Shown here piece by piece: positions 1-64,000 of a stretch of DNA of 64,000 bases; within the stretch, counting starts at the first letter, position 1, and each line of letters starts with the position of its first letter. The notes under the pieces were generated by a model that worked only from the letters and a program-made list of their open reading frames with translations, searched no databases and was not told the origin of the DNA. The position numbers were made by a program, and so were the translations under genes. The stretch comes from Leptolyngbya sp. NIES-3755 (GTDB lineage: Bacteria > Cyanobacteriota > Cyanobacteriia > Leptolyngbyales > Leptolyngbyaceae): NCBI GenBank assembly GCA_001548435.1, contig AP017308.1, forward strand, positions 310,001-374,000, written 5' to 3'.

Positions 1-984
1 TCCGCTGCCAATTCTGCCATTCGGATTCGGAATGGTCACTTCAACTGGAATCAATCGCGCTCTAGTTTCTGCTGCTGGAGAAATCCGTGTTACCGTTCCA
101 GCTAAAGTTTGATTCGGTAGAGCATCTAAGCGAACTTGTGCTCTTTGACCTTCTCGAATGTTGGCAAATTCTCGTTCTGAGACTTGTACTTGAACTTTAA
201 CTTGACTAAAATCACCCAATCGTAATACTTCTGTTCCGGCTTGTGCAAGGTTTCCAGGTTCGGTTGGACGGGCTAAGACGGAACCCGTTACAGGTGAAGT
301 CAGAACACTAAAAGACTGTCTTTCTCGTTCTTGATTCACGATCGCTTGTTGTGCCGTAATTCTTCTTGCTGAAGCTGAAACTGCTTGCTGTCGAGTTGCT
401 ACCTGTTTTTCTGCCGATCGTAAAGCTTGTTCTGCGGTTCCGACCGCCGTTCTTGCAGTTTCGGCTTGCTGTTCTGAGATTGCACCTTGTCGAAAAAGTT
501 GCGCCTGTCTTTCATAGTCCGATCGAGCTTGTTGCAGTTCCAACCGCGTCCGTTCTACTTGAGTTCGAGCTTCTTCGACTTCGGCTTGCAAACTTGCGAC
601 TTCTGATTCTCGTGCCGCCACTTCTGCCTCTGCTTGTGCGACCGATGAATTCGCGATCGTGCCATCCAATCGAGCGACCACCTGACCCGATTGCACCGAG
701 TCCCCCACATTCACGCTAATGTCTGTGATTCTGCCTTCGGCTTGCGATCGCAGTGAAATTTCTCGGAAAGGTCGTGTGGTTCCAGTGTAAGTTTGTTCTT
801 CGTTCAGGCTACCAGTCTCAGCAACAGCCGTATCGACTGCAACCGCGCCTCCCTGCTGATTCTGCGGATTAGGTTGTTGTTGAGCATCGCCCGCTGGAAT
901 CAGATTGCAGCCACCCAGTAAGAGTACTCCAGCGAGTCCGAGATGGCTGAGCGTTAAGCGGGCAGGAATCGGAAGTCGCATCAT
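1..984 (-). CDS. HlyD/AcrA-type periplasmic adaptor of an RND efflux pump (3' part outside window)
   Basis: Membrane-fusion lipoprotein that would link an inner-membrane RND pump to an outer-membrane channel. Translated leftwards from ATG at 984 it gives 328 residues with no stop before the window edge, so it is partial. It starts with a signal peptide and lipobox (LLGGC), then the biotinyl-lipoyl-like block ([20 protein letters not shown]), a long Ala/Glu/Gln/Arg-rich coiled-coil hairpin (about residues 110-220), then the second half of the lipoyl domain ([20 protein letters not shown]) and a beta-barrel segment. A second in-frame ATG follows directly at 981. The pump gene is expected beyond the left edge in the same direction; this is inferred from family habit. 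Substrate unknown. Confidence 0.88.
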
Positions 985-1196
985 GACGAATAGCACGTTG
1001 GCGCGAATTAACCTTCACAGTATTTAATATTTTGTGTTCTAACTGTATCAACCCAAAGGCTGAAGTTACGCAAAACCGTAAGAGTGAACTGCGATCGCTA
1101 TTTCTCCCAAAAGAGTGACGAATTCCGAAGGCAGATTGCAAGAATCGAATCAGGTGTGAGAGAAATTGTTGCAATTCTTGAAGAGGACGAAAGATT

Positions 1197-1514
1197 ATGG
1201 CAGATTCAGTTCGGACGATTGATGTTGATACAACGATCGCAGCGCTTCAACAAGGCTTGACATCGATTCCGGTCGAACAAGCGATCGCGGTGATCGAAAG
1301 CTGGCAGCAACAGCTTCAAGGAACCGATTTAGCTGAAGATCTAGGTGATTTGAAAGCAGCACTGCAACAAGGCGACGCAAGTATGATTTCGCAGATCTTG
1401 ATTGATCTGGGTGAAGATACTTCCGAAGCCGCAGCAGATGCCACTGGAGATGTCGCGGTGAAAGTCGAACAGTTAGGCGAATTGCTGTCACAAGCAGGCG
1501 AATCGTTAGCGTAA
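1197..1514 (+). CDS. Small conserved acidic helical protein, function unknown
   Basis: A 105-residue acidic, Ala/Gln/Leu-rich protein predicted to be almost wholly helical, without signal peptide or membrane segment. A purine-rich stretch (GAGGACGAAAG) sits just before the ATG at 1197. The reading frame has HIP1 content and codon use like its neighbours and is closed by a clear terminator hairpin at 1524-1554, which supports a real gene. I do not recognise a named family and assign no role. Confidence 0.7.
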   Translation: MADSVRTIDVDTTIAALQQGLTSIPVEQAIAVIESWQQQLQGTDLAEDLGDLKAALQQGDASMISQILIDLGEDTSEAAADATGDVAVKVEQLGELLSQAGESLA

Positions 1515-1523
1515 TTGATATTG

Positions 1524-1554
1524 GGTAGGGGCAATTTCGCCTCTACCTCTTTTT
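1524..1554 (+). terminator. Rho-independent terminator after the small acidic protein
   Basis: Stem GGTAGGGGC (1524-1532) pairs with GCCTCTACC (1539-1547) with one G-U pair and a 6-base loop, followed by TCTTTTT. It lies 9 bases after the stop of the 105-residue gene. Confidence 0.8.
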
Positions 1555-1618
1555 CCTTGGAACGTGCTTCTTCTGAAATGGAATTGAATACTGTGCGGAT
1601 TATTTTGAGGAGAAATCA

Positions 1619-2236
1619 ATGCTACGAAAACTAGGCTTATGGCTGATCTGGCTTGGGTTTATTGTTTATGTACTTTGGTTCGCTCCCCCTTTAAATATCC
1701 AATTACCCTACTTATTAAATCCAGTCGCAATCTCCGCCTTCAGCATGGTTGGAATCTGGCTTTTAATCTATAGCTGTCTGATCTTTGCAGACGGCAGAAT
1801 GCAGCGAATTCCAGCTTGGGGATTTATGTTGGCATCGATCGCATCCGGTACGATCGGTTTAATTCCCTATCTTGCTCTACGCGAACCAAATGACCAATTT
1901 TCAGGCGAGAAAGATCCTGGGTTAGCACTACTCGATTCAAAAGCGACAGGAATTGTGCTGACGATTAGCACGATCGCTATCTTGATATTCGCGATCGCAT
2001 TCGGCAACTGGAGCTTATTTATTCAATCCTTCCAAACAGATAAATTCATCCACGGAATGACCCTAGCATTGTTCTTATTTGCATTGTTATTCCCTTACCC
2101 AACATTATTATCGGATGATATGGCGCGGCGTGGATTGATCAAAGAATCACAGTTCTTTTGGATTGTTGCTCTCATTCCATTATTTGGTCCCTTAGCCTAT
2201 CTTTGTCTGCGTCCGAACATTCCTGCCTTAAAGTAA
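1619..2236 (+). CDS. Conserved polytopic membrane protein, function unknown
   Basis: A 205-residue protein with about six hydrophobic segments (near residues 5-25, 35-57, 68-90, 110-130, 143-165 and 178-198) and a short polar loop around residues 88-105. No enzymatic motif is visible. Start ATG 1619 is preceded by TGAGGAGAAATCA, a strong ribosome site. It ends 64 bases before the histidine kinase and could be co-transcribed with it, but nothing in the sequence proves a shared function. Confidence 0.75.
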   Translation: MLRKLGLWLIWLGFIVYVLWFAPPLNIQLPYLLNPVAISAFSMVGIWLLIYSCLIFADGRMQRIPAWGFMLASIASGTIGLIPYLALREPNDQFSGEKDPGLALLDSKATGIVLTISTIAILIFAIAFGNWSLFIQSFQTDKFIHGMTLALFLFALLFPYPTLLSDDMARRGLIKESQFFWIVALIPLFGPLAYLCLRPNIPALK

Positions 2237-2300
2237 TGCGTCCGATAGATCAATTTCGATCGCTTTTCTCGTACAATCCGCAAAGCTTTAAAGAATTGCT

Positions 2301-3482
2301 ATGCAGGATTTTAGCCAACTGCTGAAAGAAAATATCGATCGCATAAAACAAGATTGGATAGATGCGGTGGCAAGCGATCGACAAATTCGCAGTGCAGATA
2401 CCTTGAGCCGAACTGCGATCGAGGATCATATTGATGATGTCCTGACGGCAATGGCTGTTTCACTCTCACAAACCGAGACAGACGATGATAAGACGATCGC
2501 AGATGCTAGTCTTTCTCACGGTGTTTTACGTGCCAATCAAGGCTTTGATCCGAGCGAAATCGCCCAAGAGTACCATCTACTACGCAAAACAATCTTCAAT
2601 ATCATTCGCCCTGAGTTGCTGAATGGAACGGCAGAAGAGTTATTTCGAGCAATTACGGTAATTGATTCTGTGATTGATCTAGCCATTTCGCAATGCTTTA
2701 AGAGCTATGTGGCTGAACGGCTCAATGAACTAGAACAAGTCCGAAATCAGCTTGGTATTACCGTTTCAGAGTTAAAACGATTGGCTCGATCGAGTGAAGA
2801 TAATTTGTCGATTCTGGCTCATGAACTCAAGACTCCGCTGACCTCGATTATTGGCTATGCCGATCTATTCTTACGGCAGTCACGCCAAGAAGAGCGCGAT
2901 TCTACCGCGAGTCTGGAACATATTGAACGAGTCTTACGGGGTGGACGGCGACTGTTGCATTTAATCAATGATGCGTTAGAACTATCGCGCTATGAAGCTG
3001 GAAAAATGCAGGTGATTCCAGAAGCGATCGACCTTCGTGCTTTGATCTATGCGGTGGTGGAATTGATGCAGCCCTTAATTAGCGATCGAGACTTAAAACT
3101 CGTCACCAATCTCAAAGATGCACCAGTAGAAGTAATCACTGATCCTTTCCGCTTGCAGCAAGTTCTCACAAACTTAGTCAGTAATGCAGTTCGATACACC
3201 GAATCCGGCAGCGTTACGATCGTCTGTCAAACGTTACCAAACGATCGATGGTTAATGTCCGTTACCGATACTGGAATTGGAATCGATCCTCAAGATCAAC
3301 TTCGATTGTTTGCACCTTTTGAGCGCGTTGGAACAATGAAATCGCCGGACAGTACGGGATTAGGACTCGCGATCGTCGCTCGACTCGTTGAACGCTTACA
3401 AGGGAATATCTATCTCGCCTCACAGCCCCAAGAAGGTTCAACCTTTACCGCAATTTTCCCGATCGAGATTCAAGAAGACTGA
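2301..3482 (+). CDS. Soluble sensor histidine kinase with RsbRD-type N-terminal domain
   Basis: A 393-residue kinase without transmembrane segments. Residues about 10-130 resemble the RsbRD N-terminal sensor domain. A HisKA domain follows with the phospho-acceptor His174 in the H-box (HELKTPLTS), then a HATPase domain with N-box (LTNLVSNAVRYTE), G1 (DTGIGID) and G2 (STGLGLAI). It should autophosphorylate on His174 and pass the phosphate to a response regulator that is not encoded beside it, so it is an orphan kinase. Its 3' end overlaps the convergent Ser/Thr kinase gene by 13 bases. Stimulus unknown. Confidence 0.9.
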   Translation: MQDFSQLLKENIDRIKQDWIDAVASDRQIRSADTLSRTAIEDHIDDVLTAMAVSLSQTETDDDKTIADASLSHGVLRANQGFDPSEIAQEYHLLRKTIFNIIRPELLNGTAEELFRAITVIDSVIDLAISQCFKSYVAERLNELEQVRNQLGITVSELKRLARSSEDNLSILAHELKTPLTSIIGYADLFLRQSRQEERDSTASLEHIERVLRGGRRLLHLINDALELSRYEAGKMQVIPEAIDLRALIYAVVELMQPLISDRDLKLVTNLKDAPVEVITDPFRLQQVLTNLVSNAVRYTESGSVTIVCQTLPNDRWLMSVTDTGIGIDPQDQLRLFAPFERVGTMKSPDSTGLGLAIVARLVERLQGNIYLASQPQEGSTFTAIFPIEIQED

Positions 3483-4876
3483 TCCGAGCAATGAACAGGA
3501 ACTTCAAGATAGTTGCCTAAAACTTGAGCCAGCATTTCTGCTTCTTGATCATTTAACGGCGTGATTTGAGAGGGTTTACGCTCTGTTTTCAGTGTTATTG
3601 ATGCAGGAATATAACGATTTGGAATTTTATGCTCAATTTGAATGTAGGACTTTGACCACTCGATCGATTGAATCTGCACGATCGAATATGCTTTCTTGTA
3701 CACCGTTAGACCCAATATCGTTTTTTTAACTTGAATTGTTTCTGATTGGCTCCGGAGTTGAGTTTTACAAAAATGGTGCAATAGAGATTGTTGTACTGCC
3801 TCAAATAGAGTCCATACAAACAAGAATGCAAGTCCGCCGAGTGCAGCAATATAGAGTACTGGTCCAGCAAGTGGTATGAGAAGCAAAACCCGGACTGGAA
3901 TAGAGAGAATCAGCAGCGCAAGAGGAAGTACTGTGAATGAGATGAAATTAGTCAGCGAAATATTTAATGCGCGATCGGGCAATATCACGAGATGCAACAG
4001 TTCTCGATCGACATTCAAGCGAATCTGAGGGTGATTCTGGAAAAAAGCTCGATCGAGCATTCTGCGATCAGGATGTTGCAAGGCTTCAAGGGCTTGCTGT
4101 GCTGACTCAAAGCGCTGATTCGGATTCGGTTGCAATAGTTGAACCAACCAATGATAGAAAGGCTTACTACAGATTGATTCTTCGATTTGTAAGCTTCCAT
4201 TTTGATGAGGTAGCTCAGCCGGATCAAGCCCAGTTAATAGCTCGACTAATGTTGCTCCTAGACTGTAAAGATCGGAAGCTGGAAATGTTCTACCGCTGAA
4301 CTGTTCAGGTGGCATATAACCATAAGTTCCGGTGATCGTGAAGGTTCCATCTTGGGTTGCTGCCACGTTCTGAACAGAGCCAAAATCGATTAAATAGACC
4401 TGTCCAACATAATTTCCCGATCGCTCTCCTAAAAGAATGTTACTCGGCTTCAAATCTCGATGAATAATTGGGGGCGAATGCGTATGGAGATCATGCAGAA
4501 TAGACAAGACTTGCTCTGCAATTTGCTGGATTTCAAGCTCACTAAAGCGGCGACCATTTTCGAGATGTTGTTTGAGTGATTTGGCTGCAATCCAAGTCTG
4601 AACGACTGCAAATCCTTGAATATTGGGTAAAGCGAGATCAAATCGATCGACATACTGAGGAATTGCTTTGTGATTGAAAGATTGCAAAACTTCCGCTTCT
4701 CGCTCAAACAGTTTTACCTCTTCCCAAGTGACACTCGCACTAAACAGCAATAGTTTGATGATGACCTTGCTTCGAGTGAGTCGATCAGTTGCTAAAAATG
4801 TTTTACGTCCAGGCTTTTCGTTCAAGATTGCTTCGAGACAATAGCGATCGTGAATCCATTCTTTCAAAGACCACAT
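3470..4876 (-). CDS. Ser/Thr protein kinase with C-terminal membrane domain (second of tandem pair)
   Basis: A 468-residue eukaryotic-type kinase: ATP-binding Lys41, catalytic HRD with Asp141 (IIHRDLKPSNIL), DFG Asp164, and activation/APE-like segment GTYGYMPPEQF. After the kinase domain (to about residue 285) comes a region with two close hydrophobic segments (about 320-370) and a beta-rich C terminus resembling a short PH-like membrane domain. The start at ATG 4876 is chosen because GAGGAA precedes it at good spacing and it lies 10 bases after the upstream kinase stop; an upstream extension to 4951 would overlap that gene. It is about half identical by eye to its neighbour and is a likely tandem duplicate. 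Substrates unknown. Confidence 0.88.
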   Translation of the reverse strand: MWSLKEWIHDRYCLEAILNEKPGRKTFLATDRLTRSKVIIKLLLFSASVTWEEVKLFEREAEVLQSFNHKAIPQYVDRFDLALPNIQGFAVVQTWIAAKSLKQHLENGRRFSELEIQQIAEQVLSILHDLHTHSPPIIHRDLKPSNILLGERSGNYVGQVYLIDFGSVQNVAATQDGTFTITGTYGYMPPEQFSGRTFPASDLYSLGATLVELLTGLDPAELPHQNGSLQIEESICSKPFYHWLVQLLQPNPNQRFESAQQALEALQHPDRRMLDRAFFQNHPQIRLNVDRELLHLVILPDRALNISLTNFISFTVLPLALLILSIPVRVLLLIPLAGPVLYIAALGGLAFLFVWTLFEAVQQSLLHHFCKTQLRSQSETIQVKKTILGLTVYKKAYSIVQIQSIEWSKSYIQIEHKIPNRYIPASITLKTERKPSQITPLNDQEAEMLAQVLGNYLEVPVHCSDQSS

Positions 4877-4886
4877 TGCTGTTTCC

Positions 4887-6230
4887 TCAGTCGGGTTTAT
4901 TTTTGACACGCACGATCGTGACTGGGAATCGTTTGCGTAGATGTCCTGCAATCCAGTCTGCTTCTCGCTGCTCTAGATTTCGCAAACGATATTTTCGCTT
5001 TCCTGTCCAGATTAAGAGTTCTGCATAAACGACTACGGTTCGTTGACCCCCCTCGCTGTCTGTCTCAGTGTAGTGATAAGCAGGCTTGAGTACGATTTTT
5101 ACAAGGTCACTGATTGCCGAGGGTCGAGGAATCTTGAACTTTAAGCCCAGAAAGTTGTAAGTCAAGCTCACTTCAGTCAAGGTCAATCGCAAATAAACTT
5201 CGGTGTATGAGCTAATTAGCCATAGCACGATATTTCCGGCAAGAATGAGAAGAACATAGAAAAAGGCGAGAATTCCCCAACTTCCAGCGATCGCATTCCA
5301 CAAAAAGAAACTTGAGAAAATCGCCAGCATAAAAGTTGTGCCGAACAGCGTTCCCCAGTTCATCTGGGCATCATATCGAAACTTTGGGATAATCACGAGC
5401 AATTCGTGAGCATTCGACAGAATTTTGATATCACTAAACCCTTTTGTATGAGTTTTAGTCGGTGCATTGATTTGCTTCAGAGCTTCTAGAGCCGATCGTG
5501 CGGACGAAAATCGCTGACTTGGGCTGACTTGTATCAGTGTGCGAATCCAGCAACAAAAGGCAGGACTACACTGAACTGCGGCTTCAAATTCTAGCTGTCC
5601 ATTGACTTGAGGAAGCTCTGCGGGATGAATGCCTGTCAGTAAGTAAATTAAGGTTGTGCCAAGACTGTACAAATCAGAAACAGGTAAGGTTCGTCCCCCA
5701 AATTGTTCTGGAGGCATATAGCCGTAAGTTCCCACGATCGTAAAAGTTTCCCCCGCTTTTGCCGCTAAAGTCTGAACGGCTCCAAAGTCAATCAAATAGC
5801 AGCGTTTTCCGTCCCAAAGAATGTTACTCGGTTTGATATCTCGATGAATAATCGGCGGATGTCGATCGTGTAAATAATTCAAAATCTCAAGAACTTGCTG
5901 TGCGATCGACACAACCTCGGATTCGTTCAAAGGCTTACTTGTTTCGATATGGTCTTTGAGCGATCGCGCTTCAAGATAGGTTTGTATCAGTGCATAGCCA
6001 TTGTCAATCTCAAAACTATCTAAGTACTTTGGAATCGCAGGATGATTGATCGTTTGAAGGACTTGTGCTTCTCGATCGAACAATTTCAAATCTTCCCAAG
6101 TTGCCTGCCCATCTAAGGTCAAACATTTGATCACGACTTGAGTATCTTGATCCTGAGCGAGATAAGTTCGTCGTCCTGGCTTATCGCTTAGACAGGTTTT
6201 GATGTGATAGCGATCGTTCAGAATAGTCAT
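4887..6230 (-). CDS. Ser/Thr protein kinase with C-terminal membrane domain (first of tandem pair)
   Basis: A 447-residue kinase with Lys35, HRD Asp131 (IIHRDIKPSNIL), DFG Asp148 and GTYGYMPPEQF. Two hydrophobic segments lie near residues 305-355, followed by a mixed polar C terminus. Same architecture as the next gene, 10 bases downstream, so the two are presumably co-transcribed and could phosphorylate each other or form heterodimers (inference). The start is uncertain: ATG 6230 (MTILNDRY) aligns with the N terminus of the partner, while a GTG at 6248 would add six residues; neither has a strong ribosome site. Confidence 0.87.
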   Translation of the reverse strand: MTILNDRYHIKTCLSDKPGRRTYLAQDQDTQVVIKCLTLDGQATWEDLKLFDREAQVLQTINHPAIPKYLDSFEIDNGYALIQTYLEARSLKDHIETSKPLNESEVVSIAQQVLEILNYLHDRHPPIIHRDIKPSNILWDGKRCYLIDFGAVQTLAAKAGETFTIVGTYGYMPPEQFGGRTLPVSDLYSLGTTLIYLLTGIHPAELPQVNGQLEFEAAVQCSPAFCCWIRTLIQVSPSQRFSSARSALEALKQINAPTKTHTKGFSDIKILSNAHELLVIIPKFRYDAQMNWGTLFGTTFMLAIFSSFFLWNAIAGSWGILAFFYVLLILAGNIVLWLISSYTEVYLRLTLTEVSLTYNFLGLKFKIPRPSAISDLVKIVLKPAYHYTETDSEGGQRTVVVYAELLIWTGKRKYRLRNLEQREADWIAGHLRKRFPVTIVRVKNKPD

Positions 6231-6288
6231 GAGAACAACAGACAGCACTTAAAAGTACTTCTATCTAGCTGATTCAGACTGATGCACC

Positions 6289-7671
6289 TTAGCTTTCGGT
6301 TTCAAATTCTTCGGGATCAATGCCCCAATTCACCCAGCGGATTGCTGCTCTTGCTGATTCCATCGTAGGCGGAACTGGAATCACATGAACATACTGAGTA
6401 CTCGGACAAGTCATCTTAAGAAAAACAAATGGCTCATACCCGAATGCGGTTGCACATTGAACTAACGAATATTCTCGCCAGCTATCAATCACGGTCGATT
6501 GAAGTTCCTGACAAATTCGATCGTATCCAATTTCCTGAATTAACACTCGTCGCACTTCCGCATTTCGTTCTGTCGTCAACCATTGCGCTTTCCATTCACG
6601 CGGTGTGCAAATTCCATAGTGTTCGGGCAATCCAACTCCGTGATAAGCATAGAATTTAAACCCATCCGCATACTGGATCGCGGGTTTTCCTTCTGCATGA
6701 AATCGATAGTCCTGATCAAAATTGAACTGTAACGGTCGATCGCACACGATACATCGATCTTTGATCGCAATGATCCAACCACAAGTTTGAAGCACCTCTT
6801 GAAGCGCCTCCCACTGTTGTACGTTTGCTGTACAGCCTAGTTCTGAAATACAAAAATCGAGATAGCTGGCAACCGGACAAAGATCTTCGTATTGGACTAA
6901 TTCCTCAAAGAATGGCACTTTTCCGTGAGAACAAAACTGATTTCGCCAAAAGCGATCGCACCAATCCCGAATAAAACCCGCTTCATAAACAGAGTGAGCA
7001 ACCAGCGATCGATAAACCGCCGTTTGTACTTCGAGACTGAGTTGTTGACTGATCGGCTCAATGAGTTGAGTTTTGAGATGTTGAATCAATTGCGCTGAAC
7101 TCGATTCCAAAAAACGCAATTTTCTATCTTTAATCGGAGCTTGCTGAACTGAAGGTTGAGAGCGATGTGAGTGAATAAAATAATGGATTCCGACCACACT
7201 AAGTAGAATGATCCAGAAGACGATGACTGCCAATAGAGGAGTCCGAATTCCATCTTCACCCTCGATCGAGGTTTGCTCTAATGCAGTATAAAGTTGATCC
7301 AAGCCATACTGACGCAGCCACTCTTTGAGAGAAGGCGAAATCGAACGATAAATCAGGATCGCAGCTTGACTCATCCAGGCAATTAAGAAAATTCCTAGAA
7401 ACCACAACCATCCTTTCAATGCGTGTAAAAGCGTTGGGGTTCGATTTTTCTCAGCCAGTTTTCTCACTTCTGCTCGATAGGCTGATGAAACGCCAGGATA
7501 AAACTCGATCGTGGGTTGCTTTAACCCAAATGCAGCATAGAATTGCACGATCGCGTCTTTCGCTCTGGCTTGATCAATCGGTTGTCTGTCTTGAGCGATC
7601 GATCTCCATTTCCGTCGATAGTCACGATATCGATCGGCTTTTTCCCGATCCAACTTGGGTGAATTTGGCAT
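6289..7671 (-). CDS. DUF6745-like protein with two membrane segments
   Basis: A 460-residue protein. Residues 1-80 are charged; two hydrophobic segments lie near 87-110 and 147-167; the soluble C-terminal half contains a block typical of DUF6745-type proteins (YADGFKFYAYHGVGLPEHYG, then ERNAEVRRVLIQEIGYDRI). The biochemical role of this family is unknown. It is the last gene of a three-gene minus-strand operon; only 5 bases separate it from the small His-rich gene upstream. The membrane anchor is notable because the DUF6745 block is usually described in soluble or leucine-rich-repeat proteins (from memory, unverified). Confidence 0.78.
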   Translation of the reverse strand: MPNSPKLDREKADRYRDYRRKWRSIAQDRQPIDQARAKDAIVQFYAAFGLKQPTIEFYPGVSSAYRAEVRKLAEKNRTPTLLHALKGWLWFLGIFLIAWMSQAAILIYRSISPSLKEWLRQYGLDQLYTALEQTSIEGEDGIRTPLLAVIVFWIILLSVVGIHYFIHSHRSQPSVQQAPIKDRKLRFLESSSAQLIQHLKTQLIEPISQQLSLEVQTAVYRSLVAHSVYEAGFIRDWCDRFWRNQFCSHGKVPFFEELVQYEDLCPVASYLDFCISELGCTANVQQWEALQEVLQTCGWIIAIKDRCIVCDRPLQFNFDQDYRFHAEGKPAIQYADGFKFYAYHGVGLPEHYGICTPREWKAQWLTTERNAEVRRVLIQEIGYDRICQELQSTVIDSWREYSLVQCATAFGYEPFVFLKMTCPSTQYVHVIPVPPTMESARAAIRWVNWGIDPEEFETES

Positions 7672-7676
7672 GAGAT

Positions 7677-7997
7677 TTAGTCAGAGACGATTTCCCATTT
7701 CGGGTCTGTTAGGGTTCCAGATTGAACATATTGCCGCTGTATCCTTACTTCCCAGGTTCCTTGAGGAAGTTGAATGGGATGGTGTTCTTCGTGGCTCAAG
7801 GTTGCAATTTCTGACAACACTTGGAGGTACAGTACATGATCTTTCTCGTACAGCTCTGCAATTCCATCAATAATTTGATGTCGGTGTCCGGTGACTTCTC
7901 CTTCTGCAAGCACGAGATGAGACAGTCGTTTCGCTTGAGCAGGAATCATTCCAGGTTTAATCAGAACATCACCTTGGCGCATCGGTTTGGCGTTCAT
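7677..7997 (-). CDS. Small His-rich protein associated with DUF6745 genes
   Basis: A 106-residue protein with the conserved opening MRQGDVLI, then LVLAEGEVTGHRHQI, and a HEEHHPIQLPQGTWEV segment ending in RQYV. The clustered His and Glu residues and short beta-strand pattern suggest a small cupin-like or other metal-binding barrel, but this is inference. The gene sits between the repeat protein (33-base gap) and the DUF6745-like gene (5-base gap); I recall such small genes next to DUF6745 genes in other bacteria. No signal peptide or membrane segment. Confidence 0.75.
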   Translation of the reverse strand: MNAKPMRQGDVLIKPGMIPAQAKRLSHLVLAEGEVTGHRHQIIDGIAELYEKDHVLYLQVLSEIATLSHEEHHPIQLPQGTWEVRIQRQYVQSGTLTDPKWEIVSD

Positions 7998-8030
7998 TAT
8001 TCTCTCCCGTTAATCCAAGTCATCAGATAT

Positions 8031-9062
8031 TTAGCCTCCCAAAACAATCCAGCCTGAATGTTTTGCAAAACAAACCCGTCGAATTTCTTTGCCCGATCGA
8101 TGATAGCTCCACAGCATTTCAATCAGATCATCGGGAATATTGTGATACCAAAAATCGTTGTATTCGCGAATAATAACCCATCCTCCATTCGGAGCAAAAG
8201 CGACTTGCTTAATCTCTTCGCCCGCTGCTTGAAACTCCCAAAGCTTATCGCTCAACTCATCGGGAATATGACTATAAGAGAATGTATTTTTGCCATTTGA
8301 AATGAGCCATCCTTGATTTGCTGCGATCGCGGCATCTTGGATTTCTTGCCGCAAATTAAAGCAACTCCAAAGCTTATCTATCATTCTGGGTGGAACATAA
8401 GATTGCCAAAACCCACAGCGCCCTCGTAACACAACCCAACCCCCATTTGGCGCAAAAGCAATCTGTTTGATCAACTCACCTGCATTGCTAAGTTCCCAGA
8501 GTTTGTCAGAAACATCGGTTGAAACATTAGAGTAGAAAAATCCACTGCTTCCATAAAGAATCACCCAACCTTCATCTGGAGCGACAGCGACTTGTCTAAT
8601 TTGCTCTCTTGCTTGATGAATATGATGCAGCTTCACCAACAAATCTTTTGGAATTCCACTGCAATTAAGTGTATGAAGATTAACTTTTAATATCTTAAAT
8701 AGAAACCGTTTGATGCCTGAAATTAAAGGATAAACGATCGATCTTTTAGCTTTGCGGACAAACGAATTTGAGATTGCCGTTCCCTTTTTTCGCGGAACTA
8801 AACGGCTTTGAATCGGTAAATCGATTTCATCAAAGTCGATCGGTTTTGGTGTCCAGTCATAAGCCATTGCCCGTTCAATCACGTCCGCCTGAGAATGAAA
8901 GTTATTTGCATCATTCAGCGCAATCAGAATTTCTGCTGCTTCCACCACATCAGATTCTTGTAATGTATATCTTCCGATCTTTCGCGATCGAAAAATACCT
9001 TGTCTTAGTGTCAAAGCATCTTCTGGTGTGTAGAGTACGCGGACAAAAGACTCCAATCCCAT
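8031..9062 (-). CDS. Repeat protein with five 43-residue units
   Basis: A 343-residue protein. The first 130 residues form a helical domain of unknown type with a basic stretch near residue 105-120. From residue 137 come four full repeats of exactly 43 residues (starting at 137, 180, 223, 266) and a fifth cut at 35 residues (309). The consensus is a Pro-rich turn, DKLW, a helix, EIKQVAFAPNGGW, then a beta pair ending FWYSN. Such units resemble blades of a beta-propeller-like fold seen in large cyanobacterial repeat proteins (inference). First gene of the DUF6745 operon. Function unknown; possible binding scaffold. Confidence 0.78.
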   Translation of the reverse strand: MGLESFVRVLYTPEDALTLRQGIFRSRKIGRYTLQESDVVEAAEILIALNDANNFHSQADVIERAMAYDWTPKPIDFDEIDLPIQSRLVPRKKGTAISNSFVRKAKRSIVYPLISGIKRFLFKILKVNLHTLNCSGIPKDLLVKLHHIHQAREQIRQVAVAPDEGWVILYGSSGFFYSNVSTDVSDKLWELSNAGELIKQIAFAPNGGWVVLRGRCGFWQSYVPPRMIDKLWSCFNLRQEIQDAAIAANQGWLISNGKNTFSYSHIPDELSDKLWEFQAAGEEIKQVAFAPNGGWVIIREYNDFWYHNIPDDLIEMLWSYHRSGKEIRRVCFAKHSGWIVLGG

Positions 9063-9116
9063 ACCTCAACGCTCGTGCAGATTCGACGGTAATGAATTCA
9101 ATCCAGGCAATTTCAA

Positions 9117-10367
9117 TTACCCGTTGCCTTGAACAATATGTTTCACAGTTGTTAATGTATCTAATCCAATCAATCCCCGTCGATGTCCTTTCTGATTTGA
9201 CATTCCGAGAAAGATGGCATCTCCCCGCTTCGGATTGCGATAGAACCGAGGGGACGCATTGATATAAGTCGAAGCACTATTGACCTCGATCGCGAATTGC
9301 CGACATTCCGGATAAGACTCACTTACCAAACAATCCGCATGACCACTACTGTAGTGATTGATCCAGTCGATCGCACTCGTCAAACCATCGACAATCCGAA
9401 AACTCACAATTCGATCGAGATAAGCCTGTCCCCATTCCGTATCTTCCACAGGTCGAAGTCCAGGATACTCAGAAGCTAAAGTCAGATCGCCTCGAACCTG
9501 AAATCCTTTCTCCCGCAAGCTATCCCAGAGCATGATCAACGAAGACGGATTTTGCTGTCGATGAATTAGAACTTTCTCGATCGCATTCACCGGATCAGGT
9601 TCAGTCGAATGACTCTCCACAATCATCGATCGTGCCATTTCCACGCTTCCCGATGGCGACCAATAGAGATAGCAATTTCCCATTGCCGATCGCAATACGG
9701 GCGCGGTCGCTTGCCTGACAACTTGCTGAACCAAACTCGGTCGTCCGTAAGGAATTACTAAATTTAAATATCGATCTTGAATAATCAAATCTCGAATCGG
9801 GGCATCTTCCGCCGGGAGCAATTGAACACTCTCGATCGGGAATCCTTCGTCCTCTAGCGCCTGTTGTAACGTTTCTGCGATCGCAATATTCGAGTGGCTT
9901 GCCTCTGTGCCCCCTTTGAGAATCAAACAATTGGCTGATTTGATACAGAGTCCAGCCGCGATCGCGCTTAATTCTGGAAATGCCTCATAAATCAGCGCAA
10001 TCACGCCCAACGGCATCAGTTGAGAATACGTTTGAGCGCGATCGGTTTGAAAATTCGCAGGCATCACGCGCCCGATCGGATCTGGCAGTTCGCTCAATCG
10101 ATTCAGAATCTGAACTGCGTTTTGAATTCGTTCTGGGGTCAACTTCAGCCATTCCAGCAGCAATTCGGAAATCGCCATCTCCCGGCTAATTTCCAGATCG
10201 ATCGTATTCGCTTCCAAAATGTCATTCTGACGACGACACAACGCCTGTGCCATCGCCTGAACGACTCGACTCCGATCCACCCCGCTCGTTGATGCCAACA
10301 TCAGCGAAGTTTTCTGAGCCGATCGCAAGGCTGAAATCGGGTCAAATGTCCCCATTTCCGTCGTCAT
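9117..10367 (-). CDS. proA: ProA-like glutamate-5-semialdehyde dehydrogenase family protein lacking the catalytic Cys
   Basis: A 416-residue member of the gamma-glutamyl phosphate reductase family, the NADPH-dependent second step of proline synthesis. Family blocks are clear: LKGGTEASHSN (about 150-160), a GNCYLYW block (230-236), and the C-terminal KGHRRGLIGLDTLTTVKHIVQGNG. However, the motif that normally reads (T/V)CNAxETLLV, with the catalytic Cys, here reads PVNAIEKVLIH, with Val260 in place of Cys. It may therefore be inactive or a divergent paralogue. Start ATG 10367 lies 5 bases after the upstream gene's stop; upstream in-frame codons belong to that gene. The symbol denotes the family only. 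Confidence 0.75.
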   Translation of the reverse strand: MTTEMGTFDPISALRSAQKTSLMLASTSGVDRSRVVQAMAQALCRRQNDILEANTIDLEISREMAISELLLEWLKLTPERIQNAVQILNRLSELPDPIGRVMPANFQTDRAQTYSQLMPLGVIALIYEAFPELSAIAAGLCIKSANCLILKGGTEASHSNIAIAETLQQALEDEGFPIESVQLLPAEDAPIRDLIIQDRYLNLVIPYGRPSLVQQVVRQATAPVLRSAMGNCYLYWSPSGSVEMARSMIVESHSTEPDPVNAIEKVLIHRQQNPSSLIMLWDSLREKGFQVRGDLTLASEYPGLRPVEDTEWGQAYLDRIVSFRIVDGLTSAIDWINHYSSGHADCLVSESYPECRQFAIEVNSASTYINASPRFYRNPKRGDAIFLGMSNQKGHRRGLIGLDTLTTVKHIVQGNG

Positions 10368-10372
10368 TTGGG

Positions 10373-10840
10373 CTACCGCCGATAAGCTAACCAAACCATG
10401 AGCGCGGGCAGCACGGCTAACACCAATGCCACGATCGCCCACAACATAATACTGGCTCCGGATGGCGAATGGAGCGCAACAGGTAGCCAAATACTCAACA
10501 GAACGAGCAGGATACCGAGTGCCAAAGGCAGATAACTATCGCCCAGTCCCGGTTGCACGACGTTCCATTGATGTCCTGTCCAGCGCCACGATCGCTTGTA
10601 CGGATACGTGGTGGCGAGTTGTTCAATCACACAGCCGTTTTCTTCGACGACGAAAATCTGTTGACAGCGATTACAACCAAACGCTTCGGTGAGCGCGATC
10701 GGAATTAGGCGACCGCGACGACGGCACGGACAAGGATAATCCGTGGCTAAATCTATCTTGTGATGCTTCTGGGTATGCACAAGTCGGGTGAGAGTTTTAT
10801 TAAATGGAGGTTGATATCGTTGCGGCGGGATAAATTCCAC
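10373..10840 (-). CDS. Zinc-ribbon membrane protein, function unknown
   Basis: A 155-residue cyanobacterial-type protein. The N-terminal half has a CPC...CNRC four-Cys pattern (about residues 37-58) consistent with a zinc ribbon, followed by a short beta-rich part. Two hydrophobic segments near 103-123 and 130-151 anchor the C terminus. Its stop lies 5 bases before the ProA-like start, so the two are probably translated from one mRNA. No function is assigned. Confidence 0.72.
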   Translation of the reverse strand: MEFIPPQRYQPPFNKTLTRLVHTQKHHKIDLATDYPCPCRRRGRLIPIALTEAFGCNRCQQIFVVEENGCVIEQLATTYPYKRSWRWTGHQWNVVQPGLGDSYLPLALGILLVLLSIWLPVALHSPSGASIMLWAIVALVLAVLPALMVWLAYRR

Positions 10841-10975
10841 TGCACCCAGGTCACGTTTAGAATTAAACTTCTAACGCAACTATGTTGGAATTCTATCACT
10901 CTCACTCTGAAGACTCAGCCCCCTTAAGATTCAGTTGTGATTTGTTTGTAACATTTGGATACATCGAGTATTTCT

Positions 10976-11317
10976 ATGGCAAAAAAATCGAAGCCAAGCG
11001 ACCCAGATCGTGTCGTTTATTCCGAGTTTGGTCATTCCGAAGTTTTTGAAAGAGCCGTTCCCGATCTGCCTCCGAATCAGCAGAATGTAAGAATTCAAGT
11101 ATCGCGCAAAGGACGCGGTGGTAAAACGGTTTCGGTGGTTTCTGGATTTCAGAGTAAACCAGAGACGCTGAACGATTTAGCGAAGAAATTAAAGGCGCAG
11201 TGTGGAACGGGGGGAGCCGTCAAAGACGATACGATCGAGATTCAAGGAGACCACGCTCAAAAATTGCTGCAAATTCTCACAGGCTTGGGATACAAAGCGA
11301 AAATTAGCGGAGGTTAA
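10976..11317 (+). CDS. SUI1/eIF1-family translation factor (YciH-like)
   Basis: A 113-residue protein with a basic, disordered N terminus and a SUI1 domain: VRIQVSRKGRGGKTVSVVSGF, then LAKKLKAQCGTGGAVKDDTIEIQGDH and a C-terminal GYKAKISGG. Bacterial YciH proteins of this family are thought to bind the small ribosomal subunit and influence start-site fidelity; the cyanobacterial role is untested. ATG 10976 is chosen; a TTG at 10955 would add seven residues that match no family block. It is convergent with argZ. Confidence 0.88.
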   Translation: MAKKSKPSDPDRVVYSEFGHSEVFERAVPDLPPNQQNVRIQVSRKGRGGKTVSVVSGFQSKPETLNDLAKKLKAQCGTGGAVKDDTIEIQGDHAQKLLQILTGLGYKAKISGG

Positions 11318-11345
11318 TAAACTCGTTTGATTAGAGCAGTGTCAA

Positions 11346-11379
11346 GAGTCCGCCCGACAGTTTAGCGCCAAGCGGACTC
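11346..11379. terminator. Hairpin between convergent genes, possible bidirectional terminator
   Basis: A perfect 8-bp stem GAGTCCGC / GCGGACTC (11346-11353 and 11372-11379) lies between the convergent SUI1 and argZ stops. There is no strong T run on either side, so termination is only inferred from position. Confidence 0.4.
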
Positions 11380-11397
11380 ACACCAGAATTTACAAAC

Positions 11398-13506
11398 TTA
11401 GACTGTTTGCGGAACTTGGTAAGGATTGGTCAATTTCTCAAGCTGTTGAACCAGCAAGCTCAAGAATAATCCCACATCCGTGACGACACCGACCGACTCG
11501 ATCGACCCTCGATCGCTGAGTTTCGTCACAACCGCTGGATTGATATCAACACAAACCATCTTCACGCCTGATGGAGTCATATTGCCAACCCCGATCGAGT
11601 GCAACATCGAAGACAACATCAGAATCATATCTGCCCCTTCAATCAAGCGAGCGTAATCTTCTTGCGCTTCGATCAGATCCATCTTCGTGTCTGGTAACGG
11701 TCCATCATCTCGAATTGATCCCGCTAACGAGAATGGAACGTTGTTACGAACGCACTCATAGAGAATGCCACCTTTAAGAACACCTGCCTCAACGGTTTTG
11801 GCAATGCTACCGTAACGTCTCACAGTGTTGATCACTTTCAAATGATGGCGATGTCCCCCTCGAACCGAAACACCCCGCTTCATGTCAACACCCAACGATG
11901 TTCCGAGCAACGATTGTTCCATGTCGTGAACTGCGATCGCATTTCCGCCTAAAAGTGCTTGAACATAGCCTTCTCGAATCAACTTCGCTAAATGTTCGCC
12001 GCCCCCGGTATGAATCACCACAGGTCCAGCAGTCACAACAACACGCCCGCCTTGATCGCGAATTTGCCGCAGTTCCCAAGCAATCTGTTCCACGACTAAT
12101 TCAACTCGCCGTTCGCTTGAGACCCCTGCGCCCATGAAGCTGAATTCTTGAGTGTTGCGTTGATCGCGTGTGGAAGCTTTGCGAATCGTGCGAATTCCTT
12201 CAACCCCAACCACCACTCGATCGCTGGTTGTCAAATCCCTTAACAACTTACATTGAGCGCTCTTACCGTCTGAAGAAACTGCGATCGCGCCATCCATTCT
12301 TTGTCGATCGACTTTCACCCATTCACAATTCACGCGAACTTCAGTCGGATAGATAGTCGTCACATAGAAATCATCGGGTGCGACTCCATCCTGCACAACA
12401 GGTTCAAGTTCTGCATCACAAATTTCCTGCGGACGCGGTAATGCGCCAAGATCAATCAATTGCGACATGATTGTTTCCATCACGTCATGAGAGGGAGCCG
12501 TAACTTTTACTTCTGCGGATGAAGTACTTTGTCGCTGAGTGCCTAAGTTAAAGTTTAGAACTTGGAAGCTACCACCCGCTTCAACAATTACATCAAGTGC
12601 TCGATTGATCACACCCGAATCGAGTAAATGTCCTTCGAGTTGAACTACACGACTTTCGATCGTCGCACTTGCATGAAGTTCAACGCGCACAGGTTCAGTG
12701 ACTCGCAACGTTAAACATTTCGCGGCTCCCCCTGCTTTGAGAAATTCTGTCAGCGGCGTTTCGAGAACTTCAAACCCTGCATTAGCTAATTGTTGTTTAA
12801 GCTCTTTGCTGGCTTTGTTCATGATCACAATGTGGTCAATGTTCACCGCATTACAAGCGAAGTTCACCGCATCGGGTTCTGCGATCGCAATTCTTTTCTC
12901 GGCTGGAACTCGCATCTCGATCAATCGATTCGAGTACGCATCAAACGCAGGCGGATAGTACAGTAGATAGCCATCTTTTAATGGACAGAAGCAAGTATCG
13001 AGATGATAAAAGCGATCGTCCATCAATCGCAGTGATAAGACCTCAACATCGAGCCATTTTGCTAGATACGGATGCGAATCAAGCTCTGAGCGAAAACCAT
13101 ATCCAGCCCAGAGCCAGCGACCTTCTCGATCGAACAGTGCATCTCCCGCGCCTTCAAACGGCAATTCTGGCGGCAATTCATGAACGGTAAATCCATTGTT
13201 CTCAAACCAAGCTTTGAAGTACGGTTCTTCGCCTTGGCGCTCTTTGTGATAGAACCGACTTAAGACTGCCGTATCACCGAGAACTAAGCCTGCATTCGCG
13301 GTGAAAACCATATCTGGAACGCCTTTTTCGGGAGTCACCAAATCGACGATCGCATGTTGCTTAATCAGTTGATGAAGTCCTTGCCATTGTTCCACAGCGC
13401 GATCGCGAGAAGATTTGTGAATATTGCCTTCCATCCACGGATTAATCACGTAATCCACGTCGTAATGATCGGGCGCACACATCAGAATCCGAGTCGAGGA
13501 GGTCAT
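11398..13506 (-). CDS. argZ: Arginine dihydrolase / ornithine cyclodeaminase-type bifunctional enzyme ArgZ/AgrE
   Basis: A 702-residue cyanobacterial enzyme that converts arginine to ornithine, CO2 and ammonia; the AgrE form also converts ornithine to proline through its C-terminal LOR/SDH-type domain. The residues reported for the dihydrolase active site are all at the expected numbers: Asn71, Glu118, Asp122, His168 and Cys264 (GGAAKCLTL). The C-terminal part (about 280-702) carries the TIGR00300-type region with Gly-rich nucleotide-binding segments. It links arginine (and cyanophycin) turnover to proline and nitrogen storage. The ProA-like gene lies nearby but on a separate transcript. Confidence 0.93.
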   Translation of the reverse strand: MTSSTRILMCAPDHYDVDYVINPWMEGNIHKSSRDRAVEQWQGLHQLIKQHAIVDLVTPEKGVPDMVFTANAGLVLGDTAVLSRFYHKERQGEEPYFKAWFENNGFTVHELPPELPFEGAGDALFDREGRWLWAGYGFRSELDSHPYLAKWLDVEVLSLRLMDDRFYHLDTCFCPLKDGYLLYYPPAFDAYSNRLIEMRVPAEKRIAIAEPDAVNFACNAVNIDHIVIMNKASKELKQQLANAGFEVLETPLTEFLKAGGAAKCLTLRVTEPVRVELHASATIESRVVQLEGHLLDSGVINRALDVIVEAGGSFQVLNFNLGTQRQSTSSAEVKVTAPSHDVMETIMSQLIDLGALPRPQEICDAELEPVVQDGVAPDDFYVTTIYPTEVRVNCEWVKVDRQRMDGAIAVSSDGKSAQCKLLRDLTTSDRVVVGVEGIRTIRKASTRDQRNTQEFSFMGAGVSSERRVELVVEQIAWELRQIRDQGGRVVVTAGPVVIHTGGGEHLAKLIREGYVQALLGGNAIAVHDMEQSLLGTSLGVDMKRGVSVRGGHRHHLKVINTVRRYGSIAKTVEAGVLKGGILYECVRNNVPFSLAGSIRDDGPLPDTKMDLIEAQEDYARLIEGADMILMLSSMLHSIGVGNMTPSGVKMVCVDINPAVVTKLSDRGSIESVGVVTDVGLFLSLLVQQLEKLTNPYQVPQTV

Positions 13507-13595
13507 AGAGAAAAATCTGGGTAAATGTGTAATCTAGGCAATTAAACCTAGTGAAGTTGAGATTGATCCGTTGAGTTGTATCGGGCAATACGGAA

Positions 13596-13627
13596 GGTGC
13601 GAGGTATGGGGTGCGGGGTATGAGGGG
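13596..13627. repeat. G-rich heptamer repeat, STRR-like
   Basis: Four degenerate heptamers GGTGCGA, GGTATGG, GGTGCGG, GGTATGA followed by GGGG. This type matches the short tandemly repeated (STRR) heptanucleotides known in filamentous cyanobacteria. The same family recurs at 13762-13793 (opposite strand) and 43291-43321. Confidence 0.7.
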
Positions 13628-13761
13628 TTAGGAACTAGGTGCAGGGCACGTTTGATCCATTCTAGGGAGAAAGGGGAGACAGTTCGTGATTTTTACAAAT
13701 TTTTGGTCAGGGTTTGAAAAGATTCCGATCGCGCCTGAAAAGAATGCAATCAATTATCTTT

Positions 13762-13793
13762 CCCCTCACACCCCACACCCCGCACCCCACACC
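13762..13793. repeat. C-rich heptamer repeat, inverted partner of the upstream block
   Basis: Read on the minus strand it is GGGTGTG, GGGTGCG, GGGTGTG, GGGTGTG, AGGGG, so it is complementary to the block at 13596-13627 and could pair with it in RNA or single-stranded DNA. Confidence 0.7.
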
Positions 13794-13794
13794 C

Positions 13795-13826
13795 AATAAA
13801 AAACCCAGTAGCGCGACACCACTGGG
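13795..13826 (-). terminator. Rho-independent terminator downstream of ftsH
   Basis: On the minus strand the stem CCCAGT / ACTGGG (11-base loop) is followed by TTTTTTATT. It lies about 230 bases after the ftsH stop, suggesting a long 3' untranslated region or an unseen small transcript between. Confidence 0.75.
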
Positions 13827-14054
13827 CTGGTAGCTGTGAAAGTTGATACTCTCTAATGAAATGACTTATGTGCTAATCATCTCAGTCTGACTCAAATTCC
13901 TCATCTGTAGATTTACGGGAATGTATTCTAAAGAACGAAGAAGATTTTGAAGCTGCTCAGAGAGAATCCGTATTCACACGGTATATTTTTGCTGTCAATG
14001 AGAAGAGAATTGAAAGCTTTGCGCTAAATTGCGGAGAAGCAACCCTTTGAAAGC

Positions 14055-16007
14055 TTAGTTCACCGTTTGCAAATCCATCGCGGTTTGAGTAATTTTACCC
14101 GTTCTCAGCCAGCTTTCCAATTCAGCCGGTGCTTGCACTCGACTTAATTCAGCCCGCAGCGCTTCCCCTTCGAGCACTTCTTGATGCAGCAAGGTTTGAG
14201 ACAGTTCCTCAAGCAGCGATCGATTCTGATTCAAAACCGCTAAAGCAATGTGATGGGCGTTATCGACGATCGCTTTCACTTCTCGATCGATCTCTTCAGT
14301 GACTTTTGCACTAATTTGACGACGCGAAGGACCATACCCTTCCATGAATTGCTGCTGCATTTTTTCAAACGCAACTGGACCTAATTCACTGCTCATGCCG
14401 TAGATCGTAACCGTCCGTTCTGCCAAATCGGTCGCCTTCTGAATATCATCGCTGGCTCCGGTTGAAACCTTACCAAAGATAACTTCTTCTGCCGATCGAC
14501 CCCCCAATAAAACCGCAATCCGTCCGCGAATTTCGTCTTCTGCCATGAGGAAACGATCTTCTTCAGGAAGTTGCAGCGTATACCCTAATGCACCGACTCC
14601 ACGAGGCACGATCGAGATTTTCTCAACCTTACCGCCACCGGGCATCAATGCACCGATCAAAGCGTGTCCTACTTCGTGATGGGCAACAATCTTCTTCTCG
14701 GTTTCGTTCAGCACTCTCGATCGCTTTTCAAGTCCAGCAATCACTCGCTCGATCGCTTCATTGAAATCCGCCATTACAACCGAATCCCGATTGTTCCGAG
14801 CCGCGAGTAATGCCGCTTCATTCACTAAGTTGGCTAAGTCAGCCCCCGCAAATCCCGGAGTCCGAACTGCGATCGTAGACAAATTAACATCCTCTGCCAA
14901 TTTCACATTGCTGGCATGAACATTCAGGATCGCTTCCCGTCCGATTTTATCCGGTCGATCGACGACCACTTGGCGATCGAATCGTCCCGGACGACGCAAT
15001 GCTGGATCTAACACTTCAGGACGGTTCGTAGCTGCCAGAAGAATCACTCCCGTATTGGCATCAAATCCATCCATCTCAGTCAGCAATTGGTTCAAGGTTT
15101 GTTCGCGTTCATCATTGCCGCCGACAAAGTTACCTGAACCGCGAGATTTTCCCAAGGCATCCAATTCATCAATGAACACGATACAAGGGGCTTGCTGTTT
15201 CGCTTGTTCAAACAAATCTCGAACTCGTGAAGCACCCACACCCACAAAGAGTTCGATAAATTCTGAACCAGAGATCGAGAAGAAAGGAACACCCGCCTCA
15301 CCCGCGATCGCTTTGGCTAACATCGTTTTCCCAGTTCCAGGAGGTCCAACGAGCAGCACCCCTTTCGGAATTTTTGCACCCAAGCGCGAATATTTCTCCG
15401 CATTCTTGAGAAAGTCCACAATCTCCTGAAGTTCAGCTTTCGCTTCGTCTACTCCTGCCACATCGCCAAATTTGACTCCTGTGGTTCCTTCAGAATAGAT
15501 TCGAGCCTTACTCTTTCCAACGGTGAGCGCTGCGGCTCCTCCACCTTGGCGATTGATAAAGAAGCTATAGATCCCAAAGAAAATCAGCGGAGGTAAAACC
15601 CAACTAAAGATCGTGCCGATCCAACCATAGGGGCTAGGAGTCGGAGCGCTGAATTCTACATTGTTATCCCGGAGAATCTTCGGCAAATCTAAATCGATCG
15701 CCACTGGAGTCGTCGCGTACACACGGGCGCGAGTTCCATCTGCTGTAGGCTGCGTCGATTTCAGCGTAAATTCAATCTTATCGTTTCCGATAATCGCTCG
15801 ATCGACATTCCCGGCGCGAACCTGGGAAACGAAATCACTATAAGCGACCTGCTGATTTTGCGATCCAAAGCTTGGAACCACAAAATTGAGCAGCAGTAGG
15901 AGCGTGAATACAATCAGCAATCCGCCACCGAACTGCCTGGGGCGCTGAGTACGTTTATTGTTTGTTTCTACTGGCATTGCGGATTTATCCCGAATGGTTT
16001 TACCCAT
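14055..16007 (-). CDS. ftsH: ATP-dependent zinc metalloprotease FtsH
   Basis: A 650-residue membrane-anchored AAA+ protease that removes damaged membrane proteins, in cyanobacteria including photosystem II subunits. Two membrane segments (about 27-47 and 128-150) flank a lumenal/periplasmic domain. The AAA domain has Walker A GPPGTGKT (near 225), Walker [11 protein letters not shown] and the second region of homology ending RRPGRFDR. The protease domain has the zinc site HEVGH and the downstream acidic ligand region ([13 protein letters not shown]). ATG 16007 is used; a second ATG at 15977 is possible, neither having a good ribosome site. Which of the four cyanobacterial FtsH types this is cannot be settled here. 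Confidence 0.95.
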
Positions 16008-16593
16008 ATTGTAGAAAATGCAATGCGATCGCTCTCATCGGAAGACTCTGCCAAAAGGTAAGGATTTCCGAACGTTCCAATTCTAAATCTGCTTTAGAGT
16101 GGCTTCCTGAAGATGAGCAAGTGATGGATCAACTGTTTGCTACAGGGGCAGAAACACTCCTGAAGACTCATTTGCGATCGACGGTTTGTTCGCATACGGA
16201 TGCAGCAGGTTTTATCAAACTTGAGATCTGGTTAAATTCTAAAGGAAGGGGAGTTATGCCGATTACACAGGGGATAATTCCCCTCAAGAGCATATTATTC
16301 TGTTTGGGAGAGTGCTAATCGGCAGAAATAATAGTTAGACCGCTTTGGCTAAGTGGAAGGATTTTCTAATGCAGAATATCAATGTGCGTCTATACGTTCT
16401 TATTTTTACGCTTTTAATTCTGAATCCATTTAGGTAGAAGATTGTAATGTATTCAATGAAACACTTTTTTGCTTCGTTGCTTAAAAAGACATTAAATTCT
16501 AAAGCTCATTTTGAATGGTAAAGCTACTCTTGTAAGCGATTGATCAAAAATTAAGAGTCAATCGGAATAGTACAGTATTCACACGTTAGAATT
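16008..16593. other. Intergenic region between ftsH and the island genes
   Basis: It should contain the ftsH promoter (leftward) and the promoter of the first island gene (rightward). It includes the left direct repeat (16021-16070) and, beyond it, AT-rich sequence without HIP1 sites. An open frame running through 15962-16318 has somewhat protein-like content after 16122 but overlaps ftsH antisense and the repeat, so I do not call it. A short palindrome AGGGGATAATTCCCCT lies at 16269-16284. Confidence 0.6.
16021..16070 (+). repeat. Left 50-bp direct repeat of the accessory island
   Basis: The segment starting CAATGCGATCGCTCTC and ending ATTTCCG recurs in the same orientation at 18519-18568 with 5 mismatches in 50 bases. 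Each copy carries one complete HIP1 octamer, while the DNA between has none. On the minus strand both copies read GN(P/S)YLLAE(S/L)SDESDRIA, so they may be remnants of one coding sequence. Confidence 0.85.
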
Positions 16594-17802
16594 ATGACTC
16601 TGACTATCATTGAAAACGCTAGTACGTTTAATTTGCTCAGTTGGCTAATTGCTACAGCATCTAGGTGTGCGCTTACGGAGTCTAAAGCATTTGAAACTCT
16701 CTTGATTAATGCTGTTTTAGTTAACCACACAGAAAGACCACCATTCTGGAAGCTAGTCCTGATCTCCCTATGGCGAACCATCTCTATTTTCCTGTGGGTA
16801 ATCTTGATTCTCGTAATTCTCTCTTCGTTAGGTAGACATGCTGCTTTTGGAGAACCCAATAGCTCCGTTGCTGTGCGTAAAGCCAATGTTGCGATCGAAA
16901 ATGGAAAACCCGTTCCTCAATTACAGGAGAGTAAGATAAAAGCTGACCTTGATACTGCTCTTATAGAGTCACGCGAAACAGCACTGAAAGTTGCATCCGA
17001 TGAGCTAGATATATGGATCGCTGATCTCATGAAGCGAGTTGATGATCCTAACAGTGATGGAGATTTTTTAGATTGGTATTTCGGGTATTGGACTCAGCAG
17101 AAGTTTGGCTTAGATGCGGTTACTGCATGGGGAGTGCGTAGATTTAACAAAAACTCTCCAACTGTAAAAGAGAAAATTCAAGAAACAGTGCTTCAAGAGT
17201 TCACTAACAAAGTTTTTAGACCAGAAATTGCGAAGCTTGAACTTAAGACGATTTCTAGAGATGTCTCGCAGGTCTATACTGATGAACTGAGGAGAAATCT
17301 TGAGAAAGTTCGTATTCGATACAACATTCCAACAGCCGACTGGAATTCATATCTTCAGGACTTGACCGTATCTGTAACCGATTTTAACGGTCGGCAAGTT
17401 CCTCTAAATCTCAAGGCTGTAGCTGTTGGAAGTGTAGGCGGTAGCGTAGTGTTAGCCAAAGGTGCTTTACTAGCTATCGAAAAAGTAACTGCAAAAATTG
17501 GAGCTAAGGTAGTTGCCAAGGCAGCAGCTAGCGTTTCAGCCAAAGTAGGAGCCGTTGCGGGAGGCGAATTTCTTGGACCTGCTGCAACAGTGGCAATCAT
17601 AGCTTGGGACGCTATAGATATACACAATACTGAAGTTAGAAATCGACCTGAATTGAAGCAGAACATTGAAGCCTACTTCAAGCTAATGAAAGGGGATATT
17701 GTGGGGGATGGACAGAATGGAATTCAAAAATTGATTGCAGATATTGAAGACAGCGTGAGAAAAAGCGTCACTACTTCACGATTTCCATTCTTAAATTTCT
17801 AG
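16594..17802 (+). CDS. Island protein A: membrane protein with Ala/Lys/Gly-rich hydrophobic C-terminal region, function unknown
   Basis: A 402-residue protein I do not recognise. One strong membrane segment at about residues 50-75 follows a mildly hydrophobic N terminus. A polar, helical, extracytoplasmic-looking central domain (about 85-270) includes the aromatic block DWYFGYWTQQKFGLDAVTAWG and charged coiled-coil-like helices. Residues about 272-345 are rich in Ala, Gly, Val and Lys (KVTAKIGAKVVAKAAASV) and end in a hydrophobic helix, a pattern seen in amphipathic or pore-type helical hairpins. The tail is acidic. Ribosome site weak. It is followed 56 bases later by island protein B and is likely co-transcribed with it. 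Confidence 0.7.
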   Translation: MTLTIIENASTFNLLSWLIATASRCALTESKAFETLLINAVLVNHTERPPFWKLVLISLWRTISIFLWVILILVILSSLGRHAAFGEPNSSVAVRKANVAIENGKPVPQLQESKIKADLDTALIESRETALKVASDELDIWIADLMKRVDDPNSDGDFLDWYFGYWTQQKFGLDAVTAWGVRRFNKNSPTVKEKIQETVLQEFTNKVFRPEIAKLELKTISRDVSQVYTDELRRNLEKVRIRYNIPTADWNSYLQDLTVSVTDFNGRQVPLNLKAVAVGSVGGSVVLAKGALLAIEKVTAKIGAKVVAKAAASVSAKVGAVAGGEFLGPAATVAIIAWDAIDIHNTEVRNRPELKQNIEAYFKLMKGDIVGDGQNGIQKLIADIEDSVRKSVTTSRFPFLNF

Positions 17803-17858
17803 TGCAAAACTCTTAAGTCGTAGAGTTCATACTGGGTGGTTCTCAGTTGTTGGCAGGC

Positions 17859-18464
17859 ATGGACGAGTCACTAAATTTGGTCAAACAGATGCTGCAAAGG
17901 TTTAATAACTATCAGACTTATACTTTCGAGCAGAAAACTCTTTTAGCGGGAGCGTTTAGAAAAATAGATCTCGAAGTACAGCGCATTAGGGCTACTCTTC
18001 ATGAAAAGAAAGGTTTCTGGATCTTCAAGACTCATGTTTACTCGAAAGAAACTCTCTTCAATGAACTACATCACGGAAAGATTTTGAAAATACTAGACAA
18101 TGTTGATAGTCTTGCTGTGGTTTGGAACAGGCATGGTGTACTGACTCCTGATGGAATAAGATTCTTTCAAAGTAAACATAGCGAGATCGCTGGCGAACTT
18201 GTAAGCCTTCAAGATGAAATTAAGCGAAGAGACCCTACGTGGTGGGAAACAGTTAGTGGAGCATTCAAAGAATTCATAGATTTTATCAGGGATAACACAC
18301 CTCAATTTGTCATCGGATTTATCATGGAAGTGGCTAGATACTCAGCCCTTCAGCCCTTTGTCAGTCTTTTCCTACCTAATCCTAAACTCTCGTCTGACGA
18401 AACTCAGTTATTGGAATCGGCAAGGGAGACTTACATTGATGTTACTGTTCGCGAGATTAGTTGA
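17859..18464 (+). CDS. Island protein B: mainly helical protein, function unknown
   Basis: A 201-residue protein from ATG 17859 (a TTG at 17847 could add four residues). Helical throughout, with a charged N-terminal two-thirds (KIDLEVQRIRATLHEKKGFW) and one amphipathic to hydrophobic stretch near residues 148-173 (QFVIGFIMEVARYSALQPFV) that could contact a membrane or the partner protein. No known domain. Same strand as protein A and inside the same repeat-bounded island, so a functional pair is plausible but unproven. Confidence 0.65.
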   Translation: MDESLNLVKQMLQRFNNYQTYTFEQKTLLAGAFRKIDLEVQRIRATLHEKKGFWIFKTHVYSKETLFNELHHGKILKILDNVDSLAVVWNRHGVLTPDGIRFFQSKHSEIAGELVSLQDEIKRRDPTWWETVSGAFKEFIDFIRDNTPQFVIGFIMEVARYSALQPFVSLFLPNPKLSSDETQLLESARETYIDVTVREIS

Positions 18465-18518
18465 CAAAGCAAGACTAAAGTTATGATTTGCGAATTAAGA
18501 ATAAGCATAGTTCTGCTG

Positions 18519-18568
18519 CAATGCGATCGCTCTCGTCAGAAAGCTCTGCCAAAAGGTAAGAATTTCCG
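18519..18568 (+). repeat. Right 50-bp direct repeat of the accessory island
   Basis: Imperfect (45 of 50) direct copy of 16021-16070. The minus-strand reading continues as AAELCLFLIRKS and a stop, whereas the left copy diverges right after the shared part. Confidence 0.85.
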
Positions 18569-18680
18569 TACTTTAACAGTGCTAAGCGTTATCTCTGTGA
18601 ATGGATATAGTCCACAAAGTAGAACTTCGGACTTACCCAGAATCTTAGCCAACTATAATTGAAGTCTTGATAGATGGTAG

Positions 18681-18941
18681 ACAAACTCCCGGAGTCGAAA
18701 GCAACGTGGTTTCACCTCCTTTAAGACGTTTTTGGGTAGCTGCATTAATGGAATCGCGATCGTCCCTTTCCTATTTGCGGGGGTGATTGCGTGGCATCAA
18801 ATGATTGTGATATCGATCGGCGGTTCACTCGGTGGATATTTGTGCGCTCACTATGCTCGAAAGCTTGATCCTCAACTGATTCGGAGATTTGTCATTCTTG
18901 TTGCAGTGAGTATGACCGCCTATTTCTTTGTGCAGAACTGA
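18681..18941 (+). pseudogene. 5'-truncated TauE/SafE-family permease remnant
   Basis: The frame from 18681 to the stop at 18941 reads like the last 80-90 residues of a TauE/SafE (TSUP) anion permease: FKTFLGSCINGIAIVPFLFAGVIAW, a second membrane segment with GGSLGGYLCAHYARKLDP, and a final segment VILVAVSMTAYFF. Family members are about 250 residues and need both halves, so some 170 N-terminal residues are missing and an in-frame stop lies at 18678-18680. The loss coincides with the right edge of the accessory island. Confidence 0.75.
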
Positions 18942-19046
18942 TTTTTGTGGGAGCCGAGATTGACTCGATCGGCGAGACGCACCATCGACTCAAAGTTTTG
19001 AACAGACTCGCAAAAATTAGATCCTGCGTTGCTGTGGAGTGAAGCC

Positions 19047-20546
19047 CTACAAATTTCCGAAGCCTTTTTTCTTCTTGTCTTTGCCGCCTTTCTTTTTCTT
19101 ACCGCCACCGCCTTGGTAGCCTCTAAATCCGGGTTGGGGAGGACGCATTCCGCCGCCCATACCGCCACCGAATGGATTGCCGCCACCAAACGGATTAGGA
19201 AGTCCGCCCATTGGCATTCCGCCGCCCATACCGGGGAGACCCATTTGACCAGAACCCATTTGCTGCATCAGCGATCGCATTCTCTGGAAGTTACTCACCA
19301 GTTCGCCAACTTCTTTATCCGAATGTCCTGAACCTTTGGCGATTCGCTTACGACGACTCGGAGAATTTGCCAGCAAATCAGGATTCTTACGCTCTTCAAC
19401 GGTCATCGAACCGATCATGGCTTCGGCTTTTTTCAGTTGTTCTTCCCCTTTTTGAAGCTGTTCCTCATTGACCATCTTGCCCATCCCCGGAATCAGCTTC
19501 ATGACTCCGCCGAGCGATCCCATGTTTTTGAGCAGGCGAGTTTGTTTGAGAAAGTCAGTAAAGTCGAATTGTGCAGAAAGAATCTTCTCCTGCATTTTTT
19601 CGGCTTCTGCCATGTCTACTTCTTCGCGGGCTTTTTCAACCAGCGTGAGGACATCGCCCATACCGAGAATTCGCGATGCCATGCGATCGGGATAAAACGG
19701 CTGTAGCGCATCGACTTTTTCCCCGATTCCGATGAATTTGATCGGCTGTCCAGAAATTCGACGAACGGAAAGGGCAGCACCCCCACGAGTGTCCCCGTCC
19801 ATTTTGGTCAGAATTGCGCCTGTGACTCCAATTTGCTCATGGAAGGTCCGAGTCAGATTCGCGGCTTCTTGACCGGTCATCGCATCCACGACGAGCAGCG
19901 TTTCATGCGGTTGAATCGTGTCCTTGATCTGCTTGAGTTCACCCATCATCGATTCGTCGATCTGCAAACGTCCGGCAGTATCCACGATGACGACATCAAC
20001 GCCTTCGGCTCTGGCTCTTTCGACCCCTTGACGAGCGATTTCAACCGGATCGGCATCTTTCCCCATGTCAAACACGGGAATATTGATTTGTTTACCAAGC
20101 GCGATCAATTGATCGATCGCAGCAGGTCGGTAGACATCTGTTGCGACCAACAATGCTTTCTTATTTTCTTTCCGCAGATGGAGCGCGAGTTTTGCGGTGG
20201 CAGTCGTTTTCCCGGTTCCTTGCAAGCCCGCCATTAGCACGATCGTAGGAGCCGTGTCTGCTTCAGCCAAGGGAACATTCGCGTCGCCCATGACTTTGAC
20301 CAGTTCGTTGTAGACAATCTCAATAAATTGCTGATCGGGACGGACTCCGGAGATAACTTCCGCTCCGAGTGCATTCTGTTCGACTTCTGCGACAAAATCT
20401 TTGACGACTTGCAGGTTCACATCGGCTTCCAATAAAGCACGACGCACTTCCCGTAAGGCATCTTTCACATTCGATTCAGAGATTTTGTCTTGACCGCGAA
20501 CTTTTTTCCAGGCTTGTTCTAAGCGATCGGCAAGAGCGTCAAACAT
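19047..20546 (-). CDS. ffh: Signal recognition particle protein Ffh
   Basis: A 499-residue SRP54 GTPase that binds signal peptides of nascent membrane proteins with SRP RNA and delivers ribosomes to FtsY. N domain 1-90, G domain with GLQGTGKTTATAKLA, DTAGR and TKMDGDTRGG, then the Met-rich M domain (MQQMGSGQMGLPGMGGGMPMGG). The C terminus is an unusual Gly/Met/Phe and Lys-rich tail (about 60 residues). ATG 20546 begins the canonical MFDALADRLEQAWKK. No SRP RNA gene was seen nearby. Confidence 0.96.
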   Translation of the reverse strand: MFDALADRLEQAWKKVRGQDKISESNVKDALREVRRALLEADVNLQVVKDFVAEVEQNALGAEVISGVRPDQQFIEIVYNELVKVMGDANVPLAEADTAPTIVLMAGLQGTGKTTATAKLALHLRKENKKALLVATDVYRPAAIDQLIALGKQINIPVFDMGKDADPVEIARQGVERARAEGVDVVIVDTAGRLQIDESMMGELKQIKDTIQPHETLLVVDAMTGQEAANLTRTFHEQIGVTGAILTKMDGDTRGGAALSVRRISGQPIKFIGIGEKVDALQPFYPDRMASRILGMGDVLTLVEKAREEVDMAEAEKMQEKILSAQFDFTDFLKQTRLLKNMGSLGGVMKLIPGMGKMVNEEQLQKGEEQLKKAEAMIGSMTVEERKNPDLLANSPSRRKRIAKGSGHSDKEVGELVSNFQRMRSLMQQMGSGQMGLPGMGGGMPMGGLPNPFGGGNPFGGGMGGGMRPPQPGFRGYQGGGGKKKKGGKDKKKKGFGNL

Positions 20547-21181
20547 AAGAGGAACTGATCAGGAAATATCTATTCCAGAGTAGCGTGTTTCTGCCGAACG
20601 AACGCGCAATCTCACGGGCGGAAATCCCAACCCTAATGACGCGGAGGTAGAAATTTTCTATGGTGGTATTGCGGGGCTTTTTCAAAATTCATTCCAATTC
20701 ACAACAGAGCTTCTTTATGCGTTTTATTTCTCGACTGGGAATGGTATCGCTGGCAATGACCGTGCTCATCGGAGCGTCGATCGTACAGTCCTCACCCGCT
20801 GTTTCTCAAACTCAGACGCGATCGACTTCTCGATCGCAAGATCTCGCTCTTCTGTTCAAAGCCGCAGATAAAGCCCTGAACGTTTCTGCGTTTCAAACTG
20901 AGTCGCTGACCGAGATTAACGGTTCACGCAGCGGACTTGCAGCGAATATTCAGTTTCAAACTCGCACGATCGTGCAATCTCCGAATCGGTTTCGCTCAGA
21001 GGTCAGAGTCGGCAATGAAACGAATCCGAAATTTACGATCGTGTCAGATGGTCGAACGGTTTCGATTTATCGATCGGATCTGAAGCAGTTTGCGACGATG
21101 CCCTTTGCAGAGTTCGATCGACGGAACGATAGTTTCGTGATCGGAATGTCATTAGTGTTTTACATGAAGGTGGCTCCTTAT

Positions 21182-22442
21182 CTCAGATCTTGCACCATTC
21201 CTGATAAGCGGGATTGGGTAGCGACTTGAGAACAATCTCAAACTGATAGCCAGCAGCAATCGGAACTGCTTCTTGGAGATATCGGAGAAACTGGAACCAC
21301 AGCACAGAAGGAAACAAAATTGACAAAGCTAAATCACTGGCAACCTTCCAATCGAGTTGAGGGAGCAACGAACTTTGGTAAATCCAATGAACGAGGAGAT
21401 AGGCAATCAGAGCCAGAATTAACCAACGATAGACCCCCTGCTTTGTCGATTGACCAAAGCGATGCAGACCAAAGCGATGCTTGATGGTTTTGAAGAAGGC
21501 TTCAATTGCCCACCGCTTGCGCCCCAAGCGCACGAGGTAGACTCCAGAGTAAGGATAGGTCGAAACCACAAAACGCAGTTCTCGTTTGCCATCAGCGAGT
21601 CTGAGCCAGAACCAGGAGACAGTCAGTGGGAAGTCAATGCCATCAAGCTTGATCTGCGCTCCTCGCCGATTGTGGCGATAAAGCTGTTTGAGATTACGCC
21701 CATCTTGTAATTTGCGGGTGCAGCGCATTCCGACCACCGCTCGCCAACGTCGATGCTTGACTGCTTTGAGAAAGTCAATCGTGCCAAACTCAGTGTCAGC
21801 GAGCACAATCACAGGCGCACCCGCTGCCAAGTCAGTGGGCACAGTTGCCAGTAACTTACAGGCTAACTGAGCCGGACTTGCCTGCCCCTTGCCTCGCCAG
21901 ACTCGAAAACTCCACGGGATGCGCCAATTGCCAAGGTTGAGATACAACACGACCAAATGTAGTCCCCGCTTGCTATTCAGCATTCGTACCCAAGGGTCAG
22001 GCGCATCCGGGTTTTGGGTCGGGGTACTCAGATGCAAGAACTTGCCACATTTCTCCAAGGTTGTCAGATCGATGAGTACCCGCAGCGGCAGGTCTCTGCG
22101 CGACGGATGCTGCCTCAGTTGGTCGAAGATCGCTTTGCGGGTGGCGCGAATCACGCTGCGCGTAGACCACGAGTAATGGTTCAAAAATCGGCTGAGCGAA
22201 CTGGCTGATTTCACCTGAGTGGATTGAGGCAATGGATGTCCCAGCGCTTCGAGAAATAGCCCGAACAGCGCATTCAAACTGGCTTTTTGGTAGGCACTAG
22301 GCATCAAGCAGAGAAGACTATAAACTAGCGATTGGGCGTGTACAGCGATGGTTTCCATAACCGTCTCATCTTTTTTCTACGCCCTTTCTTTCAGATTTTG
22401 ATGCCTTTGGCAACCCCTATTGAGACTGGTGCAAGATCTGAG
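21182..22442 (-). mobile_element. Complete 1261-bp insertion sequence, IS4/IS701-like
   Basis: Terminal inverted repeats of 16 perfect bases: CTCAGATCTTGCACCA (21182-21197) and its complement (22427-22442). A 4-bp direct target duplication TTAT flanks it (21178-21181 and 22443-22446), and the host reading frame is restored by its removal, so the ends are certain. One transposase gene fills the element. A 4-bp duplication fits the IS701 family; the exact family needs a database match. Confidence 0.93.
21183..22358 (-). CDS. IS4/IS701-like DDE transposase
   Basis: A 391-residue transposase with catalytic blocks in order: VLIDLTTLEK (first Asp), VIVLADTEFG (second Asp) and RKRWAIEAFFKTIKHRFGL (Glu in the Y/RxxRWxIExFFK context). 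The frame is intact, so the element may still move. Its last codons lie inside the left inverted repeat. Start ATG 22358 lies 84 bases inside the right end of the element. Confidence 0.92.
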   Translation of the reverse strand: METIAVHAQSLVYSLLCLMPSAYQKASLNALFGLFLEALGHPLPQSTQVKSASSLSRFLNHYSWSTRSVIRATRKAIFDQLRQHPSRRDLPLRVLIDLTTLEKCGKFLHLSTPTQNPDAPDPWVRMLNSKRGLHLVVLYLNLGNWRIPWSFRVWRGKGQASPAQLACKLLATVPTDLAAGAPVIVLADTEFGTIDFLKAVKHRRWRAVVGMRCTRKLQDGRNLKQLYRHNRRGAQIKLDGIDFPLTVSWFWLRLADGKRELRFVVSTYPYSGVYLVRLGRKRWAIEAFFKTIKHRFGLHRFGQSTKQGVYRWLILALIAYLLVHWIYQSSLLPQLDWKVASDLALSILFPSVLWFQFLRYLQEAVPIAAGYQFEIVLKSLPNPAYQEWCKI

Positions 22443-22821
22443 TTATCTCAAAGAGTTTAATAGCCTGGGTGGATTTGGCAATGCTGCCCTACAAGCAAAA
22501 TTTAGTGAGATGGTTCCCGCAGAAGTGCAGGGCAAAACTGAGCGATCGGACAATGGCGATTTGGTTGTTTACACTTTTCCCGATCGACAACGCGGTTTCG
22601 TTTATGGTTTGGCAATTAACCCGGTCGATTCATCAATCAAACAAATCCGCCTTACCGGAAATGCTAAAGGATTCGATCTTGTGATGACTGAAACCATTCA
22701 GCGACGAACCGTGAATCCAAAAATTTCCGCATCGACGTTTCAATTCACGCCACCTAGAGATGCGAAACGAGTGAAATCGATTAGCCTTTCACCGTTCTAA
22801 ATCTTCCACGAAGAAGAGTCT

Positions 22822-22867
22822 AAAAATAGGGATGAACTGCTAAATGTAAGTTTTCATCCCTATTTTT
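22822..22867. terminator. Perfect 15-bp hairpin, terminator or leader of nth
   Basis: AAAAATAGGGATGAA (22822-22836) pairs perfectly with TTCATCCCTATTTTT (22853-22867). With T and A runs on both sides it could terminate in either direction, most simply the LolA-like gene. The nth start codon at 22869 follows directly. Confidence 0.75.
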
Positions 22868-22868
22868 T

Positions 22869-23579
22869 ATGCGATCGAAAACTTCCATCGTCACGCCCGA
22901 AATCCAGGAAAAGTTGATTCAAATTCACGATCGCTTATGCAAAGAATACGGCTGTCCGATTCCTTATTTTCACAGCCTCGATCCCTTAAGCGAATTAGTT
23001 TCGGCTCTGTTATCTCATCGGACGAAAAACGCAGATTCCGATCGAGCATTCAAACGATTAAAAGCAAAGTTTCCAACCTGGGAAGCGGTTCGAGAGGCTT
23101 CGGAAAAAGAGATCGAAAGGGAAATTATCTCTTGCACCTGGGCAGACCAAAAAGCGATTCGACTGAAACAAATTTTGCAGCAGATCACCGAACAGCGAGG
23201 CGAATTATCGATCGACTTTCTAGCTGATCTAAGTGTAGAAGAAGCCCGAAGCTGGCTCGAATCTTTCCCCGGAATTGGACGAAAAACGAGCGCTGCCGTT
23301 CTTGCCTTTAGCAATCTGCGAAGACGTGCTTTACCTGTTGATAGTCATCATCACCGAGTCGCCATCCGATTAGGATTGATTCCTGAAACAACAGCGGTCG
23401 CGCCTGCACACGATTTATTAGAGGCACAATTGCCGCCAGAATGGACAGCCCAACAGGTTTACGACAACCACGAAGTATTGATGCTACATGGACAGCGCTG
23501 TTGTTTTTATCGGAATCCGACGTGCGATCGCTGCGTTCTCCTTTCCCTTTGTCCCCACGGTCAATCTCGATTAGGGTAA
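22869..23579 (+). CDS. nth: Endonuclease III (DNA glycosylase/AP lyase)
   Basis: A 236-residue base-excision repair enzyme for oxidised pyrimidines. It has the helix-hairpin-helix FPGIGRKTSAAVLAF with the catalytic Lys, the catalytic Asp in LPVDSHHHRVAIRLG, and the iron-sulfur cluster loop C-x6-C-x2-C-x5-C near the C terminus. ATG 22869 directly follows a strong hairpin with no ribosome site between, so translation initiation may be unusual, or a TTG about 16 codons in (after AGGAAAAG) may be used; the extra residues look family-like, favouring 22869. Confidence 0.9.
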   Translation: MRSKTSIVTPEIQEKLIQIHDRLCKEYGCPIPYFHSLDPLSELVSALLSHRTKNADSDRAFKRLKAKFPTWEAVREASEKEIEREIISCTWADQKAIRLKQILQQITEQRGELSIDFLADLSVEEARSWLESFPGIGRKTSAAVLAFSNLRRRALPVDSHHHRVAIRLGLIPETTAVAPAHDLLEAQLPPEWTAQQVYDNHEVLMLHGQRCCFYRNPTCDRCVLLSLCPHGQSRLG

Positions 23580-25268
23580 AGCTCCGGGTGGATTACCTTT
23601 CTGCAACGAAACGAACACATCATATCGAGAAGTCCGATCGCTCGTAATTGCAGCAGTGACACCAATCGATCGAATGCCTTCTAACATCGATCGATTGGCT
23701 GCGGGAATCTGGAGTAGCGGGAAGTTTTGCAGCTTCAGCACTCGATCCATATCCACAAAGAAATGACCATTCTTTGCACCAAGTTCGGATTGGGTACTTT
23801 TGCGAAACAGTTCATTCTCAGCTAAAGTCGTTGGCGGTTTGGGTAAGAATGAGCCTGCAACAGGCGCACCCAGTGAAAGGAATGCAACATCACCATCGAG
23901 CCAACCGCGAGTAATATTGACACTCGCCGCAGGTAATGACCAATTGATCACAGATTGCCCTTCGACTTTCGATTCTTCGACTTTGAAAGCGTACTTATTC
24001 GCCATCACACCGTCGAGTTTTTTCAGCGCTTCTTCTGCGGCTCGTCGATCGTTGGTTTGCACCATAAACACCATACTCGCTGGCAGATTTGCAGGCGCAC
24101 CTTGAGGAGCCGGAATCAGAGAGAGCGAATATTCGCCCTGCATCCAGTTGAGCAAATCTTTTTCTAAATCGAGTCCAACGGTTGTTCTCAATCCTTGCTT
24201 CAGGGCTTCAGGATTCACGAATTGAATCGGATTCGCAGAAACGCCTTCGGTGTAATCTTGCCAGAATCGCTGTAGATTTCCACCCGATGCCATCATGAGT
24301 GTGTCACCCGGCAATCGGGTCGGCATCATTTTAGCGTTGTTACTGGTATCAAATCTGCGTTGGCTATCTGGTTTCAGCCACGAAATACTTTTGAATTGAA
24401 TTCCTTCATTTGCGAGTGTTGCGGTTGCTGCTAATCCTTGATTTTGTTGGAGTCTTGCCAGGTCTTGGGGTGGAACTGGACGATTGGAATTTACAGCAGA
24501 TGTATTTGCAGCGGCGGGAATATTGACGTAAAGACGTGCGATCGCATTTTCCGATTGAATCTGAGTTAACGCATCCCCGAATCCAGGCGTTTGAGACAAA
24601 GATGCGCCACCTTTGACCGTATCGATCGCACGTTCGATCGCAGTCGGATTGTTCGCGACTAAAACTTGAGTGGTATCCAAAACGGCGATCGAGGCACTTT
24701 GAGTCAGTGAGTCCTGATTTTCCCGAATTTTAACCCCTTTGTAATCGCGTTCTGTCCACTTGCCACCCTTCGTTGCAGGCGATTGTTCTAGAACTTCTTT
24801 CGCTTTCAACGCATCTGCGATCGGCAATACCATCACGGTCGGTTGAGGATTCGGAAGCGTTGCGGATTGTCCGGGGGATGGCACAGTCACACCAGCTTGA
24901 GGGGGCAGAAACGCCATTGTGACTTCTTTACCGATCCAGGGTTGAATGTCCCGTTGATAATCTAAACCGCGACTTTTAAGAAAGCGATCGCGAAACTGTG
25001 CCAAATTCTGATCGAAGGCGGCTTGCGATCGAGGGGTGCCAAATTCTCTCAATTGCTGCCATTTGCCTGGATCAGTCGAGACCGAAACGACCATGAGCGC
25101 ATCTTGAGGAATAGCGCTTGCCCCGACTGGCATCACATTTAATTGCTGTTGGCGGGTCAATGCCCAAAATGCGATCGTTCCACCCGTCACAAGTGCAGCG
25201 GCAGCACCGAGTGTCAGGGGTAAAGGCGGTTTTTGCTTCTGAGGTTTAGATTTGGTCGGGGCGTTCAT
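23571..25268 (-). CDS. DUF3352 domain protein, membrane-anchored
   Basis: A 565-residue cyanobacterial protein of the DUF3352 family. A Lys/Pro-rich cytoplasmic start is followed by one membrane segment (about 17-38), and the rest is predicted periplasmic or lumenal with Gln/Asn/Pro-rich stretches and conserved blocks (AIPQDALMVVSVSTDPGKW, LPGDTLMMASGGNLQRFWQ). No catalytic motif is known. It overlaps the end of nth by 9 bases, convergently. Confidence 0.85.
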   Translation of the reverse strand: MNAPTKSKPQKQKPPLPLTLGAAAALVTGGTIAFWALTRQQQLNVMPVGASAIPQDALMVVSVSTDPGKWQQLREFGTPRSQAAFDQNLAQFRDRFLKSRGLDYQRDIQPWIGKEVTMAFLPPQAGVTVPSPGQSATLPNPQPTVMVLPIADALKAKEVLEQSPATKGGKWTERDYKGVKIRENQDSLTQSASIAVLDTTQVLVANNPTAIERAIDTVKGGASLSQTPGFGDALTQIQSENAIARLYVNIPAAANTSAVNSNRPVPPQDLARLQQNQGLAATATLANEGIQFKSISWLKPDSQRRFDTSNNAKMMPTRLPGDTLMMASGGNLQRFWQDYTEGVSANPIQFVNPEALKQGLRTTVGLDLEKDLLNWMQGEYSLSLIPAPQGAPANLPASMVFMVQTNDRRAAEEALKKLDGVMANKYAFKVEESKVEGQSVINWSLPAASVNITRGWLDGDVAFLSLGAPVAGSFLPKPPTTLAENELFRKSTQSELGAKNGHFFVDMDRVLKLQNFPLLQIPAANRSMLEGIRSIGVTAAITSDRTSRYDVFVSLQKGNPPGALP

Positions 25269-25370
25269 GGGGCGACAAGTCGAGGTGTATTGCCGTAGTC
25301 ACTTTAGCAAAGACTTAGGAATCTGTGACGACTTTTCGATCGACTTTAGTTTCCAGCGCGTTTGTGGTTC

Positions 25371-26492
25371 TTAATTTAGGGCGACAAGCGATCGGTAGAG
25401 TGTGTCTCTCTGTCGATAAGGACGATTTAGAGATGCGATCGCGTTCTGCAAGGTTTCAACTTCCATACAAGTTCCGCCGATCGCGCCTGCCATGCTGGTA
25501 ATGTGTTCCTCCATCAAGGTTCCACCGATATCATTACAGCCCCATTTCAAAGCTTCAACGGCTCCAGAGAGTCCTAATTTGACCCAACTCGGCTGATGAT
25601 TTGGAATCCAGTTGCCTAAGTAGATTCGAGCGATCGCAGTCAGTAACAATGAATCTTCTAGAACAGGTTGATCTCTTCCTACTCGGCGGCGTAAAGGTTT
25701 TGGAGCTTCTTTTCCAACAAACGGAAGTAAAATGAATTCTGTAATTCCGATGTGTCCGGATTGTTTGGCGGATTTTTGTAGCGATCGTAATTTTTCTAAA
25801 TGCTGGATTTGCTGTTCTGGTGTTTCAATATGCCCGGACATCATTGTGCTCGTCGTTGGCACACCTTGTTCATGAACCGTCCGAACAATCTCGATCCAAG
25901 TTTCACTATCAATCTTTTCCGGACAAAGCACTTTCCGAACCGAATCGTCTAACACTTCCGCAGCCGTTCCGGGCATCGAATCGACTCCTGAATCTCTCAG
26001 TGCTGCGATCACTTCCGCAAACGTTAAATGATCTTCTCGTGCAATAAATTGAACTTCCTGCGGTGAAAAAGCATGAAGATGTAAGTGCGGAAATTCTGAT
26101 TTAATCGTCTCTACTAACTTTTGATAGTACTTCAGCGAACTATCATTGATTTTTGCAGTCGGATTCAGTCCACCCTGCATACAGATTTCAGTCGCGCCTC
26201 GTTTTACTGCATCGGTCGCTTTTTCTAAGATCTGTGTCCAATCCAACCAGTACGCGCCTTCGTCTCCGTCATCTCTCCGAAAGGCACAGAAACTACAATG
26301 TTGCTCACAGATATTGGTGTAATTAATGTTGCGATTAACTACATAAGTTACAGTCTCTCCGGATTGTTCTTTTCGGAGTCGATCGCTAATTTCGCGAATC
26401 TTCTCAACCTCGTTCGATCTCAGCAACAGTACTCCCTCTTCAGGAGATAAATCAATTCCCGATCGAGCTTTGTCTAAAATGGCATCAATCAT
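25371..26492 (-). CDS. cofH: F0 synthase subunit CofH, radical SAM
   Basis: A 373-residue radical SAM enzyme (5-amino-6-(D-ribitylamino)uracil:L-tyrosine 4-hydroxyphenyl transferase). With CofG it makes the deazaflavin F0, antenna of some cyanobacterial photolyases. The iron-sulfur motif CEQHCSFC (CX3CX2C) is at about residue 55, followed by the [12 protein letters not shown] block and the C-terminal [14 protein letters not shown]. Start ATG 26492 has GAAGGA upstream and overlaps the KaiB-like stop by 8 bases; a longer frame to 26561 lies inside that gene. No cofG in the window. Confidence 0.92.
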
Positions 26493-27300
26493 CTCGCAGT
26501 CCTTCATCCAGTGCGCCCAACAAATGTAAAACGCGATCGGCATCGTCCAAATTTCCCACAATTCGACGCACCGGACGCGGATACACTTTTATTAGTGTAG
26601 GCGTTGCTGAAATCTGATCGGTTTCGGCTTGCTCTGGATGTTTGAAAATATCAATCACTTTCAACGTATAAGGACTATCCAGAGATTGTTCTAATAATGC
26701 GTGTAAGTTCTGTAAAATTCGTGCAGTTGCCGCACTATAACCCGACACAAACAATCGCAGAACATAGCCTTGAGGATAAGGAGAAGCAGGCGCGGCGGAG
26801 TGTGCAGCGGGAGTCGGTTCGTATCGCATCACGAGATCATGATTTTCCCAAAGCTGCGGAAATTGATGACGATAAGTTTCGAGAATAATTGGATCGCAAA
26901 TTTCTTGAGATGGAGCAATTTGCCACGCTAAATCACCCGATTCAAACACGGTGTTCAACAGCGATCGATAACGAAACACAGGCGGATAAGCTTCTGCAAA
27001 CACACGAACTTGATTCGCTCTGGCATCAAACCATCGATCGAGCGTTGCCGTATAACAAGGAACCAAAAAATGAGGCGGTTCAGGTAGTTCTAGAGCATCT
27101 TGCAGCGCAGTACACAGATTCAAATGCCATCGCCCTTTCTTGTCCGGATCAATGCAGTAGATTAAATCTCCTCCCGGCGTAAAAAGCGCGATGCCCTTAA
27201 AGAAAGCAGGAATCGATCGATAAGAATGAGGATTCAATGCAGACACTCGATCGAGCAACAGATTGCCCTCAGTGTATCGCTGTTTGTCACAATTCACCAT
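26485..27300 (-). CDS. Two-domain protein with C-terminal KaiB-like thioredoxin fold
   Basis: A 271-residue protein. Residues about 30-150 form a conserved domain of unknown function ([41 protein letters not shown]). Residues about 178-260 match the KaiB/SasA-N family: [20 protein letters not shown], then [14 protein letters not shown] and [20 protein letters not shown]. KaiB is a clock protein, and KaiB-like domains can also be redox or docking modules, so a clock role is not implied. ATG 27300 overlaps the stop of fetB and its own stop overlaps cofH, indicating translational coupling of all three. Confidence 0.85.
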
Positions 27301-28058
27301 CGAATCAATTGAGCTTGAGAATTAAAAAACTGTCGCCAAATTCCATAGGTCACAAGCAGCGTCACCAGAATCGTCGAAAATGCCACCATAAAGAGAACAA
27401 CGATTTGAAGCGCGATCGCAGAAATTGGATCGGCTCCTCCCAAAAGCTGACCGCTAAGCAGTTCTGGTAACGTTGCCAGTCCCACGATCGACATAGCATT
27501 GATCACAGGCAAGACTCCCGCTCGAATGGCATCTTTCCGATATTGTGCGATCGCTTGCTCTGGACTCGCTCCTAAACTCAAATGCGTCTCAATCTCTAGT
27601 ACATTAGAATTCAGCGAACTAAATAATCGCTCTCCTGAAATCGTTGCTGCGTTGATTGCTTGAGAAAGGACGATCGCGCCCAACGGAATCAAAAATCTCG
27701 GTTCATACCAAGTTTCAGGCTGAACCACGATCAGTTGCACATAAGCGACGGTTACGATTGTGCTGACTAGGAACGATCCAATCAACCACGGCAGAATCGG
27801 CAACTTTTGGCTAATTCGATTTCTGGTTACGATCGCACTAATAATCAACAAAACTCCTAATACAAACAGAATTAGAAACGGACTTTGGGGAGGCGCAAAC
27901 ACGACCGCCAAAACGTATCCAACAACCGCTAATTGAACGATCGCCCGTCCCGCCGCCAGAATCAGACTTCCTTCGAGTCCGAGTCGCTGCCAAGACGAAA
28001 TTGCAAATGCCGCCAAAATTAGCCCGATCGCCCAAACTGCCTGAATCGCCAAATTCAT
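27294..28058 (-). CDS. fetB: FetB/UPF0014-family ABC permease
   Basis: A 254-residue inner-membrane permease with about seven hydrophobic segments. The conserved core SLGASPEQAIAQYRKDAIRAG and the following PEL-SGQLLGGADP block are typical of UPF0014 proteins, of which E. coli FetB (with ATPase FetA) exports iron and protects against peroxide. No FetA ATPase is beside it here, so the partner would be encoded elsewhere. First gene of the fetB/KaiB-like/cofH operon. The substrate in cyanobacteria is inferred only. Confidence 0.85.
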   Translation of the reverse strand: MNLAIQAVWAIGLILAAFAISSWQRLGLEGSLILAAGRAIVQLAVVGYVLAVVFAPPQSPFLILFVLGVLLIISAIVTRNRISQKLPILPWLIGSFLVSTIVTVAYVQLIVVQPETWYEPRFLIPLGAIVLSQAINAATISGERLFSSLNSNVLEIETHLSLGASPEQAIAQYRKDAIRAGVLPVINAMSIVGLATLPELLSGQLLGGADPISAIALQIVVLFMVAFSTILVTLLVTYGIWRQFFNSQAQLIRW

Positions 28059-28171
28059 TGATTGATTTTCCCCTTGCCTGATATCTTTAGATCCAAGTTT
28101 GAGAAACCAAACTTAATCCCTTCCGGTCTAAAGCATAAGACCAATCTTTACAGGTACGTGGTGTTAACCGA

Positions 28172-29281
28172 GTGAATACAATTCCCCCCTTTGATCTGTC
28201 TGAACAATTCAAGCTCATTGGTTCCGAAATTAATCAAGCTGTTTTAGACGTGTTGGCATCCGGTCGATACATTGGCGGAGCCTCGATCGAGAATTTTGAA
28301 ACGGCTTTCGCTCAATATATTGGTTCCGATATCACGATCGCTTGCAACTCTGGAACGGATGCACTTTTCCTCGCTCTCCGCGCCCTCGATATCGGTGTAG
28401 GCGACGAAGTGATCACCACGCCCTTTACCTTCATCGCCACCGCAGAAACGATCAGTGCGGTCGGTGCAACTCCCGTTTTCATCGATATCGATCCAAAAAC
28501 GTTCAATCTCGATCTCAATCAAATCGAATCTGCAATTACTGAGCGAACGAAAGCGATCGTTCCGGTGCATTTATTCGGTCAGCCTGTGGACATGACGCGC
28601 TTAATGTCGATCGCGAATGCTCACAATCTATCTGTAATCGAAGACTGTGCCCAATCGACCGGAGCAGAATGGGCAGGAAAACGAGTCGGTAGCATCGGAC
28701 AAATCGGCTGTTTCAGCTTTTACCCAACCAAAAATCTAGGCGCGTGTGGTGACGGTGGAGCCATCACAACGAACGATCCAAAGATCGCCGCAAAGCTGAA
28801 AATGCTCAGAGATCATGGACGTTACAGCGGTTATTACCACGAAGAATTAGGCGTGAATAGCCGACTCGACGCGGTTCAAGCGGTGATCCTCCAGATTAAA
28901 TTGCGTTATCTCGATCGCTGGAATCAACAACGCACCGAAATTGCCGATCGCTATCATTCTCTTCTCGCGCCGATTCCTGGAATTGCCGCCCCCGAAACGA
29001 TCTCAGGCGGTCGCAGTGTTTGGAATCAATACACAATCCGAGTCGAACAAAATCGCGACAAACTCAAGAGCGACCTCCAAGCAAAAGGTGTCAATACTGC
29101 TGTTTATTATCCGCTTCCGTTACATTTACAGCCCGTCTACAAATCGTTGGGATATCAATCGGGACAACTGCCAGAGAGCGATCGCGCTGCAAATCAAGTT
29201 CTATCGCTGCCGATGTTCCCCGAACTGACACACGAGCAGCAAGATCAAGTCGTTTACAGTTTGAAAGATTGTCTGAGTTAG
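28172..29281 (+). CDS. DegT/DnrJ/EryC1/StrS-family PLP aminotransferase
   Basis: A 369-residue sugar aminotransferase-type enzyme that transfers an amino group to a keto-sugar nucleotide, for surface glycans. Family marks: NSGTDALFLALRALDIGVGDEV, the EDCAQSTGAEW Asp-His-type pocket, and PLP Lys in FYPTKNLGACGDGG, with RDHGR downstream. Start is GTG 28172. Its promoter shares the 113-bp gap with the divergent fetB operon. No nucleotide-sugar genes adjoin, so the exact sugar is unknown. Confidence 0.92.
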   Translation: MNTIPPFDLSEQFKLIGSEINQAVLDVLASGRYIGGASIENFETAFAQYIGSDITIACNSGTDALFLALRALDIGVGDEVITTPFTFIATAETISAVGATPVFIDIDPKTFNLDLNQIESAITERTKAIVPVHLFGQPVDMTRLMSIANAHNLSVIEDCAQSTGAEWAGKRVGSIGQIGCFSFYPTKNLGACGDGGAITTNDPKIAAKLKMLRDHGRYSGYYHEELGVNSRLDAVQAVILQIKLRYLDRWNQQRTEIADRYHSLLAPIPGIAAPETISGGRSVWNQYTIRVEQNRDKLKSDLQAKGVNTAVYYPLPLHLQPVYKSLGYQSGQLPESDRAANQVLSLPMFPELTHEQQDQVVYSLKDCLS

Positions 29282-29498
29282 ACCAAACTCGATGCTCGAT
29301 CGCTGAAATCCTTATAAAATCTTGTTTCTAGGAATAAAAGCAGTCGGATTTCCGTCTCGAAAAGTTGTAGTTTTATATACTAGAATGAGATGAAACATAA
29401 AGAATAGTAATCATCACGGGCAGTGAGACACTTTCGGAATCGATGATATCGCTGCGGATGATTGCGATTCATCGATCGAGAAAGAGGCAGATACTACC

Positions 29499-31211
29499 GT
29501 GGCTCGAACTCCGCTTTTCCAACTGAAACGATACGACTCCAATGCGATCGCAAATCATTACCGTTTACGCCCGTGGCGAGTAATCTGGCGAGCGCTCCGA
29601 GTGACTTTGCTATTTGTCGGATTTATTCTGGGTCTGAAATGGGATGATTGGCAAGGAGTTGCAGAACGCAATAAGTTCAAACGCGCTGCCCAACTCCGTC
29701 AAATTCTCACCAAATTAGGTCCCACGTTCATCAAAGTTGGTCAAGCCCTTTCGACTCGTCCCGACCTGATTCGCCGTGACTTCCTCGACGAATTGATCAA
29801 GCTACAAGATCAGTTACCTCCATTTCCAAGTAATCTCGCCTTTCGGATTATCGAGATGGAACTGGATGCCGATGTCGATGAGATCTTTGCTCAAATTACG
29901 CCAAGTCCGATCGCGGCTGCTTCTCTCGGTCAGGTCTACCGTGCCAGACTCAAGACAGGTGAAGAAGTCGCGGTCAAAGTTCAACGTCCGAACCTTCTCC
30001 CGACTCTAACGCTCGATCTCTACTTGATGCGTTGGGCAGCGGGTTGGTTAGCTCCCTGGCTTCCTCTGAATTTAGGGCACGACCTAACGCTAATCGTGGA
30101 CGAATTCGGCACAAAACTATTTGAAGAAATCGACTATTTGAACGAAGGACGCAACGCCGAGAAATTCGCTGCAAACTTCCGCAATGATCCTTCAGTGAAA
30201 GTGCCCTCAATCTATTGGCGCTACACGGCTCAGCACGTTCTCGTTCTGGAATGGATCAACGGCTATAAATTAACGGATGTTGAAGGGATTCGTGCCGCTG
30301 GAGCCGATCCTAATGCGATCGTCCGAATCGGTGTCACTTCTGGCTTACGTCAACTTTTAGAATTCGGTTTCTTCCACGCCGATCCCCATCCTGGAAACCT
30401 TTTTGCCGTTCCCACGCCTTCCGGTGGACAAATGGCGTACATCGATTTTGGCATGATGGATCAGCTTGAAGAAGAAGCCAAAGAAACGCTCGTGGATGCG
30501 GTCGTTCACTTAATCAATAAAGATTACGTCGATCTGGCTCACGACTTCGTAAAACTCGGCTTCCTCGCTCCAGGCACAGACATTTATCCGATCGTTCCTG
30601 CACTCGAATCTGTTCTCGGCGACATCATGGGCGAAAGCGTCAGCAACTTCAACTTCAAGACGATTACCGATCGCTTTAGCGAGTTGATGTACGAATACCC
30701 GTTCCGAGTTCCCGCAAAATTCGCGCTCATTATTCGATCGCTGGTCACTCAAGAAGGTTTAGCCCTCACCCTCGATCCGAACTTCAAGATCGTGGAAATT
30801 GCTTATCCGTATGTCGCTCGACGTTTGTTAACTGGAGAATCTCCTCGGTTGCGTCGTCGCTTGATCGAAGTCTTGTTCAAAGATGGAAAGTTCCAGTGGC
30901 ATCGTTTGGAAAATATGATCTCGATCGCCAGATCCGATTCTAATTTTGACATTCTTCCGACTGCTCAACTCGGTTTACAGTACTTACTCTCGGATGAAGG
31001 ACAGTTTCTTCGTCGCCAATTATTGGTTGCGCTGACCGAAGACGATCGCTTACACACCGAAGAAGTCCAACGCCTTTGGGAATTAGTCAAAGACGATATC
31101 AAACCCGCTCGACTCTGGACAGCGGCACTCGGCGCATTTGCAGAACTTTCTCCCGCTGCGGCGTTGATCCCAACAGTTTCTTCTTTGACGGGGATCAAGC
31201 TAGAACGGTAG
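29499..31211 (+). CDS. ABC1/UbiB/AarF-family atypical kinase
   Basis: A 570-residue member of the UbiB family, which supports quinone and prenyl-lipid metabolism in membranes and plastids. It shows the signature KxGQ motif (FIKVGQALSTRPD), the invariant Lys region VAVKVQRP, the catalytic HADPHPGNL and metal-binding DFG (YIDFGMMDQ). One hydrophobic segment lies near residues 35-45 and weaker ones at the C terminus. Start is GTG 29499 with AGAGG upstream. Cyanobacteria carry several paralogues; which one this is is not resolved. Confidence 0.92.
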   Translation: MARTPLFQLKRYDSNAIANHYRLRPWRVIWRALRVTLLFVGFILGLKWDDWQGVAERNKFKRAAQLRQILTKLGPTFIKVGQALSTRPDLIRRDFLDELIKLQDQLPPFPSNLAFRIIEMELDADVDEIFAQITPSPIAAASLGQVYRARLKTGEEVAVKVQRPNLLPTLTLDLYLMRWAAGWLAPWLPLNLGHDLTLIVDEFGTKLFEEIDYLNEGRNAEKFAANFRNDPSVKVPSIYWRYTAQHVLVLEWINGYKLTDVEGIRAAGADPNAIVRIGVTSGLRQLLEFGFFHADPHPGNLFAVPTPSGGQMAYIDFGMMDQLEEEAKETLVDAVVHLINKDYVDLAHDFVKLGFLAPGTDIYPIVPALESVLGDIMGESVSNFNFKTITDRFSELMYEYPFRVPAKFALIIRSLVTQEGLALTLDPNFKIVEIAYPYVARRLLTGESPRLRRRLIEVLFKDGKFQWHRLENMISIARSDSNFDILPTAQLGLQYLLSDEGQFLRRQLLVALTEDDRLHTEEVQRLWELVKDDIKPARLWTAALGAFAELSPAAALIPTVSSLTGIKLER

Positions 31212-31251
31212 GATATGGGGACAAAGGCATTCTTAACCTAAACTATCCATC

Positions 31252-31626
31252 GTGCAATACTTTTTTCCTCAACCTCCGTATCTGCTGCTCGTTGCTGGAC
31301 TGTTGGCGAGTATTGCCTCCGGACTAGCATTTGAAGCGGTCTTAAAACAATCCGTGAAAGACTGGAACGAAAACAAATCGACTCGTAGCCTAGCCACGAT
31401 GCGCGGACTCTCACTCTTTACGCCGTTCCTCGGAATGGCAGGTGGCGCATTTTTCTTTCTTGGTGCGGGAGTCGAGATCTTTGGAATTCCGACCGCATTT
31501 GCGTATGGGGTTTCATTGCCTCTAACCATTGGAACGGCATGGCTTGTATGGTGGCAGTTGGGTAAAATCCTGACCCAAATCGAGCAAGGTGGCTCAGCCG
31601 CTCTCGACCTCGATTCTTGGGGTTAA
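31252..31626 (+). CDS. Conserved small membrane protein, function unknown
   Basis: A 124-residue cyanobacterial-type protein starting at GTG 31252 with three hydrophobic segments (about 10-30, 55-77, 80-105) and an acidic C terminus. It lies 40 bases after the UbiB-family gene and is closed by a terminator at 31648-31680, so it is probably the last gene of that transcript. No motif points to a role. Confidence 0.75.
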   Translation: MQYFFPQPPYLLLVAGLLASIASGLAFEAVLKQSVKDWNENKSTRSLATMRGLSLFTPFLGMAGGAFFFLGAGVEIFGIPTAFAYGVSLPLTIGTAWLVWWQLGKILTQIEQGGSAALDLDSWG

Positions 31627-31647
31627 TTCTTAAAAAGCGTTCTACAG

Positions 31648-31680
31648 CCCCGTTGGTTCATCACAGCCAGCGGGGTTTTT
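31648..31680 (+). terminator. Rho-independent terminator
   Basis: Stem CCCCGTTGG / CCAGCGGGG (one G-T pair, 10-base loop) followed by TTTTT, 21 bases after the small membrane protein stop. Confidence 0.85.
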
Positions 31681-31811
31681 AGTTTAATCAAATTTATAAA
31701 GTTTTGTTGCGCTACTTATTTCTTCATTGTCGTAAATCTATCCCAGGATATACTCTTACAAACTTCTGTTGTAACGACACATTGCTGAATCTTTGGGAGT
31801 AGAAACAATCC

Positions 31812-32183
31812 GTGCAAGACACTAGCAGCTTAGACCTCGAACAAGAATTGAATCGTCTCACTTGTGCATTTGCAGCCCGTAACACTGAAATCGGCAAGGC
31901 GGTCATCGCTAACTTGAGAAGCCGTCTCACTCTACGGGAAGTGGCAGGCATGGTGATTGTCAGCTTAGAGCGGTTAGTCTGGACTGATCAACTTGCCTTT
32001 TGTTGGGCGATCGAGCAAGTCATCCCTGGTTACGTCATGCGAGAAATTCGCCGAATCACCTCTGTGACCATTTATCGCCGTCTCATCACTCAAGGCTACG
32101 AACCCGGTCAAGATTTCAGCATGGATGGCAAAGGGCAAGTCCTACTCAACGAGCAAGCTAAAACCTCGATCTTCGCCAGCTAA
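31812..32183 (+). CDS. Conserved cyanobacterial protein, function unknown
   Basis: A 123-residue soluble protein from GTG 31812 (AGAAACAATCC upstream). It is helical with a Leu/Arg-rich centre (LRSRLTLREVAGMVIVSLERL) and an IYRRLITQGYEPGQDFSM end. No membrane segment or known domain. The preceding 130 bases hold its promoter. Confidence 0.65.
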   Translation: MQDTSSLDLEQELNRLTCAFAARNTEIGKAVIANLRSRLTLREVAGMVIVSLERLVWTDQLAFCWAIEQVIPGYVMREIRRITSVTIYRRLITQGYEPGQDFSMDGKGQVLLNEQAKTSIFAS

Positions 32184-32567
32184 TTGATCGAACGCGATCG
32201 CAATTCAATCAAACAAAGTCTACCCAGAGTACTGAGAATTTTACAGTCCCTTCGGTGGACTTTCTGCTATGAGAGCCACCATTTTAAATTTTTTACACGA
32301 TCGAATTTCATTCCGATTCTCTTGACATTAGTTCTCAATTATTCTATCTTTTCTTCTTGAGAAGCAGTTTCAATAATAAATTGATTTTCCACCAAAATAA
32401 CCGCTTTCCTTCAATATTGATTTTTTGCTGTCTTCTCACGCAAGTGCAATTATTTTTCGCTTGAACTTGCAAACCCAAATCAATATCTTTGTTCTTTTTT
32501 ACTTGAGAATTAATCTTATTTTATTCAACTGATTAAGTTCGCAAAAATTGTCCTGCCTCATAAACGA
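32184..32567. other. 384-bp AT-rich intergenic region
   Basis: No gene is supported. A weak hairpin GTCC-CTTCGGT-GGAC lies near 32246-32260, and the rest is A/T-rich with runs of T (for example around 32490-32525), consistent with a promoter region for the InsA-like gene. Nothing else is visible. Confidence 0.6.
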
Positions 32568-32867
32568 ATGAAATGCCCTAAGTGTAGTTCTACTGACATC
32601 AATCGAAACGGTCATTGCCGAGGCAAGCAGAACTACCGCTGTAAAGCTTGTGGTCGCCAATTCGTCGAGTCTCGTTCGGTCAGAGGCTACTCCGAGGATG
32701 CCAAACAAATCTGCCTAAAAATGTATCGTGATGGTATTGGATTTAGAGCGATCGAGCGCACGACTGGAATCAGTCACAACACAATCATCAATTGGGTAAA
32801 ACAAGCCGAATCTGACTCTTCAGACCTCGAAGAACAGCCAGACGAACTCTCAACTTTGCTGCTTTAA
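32568..32867 (+). CDS. Orphan IS1 InsA-like zinc-finger/HTH protein
   Basis: A 99-residue protein matching the N-terminal half of cyanobacterial IS1-type transposases: a four-Cys zinc finger (CPKC ... CKAC) in residues 3-32 and a helix-turn-helix (GFRAIERTTGISHNTIINWVKQ) in 57-78. It stops after a short acidic tail; the InsB/DDE part is absent and no inverted repeats are seen around it. It is either a remnant or a domesticated DNA-binding protein; the intact frame and close downstream gene leave domestication open. Confidence 0.72.
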   Translation: MKCPKCSSTDINRNGHCRGKQNYRCKACGRQFVESRSVRGYSEDAKQICLKMYRDGIGFRAIERTTGISHNTIINWVKQAESDSSDLEEQPDELSTLLL

Positions 32868-32891
32868 CCCAATCAACCCTAAACAATCAAA

Positions 32892-33128
32892 ATGAGTTCA
32901 GATTTCTCACCCACCTATTACACGATCGAAGGCGATCATCGCTGGCAAGTCTACCGCCGCCTCTGCGAACTTGATATCGCCTGCTCATGTACCGCCTATC
33001 AACCGCTCACCGTTCAAATTGATAGCCCGATCGCATTTATCCAACTCTGGAGCGTTATGCGACAAGCTACAATCCCGCGCCAAACCTTAGCAGATAGCTT
33101 AGAACGATGCTGGAAATATCGCGCTTAA
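32892..33128 (+). CDS. Asr1405/Asl0597-family small protein
   Basis: A 78-residue cyanobacterial protein with the pattern HRWQVYRRLCELDIACSC, QPLTVQIDSP, FIQLWSVMRQ and a C-terminal LERCW, which I recognise from the Asr1405/Asl0597 family. Function unknown; the conserved Cys and Trp residues are notable. Start ATG 32892. Its end overlaps the convergent CheW stop by 4 bases. Confidence 0.7.
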   Translation: MSSDFSPTYYTIEGDHRWQVYRRLCELDIACSCTAYQPLTVQIDSPIAFIQLWSVMRQATIPRQTLADSLERCWKYRA

Positions 33129-33598
33129 GCGCCCTCTAACATCGTCAAAACTCGCTTTAAGTCGAGCAGAAATATCGCCAGTGTTGCCTTTCCTTGCGGC
33201 AGTACGACCACTTGACTCGCAATACTCAGAGGATGACCTTGACGATAAGGTGCAGGCAATTGTCGAATTGTTGCTGCCTCAACTTCAATCAAATCTGGCG
33301 GTGCATCGACTCGAATCGCGCAAAGTTCCGTACCCAGTTTTGCAACCACTAAGAAATCACTCTCAGGTGTCGTTCGGGCTTGATTGAGACGAAGCTGCGA
33401 TCGCAAATTCAATACCGAAATCGTATGCTGTCCCAACGGCAATAATTCAAGCCGATCTGAAGTTTGCGCCTTCAATTCTTCAGGGCAATTCACGACCCGC
33501 AGAATTTGATCGACCGGAAGTCCCAATCGATAGCCAGCGATCGCAAAAACAATCAATCGAACTGTTGCAGCTTGAGACCGATTCATGACTTGACTCAT
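33125..33598 (-). CDS. CheW-like coupling protein (distal gene of the pix-like operon)
   Basis: A 157-residue CheW-domain protein (LIVFAIAGYRLGLPVDQILRVV, ISVLNLRSQL, FLVVAKLGTELCAIRVD) that would couple receptors to CheA. Its start overlaps the CheA stop by 4 bases, so it is translationally coupled. The canonical Synechocystis pix/tax1 set has one CheW (PixI); this second copy at the 3' end is an addition. Confidence 0.85.
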   Translation of the reverse strand: MSQVMNRSQAATVRLIVFAIAGYRLGLPVDQILRVVNCPEELKAQTSDRLELLPLGQHTISVLNLRSQLRLNQARTTPESDFLVVAKLGTELCAIRVDAPPDLIEVEAATIRQLPAPYRQGHPLSIASQVVVLPQGKATLAIFLLDLKRVLTMLEGA

Positions 33599-36500
33599 CG
33601 TGCCACCTTTCCTTTGATCAATCGATCGACGACCTGAATTAACTCACCCTGATCAAACGGCTTGGTCATATAAGCTGCTGCTCCTAATTGTTTCGCTAAT
33701 TGTTGATGCTTTTCATTGGTGCGAGAAGTCAGCATAATGACTGGAACTTGGTTCAGTTGAGCTTCCTGCTGATATCGCATCAGAAACTCAAATCCATTCA
33801 ATCGTGGCATTTCAACATCACAAGTAATCAGTTCAATCTCAGAATGCCGCTGCAATTGTTCGATCGCGTCCAATCCATCTTTAGCTTGAATCACGTGATA
33901 GCCTGCACCATCCAACGCGGCTGAAACAACTTGCCGAACGGTCATCGAATCATCAATCACTAAAACTGATCGAGTTCGTTGAACGATCGTTGGCTCAATT
34001 GGAGTCGCTACAGAACTAGACTTTGTATGATTCTGTTCAATGAGCGCTAAGGCATCGATCGCCAACAACGATCGACCATCTCCCAAAACACTACAGCCGT
34101 AAACATAACTTGGAGATGCGATCGCGCTTCCCACAGGTCGCAATACAAGTTCCTGTTCACCCAAAACGCGATCGACCTCGATTCCAATCCACCCATTCTG
34201 ATGTTTGAGCACCAAAATCGATGAAGTCAATGTCGGAACCGCACCAAACTCTTCGGATGAATGAATCGCTGATTGCATTCCCGCCAACCAATTCGTATAA
34301 GTGATGGCACGAGAAAGAGAATGAATCGGAACGGTATGCTCTTCTCCTTCATACTGCCAACGAAGAACGCGCTGATTACCAAGCTGTTCAGTCTCAACTG
34401 CATCGGGTGAAACAATTCGAGCGACTTCCTCAGAGATCATGCCGTAAATTGCGTTTCCTGCTTGGCAAACTAATAATCTGGCACTAATCAACGTGAGTGG
34501 TAGTTGCATTGAAAACGTTGTGCCTTGGTTTGGAACTGAGGTCACAGTAACGTTTCCTTGCATTGATCGAACCTGCGATCGCACTACATCCAGTCCAACC
34601 CCTCGCCCAGACAAATCGGTGATACTTTGAGCAGTAGAGAACCCAGACTCAAACAGCAGATTCAACAATTCAGCTTCGGTAAATTGATCAACTTGATTGG
34701 AAATTAATCGCTGTTGTTCAAATCCACGCTGACAGATAGTTTGCAAGTTCAAACCGCGTCCATCGTCGCTAACTTCAATCAAGGTTCGATTTCCTTGTTG
34801 ATAAGCCCGAATTTCGATTTCACCGATCGGTTTTCCTTGTCTTTGTCGCTCTACGTCTGATTCAATTCCATGATCAAACGCATTCCGAACCAAATGCAGC
34901 AATGGATCATAAAGCTTTTCAGCGAGTGCTTTATCGACCATCACTTGAGTTCCAACAAGCTTTAGTTTGACAGTTTTACCGTGTGTTTCGCTGAGTTGCT
35001 GAATCACTGCGGGGAATCGATTGAGGATTGTTCCGATCGGCATCATCCGAACTGTAATCAGATCATCCCGTAGATTCGTTAATAGCCTTCCTTGCTTACC
35101 TCGCACCAATCGAGACTCGCGGGCTAAAAACTCGATCGCTTCGGCAGAAGTTTCAAGTTGTTCAGCTTCCGTTAATGCAGTTTGCACCAGTAAGTGAAGC
35201 TCATTGTATCGATCGAGTTCTAGCGAGTCGAATCGCTGCTTGCTATCATTGCCTATTAAATATTGAGCATCCCTAGATAAACGTTCTGGTGCAATAAACG
35301 CCCAATCGTGTAACTGTGCGAGAACGTGTTGATGATGATTTAATCGATCGAGCAATTCCGTCAACATCACCTGAAGCCGCTCATCTTGTAACGATTGCTG
35401 ATTTTGATGAATTAGCAACTCACTGGTAATAAAGCTCAGTGATTCCAGATGTGCCAAATTAACCCGAACATTGTCCTGAGCAGTCGGCTTTTGAGGAACA
35501 GGTTGTGGAAGTTCAATGGGTTGAGCCTCAGTCGGTTGAACTTCAATGGATCGAGGTGCAGGACTGGATTGCTCAGATGATGGAGTATCCCAAAGTTCAA
35601 ATCCGTCATCTGTTGGAGATTGTTCTAGTTCTTCAAATTGACTTGCTAATGCTTCTAGTTCAGGATCAATCACGAATGGATCGCTTGTCACTGGAGCAGG
35701 CTGAACAGGTTCAGGTTTGATCGGTAACGGTTCGATCGCTGGAAGTTCAGGAGAACGTCGAAAGAATTGCTTTAATCTTGCCCAAGGGCGCAGCGTTTCT
35801 TGAGGGTCAGCCTGATTCGATTTCTGTGCTCCTGCCAGTTGTTTGAGAGCGGCTGAAACTTCACCACCTGAAACTCGATCGCCATTCAGTACCGCGATTT
35901 GTCCCTGTCGAAAATCTGCGAGTGCTGCTTGAGCAATTTCAATCACTCGCTCTGGGTTGCGTTTGAGTGCCTTCATTGTCGTTTCAGCGATCGCACCAAA
36001 TCCTTTCAAATTCAGCGACTCTGCCAATCCTGAAAAAACTTCTGCCTGTGTTTCTAGCGTTTGAGCGATCGTCGTTGGATTGCCCTGTGAAATTGCGATC
36101 GCTAATTGTTCAAGCCGTTCTCGCACTCCCGTTTCAAACAGCGATTGGACAATATCAAATCCTAATTCTGCTGAAGTTGGCAATGCTGCGTTTGCATCAA
36201 AATGCTTACCGAGCTTATTCCGAATCTTAGAAAAGATCGCTTCAGCCCGATTTAATAGCTCTGCATCTTGACAAGCAACGCCCGCGATCGCAGTTGTCAA
36301 TGGCATTCGTAAACAGTCGTATCCTTCATACAGCAATGCTTCTAGCTCTGAATCTAATTCGACTTCAGGCTTGTACAGTGCTTTGAACACATCCTCTAAT
36401 GAATGTGCGATCGACTTCATACTGTCAAATCCGACGCTGGCGGCGGCTCCTTTGAGCGTATGAGCCGATCGCATCAATTCGTGGACTTTGGCAGCCGATC

Positions 36501-36609
36501 GATCGTGACGTAGCGAGAATAGGTTTTGCTCGATCGAGTGGAGTAAATCTTGTGCTTCCGTCAGAAAGTACGAGTAAGTTTGTTCACGGAGTTTAGGGTC
36601 AGAAACCAT
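33595..36609 (-). CDS. Hybrid CheA-type histidine kinase with receiver (PixL-like)
   Basis: A 1004-residue chemotaxis kinase. In order: Hpt domain with phospho-acceptor His50 (SAHTLKGAAAS), a second degenerate helical Hpt-like region (about 160-250), an acidic/Pro/Gln-rich linker (about 280-390), dimerisation helix, HATPase with N-box LVRNAFDHGIESD and GRGVGLDVV, a CheW-like P5 domain, and a C-terminal receiver with Asp931 (LITCDVEMPRLNG) and Lys in MTKPF. It would control type IV pilus motility through CheY/PatA-like regulators (inference from pix homology). Overlaps the distal cheW by 4 bases. Confidence 0.93.
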   Translation of the reverse strand: MVSDPKLREQTYSYFLTEAQDLLHSIEQNLFSLRHDRSAAKVHELMRSAHTLKGAAASVGFDSMKSIAHSLEDVFKALYKPEVELDSELEALLYEGYDCLRMPLTTAIAGVACQDAELLNRAEAIFSKIRNKLGKHFDANAALPTSAELGFDIVQSLFETGVRERLEQLAIAISQGNPTTIAQTLETQAEVFSGLAESLNLKGFGAIAETTMKALKRNPERVIEIAQAALADFRQGQIAVLNGDRVSGGEVSAALKQLAGAQKSNQADPQETLRPWARLKQFFRRSPELPAIEPLPIKPEPVQPAPVTSDPFVIDPELEALASQFEELEQSPTDDGFELWDTPSSEQSSPAPRSIEVQPTEAQPIELPQPVPQKPTAQDNVRVNLAHLESLSFITSELLIHQNQQSLQDERLQVMLTELLDRLNHHQHVLAQLHDWAFIAPERLSRDAQYLIGNDSKQRFDSLELDRYNELHLLVQTALTEAEQLETSAEAIEFLARESRLVRGKQGRLLTNLRDDLITVRMMPIGTILNRFPAVIQQLSETHGKTVKLKLVGTQVMVDKALAEKLYDPLLHLVRNAFDHGIESDVERQRQGKPIGEIEIRAYQQGNRTLIEVSDDGRGLNLQTICQRGFEQQRLISNQVDQFTEAELLNLLFESGFSTAQSITDLSGRGVGLDVVRSQVRSMQGNVTVTSVPNQGTTFSMQLPLTLISARLLVCQAGNAIYGMISEEVARIVSPDAVETEQLGNQRVLRWQYEGEEHTVPIHSLSRAITYTNWLAGMQSAIHSSEEFGAVPTLTSSILVLKHQNGWIGIEVDRVLGEQELVLRPVGSAIASPSYVYGCSVLGDGRSLLAIDALALIEQNHTKSSSVATPIEPTIVQRTRSVLVIDDSMTVRQVVSAALDGAGYHVIQAKDGLDAIEQLQRHSEIELITCDVEMPRLNGFEFLMRYQQEAQLNQVPVIMLTSRTNEKHQQLAKQLGAAAYMTKPFDQGELIQVVDRLIKGKVAR

Positions 36610-36687
36610 AGAGAAATCAGAGGGCTAGATTTGGGTGAAAGATGCGATCGGGGTTAAGCACTCAATCAGAACCTAACCCCGAATTCC

Positions 36688-39600
36688 CTAACTCACTTTG
36701 AACTGTCCGACACTGGTTTGCAGTTGTTGTGCGGTGGTCAGCAATTCCTGGAACGAGGACGAGATTTGACTAGACTGAGCCGAGTTTTTGTTTGCTAGCG
36801 CTGCCACGTCAGTCATCGATTGAGTGACTAACTTGGATTGTTGAGTTTGTGCCAAGGTTGCCTGAGTAATGCCATGAACTAACTGACTAATTTGTGCCGT
36901 TGCAGTCATAATCTCAGTCAATTGCTGACGAGTCTCACTCACTAATCCCGATCCACTCACAACCTGCTGGATTCCGGTATCCATTGCAGTCGCAACCGCA
37001 CTCGTTTCAGATTGAATCTCTTGTGCCAGTTTTTCAATTTCACGAGTTGCATCTGCCGATTGTCGTGCCAGCGATCGCACTTCATCTGCAACCACGGTAA
37101 ACCCGCGTCCGTACTCTCCAGCGCGAGTTGCTTCGATCGACGCATTCAAAGCCAACAGTTGAGTCTGAGTTGTGAAACTGCTAATCAAGCTCACAACTTT
37201 CGAGATCTTTTGAGACGATTCACTCAGTCGTTTGATCTTCTTACTGGTTTCCGCCACCGTTTCTCGAATTGCGAGAATTCCATCGACAGTACGGTTCATC
37301 GCAGCATCTCCCGATCGAACCATTTGATTTGCTTGTTGCAGTGCGGTTTCTACCTGTCGAGCATTTGCCGCCACTGCTTGAGTCGAACTCACCATCGCTT
37401 GAAGCTGATCTAAGGCACGAGTCACTTCTTGTAGCTGTTCTTCCGCTTGCTGAGTCAGTTTCGTAATCGCGCCACTGCTACTCCGAGAAGTATTGGACAC
37501 TTTCGATGCTGTAGTTTGCACCTGAGTTACGATTTTTCTCAAGCTTTGAATTGTGTTGTTGTAAGCATCCGCGATCGTGCCGACTTCATTTTCAACCACT
37601 GGAACTCGAACCGTTAAGTCTCCTGAGAACACAGGTTTAATTGCTGCTAATAGTTGAATCACCTGCATTTGCAATTGTTCTTTTGCGGTCTTTTCACGTT
37701 GAGCCGCTTGCGTCAATTGTTCAGACTGCATTCTGAGTTTTTCCAGTGAGTCTACTTGTTCAAGTGCGACCCCAAGCTGTCCTGCAATCTGATTCAGCAA
37801 GATCACGTCAGCTTCTTCCCAATGCCGCGTTCCACTGTTCTGGTACACAGCGAGAATTCCCCAAAGTTCTTGATTCTGGAAGACTGGAACGAGGACATAC
37901 GCTCTCGCTTCAAACTTCTCTAAAAGCTCAACGTGACAAGGATCATGTCCAGCATTGTAGATATCATCGATCGCTAAACTTTCCCGATTGCGATATCGTC
38001 CCCCTTGGGTTTCACGCAGATAGGAATCTTTCACATTCGTTCCGATATCCGTGCCCACGAGCTTACCCCATCCGCTTCCAACCGATTCGTAGATAAAATC
38101 GCCACTCCAATCTGGATTAAAACGATAGATCGCAGCCCGATCGACCTTTAAGAGTTGGCGAATGTCTTGCGTCGTAACCTGGAAAATCTTGCTGATATCC
38201 GAAGATTGGCGCACAATGTCGATCGATTGACGAATACGATCGCTCACTTTCGATAGAATCTTCTCCCGCTCTGCTTGTCGCTGAATTTGCAATAGATATT
38301 CAGATTGTTGAATTGCAACTCCCAACTGTGCACCCAGTTGAGCCAGCAAGTTCACTTCAGACTCTTCCCAATGACGTGGAGCGCTATTCTGATAAGCTCC
38401 CATCAATCCCCAAAGCTTTTGCCCTGAGAAGATTGGCACAATCATATACGCCTTAACTTGGAACTGTTCCAGCATCTCAACGTGGCACGGTAGATGTCCC
38501 ACTTTGTAGATGTCATTCACAACGAAGCTTTCATGATTGCGATACCGTCCCCCTTGAGTTTCTTGCAAATGTGTGTCATTCCAAGCGGTGTGAACATCTG
38601 CTCCAACGAGCCGCGACCATCCTGGAGCAACCGATTCAGAAACGAATTCGCCACCCCAATCATTGTTAAAGCGATAGATAGCAATGCGATCGGCTTGTAG
38701 AAATTGCCGAATCTGCTGAGTGGTCTGTCCAAAAATCGTTTCAATGTCGTCAAATTGGCGAATCTTATCCAATACAGACTTATTCACCTGGTCAATCACA
38801 CGAATAAAGTTGCGCTCTCGTGCGGCTGATTTTGCCAATTGTTCAGTCTGAGTTTCGACTTGCTTCAAATACTCTGCCTGTTGAATCGCCACTCCAAGTT
38901 GAGTGCCAATCTGCGTCATCAAGGCAATTTCAGACTCTTCCCAATGTCGAATACCTGAGTTCTGGTACGCTGCCAACAAGCCCCACAACTTTTCACCCTG
39001 CATAATCGGGACAATGATGTAAGCTCTGGCTTGATAGCGTTCCAATACTCCCAAGTAACAAGGCGAGAATCCGGCTTTGTAGACATCCGAAACGGCTCTG
39101 AAGTTTGCGCCTTTGGTGTAAGCGCCTCCTTGAGTCTGCTGGAGATATGTATCGATCGATTTGCCTTTCCCGATCGTTTTGATGTCACAATCGCTGGCGC
39201 TTTCTTTGAATGCAGCATTTTGCATCTGCTCTTCCATCACTGAAATCCAACCTGATGTGACCGATTCGGAAACAAACTCGCCACTCCAATCGGGATTAAA
39301 TCGGTAAACTCCAACGCGATCGGTGTTCAAAAACTGCCGAACTTCCTGAGTCGCGGTTTTGAAAATCGTATTGAGATCAAGCGAAGTCCGAATTTTCTCA
39401 ACCACTCGTGCTGCGGCTCGTTCCCGTTCAGCGACTTTCAAGAGTTGTTCAGTTTGCGATTGGAGTTGGTGTAGATTTTCTGCTTGTTGAATTGCAACAC
39501 CCAACTGTGTACCAATTCGGGTCATTAGCGAAATTTCTGCATCTTGCCAATGACGAGCACCTGAATTTTGATACGCCGCTAAAAGTCCCCAAAGTTTCTG

Positions 39601-40920
39601 ATTTCGCAAAATTGGGACAATCACATAAGCTCTCGTTTGATAGCGCTCCAGCATTTCAACGTAGCAGGGCGAGAATCCCATTTCGTAGATGTCGCTCACA
39701 GAACGGAATGCAGTTCCTTTTGCGAGTTTGCCCCCCTGAGTTTGCTGGAGATGCGTATCGGTAAGACGTGCAGCACCATTACCGAGTGTTTTAACACTAC
39801 ACTCACTGATGTTTTGCTTCAGGGTCGGATTATCGATTTGTTCTTGAAGTAGCGAATTCCAGCCTTGTGCGGTCGATTCTGCAACAAATTCGCCGCTCCA
39901 ATCTTCTTCAAAACGGTAGATCGCGACTCGATCGACTCTCAATAACTGTCGAATTTCTTGAGTTGTAGTGCGGAACACCGTGTCGAGATCAAGCGATCGA
40001 CGAATGCGATCAATCACTTTAAAAATCGCCCGCTCTGCTTCGTCTTGCTGAGCTAACTTAGTCGAAAATTCCGATTGCTGTAGATTGATCGTTAATTCTA
40101 GACACAGTTGATGCAGAAGATTGATTTCAACTTCTTGCCAAAGTCTCGTGCGCGAACATTGATGAACCACAAGTAAGCCCCAAGCTTGCCCAGAAACGCG
40201 AATCGGTAAGCTCAGACTCGCTTTTACTTGCAATTGTTCAAGAAGTTGATGTTGATACGGCATCAAATCGACACGGTTAACATCTTCAATGACAACGACT
40301 TGGTGCTTTACATAGTCTTCCGGTTGATCGAAACAGAAGCAAGTCAGTGCAGGAGATTCACCGAGAGCAGGTGTCCAACCGCGTTGAATCGATTCAGATA
40401 CGATCGCGCCCGTGTCTTGCGATCCGAATCGGTAAATGATTGCTCGATCGACTTGTAGCGTTTCACGAGCAACTTTCACAAAGACTTTCAACAAGGCATC
40501 TAGATCGGACATCTGACGCATTTGAGCCGAGATCGCGCTGAGTTGCTTACGCTGATAGCGGAGTTCTCTCGATGCACCTTGCTGATTCGATTTCTTCGGC
40601 TGATTGGCGGCGAATTCAGCCACTTGACGAAAGAGATTTTGGACGTTTGGCTTGTCTAAGAGTCCGGCGCGTTTGAGTTCTGATTTTAATCCAGTCAGAG
40701 CCGTTACGACTTGCTGAATTTCTCGCCCGGTGTCTTCTGGTTCTGCTCGACTTGTCCCGTTTGTGTATTCGGTTGGCTCTTGGAAGTCGATCGTAGAATC
40801 GTTGCCGTTCGTTTCAACGGTGGTTTCTGAAAGAAAAGCAGTGAATTCTTCAAGCGTGGGTTCAGCAGAAAACATAGAGGACATATCGAGAGTGGGTTCA
40901 GTACGACGCGACGCGGACAT
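36688..40920 (-). CDS. Soluble five-GAF methyl-accepting receptor (PixJ-like)
   Basis: A 1410-residue cytoplasmic receptor without membrane segments. After an acidic N terminus come five GAF domains (about 140-290, 310-480, 510-685, 705-870, 890-1050), a HAMP-like segment (about 1090-1140) and an MCP signalling domain with the hairpin tip [29 protein letters not shown]. Domains 2-5 have Cys at the place that binds bilin in cyanobacteriochromes: Cys419 and Cys621 (PCY), Cys812 and Cys995 (PCH). Domain 1 lacks it. Whether they carry chromophore is not visible. It should signal through the adjacent CheW and CheA. A loss of membrane anchoring distinguishes it from Synechocystis PixJ. Confidence 0.92.
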
Positions 40921-40947
40921 GGGCTTTCTCCTGGAGGCTGGACAAGA

Positions 40948-41523
40948 TTAAAAGGAATTGAATTGGTGAATTTGTAAATCTAGATCTTGGATTACAGCCG
41001 TCGTACTTAAGACAACGCTGCGATCGTGCTTAAAATATCCTTTGATGAATTTCAAAATGGATTCAGGAAACAAATCGGGTGATGGCTTTAGCAAGCTGTC
41101 TGGATTGTGTTCCTCGATTTCGTCAATTTCTGGAACAACTAAACCGAGAGATTTCCGACCGGACTGAATGACGATCGCGCTCACCGTAGTAATTCGTTCA
41201 GCCGTCGTTCCACTCCAAGTCGTGTTTGCTTTCAAGCCAAGTTGCTGAAATAAATCAACGAGCCAGAGTGCTTCTCCTCGCCAGTTCGACATTCCTAAGA
41301 CATAAGGACTCATTTGAGGCACAGGCAGAATGTCCGAAATGGGGATCGTCTGCACAGCGGCAATGTCTTCGACCGCTAAGAGCATCGTTTGAGCAGTATC
41401 GAGCCGAAACCGCAGAAATTTCTGGAGTGGCTCGATCGCAGCAGGTGGACTCAACAGAGATTCCAAACTGGTAATCGAAGCAGTAGACAGGGACGATGTC
41501 GCGAACTCAGCAAGATCCATCAT
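40948..41523 (-). CDS. CheW-like coupling protein (PixI-like)
   Basis: A 191-residue CheW-domain protein with a 35-residue N-terminal extension. Core motifs: TAQTMLLAVEDIAAVQTIPI, MSNWRGEALWLVDLFQQLGL and TVSAIVIQSGRKSLGLVVPEID. It lies 27 bases upstream of the receptor gene and 2 bases after the cheY stop; this order matches pixH-pixI-pixJ. Confidence 0.88.
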   Translation of the reverse strand: MMDLAEFATSSLSTASITSLESLLSPPAAIEPLQKFLRFRLDTAQTMLLAVEDIAAVQTIPISDILPVPQMSPYVLGMSNWRGEALWLVDLFQQLGLKANTTWSGTTAERITTVSAIVIQSGRKSLGLVVPEIDEIEEHNPDSLLKPSPDLFPESILKFIKGYFKHDRSVVLSTTAVIQDLDLQIHQFNSF

Positions 41524-41525
41524 CG

Positions 41526-41891
41526 TTAAATCACCATGAGTTGACGGATCGTGCTGAGCAGTGCAGTGGGATCAACGGGCTTGGGAAGGTAAGCGTTTGC
41601 ACCGAGTAAATTGCCCCACATCATGTCTACATCTGTATCTTTGGTGGAACAGATGACGACTGGAATTTGGCTAGTTTTCGGATCAGCTTTGAGTTCGCGG
41701 CAGAGTTCAAAACCACTTTGACCGGGCAAAATCACGTCTAGCACAATCAAGTCAGGCGTTTGGGTCATGAGTTTGGTTTGTGCTTCTTCGCCACTTTGGG
41801 CACTCACAACGGTTAATCCTGCTTTTTGCAAATAGCCCGTGAGCAACTGCATTTCGGTCATACTATCTTCGACTACCAAAACCGTTTTCAT
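41526..41891 (-). CDS. CheY-like response regulator (PixH-like)
   Basis: A 121-residue single receiver domain: acidic pocket VVEDS, phospho-acceptor Asp in LIVLDVILPGQSG (about residue 53), Thr/Ser in VICSTKD and Lys in YLPKPVD. It probably receives phosphate from the hybrid CheA. It lies 38 bases after the PatA-like gene. Confidence 0.92.
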   Translation of the reverse strand: MKTVLVVEDSMTEMQLLTGYLQKAGLTVVSAQSGEEAQTKLMTQTPDLIVLDVILPGQSGFELCRELKADPKTSQIPVVICSTKDTDVDMMWGNLLGANAYLPKPVDPTALLSTIRQLMVI

Positions 41892-41928
41892 ACGTTTCTC
41901 CGAGTTGAGAGTGAGAAGGGGTCATCGT

Positions 41929-43134
41929 TCAATCGTGAATAGGCAGCACTTTTCGGGCGATGGCTAACACACGATCGGCATCGACTGGCTTCGCGAGGAA
42001 TCCCGAAGATCCGACAAATTTTGCCCGAACTCGATCTATGATTCCGTCGTTGCTCGTCAAAATAACGATCGGGATATCTTTGAAAGCAGAGACCCGTCGA
42101 ATTTGAGCGCAGATTTCGTACCCATTCGCGATCGGCATGACGAGATCGAGAAAAATTAATCCGGGTTTTTTCTCCAGCAAGGTTGGCAATGCTTGGATTG
42201 AGTCTTGGATGCCAACGAACTGATAGCCTGCTTCGGTTAGAATGCGTTCCATGATTTGACATTCGCGCAGACTGTCATCAATGCAGGCGATGAGAGGCGC
42301 AGTATTTGAGCCTGTGATGGGAGGCGAGGACACAATGCCTGAGCGAGTTGCTCCAGAACTGGGAATGCCAGAATTATCTGAAGCAGGGACAGCATCGGGG
42401 CGGACTCCTGTAGGAGCGAGATCAGGAATTTTGGTGAGGGCGACCAATCCTTTTCGGTAGAGGGGGACGAGAACCCGCGTCAGTTGGAGTAAGTCTTGCT
42501 TCATCAGCATCGCCAAATCTCGCAGTGTTCTCCGACCGTCTACCAGCGAAACCAGCATTTTGTAGACTTTTTCTGGGGCGTGTTCTTGGAGTTGTTCGGG
42601 ATGCCGCAAGACGGGTGCGAGATTGGGAGAATGATCGGCAAGACCCAGCGATCGCCAAGTATTCCACTGTTGTTGAACTTCGCCGAGAAGCTGCTCCGCG
42701 TTCAGCAGTGCTAGGGATGCCTCTAACATGTCCTCGGCATCGGATTTGAACGTGACGGGTCGAGTTTCTTCTTGTTGAATAATGTCGAATAGGACATCGA
42801 CCACGGTGCTACGAATGACCGCGACGGCTTGCTCTGGACTAACTTGCTGACGCTTAACTAAGGTGTTGAGCGTGTGATAGTCCTGACAAGGCGTATCTGT
42901 GTGGGGAAGCGCGATCGCTCCCGGACTCAGTTGGGGACAGTGCTGAGTCATATAACGATGCCAACGGCGACGGGGATGCGGTCCACCCGTTGCCCAAATG
43001 ACGCGACCCATATAGAGGTATAAGCTCCATTGCTGTCCGCTGGTGGAGACATCTAACCGTCCGCTAAAGTGCATCCGGCTACGAATGCCAAGCAAACCGC
43101 TCGGAGAATCGGTTGAAGAATCATCAACTAACAT
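41929..43134 (-). CDS. PatA/PixG-like response regulator (DUF4388 + receiver)
   Basis: A 401-residue regulator, first gene of the operon. N-terminal PATAN/DUF4388-type domain (about 10-240, FSGRLDVSTSGQQWSLYLYMGRVIWATGG), a Pro/Ser/Gly linker, then a receiver (ACIDDS, Asp in IFLDLVMPIANG, Lys in LAKPVD). PixG/PatA-type proteins are thought to signal to the type IV pilus machinery or, in heterocyst formers, patterning. ATG 43134 has AGGGA upstream; a TTG at 43200 would add 22 residues. Confidence 0.88.
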   Translation of the reverse strand: MLVDDSSTDSPSGLLGIRSRMHFSGRLDVSTSGQQWSLYLYMGRVIWATGGPHPRRRWHRYMTQHCPQLSPGAIALPHTDTPCQDYHTLNTLVKRQQVSPEQAVAVIRSTVVDVLFDIIQQEETRPVTFKSDAEDMLEASLALLNAEQLLGEVQQQWNTWRSLGLADHSPNLAPVLRHPEQLQEHAPEKVYKMLVSLVDGRRTLRDLAMLMKQDLLQLTRVLVPLYRKGLVALTKIPDLAPTGVRPDAVPASDNSGIPSSGATRSGIVSSPPITGSNTAPLIACIDDSLRECQIMERILTEAGYQFVGIQDSIQALPTLLEKKPGLIFLDLVMPIANGYEICAQIRRVSAFKDIPIVILTSNDGIIDRVRAKFVGSSGFLAKPVDADRVLAIARKVLPIHD

Positions 43135-43290
43135 GCCCAATTTCCCTAGATTTAGGCTTTTATGACTTGCCCAAGAATGTTCTAGGTCTATTTTTCCCAA
43201 CGGTCAAAATAAAGCTCACTTTAAATGAGGAGAAAATAGAGTGAAATCTTTGAATGTCAGAGAAAAATTGGTTGTGCAAACTATAGCAAA

Positions 43291-43321
43291 GGTATGAGGT
43301 ATGAGGTGTGAGGTGCGAGGT
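43291..43321. repeat. Heptamer tandem repeat, STRR-like
   Basis: GGTATGA GGTATGA GGTGTGA GGTGCGA GGT in tandem, in the intergenic region upstream of the pix-like operon. Same family as the blocks at 13596 and 13762. The rest of the roughly 290-bp gap (43135-43425) shows no gene and should contain the operon promoter. Confidence 0.75.
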
Positions 43322-43425
43322 CAAATTCATCTACGGCTGAGGTTTAGAGATTGAGAGCGTCCTAACCTTTTTGCGTACTGCTATATAAGCAATCTAAGCA
43401 TCGATTCGGTTGCATTTTGACTACT

Positions 43426-44991
43426 TTAATGAGCAGCAGACATGCCGGATGCTTTGATTTTCTTGAGGAACAAAACGGCAATTCCGCTGACTAGAAGCGC
43501 GATCGCAATAAAGTAGAAACAGTCATTAAATGCTTGGATGTAAGCCTGTTGTCGAACTCGATTCGCGATCGATAATATTGCCTGGTTCTGTGCGGTTGCT
43601 AAATCTGAACCTCGACTGACAAAATATTGAGTGGCTTGATTAATTGCTTCTTGAGCGGCGGGATTGTACTGTGAAACTGATTCACCGAGTCGATTGGAGT
43701 GGAATTGTTCGCGCTGAGTCAGGAGAGTTGCGACGGCTGCAATCCCGATCGAGCCTCCTAAGTTTCGCATCATATTGAAGAGTCCGGATGCAGAACCCGC
43801 TTGGGCAGGTGGCAATCCAGCCGTTGCAACACTTGAGAGCGGAACCATGATTAAAGGTTGTCCCATTGCACGAACAAGCTGTGACCAGCGCAATTGATCG
43901 ATTCCAGAATCAGCAGTGAGATGAGAATTCATGAAGCAGCTTGTTGCAAACAAAATTACACCAATTCCGATCAGCAGTCGGATATCAATCTTCCGCATCA
44001 ATTTTGGCACAAAGGGAATGATGAGGAGTTGAGGAAATCCAACCCACATGAGGACTTCACCAATTTGCATAGCGGTGTAGCCTTGGATCTGTCCTAGATA
44101 CAGCGGCAGAATGTAAATCGATCCATAAAGTCCTAACCCTAGACTGACATTAATAATGCTGGCTAAACCAAAGTTGCGTTCTTTGAGTAGGCGTAAGTTA
44201 ATGAAAGGGCGTTTGCGGGTGAGTTCGATCGTAAAAAAGACCGACAGGAAAATCACTGCAAGAATCGAGAGTTGAGCAATTAAATTTGAACTAAACCAGT
44301 CTTTGCGACTGCCTTCTTCGAGCACAACTTGTAGCGATCCAAGCCCGATCGCCATTGCAATAATTCCGCCCCAATCCCCTTGTTTGAGAAGGTGTAACTG
44401 CATGGGTTTTGGATCGATCGCATACCAGACCGCAGCAATTAACAATAATCCTGGAAAGAGATTGATATAGAACACATAGTGCCAACTGAAATTTTCAGTC
44501 AACCAGCCTCCAAGTGTTGGACCGATCGAAGGTGCAAAAGTTGCAGTAATTCCAAACAATGCCATGCCGATCGGTTGCTTTGAAGGAGGCAATGTGGTGA
44601 GAAGCACTGTAAATGCCATTGGAATTAAAATTCCGCCTGTGAATCCTTGAAACGCTCGTGCCACGATCATCGATGGTAGATCCCACGCGAAGGCACAAGC
44701 GATCGAGAAACACACAAATAAAGTTGCATTCACTAATAAATAGCGCCGTACTGAAAATACTTGTGATAACCATCCGGTTAATGGAATCACGATAATTTCT
44801 GCAACTAAGTAAGAAGTCGAAATCCAAGATCCTTCTTCTAACGTTGCGCCTAATGCAGCTTGGATATCTCTGAGTGATGAATTTGTGATTTGGATATCCA
44901 ATACTGCCATGAATGCACCTAAGACGGTTCCGAAGACACCAATCCAGGTTTTAAGAGAAACGCGATCGCGATTTGCGGCTACAGTGGTCAC
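43426..44991 (-). CDS. DHA2/EmrB-family drug:proton antiporter
   Basis: A 521-residue major facilitator with about 14 membrane segments, the number expected for DHA2 exporters. Family motifs: LDIQITNSSLRDIQAAL (motif D1-like near residue 32), the SQVFSVRRYLL motif A region, and VLLTTLPPSKQPIGMALFG, GPTLGGWL (motif C, antiporter). The start is taken at GTG 44991, with GGAGG exactly 5 bases upstream; a GTG at 44997 overlaps that site. It lies 12 bases after a second MFS gene. Substrates unknown. Confidence 0.9.
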   Translation of the reverse strand: MTTVAANRDRVSLKTWIGVFGTVLGAFMAVLDIQITNSSLRDIQAALGATLEEGSWISTSYLVAEIIVIPLTGWLSQVFSVRRYLLVNATLFVCFSIACAFAWDLPSMIVARAFQGFTGGILIPMAFTVLLTTLPPSKQPIGMALFGITATFAPSIGPTLGGWLTENFSWHYVFYINLFPGLLLIAAVWYAIDPKPMQLHLLKQGDWGGIIAMAIGLGSLQVVLEEGSRKDWFSSNLIAQLSILAVIFLSVFFTIELTRKRPFINLRLLKERNFGLASIINVSLGLGLYGSIYILPLYLGQIQGYTAMQIGEVLMWVGFPQLLIIPFVPKLMRKIDIRLLIGIGVILFATSCFMNSHLTADSGIDQLRWSQLVRAMGQPLIMVPLSSVATAGLPPAQAGSASGLFNMMRNLGGSIGIAAVATLLTQREQFHSNRLGESVSQYNPAAQEAINQATQYFVSRGSDLATAQNQAILSIANRVRQQAYIQAFNDCFYFIAIALLVSGIAVLFLKKIKASGMSAAH

Positions 44992-45002
44992 ATGCACCTC
45001 CG

Positions 45003-46292
45003 TTAAGGATGAGGCTGATAAGGATGGGGAGATTGAAGAATACCAAGTCGGACGTAAATTGGAATGACTAGCTGACGAAGCGCGGGTAATTGTTGTCCAA
45101 AAAAGAGCGATGCAGCGATGCAGATGATTCCACCCATCGCTAGTGTATTGGGTGCGCCGATTAGATTCGCTAAACTGCCTGCAATGAGATTGCCAAACGT
45201 CACCATACTGGTAAAGGCAAGCGCGTATAAGCTCATGACTCGACCGCGTTTATCTTCATCCACGATCGTTTGCAAAATTGTATTGCCCGAAGTGGATTGC
45301 AAAATTAAACATGCACCCGCAAAGAACAGTGCAACGAGTGATAACCAGAGCATTCTAGATTGTGAAAATACAATGATTGCAAGTCCAAATCCAGCGGGTG
45401 CGATCGCCATAATTTTTCCAAGTCCCATCACGCTTCGCCGCGATCCAAGATAGAGAGCAGAACAGAGCGCACCGAGTCCAGAAGCCGCCATCAAAAATCC
45501 AAGCGTTTCGGCTCCCCCTTTGAGATACTGTGTAGCAAAGATAGGAGCCAATACGGTATAGGGCATTCCGACGAAGCTCACTAACCCAATAAGTAAAAGA
45601 ATGGCTCGGATTGGTGGAAATCCGAATGAGTAGTTAAGTCCCTCTTTTAATTGTTGCAAAACTCCAGATTGTGCAGCTTTGATTGGAATTGCTCTTGGTT
45701 TAAGTCGCATTGCTAACAAGCCAAGAATTACGGCAATGTAACTCACGGTGTCGATCGCAAAACAAGCGGTTGTTCCTACTGCCGCCACGAGCAATCCTGC
45801 GATCGCAGGTCCAACTAATCGGGCACTGTTGAAAATTGAAGAATTTAGCGCGATCGCATTTCCCAGATCTTCACGCTTTTCAACCAATTCCACGACAAAA
45901 GACTGGCGAGTTGGCATATCCACCGCATTCACACAACCTTGGAAGACACTGAGCGCGATAATGTGCCAAACATCGATCATCCCAGTGAGCGCTAGAACAG
46001 TTAAAGCTAACGATTGCAACATCGATAGAGCTTGAGTCACAATCAGCGTATTGCGGCGATTCCAACGATCGACTAACACTCCCGCAAATGGACTGAGAAA
46101 GAAATTTGGAATCTGTTGAGCAAAGCCAACAACACCAAGCATTAAAGCAGAATTCGTTAGGTGATAAACCAGCCAGATCACCGCTGTCTGAGTCATCCAA
46201 GTTCCGATTAATGACAAGCCCTGACCTGCAAAAAACAGACGGTAATTGCGCGATCGTAAGGCACGGAACACAGCGGGCGATCCAAGTGGCAT
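45003..46292 (-). CDS. MFS exporter of the MFS_3 (EntS-like) type
   Basis: A 429-residue 12-segment transporter: N terminus FRALRSRNYRLFFAGQGLSLIGTWMTQTAV, motif A region DRWNRRNTLIVTQ and mid-loop DEDKRGRVMSLYALAF are typical of MFS_3 proteins, which export siderophores or drugs. Start ATG 46292 has AGAGGA 7 bases upstream; GTG 46295 is the alternative. First gene of a two-gene exporter operon. Confidence 0.9.
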   Translation of the reverse strand: MPLGSPAVFRALRSRNYRLFFAGQGLSLIGTWMTQTAVIWLVYHLTNSALMLGVVGFAQQIPNFFLSPFAGVLVDRWNRRNTLIVTQALSMLQSLALTVLALTGMIDVWHIIALSVFQGCVNAVDMPTRQSFVVELVEKREDLGNAIALNSSIFNSARLVGPAIAGLLVAAVGTTACFAIDTVSYIAVILGLLAMRLKPRAIPIKAAQSGVLQQLKEGLNYSFGFPPIRAILLLIGLVSFVGMPYTVLAPIFATQYLKGGAETLGFLMAASGLGALCSALYLGSRRSVMGLGKIMAIAPAGFGLAIIVFSQSRMLWLSLVALFFAGACLILQSTSGNTILQTIVDEDKRGRVMSLYALAFTSMVTFGNLIAGSLANLIGAPNTLAMGGIICIAASLFFGQQLPALRQLVIPIYVRLGILQSPHPYQPHP

Positions 46293-46365
46293 CACTCAAT
46301 CCTCTAGACGGATTCTCTAGTATAGGAATCGATTTCTACGATCGTGGACTGTCTAGAGAAAGAAG

Positions 46366-46394
46366 TCCCTCCCTGACCCAACGCCAGAGAGGGA
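46366..46394 (-). terminator. Possible terminator of the porin gene
   Basis: On the minus strand TCCCTC ... GAGGGA (6-bp stem, 17-base loop) lies 24 bases after the porin stop, followed by CTTCTTTCTCT rather than a clean T run. Confidence 0.4.
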
Positions 46395-46417
46395 ACGTGA
46401 CAGAGTGATCATGGAAG

Positions 46418-48316
46418 CTAGAAACTGAACTGCGTCCGGATGTTGCCGATGAAAACGGTTGGATTGCTATCGAAATTGTTCGCATTGAAAATTGCGTAGA
46501 CCGCAGGCACGATCGCAATATTTCGATTCAATGGATAAAAGTAAGAGGCTTCAACCTCATATTGGGTTCCACCGTCACCGTTTCCAGACAGCAGGAATTG
46601 ACGACCGCTGATGTATTGCTGCGGAACTAGGAACGAAACGACACCTAAAGCGCCCTTCTTACCCAAATCTGGGAAACCGAGACCAAATTGGAACGATTGT
46701 ACTCTTACACTGCCTTCGGCTACGAGTGGGTTGACTGGGTTGACGTTGATTTTCCCGTAGGAGTAGCGTCCGAAAATGCCAAATTGAGGGGTAATCAACC
46801 AGTCGAAGTTTGCCACGATCGAATCAGTTGGAGAGTCGCGTAATCGACCGCCGACTCCGTCATCTAAAAATCCATAGGGTACAGGTTCACCCGGAGAGCC
46901 ACCAATAAAGCCGTTTGCGGGGAACAGATTCGCTCGTGTATACAAGAAACGGAAGTTAAACGCTGGACTGGGGGAATAGGCAAGCTCAGCACTGATCGTA
47001 TTGGTGCTGCGGAATAAACCACGCGATGGATTGCTTGAGGTGTTGAACCCTGCGGCTGAATTGAGGAATTCGGTGTTTTCTGCCAAATATGCGGCAGTGA
47101 AACGGAATTGGGGTGTGATGTTCCAGATGACGACTGCACCGGAACCTCGATCGACGGCATTTGAAAGGGTACTACCACTGGAGTTAAAGCTACCTGCTCC
47201 GGTCAAGAAGAAGGTGAAGCGGTTTTGGTCAAAGTAGCGGTAGAAATTGAGTCGAGGACCAAAAGCGACTCGGACTGAATCATTCAGTGGGAAGGAGTAG
47301 AACAATTCACGGACCGCTAGTCCTGAGTTTGGGGGTAAGCCTGTTTGGTCTGTGAAAGGAGTTCCCCAAGAGTTGAAAAAGCCAGAGGAAACAAGTTCGT
47401 TTGCTGGAGAGTTTCCGTTTCCAGCGACTAACTGGGTGACTAGCTGATCTCTTCCGGTAAAAGAAGTGGTTAAGTTGAGAAATGTGTAATAGCTGAAGGT
47501 AATATTCGGCTGTCGTCGCTGAACTCGTGTAGGGACACCTCCGCCGCGAGTTGGGGGAATAAATGCACTGTTTCCGCCACCTGCAAGACTTCGTTCAGCC
47601 GTAATATCTCCGGTTGGAAAAGCTCCAGTGAGGTTAAACCAAAGGTTTCCAGTTAATTTTGTTGTGGTCGAGAATTGCTGTCTTTCGAGTGTAGTTGCTC
47701 TTGCTTCTAAAGTGTCCACCCGTCCGCGTAATGTTGCTAACTCAGCGGCAAATTCCTCTTGTAATCTTTGCAGTGCAGTTAAATCTTCTTTCTTAATTAA
47801 ATCAGCCGTCGAAGCTGCAATTAGCTCATTCACTCGATCGAGACAAGCGTTCAGTCCCGCTGCAAATTCAAACCGCGTTAATGCTCGATTGCCGCGATAA
47901 GTTCGATCGGGATAACCTGCGATACAGCCATACCGTTCCACTAAAGATTGCAGTGCTTGAAATGCCCAATCCGTGGGTCTAACATCGGAGAGCTGAGAGA
48001 CCGAAGTGACTTGAGCCATTCCAGGTGTAACGGGCTTTTTCGAGTCAGATACGCTCAATTCTGAAACTGACATGACCCGCTGCATTCCGCTTGCAGGCTT
48101 GATTGTCGAGTCCGATTGAGTTGGAGCCGATTCTGCCACACTCGGTTCAGTCGCTTTCGGAACTTCTTTGAGCTTCGTGGTGTCTAGTGCTTCAATCGGG
48201 GCACTTTCTTCTTGCGGGTCGATCGACGGTTCCGCGATCGCAACAGATACTAATCCAAAACTTGCCGCCAATGCAGCAGCGGGGGCTAAGAATAGCCGCT
48301 TCCTTATGACTTCCAT
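46418..48316 (-). CDS. SLH-domain OprB-type outer-membrane porin
   Basis: A 632-residue cyanobacterial porin. Signal peptide (about 1-28, ending AIA), an acidic/Thr-rich spacer, one SLH domain (about 90-150, PTDWAFQALQSLVERYGCIAGYPDRTYRG) that binds pyruvylated cell-wall polymer, a coiled coil (about 165-195), then an OprB-like 16-stranded barrel ending in Phe, the usual assembly signal. Family members have been called iron-uptake porins. ATG 48316 has AGAGGA upstream; a longer frame to 48367 lacks a signal peptide at its start. Divergence is from a GntR gene on the same strand, so the porin may share its control. Confidence 0.9.
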   Translation of the reverse strand: MEVIRKRLFLAPAAALAASFGLVSVAIAEPSIDPQEESAPIEALDTTKLKEVPKATEPSVAESAPTQSDSTIKPASGMQRVMSVSELSVSDSKKPVTPGMAQVTSVSQLSDVRPTDWAFQALQSLVERYGCIAGYPDRTYRGNRALTRFEFAAGLNACLDRVNELIAASTADLIKKEDLTALQRLQEEFAAELATLRGRVDTLEARATTLERQQFSTTTKLTGNLWFNLTGAFPTGDITAERSLAGGGNSAFIPPTRGGGVPTRVQRRQPNITFSYYTFLNLTTSFTGRDQLVTQLVAGNGNSPANELVSSGFFNSWGTPFTDQTGLPPNSGLAVRELFYSFPLNDSVRVAFGPRLNFYRYFDQNRFTFFLTGAGSFNSSGSTLSNAVDRGSGAVVIWNITPQFRFTAAYLAENTEFLNSAAGFNTSSNPSRGLFRSTNTISAELAYSPSPAFNFRFLYTRANLFPANGFIGGSPGEPVPYGFLDDGVGGRLRDSPTDSIVANFDWLITPQFGIFGRYSYGKINVNPVNPLVAEGSVRVQSFQFGLGFPDLGKKGALGVVSFLVPQQYISGRQFLLSGNGDGGTQYEVEASYFYPLNRNIAIVPAVYAIFNANNFDSNPTVFIGNIRTQFSF

Positions 48317-48347
48317 TCCATTCCTCTTCACACCCGAAAAGTATCCG

Positions 48348-48353
48348 GTATAC
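48348..48353. promoter_or_regulatory. GTATAC site upstream of the porin gene
   Basis: CCGGTATACAAA, core GTATAC, lies 32 bases upstream of the porin start. FCD-type GntR regulators often bind TNGTATACNA-like palindromes. A second GTATAC lies at 48405-48410. Binding is not shown. Confidence 0.35.
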
Positions 48354-48404
48354 AAAAACACTTCCAACTAATACAGCGGAAAATCTAGGGAATTCTGTAG
48401 TTGG

Positions 48405-48410
48405 GTATAC
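48405..48410. promoter_or_regulatory. GTATAC site between the GntR and porin genes
   Basis: TTGGGTATACAT, 40 bases after the GntR stop and 89 bases before the porin start. Same core as the sites at 48348 and 49535. Confidence 0.35.
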
Positions 48411-48449
48411 ATTCTCTTTCTAGAGAGAGATGTGGCTTCCGAACGATCG

Positions 48450-49202
48450 CTACATCGTTTCTGAATTTGAAGGTTCTTCGGAAAGCTGCTGTTCGAGTGC
48501 CTGAATTTCTTCTACTACGCGGTCTTTGCTCGAAATCAAGTGATATTGAATTGCCTGCATTGCTGCAAGTGCATCCCGTTTTCGCACCGCTTCTAAAATG
48601 CGTCGATGTTCGCCACGAATCTCTAACACATTGGGATTATGCTCGATCGTCCTCAATCGCAGAAGCGACATCTTATCGAACACCTGATCCAAGATTTGCA
48701 CTAACCAAGTATTGCTTGAACTCTCTGCTAACAATCGGTGAAATTGATAGTCTAAATGCAAGAGTTGGTAAGGTGTAAGCGAGTGAGAAGGATTTGCGGT
48801 CACGTTCCCGTGGAGCTTCGCTACTGCTCGTTCTGCTTGCTGCAAGGTGGCTTCAATTTGCTCGATTTGCTCTGGAGTTGCCATTCGACAAGCGGCTGAA
48901 ATCGATAGCTGCTCTAAAGCAATTCGGCAATCGTAAAGTTGGATTGCATCCTCGATCGACAACAATGCTACACGCATCGCTCCTTGACCATCTACTGTGA
49001 CAAGATGATCCCGTTGGAGCAATCGGAGCGCTTCTCGAATCGGAGTTCGACTCACCTGAAGTTGTTCCGCGAGTTGGGTTTCGATCAAGCGACTTCCGGC
49101 TGCGAGTTCGCCTGACAAAATTGCAGTTCGCAGCATTTCGTAGGTTTGTTCGTGAAGCAGTTGGGAGCGTTGCAGCGATCGAGCAGAGAGCATCAAAGCC
49201 AT
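48450..49202 (-). CDS. GntR-family transcriptional regulator, FCD subfamily
   Basis: A 250-residue regulator: winged-helix DNA-binding domain (about 15-80, EQLQVSRTPIREALRLLQRDHL) and an all-helical FCD ligand-binding domain (about 90-230) with metal-ligand His residues (LDYQFHRLL, EHRRIL, AIQYHL). FCD members sense carboxylates or related metabolites and usually repress neighbouring uptake genes. It stands between the porin and the divergent ABC importer, its probable targets. Confidence 0.92.
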   Translation of the reverse strand: MALMLSARSLQRSQLLHEQTYEMLRTAILSGELAAGSRLIETQLAEQLQVSRTPIREALRLLQRDHLVTVDGQGAMRVALLSIEDAIQLYDCRIALEQLSISAACRMATPEQIEQIEATLQQAERAVAKLHGNVTANPSHSLTPYQLLHLDYQFHRLLAESSSNTWLVQILDQVFDKMSLLRLRTIEHNPNVLEIRGEHRRILEAVRKRDALAAMQAIQYHLISSKDRVVEEIQALEQQLSEEPSNSETM

Positions 49203-49702
49203 ATCCTCAACAGGGTTGACAAGCCATCATCGGACGATTAACGATTGTGTAGAAAGCGATCGATAGAGTTAAAAATTTTGCAACTCAGCTTTGCAATTCA
49301 CTAAAATCAACCTTTCAAATCAATTGAACGATCAAGCAGCGTTAGGGGTGCGTGGGCAATCCAGCTTTCCGCAAATCTTACACTGGTTTATGTTTGATAG
49401 TATTCTATCTCTTCGTGTTGAAACCTTTTGAAACCGGAGCTTTCTTAGCTCTTAAAAAAAGTTTAAGCAAGTATCTTCAGATACAGAAAGCGTGATAGAT
49501 CATCACAATAATGCTCTTTGGGATGTTGTATTCCGTATACGACATAACACTCAAAGCTTTTGGTACTGTCTAAATCCCGTCCCTTGGTGCGAATGCACTG
49601 TTTCGGAGTTGATTTGAAACGGCTACCTTGCGAACCCTACAAAATCCTTTTTACCGTTGATTGCGATTTTAAATCAACGATTTTCGCTTCTGGAGAACCA
49701 TT
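49203..49702. other. 500-bp control region between the GntR gene and the ABC importer
   Basis: Divergent promoters must lie here. It contains the palindrome CGTATACG at 49534-49541 and several A/T-rich tracts. No open reading frame of note was seen. The GGAG ribosome site for the substrate-binding protein lies at its right end. Confidence 0.6.
49534..49541. promoter_or_regulatory. Palindromic CGTATACG, candidate GntR operator
   Basis: A perfect 8-base palindrome 160 bases upstream of the importer start, sharing the GTATAC core with the two sites near the porin. Confidence 0.35.
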
Positions 49703-50839
49703 GTGAAGAAAGTATCAAAGCGCCTCTCAAGTAATTTGGCTGTTTTAGCGGTCTCAATTTTGCTACTTGCTGGCTGTCAACAGCAGACCCCCACAACAAC
49801 TGCCGCTGGCGGTGACACCCCTTCTGGAGGCTCTACTCCCGCATCAAATACTCAAAATCCCCAAGGACTCAAAGCCGTTCGGGTGCAGCTTTCATTCTTG
49901 AAACAAAGCTTAGATGCACCGCTGATTCTAGCGATGAAAAACGGCTATTTTGCGAAAGAAGGATTGAATGTTTCCTACGAGCGCGGATTCGGAAACGCAG
50001 ATACGATTAGCAAACTTGGAACTGGAAAATTTGATTTGTCCTTCAGCGACATGTACAACGCGCTGGAATTCAATCAGAAAAATCCCAACGATCGAGTCGT
50101 TGCCGTTGCAATCACTCAAAATAAAGCGCCGTTTGCAATTTTGAGCTTGAAAGATAGAGGCATCAACTCTCCAAAGGATTTAGCTGGCAGAAAGCTCGGT
50201 GCGCCTGCGGGAGACGGTCCTCGTAAACTATTCCCCGTGTTCGCGAAACAAGTCGGGATCGATCCGAACTCAGTCGAATGGACAACAATGGAGCCGAGAC
50301 TGCGAGAAAGCTTCTTGCTGCAAGGACAGGTCGATGCAATTAGTGGATTTGCAACTTCGGCGCTTCCGGGTTTGCTCAAAGGTGGCAAAACACCGAATGA
50401 CATCAACATTTTCTACTACACCGACAACGGGCTGGAGTTCTACGGCAATACGATTTTGGCGAAAGCGAGTTTTGTTGAGCAAAATCCCGACACGGTGAGA
50501 GCTTTCGTTAGAGCATATATGCGTGGACTTCAAGATACTTTAAGAGATCCGACAGCGGCACTAGATGCAGTGATGGCATCGGATGACTCGAAACTGATGG
50601 ATCGTGAGGCTGAAAGAGTCCGTTTGCAGATCGCGCTCGATCGAATGTTGCTAAACCCAGAAGTGGAGAAACTTGGTTTGGGAGCGGCTGATCCCGACCG
50701 ACTAGAACAAACTCTCAAGCAAACGGCTGAAGGCTTCGGATTGCAAACGACTCCAGCAGTGGCAGATATCTTTACCGATAAATTCTTGCCGCCAAAAGAG
50801 GAGCGGGCTGTCCCGACCGATCGCAAACCCCTTTCCTAA
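49703..50839 (+). CDS. Substrate-binding lipoprotein of an NMT1/SsuA-type ABC importer
   Basis: A 378-residue protein with signal peptide and lipobox (LLAGC, Cys about 25), a Thr/Ser/Gly-rich spacer, then an NMT1/THI5-like domain: VQLSFLKQSLDAPLILAMKNGYFAKEGL, LGTGKFDLSFSDMYNAL and ALPGLLKGG. Start is GTG 49703, GGAG upstream. Relatives carry taurine, sulfonates, pyrimidines or nitrate-like ligands; the ligand here is not predictable. First gene of a three-gene operon. Confidence 0.9.
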   Translation: MKKVSKRLSSNLAVLAVSILLLAGCQQQTPTTTAAGGDTPSGGSTPASNTQNPQGLKAVRVQLSFLKQSLDAPLILAMKNGYFAKEGLNVSYERGFGNADTISKLGTGKFDLSFSDMYNALEFNQKNPNDRVVAVAITQNKAPFAILSLKDRGINSPKDLAGRKLGAPAGDGPRKLFPVFAKQVGIDPNSVEWTTMEPRLRESFLLQGQVDAISGFATSALPGLLKGGKTPNDINIFYYTDNGLEFYGNTILAKASFVEQNPDTVRAFVRAYMRGLQDTLRDPTAALDAVMASDDSKLMDREAERVRLQIALDRMLLNPEVEKLGLGAADPDRLEQTLKQTAEGFGLQTTPAVADIFTDKFLPPKEERAVPTDRKPLS

Positions 50840-50907
50840 GATCAGTTCAGGCTAGGCAAATCGCTTAGCCTGTTCGCTTATTCACCCTACATTTTTTTGA
50901 AAATACT

Positions 50908-51738
50908 ATGGCTCAGCCTCGCATCGATTCGCTGTCGATCGACTCTGATATGCAGAGCGAAACACCGCTGTTAGAGTTCGATAAAGTGGGTTTAGAGTAT
51001 CCGTTTGAAGGATCAATGCGTCGGATTATCGATGAAGTGAGTCTTTCGATTAATCCTGGCGAATTCGTCTCGTTTGTCGGTCCTTCAGGTTGCGGAAAGA
51101 CCTCGATTCTCCGAATGGTGTCGGGGCTGAATCCAGCTCCGATCGGGGAAATTCGCTATCGAGGAAAGCCGATCAAGAAGCCGCTTCGGAATACCGGGAT
51201 TGCCTTTCAAAATCCAGTCTTGTTGCCGTGGCGCAATACTCTCGATAATGTGATGCTGCCTTTGGAAATCGTAGATCCGTATAAGAAAGATTTCCGCCAG
51301 CGTAAGGGCGAGTATGTTCGCATGGCGCAGGATCTCTTAGCGACGGTGCGACTACAGGATTTTCAGAAACAATATCCGTGGCAGTTATCCGGCGGGATGC
51401 GGCAGCGGGCTTCATTATGTCGATCGCTGATTCATAGTCCTGAAATTTTGCTATTGGATGAACCCTTTGGAGCGCTGGATGCGTTTACTCGCGAAGAAAT
51501 GTGGGGAATGCTGCAAAATCTTTGGATGCGGGTGAAGTGCGTTGGTATTCTGATTACTCACGACTTGCGCGAAGCTGTGTTCTTATCCGATACGGTGTAT
51601 GTGATGGGTCCACGTCCAAGTTCGATTATCTACAAAGTCAAGATCGAGCTACCACGTCCAAGAACATTAGAAATGGAACTGAGCGACGAGTTTAATCACT
51701 ACTTTGCCAGCATTCGCCAACACATTCATCACAACTAA
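50908..51738 (+). CDS. ABC importer ATPase (SsuB/TauB-type)
   Basis: A 276-residue ATP-binding protein: Walker A GPSGCGKTS, Q-loop FQNPVLLPWRNTL, signature LSGGMRQR, Walker B LLLDEPFGALD, H-loop ITHDLREA. It lies 68 bases after the binding protein and 2 bases before the permease. An acidic 25-residue N-terminal extension precedes the domain. Confidence 0.93.
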   Translation: MAQPRIDSLSIDSDMQSETPLLEFDKVGLEYPFEGSMRRIIDEVSLSINPGEFVSFVGPSGCGKTSILRMVSGLNPAPIGEIRYRGKPIKKPLRNTGIAFQNPVLLPWRNTLDNVMLPLEIVDPYKKDFRQRKGEYVRMAQDLLATVRLQDFQKQYPWQLSGGMRQRASLCRSLIHSPEILLLDEPFGALDAFTREEMWGMLQNLWMRVKCVGILITHDLREAVFLSDTVYVMGPRPSSIIYKVKIELPRPRTLEMELSDEFNHYFASIRQHIHHN

Positions 51739-51740
51739 CT

Positions 51741-52502
51741 ATGGAAAAATTTCTGAAGTCAAAGTCGGCTGGTTTTGTGCTGCCGTTTGTTGCAACCATT
51801 TTGCTGTTTGTTCTGTGGGAATTAGCGGTAATTATCTTTAGGATTCCGCCGTTTAATTTACCTGCTCCCACGAATGTTTTGAATGCGTTGATCACTTTTG
51901 CGCCTCAGTTGACGGTGAATGCACTCCGAACGCTTTGGACCACGATGCTTGGATTTGCGATCGCGGTTGTCGTTGGTGTGATTCTAGGATTCATCATCGG
52001 TTACTCTAAGGTTGCTTATCTCACGTTGTATCCGTTGCTGGTTGCATTCAATACGATCCCGAAAGCAGCATTAGTTCCACTGTTAGCGATCTGGTTTGGG
52101 GCGAATGCGGTTCCAGCGACTTTGACGGCATTTTTGCTGGCATTTTTCCCGATCGCGGTAAACGTGGCACTCGGTTTAGATACGGTTGAACCGGAGATGA
52201 AAGATGTGCTGACAGCGCTTGGTGCAACTCAGGTCGAAACATTTCAAAAGGTGGGATGGCCTCATACCTTGCCTTACATTTTTGCTTCGCTCAAGATTGC
52301 AGCTTCATTTGCTTTTATTGGTGCAGTGATTTCTGAATCGGTTGCCTCGAATGCGGGATTAGGATTCTTGATTGTGCAGGCGACTGCTGATTTTAATGTT
52401 CCACTCGCGTTTGCAGCGCTATTAATTTTGGCGTTGATGGGTGTATTGCTCTATTGCTTCTTCATCTTGGTTGAGAAGAAGGTAATTTACTGGGCACGTT
52501 AG
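51741..52502 (+). CDS. ABC importer permease (SsuC/TauC-type)
   Basis: A 253-residue inner-membrane protein with about six membrane segments and the EAA-like coupling loop (ALGATQVETFQKVGWPHTLPYIFA), which docks to the ATPase. Typical of nitrate/sulfonate/taurine-type permeases. It ends the operon and is followed by a terminator. Confidence 0.93.
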   Translation: MEKFLKSKSAGFVLPFVATILLFVLWELAVIIFRIPPFNLPAPTNVLNALITFAPQLTVNALRTLWTTMLGFAIAVVVGVILGFIIGYSKVAYLTLYPLLVAFNTIPKAALVPLLAIWFGANAVPATLTAFLLAFFPIAVNVALGLDTVEPEMKDVLTALGATQVETFQKVGWPHTLPYIFASLKIAASFAFIGAVISESVASNAGLGFLIVQATADFNVPLAFAALLILALMGVLLYCFFILVEKKVIYWAR

Positions 52503-52519
52503 AACTATCGTGGCATGAG

Positions 52520-52557
52520 AAAAGCGGTAAAGATCATTAGGTCTTCACCGCTTTTTT
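52520..52557. terminator. Bidirectional terminator between convergent genes
   Basis: GCGGTAAAGA (52524-52533) pairs with TCTTCACCGC (52542-52551) with one mismatch, flanked by A and T runs (AAAA left, TTTTTT right), so it can stop the ABC operon rightward and the DUF4912 gene leftward. Confidence 0.85.
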
Positions 52558-52563
52558 GTTGGG

Positions 52564-55236
52564 TTAGTTTGCAGGAATGTGGGCGGGAGTCGATCGAGCG
52601 AGTGGAGTCCAGACATTCTCAGCATTGACGTAACCGACTTCTGCGATATAAGTCCGATCGCTCAATGGAATCGGCACATCACACGACAAAGCCATTTCAT
52701 CAATGTCATGCTGCTCATAGCGGGAAGGCAATCGAGTGCCACCATCGGTAACATCGTACAGGCGCAACACTAGATTATCCCCGGCATTACGATCGATCCG
52801 TGACCGCAGCGATCGTGGTAAATCCCAAGTCGCATACGCCCATCGAGCATTACGCGGAGACAGGACTAAACGACCTTCACCGAATTCAGTTGGCATCGAA
52901 GGCGTAACTGTTTCACTCGTCATGAACGGATTCATTTGAGTGGTTTCACCTGTGGTAAATGAAGTGGTTTCGCCTGTGGTAAACGAAGCCGTTTCGCCTG
53001 TGGTAAACGAAGTGGTTTCGGTTGGACTTGTCGTAAACGAGGGAGTTTCGGTAGGAGTCTTCGTGTCTGAGTTGCGCTGACCCGAAACGAATGACCAAGC
53101 GGCGGCTCCTGCTCCTGCGGCGGCGGCTCCCCCAGTAACAGCGGCTCCTCCTGATTGGGTCACATCGGTAGTCGTATCAGCAACACGATGCGTAATTCGT
53201 TGGAACCAGTTCTCGGACGGGATCTCAGTTGCTGGAGTTGCGGGATCGGTAACGGGTTCTACTTCCGTATCTCGATCGCCTGATAGGAACGATTTGGCGG
53301 AATCGACTGCTCCACTCGCAGCAACGGCTCCTCCAGCAACAGCGGCTCCCCCTGCTTTCGCTACGTTGCCCAAGAAGGAATTTCCAGAAGCAGCGGGAAC
53401 ACGAACATGAGTAGAACGCGCCAAACTCAGCCATTCATTATCAGGAGTGAGGTAGCCGATTTCCGCCAGATAATCTCGATCGGGAAGTGCGATCGGCAAC
53501 CGTTGGCGTTGGGTCAGTTCATCACAATCGAATTGTTGAACGCTGTGTGCGGGTTGCTGCGATAAATCAATATCAGTGACATCGTACAGTCGGAGCGCTA
53601 ATTTTTCTCCGCCCTGTTGCTTCATGGCTTGCCGTTCTTCGGTGGGAATATCCCAGAATGCTTCAACCTCTTGAGAACTCCGAGATTTGAGCACAATCTT
53701 GCTGTGTCGATCGCGGTTCAGTGCCCAACCTGCGGCTCCTGCTGCGGCTCCTCCCGCTAAGGCTGCACCTCCCAAACCCCCGAATGGATGAGCGCGATCG
53801 ACATTTCCAGTGACATTGGGTTCGAGATCGAGATTGCCCAATCGATCGCCCTCGGTGTTCCACTCTAAATTTGTATCGGGAGCATCAACTCTGGTGGAAT
53901 AATCCCCGTTGGTTTGAATCGGATCGTATCCGCCTTCGACATAAGGAGCGCCACCGAGATTGTCTGGATCGGAATATCCAGGTGCATTAAAAGTTCCAGT
54001 TGCACCTCGATCGTCTGTGACGGGTGCTCTACGACGATTGCGCCGTCCACCTGCCAGCATCCAAAGCAGTGCCGCACCCGAACCGATCGGTAACAGCCAC
54101 CAGAGCCAGTTTGGAAGTCCAGTGCCCGTATCTGCCGCAGCACCAGCCCCACCTGCATTATCTCCAGGGAACAAGAAGGCTAGAGGATTGCCACCTCCTG
54201 CTTGGGAACTGCCACCTTGGGGATTGTCGCCTTGGGGATTTGCTCCAGTGACGGTTTGACCGCTGCCGGGTTGTTGAGCTGCGTTCTGTTTTGCGGGAGT
54301 GCCATCTTTTGCGGCTGTAGTGGCGGGTTTCGCAGGTTTGTTAGCGGCGGCAGGTTTCGCGGTTGCGGGTTTGGCAGCGACAACAGGTTCGAGGACTCCA
54401 CCGGATTTTGCGATCGCGCTCTGTCCCGTTTCGGTCGTGGCTAACCCTAAGAATGCTTGAACGGCTGGATTGTTGGCATCTTTATAGACGTAGTAGAGCG
54501 CTTGCGAGAACGGGTAACGGGGATTCGTGGGCTGCGTTCCGTGCATTGTCACGATCTTTGCGCCTTTCAATCCTTGAGCTTGGCTGGCAGTCATGTAGCT
54601 GATGCCGTTGTTGCCCAAGTTGGAAACGACCGCTTGAGTGGTGTCTTCGTTTAGCTTGACTGCGTTTGCGCCTGTGGTGAATTTTGCTTGTCTGAAGACG
54701 GGATAACTCTTGAAAGCTTCGCGGGTGTCGCTGCTGTCGGGTCGATCGACAAACTTAATCGGGAGGTTCGGACCGCCGACTTGTGACCAGTTGGTGATTT
54801 CACCTCGGAACATGCGGGCGAATTGGTCGATCGTCAAACTGCCATTAAACGGATTGTTTGCGCCAACGACGATCGCGATTTTATCTCGTCCGACTTGCGC
54901 TGTTTGCAAGCCTTGAGCTTTTTCTTGGTTGTTTAATGGACGACCGATCGCTGCGAGATCTGCCTGTCCACTGAGAACGGCTTGAATTCCAGCAGGAACA
55001 CCGTTTGAGGCGGCATTCACTTGAGTTTTTGGAAATTGCTGCTCAAAGCGTTGTTCCAGAATCGAGTTGATGGCTGCCATACTCACAGAGCCATCGATTC
55101 GGACATTGGTTCCTTCGGCAACGGAATTAGGAAGTTTGAAAGCAGTCTGCGCCCGAACCAATTGCACTTCTGCGACGGTAACACCCGTGAGGAGAAGCGC
55201 GAGACCGACTGTGGATGAGTAACTTTTATGCACCAT
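52564..55236 (-). CDS. PstS-like binding domain fused to a membrane segment and two DUF4912 domains
   Basis: An 890-residue chimera. Signal-like N terminus (about 1-33), a phosphate-binding-protein-type (PBP-like) domain (about 40-290: GLQTAQVGRDKIAIVVGANNP, RGEITNWSQVGG), a Pro/Ala/Lys/Gln linker, one membrane segment near 385-405 (LPNWLWWLLPIGSGAALLW), then two DUF4912 domains (about 510-640 and 780-890: LVLRLYDVT, AEVGYVNAENVWTPLARS) separated by Ala/Gly-rich and Thr/Ser/Phe-rich stretches. The binding domain should be outside, DUF4912 inside. No PstCAB genes follow. It may be a sensor rather than a transporter part (inference). ATG 55236 is chosen; GTG 55248 is possible. Confidence 0.85.
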   Translation of the reverse strand: MVHKSYSSTVGLALLLTGVTVAEVQLVRAQTAFKLPNSVAEGTNVRIDGSVSMAAINSILEQRFEQQFPKTQVNAASNGVPAGIQAVLSGQADLAAIGRPLNNQEKAQGLQTAQVGRDKIAIVVGANNPFNGSLTIDQFARMFRGEITNWSQVGGPNLPIKFVDRPDSSDTREAFKSYPVFRQAKFTTGANAVKLNEDTTQAVVSNLGNNGISYMTASQAQGLKGAKIVTMHGTQPTNPRYPFSQALYYVYKDANNPAVQAFLGLATTETGQSAIAKSGGVLEPVVAAKPATAKPAAANKPAKPATTAAKDGTPAKQNAAQQPGSGQTVTGANPQGDNPQGGSSQAGGGNPLAFLFPGDNAGGAGAAADTGTGLPNWLWWLLPIGSGAALLWMLAGGRRNRRRAPVTDDRGATGTFNAPGYSDPDNLGGAPYVEGGYDPIQTNGDYSTRVDAPDTNLEWNTEGDRLGNLDLEPNVTGNVDRAHPFGGLGGAALAGGAAAGAAGWALNRDRHSKIVLKSRSSQEVEAFWDIPTEERQAMKQQGGEKLALRLYDVTDIDLSQQPAHSVQQFDCDELTQRQRLPIALPDRDYLAEIGYLTPDNEWLSLARSTHVRVPAASGNSFLGNVAKAGGAAVAGGAVAASGAVDSAKSFLSGDRDTEVEPVTDPATPATEIPSENWFQRITHRVADTTTDVTQSGGAAVTGGAAAAGAGAAAWSFVSGQRNSDTKTPTETPSFTTSPTETTSFTTGETASFTTGETTSFTTGETTQMNPFMTSETVTPSMPTEFGEGRLVLSPRNARWAYATWDLPRSLRSRIDRNAGDNLVLRLYDVTDGGTRLPSRYEQHDIDEMALSCDVPIPLSDRTYIAEVGYVNAENVWTPLARSTPAHIPAN
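52940..53011 (-). repeat. Three 24-bp tandem repeats in the DUF4912 gene
   Basis: Units at 52940-52963, 52964-52987 and 52988-53011 differ at few bases and encode TTGETTSF-like octapeptides in the linker before the second DUF4912 domain. Slippage at such repeats would change linker length in frame. Confidence 0.85.
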
Positions 55237-55477
55237 AACTTTTGTCACCGTGGTAGCAAAAACTTTTTTACATCGTTGCAGTCTGGAAAGACAAGTGCAA
55301 CTGGATACGGATTACAGGTGGTTATTGGAACAGCGGTGTGAACAGAATCGCACTTATCCCAGAGAACGAAAACAACTGATGATTACAATACGGTGAATCG
55401 TAGAATTTTGATCAGTCGTTAAGAGTTTATTAATCAATATGAGAAAATGGAGCGGCTAAAACCAGCCATTGAGTCGA

Positions 55478-57049
55478 ATGCGGATGAGCTATTCTGTTAC
55501 GAAATCACCAGAATCGAGCTATAAAAATGCGTTCAAGGCGCAGGTGCGATCGTATTTCGATCGAATCGCTCTTGATCTGGATGCTTGGAACCAACGCAAT
55601 CGATATTACTATCAGGATCTCGATCGCTTTCATCGGTTTTTTATTCCCCAAGGTAGCCGTGTTTTAGAAATTGGCTGTGGAACGGGAACGTTGCTTGCCG
55701 CGCTCGATCCAGAGATCGGGGTTGGGATTGATTTTTCTCGATCGATGATTGATTTAGCACAGGCGAAATATCCGCATTTACAGTTTTATTGCTTGGATGC
55801 GGAGACGTTGACTCCGGAAGATTTGCCCGAAACGCAGTTCGATTTTATTGTGCTTTCTGGGGTGTTGGGGCACTTAAGTGATGTGCAACAAGTTTTGGCA
55901 AATTTGCAGCCATTTTGCCATTCTCGAACGCGGCTAATTTTGACGTTTCACAATTTTTTGTGGCAGCCGCTTCTTCATTTCGCTGAGAAAATTGGGCAGC
56001 GTCGTCCTCAACCGCCTCAAAGTTGGTTATCGATGGATGACTTGCTGAATTTGCTACAGATTACGGGGTACTTGCCGCTTCGATCGAGTCGTCGTTTTCT
56101 GTGCCCGAAACGAATTCCCCTGATTGCGCCGTTCTTCAATCGAGTACTGGCGCATTTGCCGATCGTGAATCATTTTTGCTTGACAAATTGCATTGTTGCA
56201 AAACCTCAGAGATTGCCCTCACCCCCAGCCCCTCTCCCTGAGGGAGAGGGGGGTCAGATCTCCGGTTCCCTCTCCCTCAGGGAGAGGGCTAGGGTGAGGG
56301 CAGCAACCGACTTAAACGAAGCTCCAGAATATTCCTGTTCAGTGATCATTCCGGCTCGAAATGAAGCGGGAAATATTCGAGGCGCGATCGAGCGTTTACC
56401 CCAACTCGGAAGTCACACTGAAGTCATTTTTGTCGAAGGACATTCACACGACGACACTTGGAACGAGATCCAGCGCATCGTACAAGAAGGACATCCGAAA
56501 TTTACGATCAAAGCCTTTCAGCAAACGGGGAAAGGAAAAGCAGACGCGGTTCGATTGGGATTTGCAGAAGCGACTGGCGATATTTTGATGATTTTGGATG
56601 CGGATTTGACCGTACAGCCGGAAGATCTGCCGCATTTCTATGAAGTGATATCGAGCGATCGAGGCGAATTCGTCAACGGATCGCGACTGGTTTATCCGCG
56701 ATCGGGAAAAGCGATGCCTTGGTTGAATAACTGGGCGAACAAATTCTTTAGCCTAATGTTTTCATTTTTATTAGGACAATCGATCAAAGATACGCTCTGT
56801 GGTACAAAAGTGTTGCGGCGAAGCGATTACGAAAAAATTGCAGCGGGACGAAGCTACTTCGGCGATTTCGATCCGTTTGGCGATTTTGATCTTTTATTTG
56901 GCGCAACAAAGTTAGGATTGCATCTCGTTGATGTGCCTGTGCGATATCAGCCTCGAACTTATGGCGAGTCGAATATTGCTCATGTTCGCGAAGGATTGAT
57001 TCTACTAAAGATGTGTATCTATGCCTCAAGGAAGATTAAATTCTTTTAG
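55478..57049 (+). CDS. Fusion of SAM methyltransferase and family 2 glycosyltransferase
   Basis: A 523-residue protein. Residues about 25-245 are a class I methyltransferase (VLEIGCGTGTLLAAL, GIDFSRSMIDLAQ). Residues about 283-515 are a GT2 glycosyltransferase with a GT-A fold (CSVIIPARNEAGNIRGAI, DxD motif DADLTV, GTKVLRR). Between them, residues about 246-275 are encoded by a palindromic repeat element at 56214-56302. It probably acts in lipid-linked glycan or polysaccharide work with the next gene (inference). ATG 55478 is used; alternatives are 55484 and TTG 55469. Confidence 0.88.
   Translation: MRMSYSVTKSPESSYKNAFKAQVRSYFDRIALDLDAWNQRNRYYYQDLDRFHRFFIPQGSRVLEIGCGTGTLLAALDPEIGVGIDFSRSMIDLAQAKYPHLQFYCLDAETLTPEDLPETQFDFIVLSGVLGHLSDVQQVLANLQPFCHSRTRLILTFHNFLWQPLLHFAEKIGQRRPQPPQSWLSMDDLLNLLQITGYLPLRSSRRFLCPKRIPLIAPFFNRVLAHLPIVNHFCLTNCIVAKPQRLPSPPAPLPEGEGGQISGSLSLRERARVRAATDLNEAPEYSCSVIIPARNEAGNIRGAIERLPQLGSHTEVIFVEGHSHDDTWNEIQRIVQEGHPKFTIKAFQQTGKGKADAVRLGFAEATGDILMILDADLTVQPEDLPHFYEVISSDRGEFVNGSRLVYPRSGKAMPWLNNWANKFFSLMFSFLLGQSIKDTLCGTKVLRRSDYEKIAAGRSYFGDFDPFGDFDLLFGATKLGLHLVDVPVRYQPRTYGESNIAHVREGLILLKMCIYASRKIKFF
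56214..56302. repeat. Palindromic repeat element inserted in frame in a coding sequence
   Basis: Outer arms TGCCCTCACCC (56214-56224) and GGGTGAGGGCA (56292-56302) are perfect complements, and each half holds its own hairpin (CCCTCTCCCT ... AGGGAGAGGG). This CCTCTCCCTGAGGGAGAGG type is a widely dispersed bacterial intergenic palindrome. Here it is translated as about 30 residues (PAPLPEGEGG, SLSLRERARVRAA) without breaking the frame. Confidence 0.92.
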
Positions 57050-57140
57050 CAATTCGGTATCGCTCACTTGCTCTGAATCCTGTATGTTAATTGAAGCTTG
57101 GATTTTGGCGGATGGAGTAATCGATTAGGTAGAAAGCTGA

Positions 57141-57989
57141 ATGAAAAAACTTTGGAACTCGATCGAGACTTGGGCACAACTGAAAAGCCCTCGTCCAACT
57201 CGTCGTAGTACTCCGCAACATCAGGCTTCACGAACTTCTACCCCGACTCGGTTGAACATGATCGATCAAGTGTCGATCGTGCTTCCGGTGTATAACGAGC
57301 AAGCTTGTATTCGTCATACGTTTGAAGCGATTTTGCGCTACTCAGAGACGCACCCAAATTTTACGTTTATTTTCGTGAATGATGGTTCTAGCGATCGCAC
57401 AAAAGAGATCATCGCGTCTGGAATTCATCTCGCTAAAACGTCTCAAATTCGATTGATTTCCTACTATCCGTATGCTGGAAAAGGATATGCAATTCGACGT
57501 GGAGTCGAGTATGCGGATGGCGATTTGATTTGTTTTCTTGATAGTGATTTGGCGTATTCGTTAGCACATCTCGATTTGTTAATTCAGAAATTGCAAACTT
57601 GTGATGTTGCGATCGGGAATCGTAATTTGGTACGAGGCAATCAGAAAGAGACTAAATTCAGTCAAAAAATTGCTGGAAAAATCTCTAATTTTTTATCTCG
57701 TAAGATTCTCGATCTGCAATACAGTGATACTCAAGCGGGGCTGAAAGGATTTCGGAAGTCTGCGGCAAAAAAACTGTTCTTTCATCAGACCTTGAGCGGG
57801 TTTTCGTTTGATGTGGAGTTAATTTATTTAGCCGAAAATTGGGGATATACGATCGGAGAAATTCCGGCAAAAGTGGCTGAAAAACATCAGAAAAAGCGGT
57901 CAAAAGTGAATTTGATCCAAGACTCGATTAAAATGCTTCTGGATTTACTTAAAATTCGATTCAATGAGCAGCTAGGTCGATATCAATAA
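57141..57989 (+). CDS. Family 2 glycosyltransferase, dolichyl-phosphate-glucose/mannose synthase-like
   Basis: A 282-residue enzyme with a basic 40-residue N terminus and a GT-A domain: VSIVLPVYNEQACIRHTFEAIL, VNDGSSDRTKEII, DxD-like DSDLAYS, and DTQAGLKGFR. It would transfer a hexose to polyprenyl phosphate; the C-terminal amphipathic helices suggest membrane association. Its stop overlaps the next start by one base (TAATG). Confidence 0.88.
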   Translation: MKKLWNSIETWAQLKSPRPTRRSTPQHQASRTSTPTRLNMIDQVSIVLPVYNEQACIRHTFEAILRYSETHPNFTFIFVNDGSSDRTKEIIASGIHLAKTSQIRLISYYPYAGKGYAIRRGVEYADGDLICFLDSDLAYSLAHLDLLIQKLQTCDVAIGNRNLVRGNQKETKFSQKIAGKISNFLSRKILDLQYSDTQAGLKGFRKSAAKKLFFHQTLSGFSFDVELIYLAENWGYTIGEIPAKVAEKHQKKRSKVNLIQDSIKMLLDLLKIRFNEQLGRYQ

Positions 57990-59422
57990 TGTCTTGGTTA
58001 AATTTTTTATCGTTCGGTGGCATCTTCGTGCTGTGTGCGATCGCATGGCTCGGATCTGAGAACCGCCGCGTGATTCCGTGGAAGGTGATTCTCTGGGGGA
58101 TTGCGCTTCAATTGATTTTAGGATTGCTGGTGTTTACGTTCCCGGTGACACGCTTTGTCATTAGCGTCATTAGTAATGGGATTAATGCCGTTTTGGATGC
58201 GACTGAAGCGGGGTCAAGATTTCTATTTGGATCGCTGTTAGTTCCAGAGCCAAATGTGACTCCGGGACCGATTTTAGCGGGACGTTGGATTGCTCGTGCA
58301 ATTACGCCTCCGTATGTTCCAGTGGCAGGCGATCGATTAAGTCCTGAAAATCTGAATTTGGGCTATACCTTTGCGTTTCGAGCGTTGCCGTTAGTGATCT
58401 TTTTCTCTGCATTGATGTCACTGCTGTATTACTTAGGTGTGATTCAACCGATTGTGAAATTTTTCGCTAAGATCTTTCGTCGATCAATGAATCTGAGTGG
58501 TGCAGAAGCATTAAGCGGCTCAATGAATATTTTTGTTGGAATTGAGTCTGCCTTAACGGTTCGACCGTATCTTGCCAGCATGACTCGGAGCGAACTCTGT
58601 GCTGTTCTAACTTGTTGTTACGGAAGTATTGCCTCTACCGTTCTCGCTCTTTATGCTCAATCATTGCGTCCAATATTCCCAAACATTACAGGGCATTTAG
58701 TTTCCGCTTCGATCATGGCGATTCCTGCCTGTTTTGTGATTTCTAAATTATTGGTTCCTGAGACTGAAGTACCGAAAACATTGGGAGCATTGCCTGAAGA
58801 AGATCCAGAGAGCGATCGTATGACCGCAGAACGCCCGTCTGGAGCGATGGAAAGCGTAATTCTGGGAGCGATGGACGGTGTGAAATTAGCAATTGCGATC
58901 GCGGCTCTTTTAATCGCAGTGCTCGGATTGATTGCACTCGTCAATCTCTTCTTCGCAAATCTGGCTGGACTTGCAGCGAGTAACAATCTTTTCGTGCGAC
59001 GAATCGGATTAATTTTCCAAGTGATCACACTGCAAAATATTGTTGGCGCATTGTTTGTGCCGTTAACATTCCTGACTGGGGTTTCTGCCAATTGGAATGA
59101 GATTTGGCAAGCTTCGGTCTTAATTGGGCGGCGATTGCTTGAAACAGAAGTGCCTTCATACCAACAATTAGGGGTGTTGGCGAGTCAGGGAGCAATTAGC
59201 GATCGAGCGTTACTAATCATTAGTTATTGCCTTTGTGGATTCGCTCACTTGCCTTCGGTCGGAATCTTTGTGGGTGGCTTTTCAGCTTTAATTCCATCCC
59301 GTCGGAAAGATTTAGCAAGTTTAGGCTGGAAAGCTCTTTGGGCAGCGACCTTAGCGACTCTCATGATCGGCTGCGTCGCTGGAGTCTTCTATTTTGGTAA
59401 TCCATCCGTTTTGAGAGGGTAG
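57989..59422 (+). CDS. NupC-type concentrative nucleoside transporter (CNT family)
   Basis: A 477-residue inner-membrane symporter, with at least nine hydrophobic segments and the CNT core (IFVGIESALTVRPYLASMTRSELCAVLTCCYGSIASTVLALY) and GFAHLPSVGIFVGGFSALIP. It imports nucleosides with Na+ or H+. The TAATG overlap with the glycosyltransferase implies translational coupling, an unexpected pairing of roles. Its N terminus is shorter in periplasmic loops than E. coli NupC; a longer insert (about 75-125) is present. Confidence 0.9.
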   Translation: MSWLNFLSFGGIFVLCAIAWLGSENRRVIPWKVILWGIALQLILGLLVFTFPVTRFVISVISNGINAVLDATEAGSRFLFGSLLVPEPNVTPGPILAGRWIARAITPPYVPVAGDRLSPENLNLGYTFAFRALPLVIFFSALMSLLYYLGVIQPIVKFFAKIFRRSMNLSGAEALSGSMNIFVGIESALTVRPYLASMTRSELCAVLTCCYGSIASTVLALYAQSLRPIFPNITGHLVSASIMAIPACFVISKLLVPETEVPKTLGALPEEDPESDRMTAERPSGAMESVILGAMDGVKLAIAIAALLIAVLGLIALVNLFFANLAGLAASNNLFVRRIGLIFQVITLQNIVGALFVPLTFLTGVSANWNEIWQASVLIGRRLLETEVPSYQQLGVLASQGAISDRALLIISYCLCGFAHLPSVGIFVGGFSALIPSRRKDLASLGWKALWAATLATLMIGCVAGVFYFGNPSVLRG

Positions 59423-59426
59423 AGCA

Positions 59427-60158
59427 ATGAAACGTAAATGGTTAATTGGATGGTTTGCGCTGGCAATGGTGTTATTTACTGGAATTTCCAGCATTGCTCA
59501 GACTCCCTCACCTTCTCCTACAGGTGCGATCGGCGTTCCGGTTGCTCCGATTCCGGTCGATCCGTCTTTACCTACAAATCGTCCCCCACTTCCGACCGCT
59601 TCCCCGTCTCCCTCTCCGACCGCTTCTCCAACGCCTTCCCCAACAGCAGTTCCCGTAATTCCTGTTACGCCGACCGCTCCATTGCCTGCGGCTCCAACGG
59701 CTCCTCCTCTTCCGGTGAGTGGCGACTACAAAGATCCGAATAATCGATTTATTGTTGGAATTCTTCAGGGCTACAAAGTGAGTCCGCTTGCTGGAACTGT
59801 TTTAATCGAAGCTCCAGACGGAAATTTAGCTTACAGTGTATTGGCTCAACCGCAATCACAGCTTGGCATTACGGGTGGTGTCGTGCCGAATGAAGCGTTA
59901 GTCACAGCGGCTCAAAATGCGTTTCGACAAGGCGAAGGATTTCAGACGGGAGAAGTTCGATCGATTCCCGGTGGAGTCCAGATCGATTGGACAGGCAATT
60001 TAACGATCGGTGGCAATACTCAGCCTGTCGGGGGTGTAATCCTGGCACGACAGGCGAATAATAGTGTCTTGCTCGTATTGGTTGCAGCGACGAATGCAGG
60101 AGGCGATCGCGTTTTAGGAGCGGCATCTGCAATCTCGAACAGCTTACGAGCCAGTTAA
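59427..60158 (+). CDS. Secreted Pro/Ser-rich protein, conserved in cyanobacteria
   Basis: A 243-residue protein with signal peptide (about 1-25), a low-complexity Pro/Ser/Thr/Ala segment (about 25-100, PSPSPTASPTPSPTAVP) that could span the cell wall, and a C-terminal globular domain (about 100-243, YKDPNNRFIVGILQGYKVSPLAGTVLIEAP). Function unknown. It starts 4 bases after the CNT gene stop, so it is co-transcribed. Its stop overlaps the frp stop. Confidence 0.8.
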   Translation: MKRKWLIGWFALAMVLFTGISSIAQTPSPSPTGAIGVPVAPIPVDPSLPTNRPPLPTASPSPSPTASPTPSPTAVPVIPVTPTAPLPAAPTAPPLPVSGDYKDPNNRFIVGILQGYKVSPLAGTVLIEAPDGNLAYSVLAQPQSQLGITGGVVPNEALVTAAQNAFRQGEGFQTGEVRSIPGGVQIDWTGNLTIGGNTQPVGGVILARQANNSVLLVLVAATNAGGDRVLGAASAISNSLRAS

Positions 60159-60484
60159 CTCATTCTGATGAGGGCAGAGATTTTGGCAAGTTTGTCTGTC
60201 TCTAGCCCTTTCAGTTCCTCGATCGATAACCATTTCTCTTTGATCAATCTGGCAAATACAAAGATCAAACCAGAATAACGATAGTCATATTTACCATCGA
60301 TTTCGTGTCTTCTCGCGCTGAGAAAATCGTGTAATTGCCAGACATCTTGCTGATTAGAAACGGTGCCCGATCGATGGATCACTTCTTGAATTAGCGCTTC
60401 AATTTCTCGCTGATAGGCTTGATCGAATGCCGATCGAGAAATCTTTTTTTCGGTCTCAGACCACTGAATCTCACTCACTTGCAT
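60155..60484 (-). CDS. frp: Fluorescence recovery protein FRP
   Basis: A 109-residue helical protein that binds the photoactivated orange carotenoid protein, speeds its return to the orange form and so ends phycobilisome quenching. The conserved functional patch DVWQLHDFLSARRHEIDGKYD matches the Trp-His-Asp-Arg residues important in Synechocystis FRP. It lies 93 bases downstream of ocp on the same strand, the usual ocp-frp order. Length is as in Synechocystis. Confidence 0.93.
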   Translation of the reverse strand: MQVSEIQWSETEKKISRSAFDQAYQREIEALIQEVIHRSGTVSNQQDVWQLHDFLSARRHEIDGKYDYRYSGLIFVFARLIKEKWLSIEELKGLETDKLAKISALIRMS

Positions 60485-60577
60485 TACTTTATTAACAGTC
60501 TCAAAGGATCAATAAAAGAGTGAGCGCCCCTGTAGTAGAACGCTCACAATGGAATCATCTTCGATCGAGCAGTTCGT

Positions 60578-61537
60578 TTATCGAATCAGATTTAAAAGTT
60601 CTTTCGGAGAAGCGAGTAAATCGATCGCCACAAAGAAAATCTTACCTTGCGGATCGAGCAGGAAGCGCCAAGCCATGTTCATTCCAACTGCCGCACCAAA
60701 CCAAGGAGTCTGAACTTTACCTGTGACTTTGATTTGGGTGTAGCCATCTTCAGTCGGTTCAGAAACACCACGTTCGGGCATCAATTTCAGGTTTTGGCAC
60801 TCTTCTCTAAAAAAGCGCATCACCGCATCGCGACCGACGATCGGTCTTTGGAACGGCGGTTGCAGTGCGCCATCTTGTGCGAACAATTCAATCAAGGTAT
60901 TAAAATCATTGGCATTCATGTTGTCCATATACTTCTGGACCGTTGCATTATTAATACCTTCGATTTTGACAGCACTGCGCTGAGATTGATCTTTGGGAGC
61001 CACAACGGGTTCTGCCACACGGGTGAACTCGCCTAATTTCTGAGTGTCATATCCCATGTCCACGACCGAGTTCCGCAAAACAGTAATTTGCTGACCTTGA
61101 TCCATTTCCCGTAACGCTTGCAACACTGCTGAAGCATTTGCCGAAAGCTCATAACCTGTTGGAATTGGGGCAACGATACCTTGCTCCATCCATTCTCCAA
61201 GCTGAAACCAGAAACCGAGCTTAATATTCGGCGACCAAGTTGCGTAAGTGCGACAAATCGGTGTGTCTGCCCGATTCGCGAGATCGCACATCACTTGAGT
61301 TTGCTCAGGAAACGACATTTTCTTGATTTCTGCCAAGGTCGGTTCTGCAAACTGCATACTCGCCGCACCCGGAGCCGCGATCGTCACCGTTTTACCCATT
61401 TCCAAGTAAGCGAACCAAGTCCAAGCCAGTTGATCCTCTGCACTAAGTTGATTGAACCGAGCCGTCGTAGCAGGTACAGCATCCGCTGAGAGTGTGTTAG
61501 GAAAAATTCCACGGGCTGAGTCGATGGTAATCGCCAT
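60578..61537 (-). CDS. ocp: Orange carotenoid protein OCP (OCP1-type)
   Basis: A 319-residue photoreceptor that binds a ketocarotenoid; blue light converts it to the red form, which quenches phycobilisomes. Key residues are in place: Tyr44, Trp41, Trp101, Trp110, Arg155 (salt-bridge region), and the carotenoid keto-group ligands Tyr203 and Trp290 (Synechocystis Tyr201 and Trp288, shifted by +2). The N-terminal helical domain (1-165), linker and NTF2-like C-terminal domain (about 195-319) are complete. ATG 61537 gives the canonical N terminus (MAITIDSARGIFP); an upstream frame to 61636 is not family sequence. The ocp promoter lies in the 61538-61807 gap. Confidence 0.97.
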   Translation of the reverse strand: MAITIDSARGIFPNTLSADAVPATTARFNQLSAEDQLAWTWFAYLEMGKTVTIAAPGAASMQFAEPTLAEIKKMSFPEQTQVMCDLANRADTPICRTYATWSPNIKLGFWFQLGEWMEQGIVAPIPTGYELSANASAVLQALREMDQGQQITVLRNSVVDMGYDTQKLGEFTRVAEPVVAPKDQSQRSAVKIEGINNATVQKYMDNMNANDFNTLIELFAQDGALQPPFQRPIVGRDAVMRFFREECQNLKLMPERGVSEPTEDGYTQIKVTGKVQTPWFGAAVGMNMAWRFLLDPQGKIFFVAIDLLASPKELLNLIR

Positions 61538-61807
61538 AAATTGACACCTAGAGTAGTGAACGGGTCGCAGAAAACTCGATCGCTGTAGAGCGTCGCTTTT
61601 CTCTGTTACTGTACAAATTATCATATTTCGTAACAATTGATTAATTTTTCTTTACAATCTCTCTCATAAAACAACTCGATGCTTCCCGGCTAGCTCCGAA
61701 TCCAGGATTTTTTATAAATATCTTGAATGCGTGGGATCTCAAGGCTTACAGTTCTTAGAATAGAGAAAGAACATCCTAAAGATTTGTATCAAACAGGGAG
61801 GAGTGAG

Positions 61808-62827
61808 ATGACTCCTGCGGTGCTCATAGAAAAACTACAGAAGCGCTATGGATCAGTGGAAGCCGTTAAAGAGGTGTCGCTAGAAGTTCGACCCGGCGAG
61901 ATTTTTGGGCTTTTGGGTCCGAATGGAGCAGGCAAAACGACGACGTTGCGCTGTCTGTGTACCTTGACGGAACCCGATGCAGGCAGAATCGAAGTATCGG
62001 GAATCAGCGCGATCGACAATCCCCGTGCTGCCCGTCAAAGATTAGGCTACGTCGCTCAAGCCGTCGCGATCGATAAAATGCTCACCGGTCGCGAACTGCT
62101 CGAACTCCAAGCGGCTCTTTATCATTTGCCAAAAGCCTCGATCAAGCCTCGAATCGCTGAAATGTTAACCCTGCTCGGACTCGATGAATGGGCAGATAAA
62201 AAGAGCGGCACATATTCAGGCGGATTACAAAAACGATTGGATCTCGCTGCGGGATTGCTTCATCAGCCAGACGTTTTGGTATTAGATGAACCGACCGTCG
62301 GACTGGATATCGAAAGCCGTGTCGCGGTTTGGAATTTCTTACGTCAACTGCGCGAACAAGGCACATCGGTTTTAATCACCAGCCATTATTTAGAGGAAAT
62401 TGATGCACTTGCCGATCGAGTGGCGATTATCGATCGAGGAGTTGTCATCTCTTCAGGAACGCCTTCGGAACTGAAAGATCAAGTGGGAGGAGAACGGATC
62501 ACCTTACGGATTCGAGAATTTTCGCCACTGGATGAAGCTGAAAAAGCGCGATCGCTGCTCGAATCTTTACCCATCGTTCAAGAAGTGATCATTAATGGAG
62601 CGCAAGGAAATTCGCTAAACTTAGTCGTCTCTCCGAATAGTGATGCCTTGTCCAAAGTTCAACAAGCTCTTCAACAAGCGGGACTCCCGACCTTTGGAAT
62701 TGCTCAGTCACGTCCGAGTTTGGATGATGTCTATCTTGCTGCAACCGGACAAACTCTAATGGATGCGGAACTTGCGGCAGCCGGAAGTCGAGACCCGAAA
62801 GCAGAACGTAAGCAAAACATGAGATAG
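61808..62827 (+). CDS. ABC-2 exporter ATPase, DrrA-like
   Basis: A 339-residue ATPase: Walker [10 protein letters not shown], signature YSGGLQKR, Walker [12 protein letters not shown] and H-loop ITSHYLEE, plus the C-terminal DUF4162-like extension typical of DrrA (drug and polysaccharide exporters). ATG 61808 has GGAGG 9 bases upstream; a start at 61727 would need an odd N terminus. It pairs with the permease 9 bases later. Confidence 0.93.
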
Positions 62828-62836
62828 CAAACAACT

Positions 62837-63712
62837 ATGAGTACAACCATTACCCCGTCTAAAACTTCGTTCGACTCAAAATCGACGATCGCGCCTCCAA
62901 ATCCAGTAGGCGATTTTTTCCAAGAAACGGCAGCGATGACTCGTCGATTGTTTATTCAGTTGCAGCGTCGCCCTTCTACTTTGATTGCTGGCATTATTCA
63001 GCCGTTGATGTGGTTGTTCCTATTTGGCGCACTGTTTCAAAATGCACCGAGAGGATTGTTCGGGGATCAAGTGAATTATGGTCAGTTCTTAGGGGCTGGC
63101 GTGATTGTGTTTACTGCGTTCAGTGGTGCTTTAAATGCCGGACTTCCAGTGATGTTCGATCGAGAATTTGGGTTTCTTAATCGATTGTTAGTGGCTCCAC
63201 TCGCTTCGCGATCGTCGATCGTGATGGCTTCAGCAATTTTCATTACGACTCTGAGCCTGATTCAAACGAGCGCGATCGTCGTCATGAGTGCTTTCTTAGG
63301 TGCAGGATTACCGAGTCCGATCGGTCTTGCATTGGTCGCTCTGATCGTTTTGTTATTAGTCGTTGGAGTGACCGCTTTAAGTTTAGGATTGGCGTTTGCG
63401 CTACCGGGACATATCGAATTGCTTGCCGTAATCTTTGTCACGAACTTGCCGTTACTGTTTGCGAGTACAGCACTTGTTCCACTGTCGTTTATGCCGAAAT
63501 GGTTGCAAGTGGTCGCGACTTTGAATCCGCTGAGTTATGCGATCGAGCCAATTCGCTATCTGTATCTGCACCCGGATTGGAGCTTTGGCAGTGTGATCAT
63601 GCAAGCTCCGTTTGGGAATGTGACCTTGGGTGGAGCATTGTTGATTTTGGTTGGACTTTGTGCGATCGCGCTTATTGCGGTTCAACCCTTGATGAAACGT
63701 CGATTAGCTTAG
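62837..63712 (+). CDS. ABC-2 exporter permease, DrrB-like
   Basis: A 291-residue membrane protein of the ABC-2 type with about six membrane segments and the conserved NPLSYAIEPIRYL block. A polar 40-residue N terminus precedes the domain. It forms the channel for the DrrA-like ATPase. The operon ends at the terminator 63738-63773. Confidence 0.93.
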   Translation: MSTTITPSKTSFDSKSTIAPPNPVGDFFQETAAMTRRLFIQLQRRPSTLIAGIIQPLMWLFLFGALFQNAPRGLFGDQVNYGQFLGAGVIVFTAFSGALNAGLPVMFDREFGFLNRLLVAPLASRSSIVMASAIFITTLSLIQTSAIVVMSAFLGAGLPSPIGLALVALIVLLLVVGVTALSLGLAFALPGHIELLAVIFVTNLPLLFASTALVPLSFMPKWLQVVATLNPLSYAIEPIRYLYLHPDWSFGSVIMQAPFGNVTLGGALLILVGLCAIALIAVQPLMKRRLA

Positions 63713-63737
63713 AAGCTTGTTGAACAGCAATATAAAG

Positions 63738-63773
63738 TGGGGGGATTAGTATCGAGACGATCCCCCATTTTTG
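63738..63773 (+). terminator. Rho-independent terminator of the DrrAB-type operon
   Basis: TGGGGG(G)AT pairs with ATCCCCCA, loop about 13 bases, followed by TTTTTG, 26 bases after the permease stop. Confidence 0.85.
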
Positions 63774-63783
63774 TGCTTAAAAA

Positions 63784-64000
63784 TTACTCCCGACGCTTGA
63801 TGTGCTGGAAATAGTCCTGTAACATCCATCTCACATTACTTTTCGTCACTTTTTGTCCCAGCACGTCCGTCATCAGTCGCCACAATTCAGAGCCGACATT
63901 GCGAATGAACCCCTCATCATAGCCGTGATCCCGTGCAATCTCACGATAGCCTCTACTATTCCAGGACTCTTGGAGCACGATCGTTTGAACTTTGGTCAAG
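63784..64000 (-). CDS. vMAP-type winged HTH protein (5' end outside window)
   Basis: The last 72 residues of a protein running in from the right edge. ESWNSRGYREIARDHGYDEGFIRNVGSELWRLMTDVLGQKVTKSNVR matches the small N-terminal domain of cyanobacterial NB-ARC/WD40 STAND proteins (vMAP-type HTH: Y.EIA...GYD.GYI..VGS.LWRLLS..LGEKVTK.N). Here a stop follows 9 residues later, so it is a stand-alone or truncated module. The start lies beyond the window. Confidence 0.72.
   Translation of the reverse strand, partial: LTKVQTIVLQESWNSRGYREIARDHGYDEGFIRNVGSELWRLMTDVLGQKVTKSNVRWMLQDYFQHIKRRE

What the first reader, a model, noticed from the sequence alone, without database searches (positions are those of the whole stretch)
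56214..56302. Palindromic repeat element translated as an inter-domain linker
A dispersed intergenic-type palindrome lies inside a single open frame, encoding about 30 residues between a methyltransferase and a glycosyltransferase, similar in concept to Rickettsia palindromic elements. Either the element fused two genes into one or it expanded an existing linker; both are rare.
Basis: partly seen in the sequence, partly recalled or inferred. Interest (0 to 1): 0.62.

Follow-up and report, generated by a model that had tools for sequence, protein, structure and literature searches.

The report
Mobile palindrome translated as protein linker
In this cyanobacterium a small mobile palindromic repeat has landed in frame inside an old two-domain enzyme gene, where it would be read as extra linker, and close relatives of the repeat flank a homing-type nuclease gene, which points to an undescribed way for such repeats to spread.

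Summary
Window 56214-56302 is an 89-bp doublet of inverted palindromes in one frame, between methyltransferase and GT2 domains. It is a dispersed element (12 places in this genome; found in 8 of 8 genus genomes). The fusion reading is refuted: the two domains share one frame, without the element, in all 7 genus relatives and in every other orthologue row aligned. The linker region is 61 aa here, 27-35 in 103 of 106 rows. In-frame copies recur in four more genes. Translated palindromes are known (RPE, REP, MITE). The new part is the likely partner. Two copies in a DNA methylase gene flank a DUF559 (Vsr/EDxHD-type) nuclease, one 186-residue in-frame module missing from 11 orthologues. Across cyanobacteria 54 of 86 DUF559 genes have the same palindrome class on both sides (0 of 710 control intervals), and the class follows the DUF559 tree. 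I infer that the palindromes are non-autonomous partners of DUF559 nucleases, as REPINs are of RAYTs. The insertion is near-certain. DUF559 as mobiliser is somewhat under even: it rests on association, and only 1 of 8 genus genomes holding the element has a matching DUF559.

The parts
55484..57049 (+). Methyltransferase-GT2 fusion gene that carries the element (start could also be 55478 or TTG 55469)
   Evidence: ORF; Pfam; orthologues
55664..55915 (+). Class I methyltransferase domain (Methyltransf_12, aa 66-149 of the 526-aa ORF)
56339..56839 (+). Glycosyl transferase family 2 domain (aa 291-457 of the 526-aa ORF)
56214..56302 (+). Palindromic element, core 89 bp: two inverted palindromes within an 11-bp terminal inverted repeat; in frame with the gene
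56230..56250 (+). Left inner palindrome
56268..56288 (+). Right inner palindrome
56303..56321 (+). Right extension (19 nt) resembling the 19-20 nt after the copies in the CheA-like gene and the U32-like gene; core plus extension is 108 bp = 36 codons in all three
   Evidence: read by eye from the printed flanks

Best explanation
A small mobile palindromic element (about 108 bp, two inverted palindromes, REPIN-like in architecture) inserted into the short inter-domain linker of an ancestrally fused methyltransferase-GT2 gene. It landed in a codon phase with no stop and so adds about 36 codons (net +33 residues) of proline-, glycine- and arginine-rich flexible linker. It survives because a linker tolerates length, while insertions that break the frame are lost. 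Elements of this class also bound genes for DUF559 nucleases, a Vsr/EDxHD-type homing-endonuclease family. The palindrome-nuclease-palindrome unit itself sits in frame inside DNA-methylase genes and is found at different sites of one gene in different genomes. The most likely mechanism is therefore that a DUF559 nuclease acts on the palindromes, and that the short element is the non-autonomous derivative. SHOWN: element, dispersal, insertion relative to orthologues, fusion without the element, in-frame recurrence, association and co-inheritance of palindrome class with DUF559. INFERRED: that the protein is made with the linker, that it works, and that DUF559 is the mobilising enzyme (a little under even odds).
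For: Insertion: both domains in one frame without the element in 7 of 7 genus relatives. 106 orthologue rows spanning both domains have linker-region lengths of 21-46 aa, 103 of them 27-35, against 61 here. Dispersal: 12 places in this genome, 8 of 8 genus genomes. Recurrence: 6 of 70 copies read lie inside ORFs of 500 aa or more; all 6 have the same orientation relative to the gene, 5 of 6 the same codon phase. Orthologues without the insert exist for the U32-like copy and the CheA-like copy. In G006 the same CheA-like linker carries an in-frame doublet of another palindrome family. AlphaFold: both domains confident, residues 241-280 at block means of 49-63 pLDDT. Partner: two copies flank a DUF559 domain at C1:687002. 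That 186-aa module is absent from 11 orthologous methylases, with 6-9 nt at the site; a 74-76% identical module sits elsewhere in the same gene of G082, whose corresponding site is empty. Inverted repeats scoring 14 or more flank 52 of 80 DUF559 genes against 5 of 284 random intervals. R1 matches occur anywhere in 55 of 86 DUF559 loci, against 2 of 74 and 1 of 34 control loci. Four palindrome classes need 4 changes on the DUF559 tree among 52 rows; 18 labels combining class, sidedness and embedding need 35 changes against a shuffled mean of 61.2, 0 of 200 as low. Conserved acidic and His residues of DUF559 are kept in 28 of 28 embedded copies.
Against: No movement was observed and no biochemistry exists; DUF559 as mobiliser rests on association. 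Of the 8 genus genomes that hold this element only the own genome has a strong DUF559 hit with this palindrome class: the strong hits of G001, G003, G005 and G007 have class B flanks, and G002, G004 and G006 have no strong hit. No target-site duplication is visible at the window site or the methylase site. The element is not specially open: 0.287 of copy-frames lack a stop against 0.378 in shuffles. No proteomic or expression evidence. The 106 rows were required to have one match spanning both domains, so their being fused is partly by selection; of 29 loci three were dropped (L032, whose frame is broken within the GT2 domain; L034 and L035, distant GT2 matches). Palindrome classes A-D were written after seeing part of the same loci. 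Of 86 DUF559 loci 26 have a class on one side only, 2 have different classes on the two sides and 4 have none. Mismatched flanks from two different DUF559 loci reach the same inverted-repeat score in 41 of 300 pairs.
Confidence: 0.68

Rival explanations
1. The element is an ordinary MITE or REPIN moved by a conventional transposase (an IS200-like or RAYT HUH enzyme, or a DDE transposase with matching ends); DUF559 genes merely carry the same repeats as neighbours.
For: The inverted doublet layout and terminal inverted repeats fit a MITE or REPIN. The genome has three Y1_Tnp genes. Seven of 8 genus genomes hold the element without a class A DUF559.
Against: No R1 match at E<=1 in the loci of the 3 Y1_Tnp genes. 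The class of palindrome follows the DUF559 tree and is the same on both sides in 54 of 86, which neighbours by chance would not show. No search for DDE transposases with matching ends was made.
Confidence: 0.28
2. The element joined two separate genes into one by reading through.
For: It sits exactly between two domains that can each occur alone.
Against: All 7 genus relatives carry both domains in one frame without the element, as do the other orthologue rows.
Confidence: 0.01
3. Palindrome-DUF559-palindrome units in DNA methylases are not selfish insertions but adaptive nuclease modules that turn a methylase into a one-chain restriction enzyme; the palindromes serve as linkers and recombination junctions, and stray copies such as the window's are by-products.
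For: 30 of 36 scanned ORFs with at least 80 aa beside DUF559 carry a methylase or R-M family domain. Units of different DUF559 clades (class A in L206 and L217, class C in L261) leave the Type_ISP_C match resuming at profile position 182-183. Conserved residues are kept.
Against: Class B and C units are mostly standalone, 0 of 15 and 0 of 16 scored as embedded (L261, class C, is cut by a contig end and was scored as not embedded), yet bear the same flanking layout. Short elements without the nuclease are far commoner and lie mostly outside long frames.
Confidence: 0.3
4. The palindrome in the linker is selected for a function, for example translational pausing by the mRNA hairpin or a useful longer linker, rather than tolerated.
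For: Very stable hairpin. Five of six coding copies use one phase, and three unrelated genes carry a similar 36-codon cassette.
Against: Present in only one of the orthologues aligned. The inserted stretch is of low confidence in the model, and orthologue linkers vary in sequence.
Confidence: 0.1

Closest known systems
Rickettsia palindromic elements (RPE; Ogata 2000, 2002, not read; seen through passages of PMC2229807 and PMC10969869)
   Same: About 100-150 bp palindromic repeats found both between genes and in frame within unrelated conserved genes, read as an extra peptide; judged neutral or slightly harmful in the one enzyme tested.
   Different: Different organism; no RPE sequence was compared here. 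No nuclease partner was mentioned in the passages seen.
Intragenic GTAG/CGTC REPs (Di Nocera 2013, PMC3733652; section 15 read, other passages by search)
   Same: REP singlets and inverted dimers inside ORFs, encoding 20-30 aa, recognised by comparison with shorter homologues.
   Different: GTAG occurs in 0 of 70 copies and CGTC in 3 of 70, one of them near an end; no RAYT link was found.
REPIN-RAYT system (Bertels and Rainey 2011, PMC3116915; passages only)
   Same: Non-autonomous inverted palindrome doublets with cognate, few-copy nuclease genes beside the same palindromes; proposed co-evolution of repeat and enzyme.
   Different: The associated enzyme here is a DUF559 (Vsr/EDxHD-type) nuclease, not a HUH tyrosine transposase, and the unit with its nuclease also sits in frame inside genes.
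EDxHD / DUF559 homing endonucleases and inteins (Taylor 2011, not read, as cited in one passage of PMC9403480)
   Same: DUF559 occurs as a homing-endonuclease domain; four of the DUF559 loci here show weak intein or Hint hits, all below the curated cut-offs.
   Different: The own-genome module in the methylase shows no splicing domain and would stay in the protein.

Membership tests
Rickettsia palindromic elements | Sequence homology to an RPE family | not tested
   No RPE sequence was fetched or compared; no membership claimed.
Rickettsia palindromic elements | Long palindrome, 100-150 bp, in frame inside unrelated genes | tested here: met
   (89-bp core, 108 bp with extension).
GTAG/CGTC REP superfamilies | GTAG or CGTC tetranucleotide at one end | tested here: not met
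   Either orientation: GTAG in 0 of 70 copies; CGTC in 3 of 70 (L140, L179, L181), within 8 nt of an end only in L140; neither in the window copy.
REPIN (RAYT-dependent) | Two inverted palindromes with a short spacer; singlets also occur | tested here: met
   half copy at C1:2311894.
REPIN (RAYT-dependent) | RAYT gene flanked by the same palindromes | tested here: not met
   No R1 match at E<=1 in the loci of the 3 Y1_Tnp genes of the own genome; whether any of the three is a RAYT was not tested.
MITE | Terminal inverted repeats without coding capacity for a transposase | tested here: met
   11-bp perfect terminal inverted repeat; length 89-108 bp.
MITE | Target-site duplication | tested here: inconclusive
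   None visible at the window site or the methylase site, but the empty sites come from diverged relatives.
Rfam RNA families | Match over the gathering score | tested here: not met
   22 matches at E<=1, none at its gathering score; best 42.1 bits against 72 (mir-188, taken as a chance hairpin match).
Intein | Hint/splicing domain around the nuclease | tested here: not met
   Own-genome module (L207): Pfam shows DUF559 (and the related MTES_1575) plus methylase domains only. Weak, below-cut-off intein or Hint hits instead in L258, L268, L274 and L283.

The most novel reading that the evidence does not exclude
A new class of bacterial mobile element: palindrome doublets spread by cognate DUF559 (Vsr/EDxHD-type) nucleases instead of HUH transposases. 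The complete unit, palindrome-nuclease-palindrome, homes in frame into DNA-methylase genes, with the palindromes doubling as protein linkers. Its nuclease-less derivatives seed ready-made linkers into ordinary genes, of which the window gene is one.
Probability: 0.4. Interest if true: 0.85.

Novelty: new variant of a known kind. Interest (0 to 1): 0.67.

Why it matters
In the passages seen here, in-frame palindromes appear with no known enzyme that spreads them, Rickettsia being the main case. The window case extends them to a cyanobacterium with clean element-free orthologues. The DUF559 pairing gives a testable candidate enzyme. If right, it would be a second repeat-nuclease partnership beside REPIN-RAYT, and a route by which nuclease modules and flexible linkers enter proteins, DNA methylases above all.

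Tried and rejected
Fusion by the element: rejected. Chance hairpin: rejected. Rfam RNA: no match at gathering. Y1_Tnp neighbour: no element near the three genes. The idea that the element is built to be open in many frames: not supported, open-frame fraction below shuffles. A first inverted-repeat test with two shuffles per locus was superseded. Weak DUF559 hits (about 24-35 bits) behave as other genes: 0 of 10 with an inverted repeat of 13 or more; the eleventh, L198, was cut by a contig end and left out. The plasmid search gave 7 records and was not pursued. The identity of the 824-aa ORF of L125 was not established. The names CheA-like (L116) and U32-like (L129) are recalled from reading the sequences; the Pfam call meant to test them failed and was not repeated.

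Literature: one search listed all 14 papers of the library that name DUF559, seen as titles and starts of abstracts, with one passage each read in two; nothing seen there concerns palindromic repeats. (related terms) returned capped, ranked lists, and none of the listed titles joins the two. Searches concerned palindromes in genes and in cyanobacteria. This is a statement about this library only. Elhai 2008 on small mobile repeats of cyanobacteria was not read (known from recall), and these repeats may be described there without the nuclease.

Limits of the counts: 6 of 86 DUF559 loci with short flanks were dropped but kept. Control intervals came from methyltransferase-GT2 neighbourhoods of cyanobacteria, only partly the same genomes. 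R1 matches were counted anywhere in the locus, some far from DUF559 (for example L264, L269). Palindrome classes A-D are regular expressions written after seeing arms from the same loci. DUF1156 is counted as methylase-related from recall plus weak methylase hits in 4 of those 6 ORFs (L208, L233, L251, L281; not in L245 or L242). L232 is counted on a hit below its curated cut-off. One of the 37 ORFs with at least 80 aa beside DUF559 (L216) was not scanned.

Full report
WHAT IS THERE. Window 56214-56302 is a near-palindrome of 89 bp: an 11-bp perfect terminal inverted repeat (56214-56224 / 56292-56302) around two 21-bp inner palindromes (56230-56250, 56268-56288). It folds at -76 kcal/mol as RNA (z -8.2) and -41 as DNA (z -8.4), with no shuffle of 200 as good in either case. 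It lies inside one unbroken frame of 526 aa, between a class I methyltransferase domain and a GT2 domain.

IT IS A DISPERSED ELEMENT. A covariance model R1 built from eight copies finds 12 places in the own genome (6.76 Mb, 4 contigs; 150 of 174 candidates scored); there is also a half copy at C1:2311894. R1 matches at E<=0.001 in all 8 genomes of the genus searched, with one place each in G003 and G004. The layout, two inverted palindromes with a short spacer and occasional single units, is that of a REPIN.

IT LENGTHENED AN OLD LINKER. In all 7 genus relatives both domains lie in one open frame of 489-520 aa without the element. I aligned 106 orthologue rows (98 distinct by their last 400 residues): 26 of 29 loci and all 80 loci. 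A row needed one match spanning both domains, so L032 (frame broken within the GT2 domain), L034 and L035 (distant GT2 matches) were dropped. The rows come from cyanobacteria, Bacteroidetes, Nitrospira, Verrucomicrobia, candidate phyla and an archaeal bin. The region between the two conserved blocks is 21-46 aa there, 103 of 106 being 27-35, and 61 in the window. The shortest value (L111) looks like an alignment fault; the two longest (L050, L007) do not resemble the palindrome. The nearest relatives have 28, so the net gain is 33 residues. AlphaFold on 39 rows gives confident domains and block means of 49-63 pLDDT over residues 241-280.

IT HAPPENED MORE THAN ONCE. I read 70 copies in the genus with up to 3 kb on each side. 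Six lie in frames of 500 aa or more with at least 140 aa on each side: the window gene, a CheA-like kinase (L116), two in one DNA methylase (L121) and one in an 824-aa ORF (L125), all in this genome, and one in a U32-peptidase-like gene of G005 (L129). The names CheA-like and U32-like are from recall of the sequences, not from a family search. All six have the same orientation relative to the gene and five share one codon phase. Orthologues without the insert exist for the U32-like gene: G007, G000, G001 and G006 match residues up to 567-568 and again from 598-602, with 3 to 15 nt between (the G006 copy has one stop). They exist for the kinase too. The copies in the window gene, the kinase and the U32-like gene share a similar 19-20-nt right extension, making 108 bp or 36 codons each (by eye). 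In G006 the same kinase linker carries instead an in-frame doublet of a different family, GCCCCCTAAATCCCCCA. A caution: over 65 copies of at least 80 nt the frames are less often open than in shuffles (0.287 against 0.378), so coding copies look like survivors of selection and not like elements made to be translated.

THE LIKELY PARTNER. In the methylase gene the two copies bracket a DUF559 domain. Eleven orthologous methylases (G072, G021, G081, G006, G036, G094, G068, G052, G124, G045, G091) match query residues up to 453 and from 640 onward with 6-9 nt between, so the own-genome gene holds a 186-residue in-frame module just before the NPPF motif. G082 has that site empty but carries a 74-76% identical module elsewhere in the same gene, so units of this kind occupy different sites.

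IS THAT GENERAL? PF04480 was searched in 116 genomes of the class: 81 matches at E<=1e-20 in 53 genomes. With five further strong hits from the genus this gives 86 loci. Six with short flanks were dropped for the inverted-repeat test. Of 80, 52 have an inverted repeat scoring 14 or more between their 400-nt flanks, against 5 of 284 random cyanobacterial intervals, 41 of 300 mismatched DUF559 flanks and 0 of 10 weak DUF559 genes. R1 matches at E<=0.01 occur somewhere in 55 of 86 DUF559 loci (366 kb), 2 of 74 control loci (427 kb) and 1 of 34 others (methylases without DUF559, weak DUF559 genes, orthologues of the two other host genes; 144 kb). By regular expression, 54 of 86 have the same palindrome class on both sides, 26 on one side only, 2 different classes and 4 none; in 710 control intervals 6 have any and none has the same on both sides. 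On a tree of 85 DUF559 domains the classes A (ours), B, C and D need 4 changes among the 52 rows with a single class on both sides, 3 being the least possible, and 5 if one-sided labels are added. Over 18 labels combining class, sidedness and embedding the tree needs 35 changes against a shuffled mean of 61.2, 0 of 200 as low. The tree has few columns, and its deepest branches are weak.

WHERE THE UNITS SIT. Class A units are embedded in long frames in 24 of 38 loci, class D in 3 of 6, B in 0 of 15, C in 0 of 16 (one-sided labels included). L261 (class C) is cut by a contig end and was scored as not embedded although its ORF has Type_ISP_C. Of 36 ORFs scanned (of 37 with at least 80 aa beside DUF559), 30 have a methylase or restriction-modification family (Eco57I, MmeI domains, Type_ISP_C, DUF1156, N6 or N6/N4 methylase). 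The exceptions are L221, L226, L265, L283, L218 and L270. L258, L268, L274 and L283 show intein or Hint hits below the curated cut-offs. Residues E21, D50, E61, D63, H67 and D74 of the domain are kept in all 28 embedded copies. A published passage places DUF559 in the EDxHD homing-endonuclease family (PMC9403480).

HOW IT MOST LIKELY WORKS. A DUF559 nuclease recognises its cognate palindrome and promotes copying of palindrome-bounded DNA into new sites; short doublets without the nuclease are mobilised in trans. One doublet entered the window gene's linker in an open phase and was kept. The step from association to mobilisation is inference. Against it: 7 of the 8 genus genomes that hold this element class have no DUF559 with class A flanks, so there the partner would have to be lost, missed, or another enzyme; no target duplication is seen; and nothing has been tested at the bench.

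COMPARISON. Translated palindromes are a known kind: RPE (passages), intragenic REPs (section read), Correia and ERIC elements (passages), Coxiella QMITE (passages). The element lacks the GTAG tag in 70 of 70 copies and the CGTC tag in 67 of 70, and no element lies near the three Y1_Tnp genes, so I do not file it as a RAYT-dependent REPIN, though it may work like one. The searches made found no mention of palindromes paired with DUF559 (listed under tried and rejected).

VERDICT. Taken alone it is a new member of a known kind. With the DUF559 pairing it is a new variant of a known kind, with a fair chance of being a new mobile system.

Noticed in passing
L121 / L207 (own genome C1:686859-687413): Palindrome-DUF559-palindrome module of 186 residues in frame inside a DNA methylase gene, just before the NPPF motif; absent from 11 orthologues.
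   Followed up: yes
L320 (G006 kinase gene): The linker that carries this element in the own genome carries an in-frame doublet of a different palindrome family in a sister species.
   Followed up: partly
Own genome, pairs such as C1:586110/586198 and C1:745900/745988: A second palindrome family, GCCCCCTAAATCCCCCA (up to 1 mismatch), with 93 matches here and 405 in G003, often as inverted pairs spaced about 88 nt.
   Followed up: partly
L226 1980-2483; L248 1887-2495: Tandem arrays of palindromic elements with periods of 138 and 164 nt in DUF559 loci.
   Followed up: no
L206, L217, L261: DUF559 units of different palindrome classes leave the Type_ISP_C match resuming at profile position 182-183 in three families of cyanobacteria.
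   Followed up: partly
L258, L268, L274, L283: DUF559 with weak, below-cut-off intein or Hint hits, three of them in N6/N4 DNA methylases: perhaps inteins.
   Followed up: no
L125 (own genome C1:3355348): Copy in frame in an 824-aa ORF of unknown identity, rich in repeats, in another codon phase.
   Followed up: no
L007 (G025) linker: A different linker expansion, an apparent tandem duplication RPQNSV-T-RPQNSV, at the same place in an orthologue.
   Followed up: no
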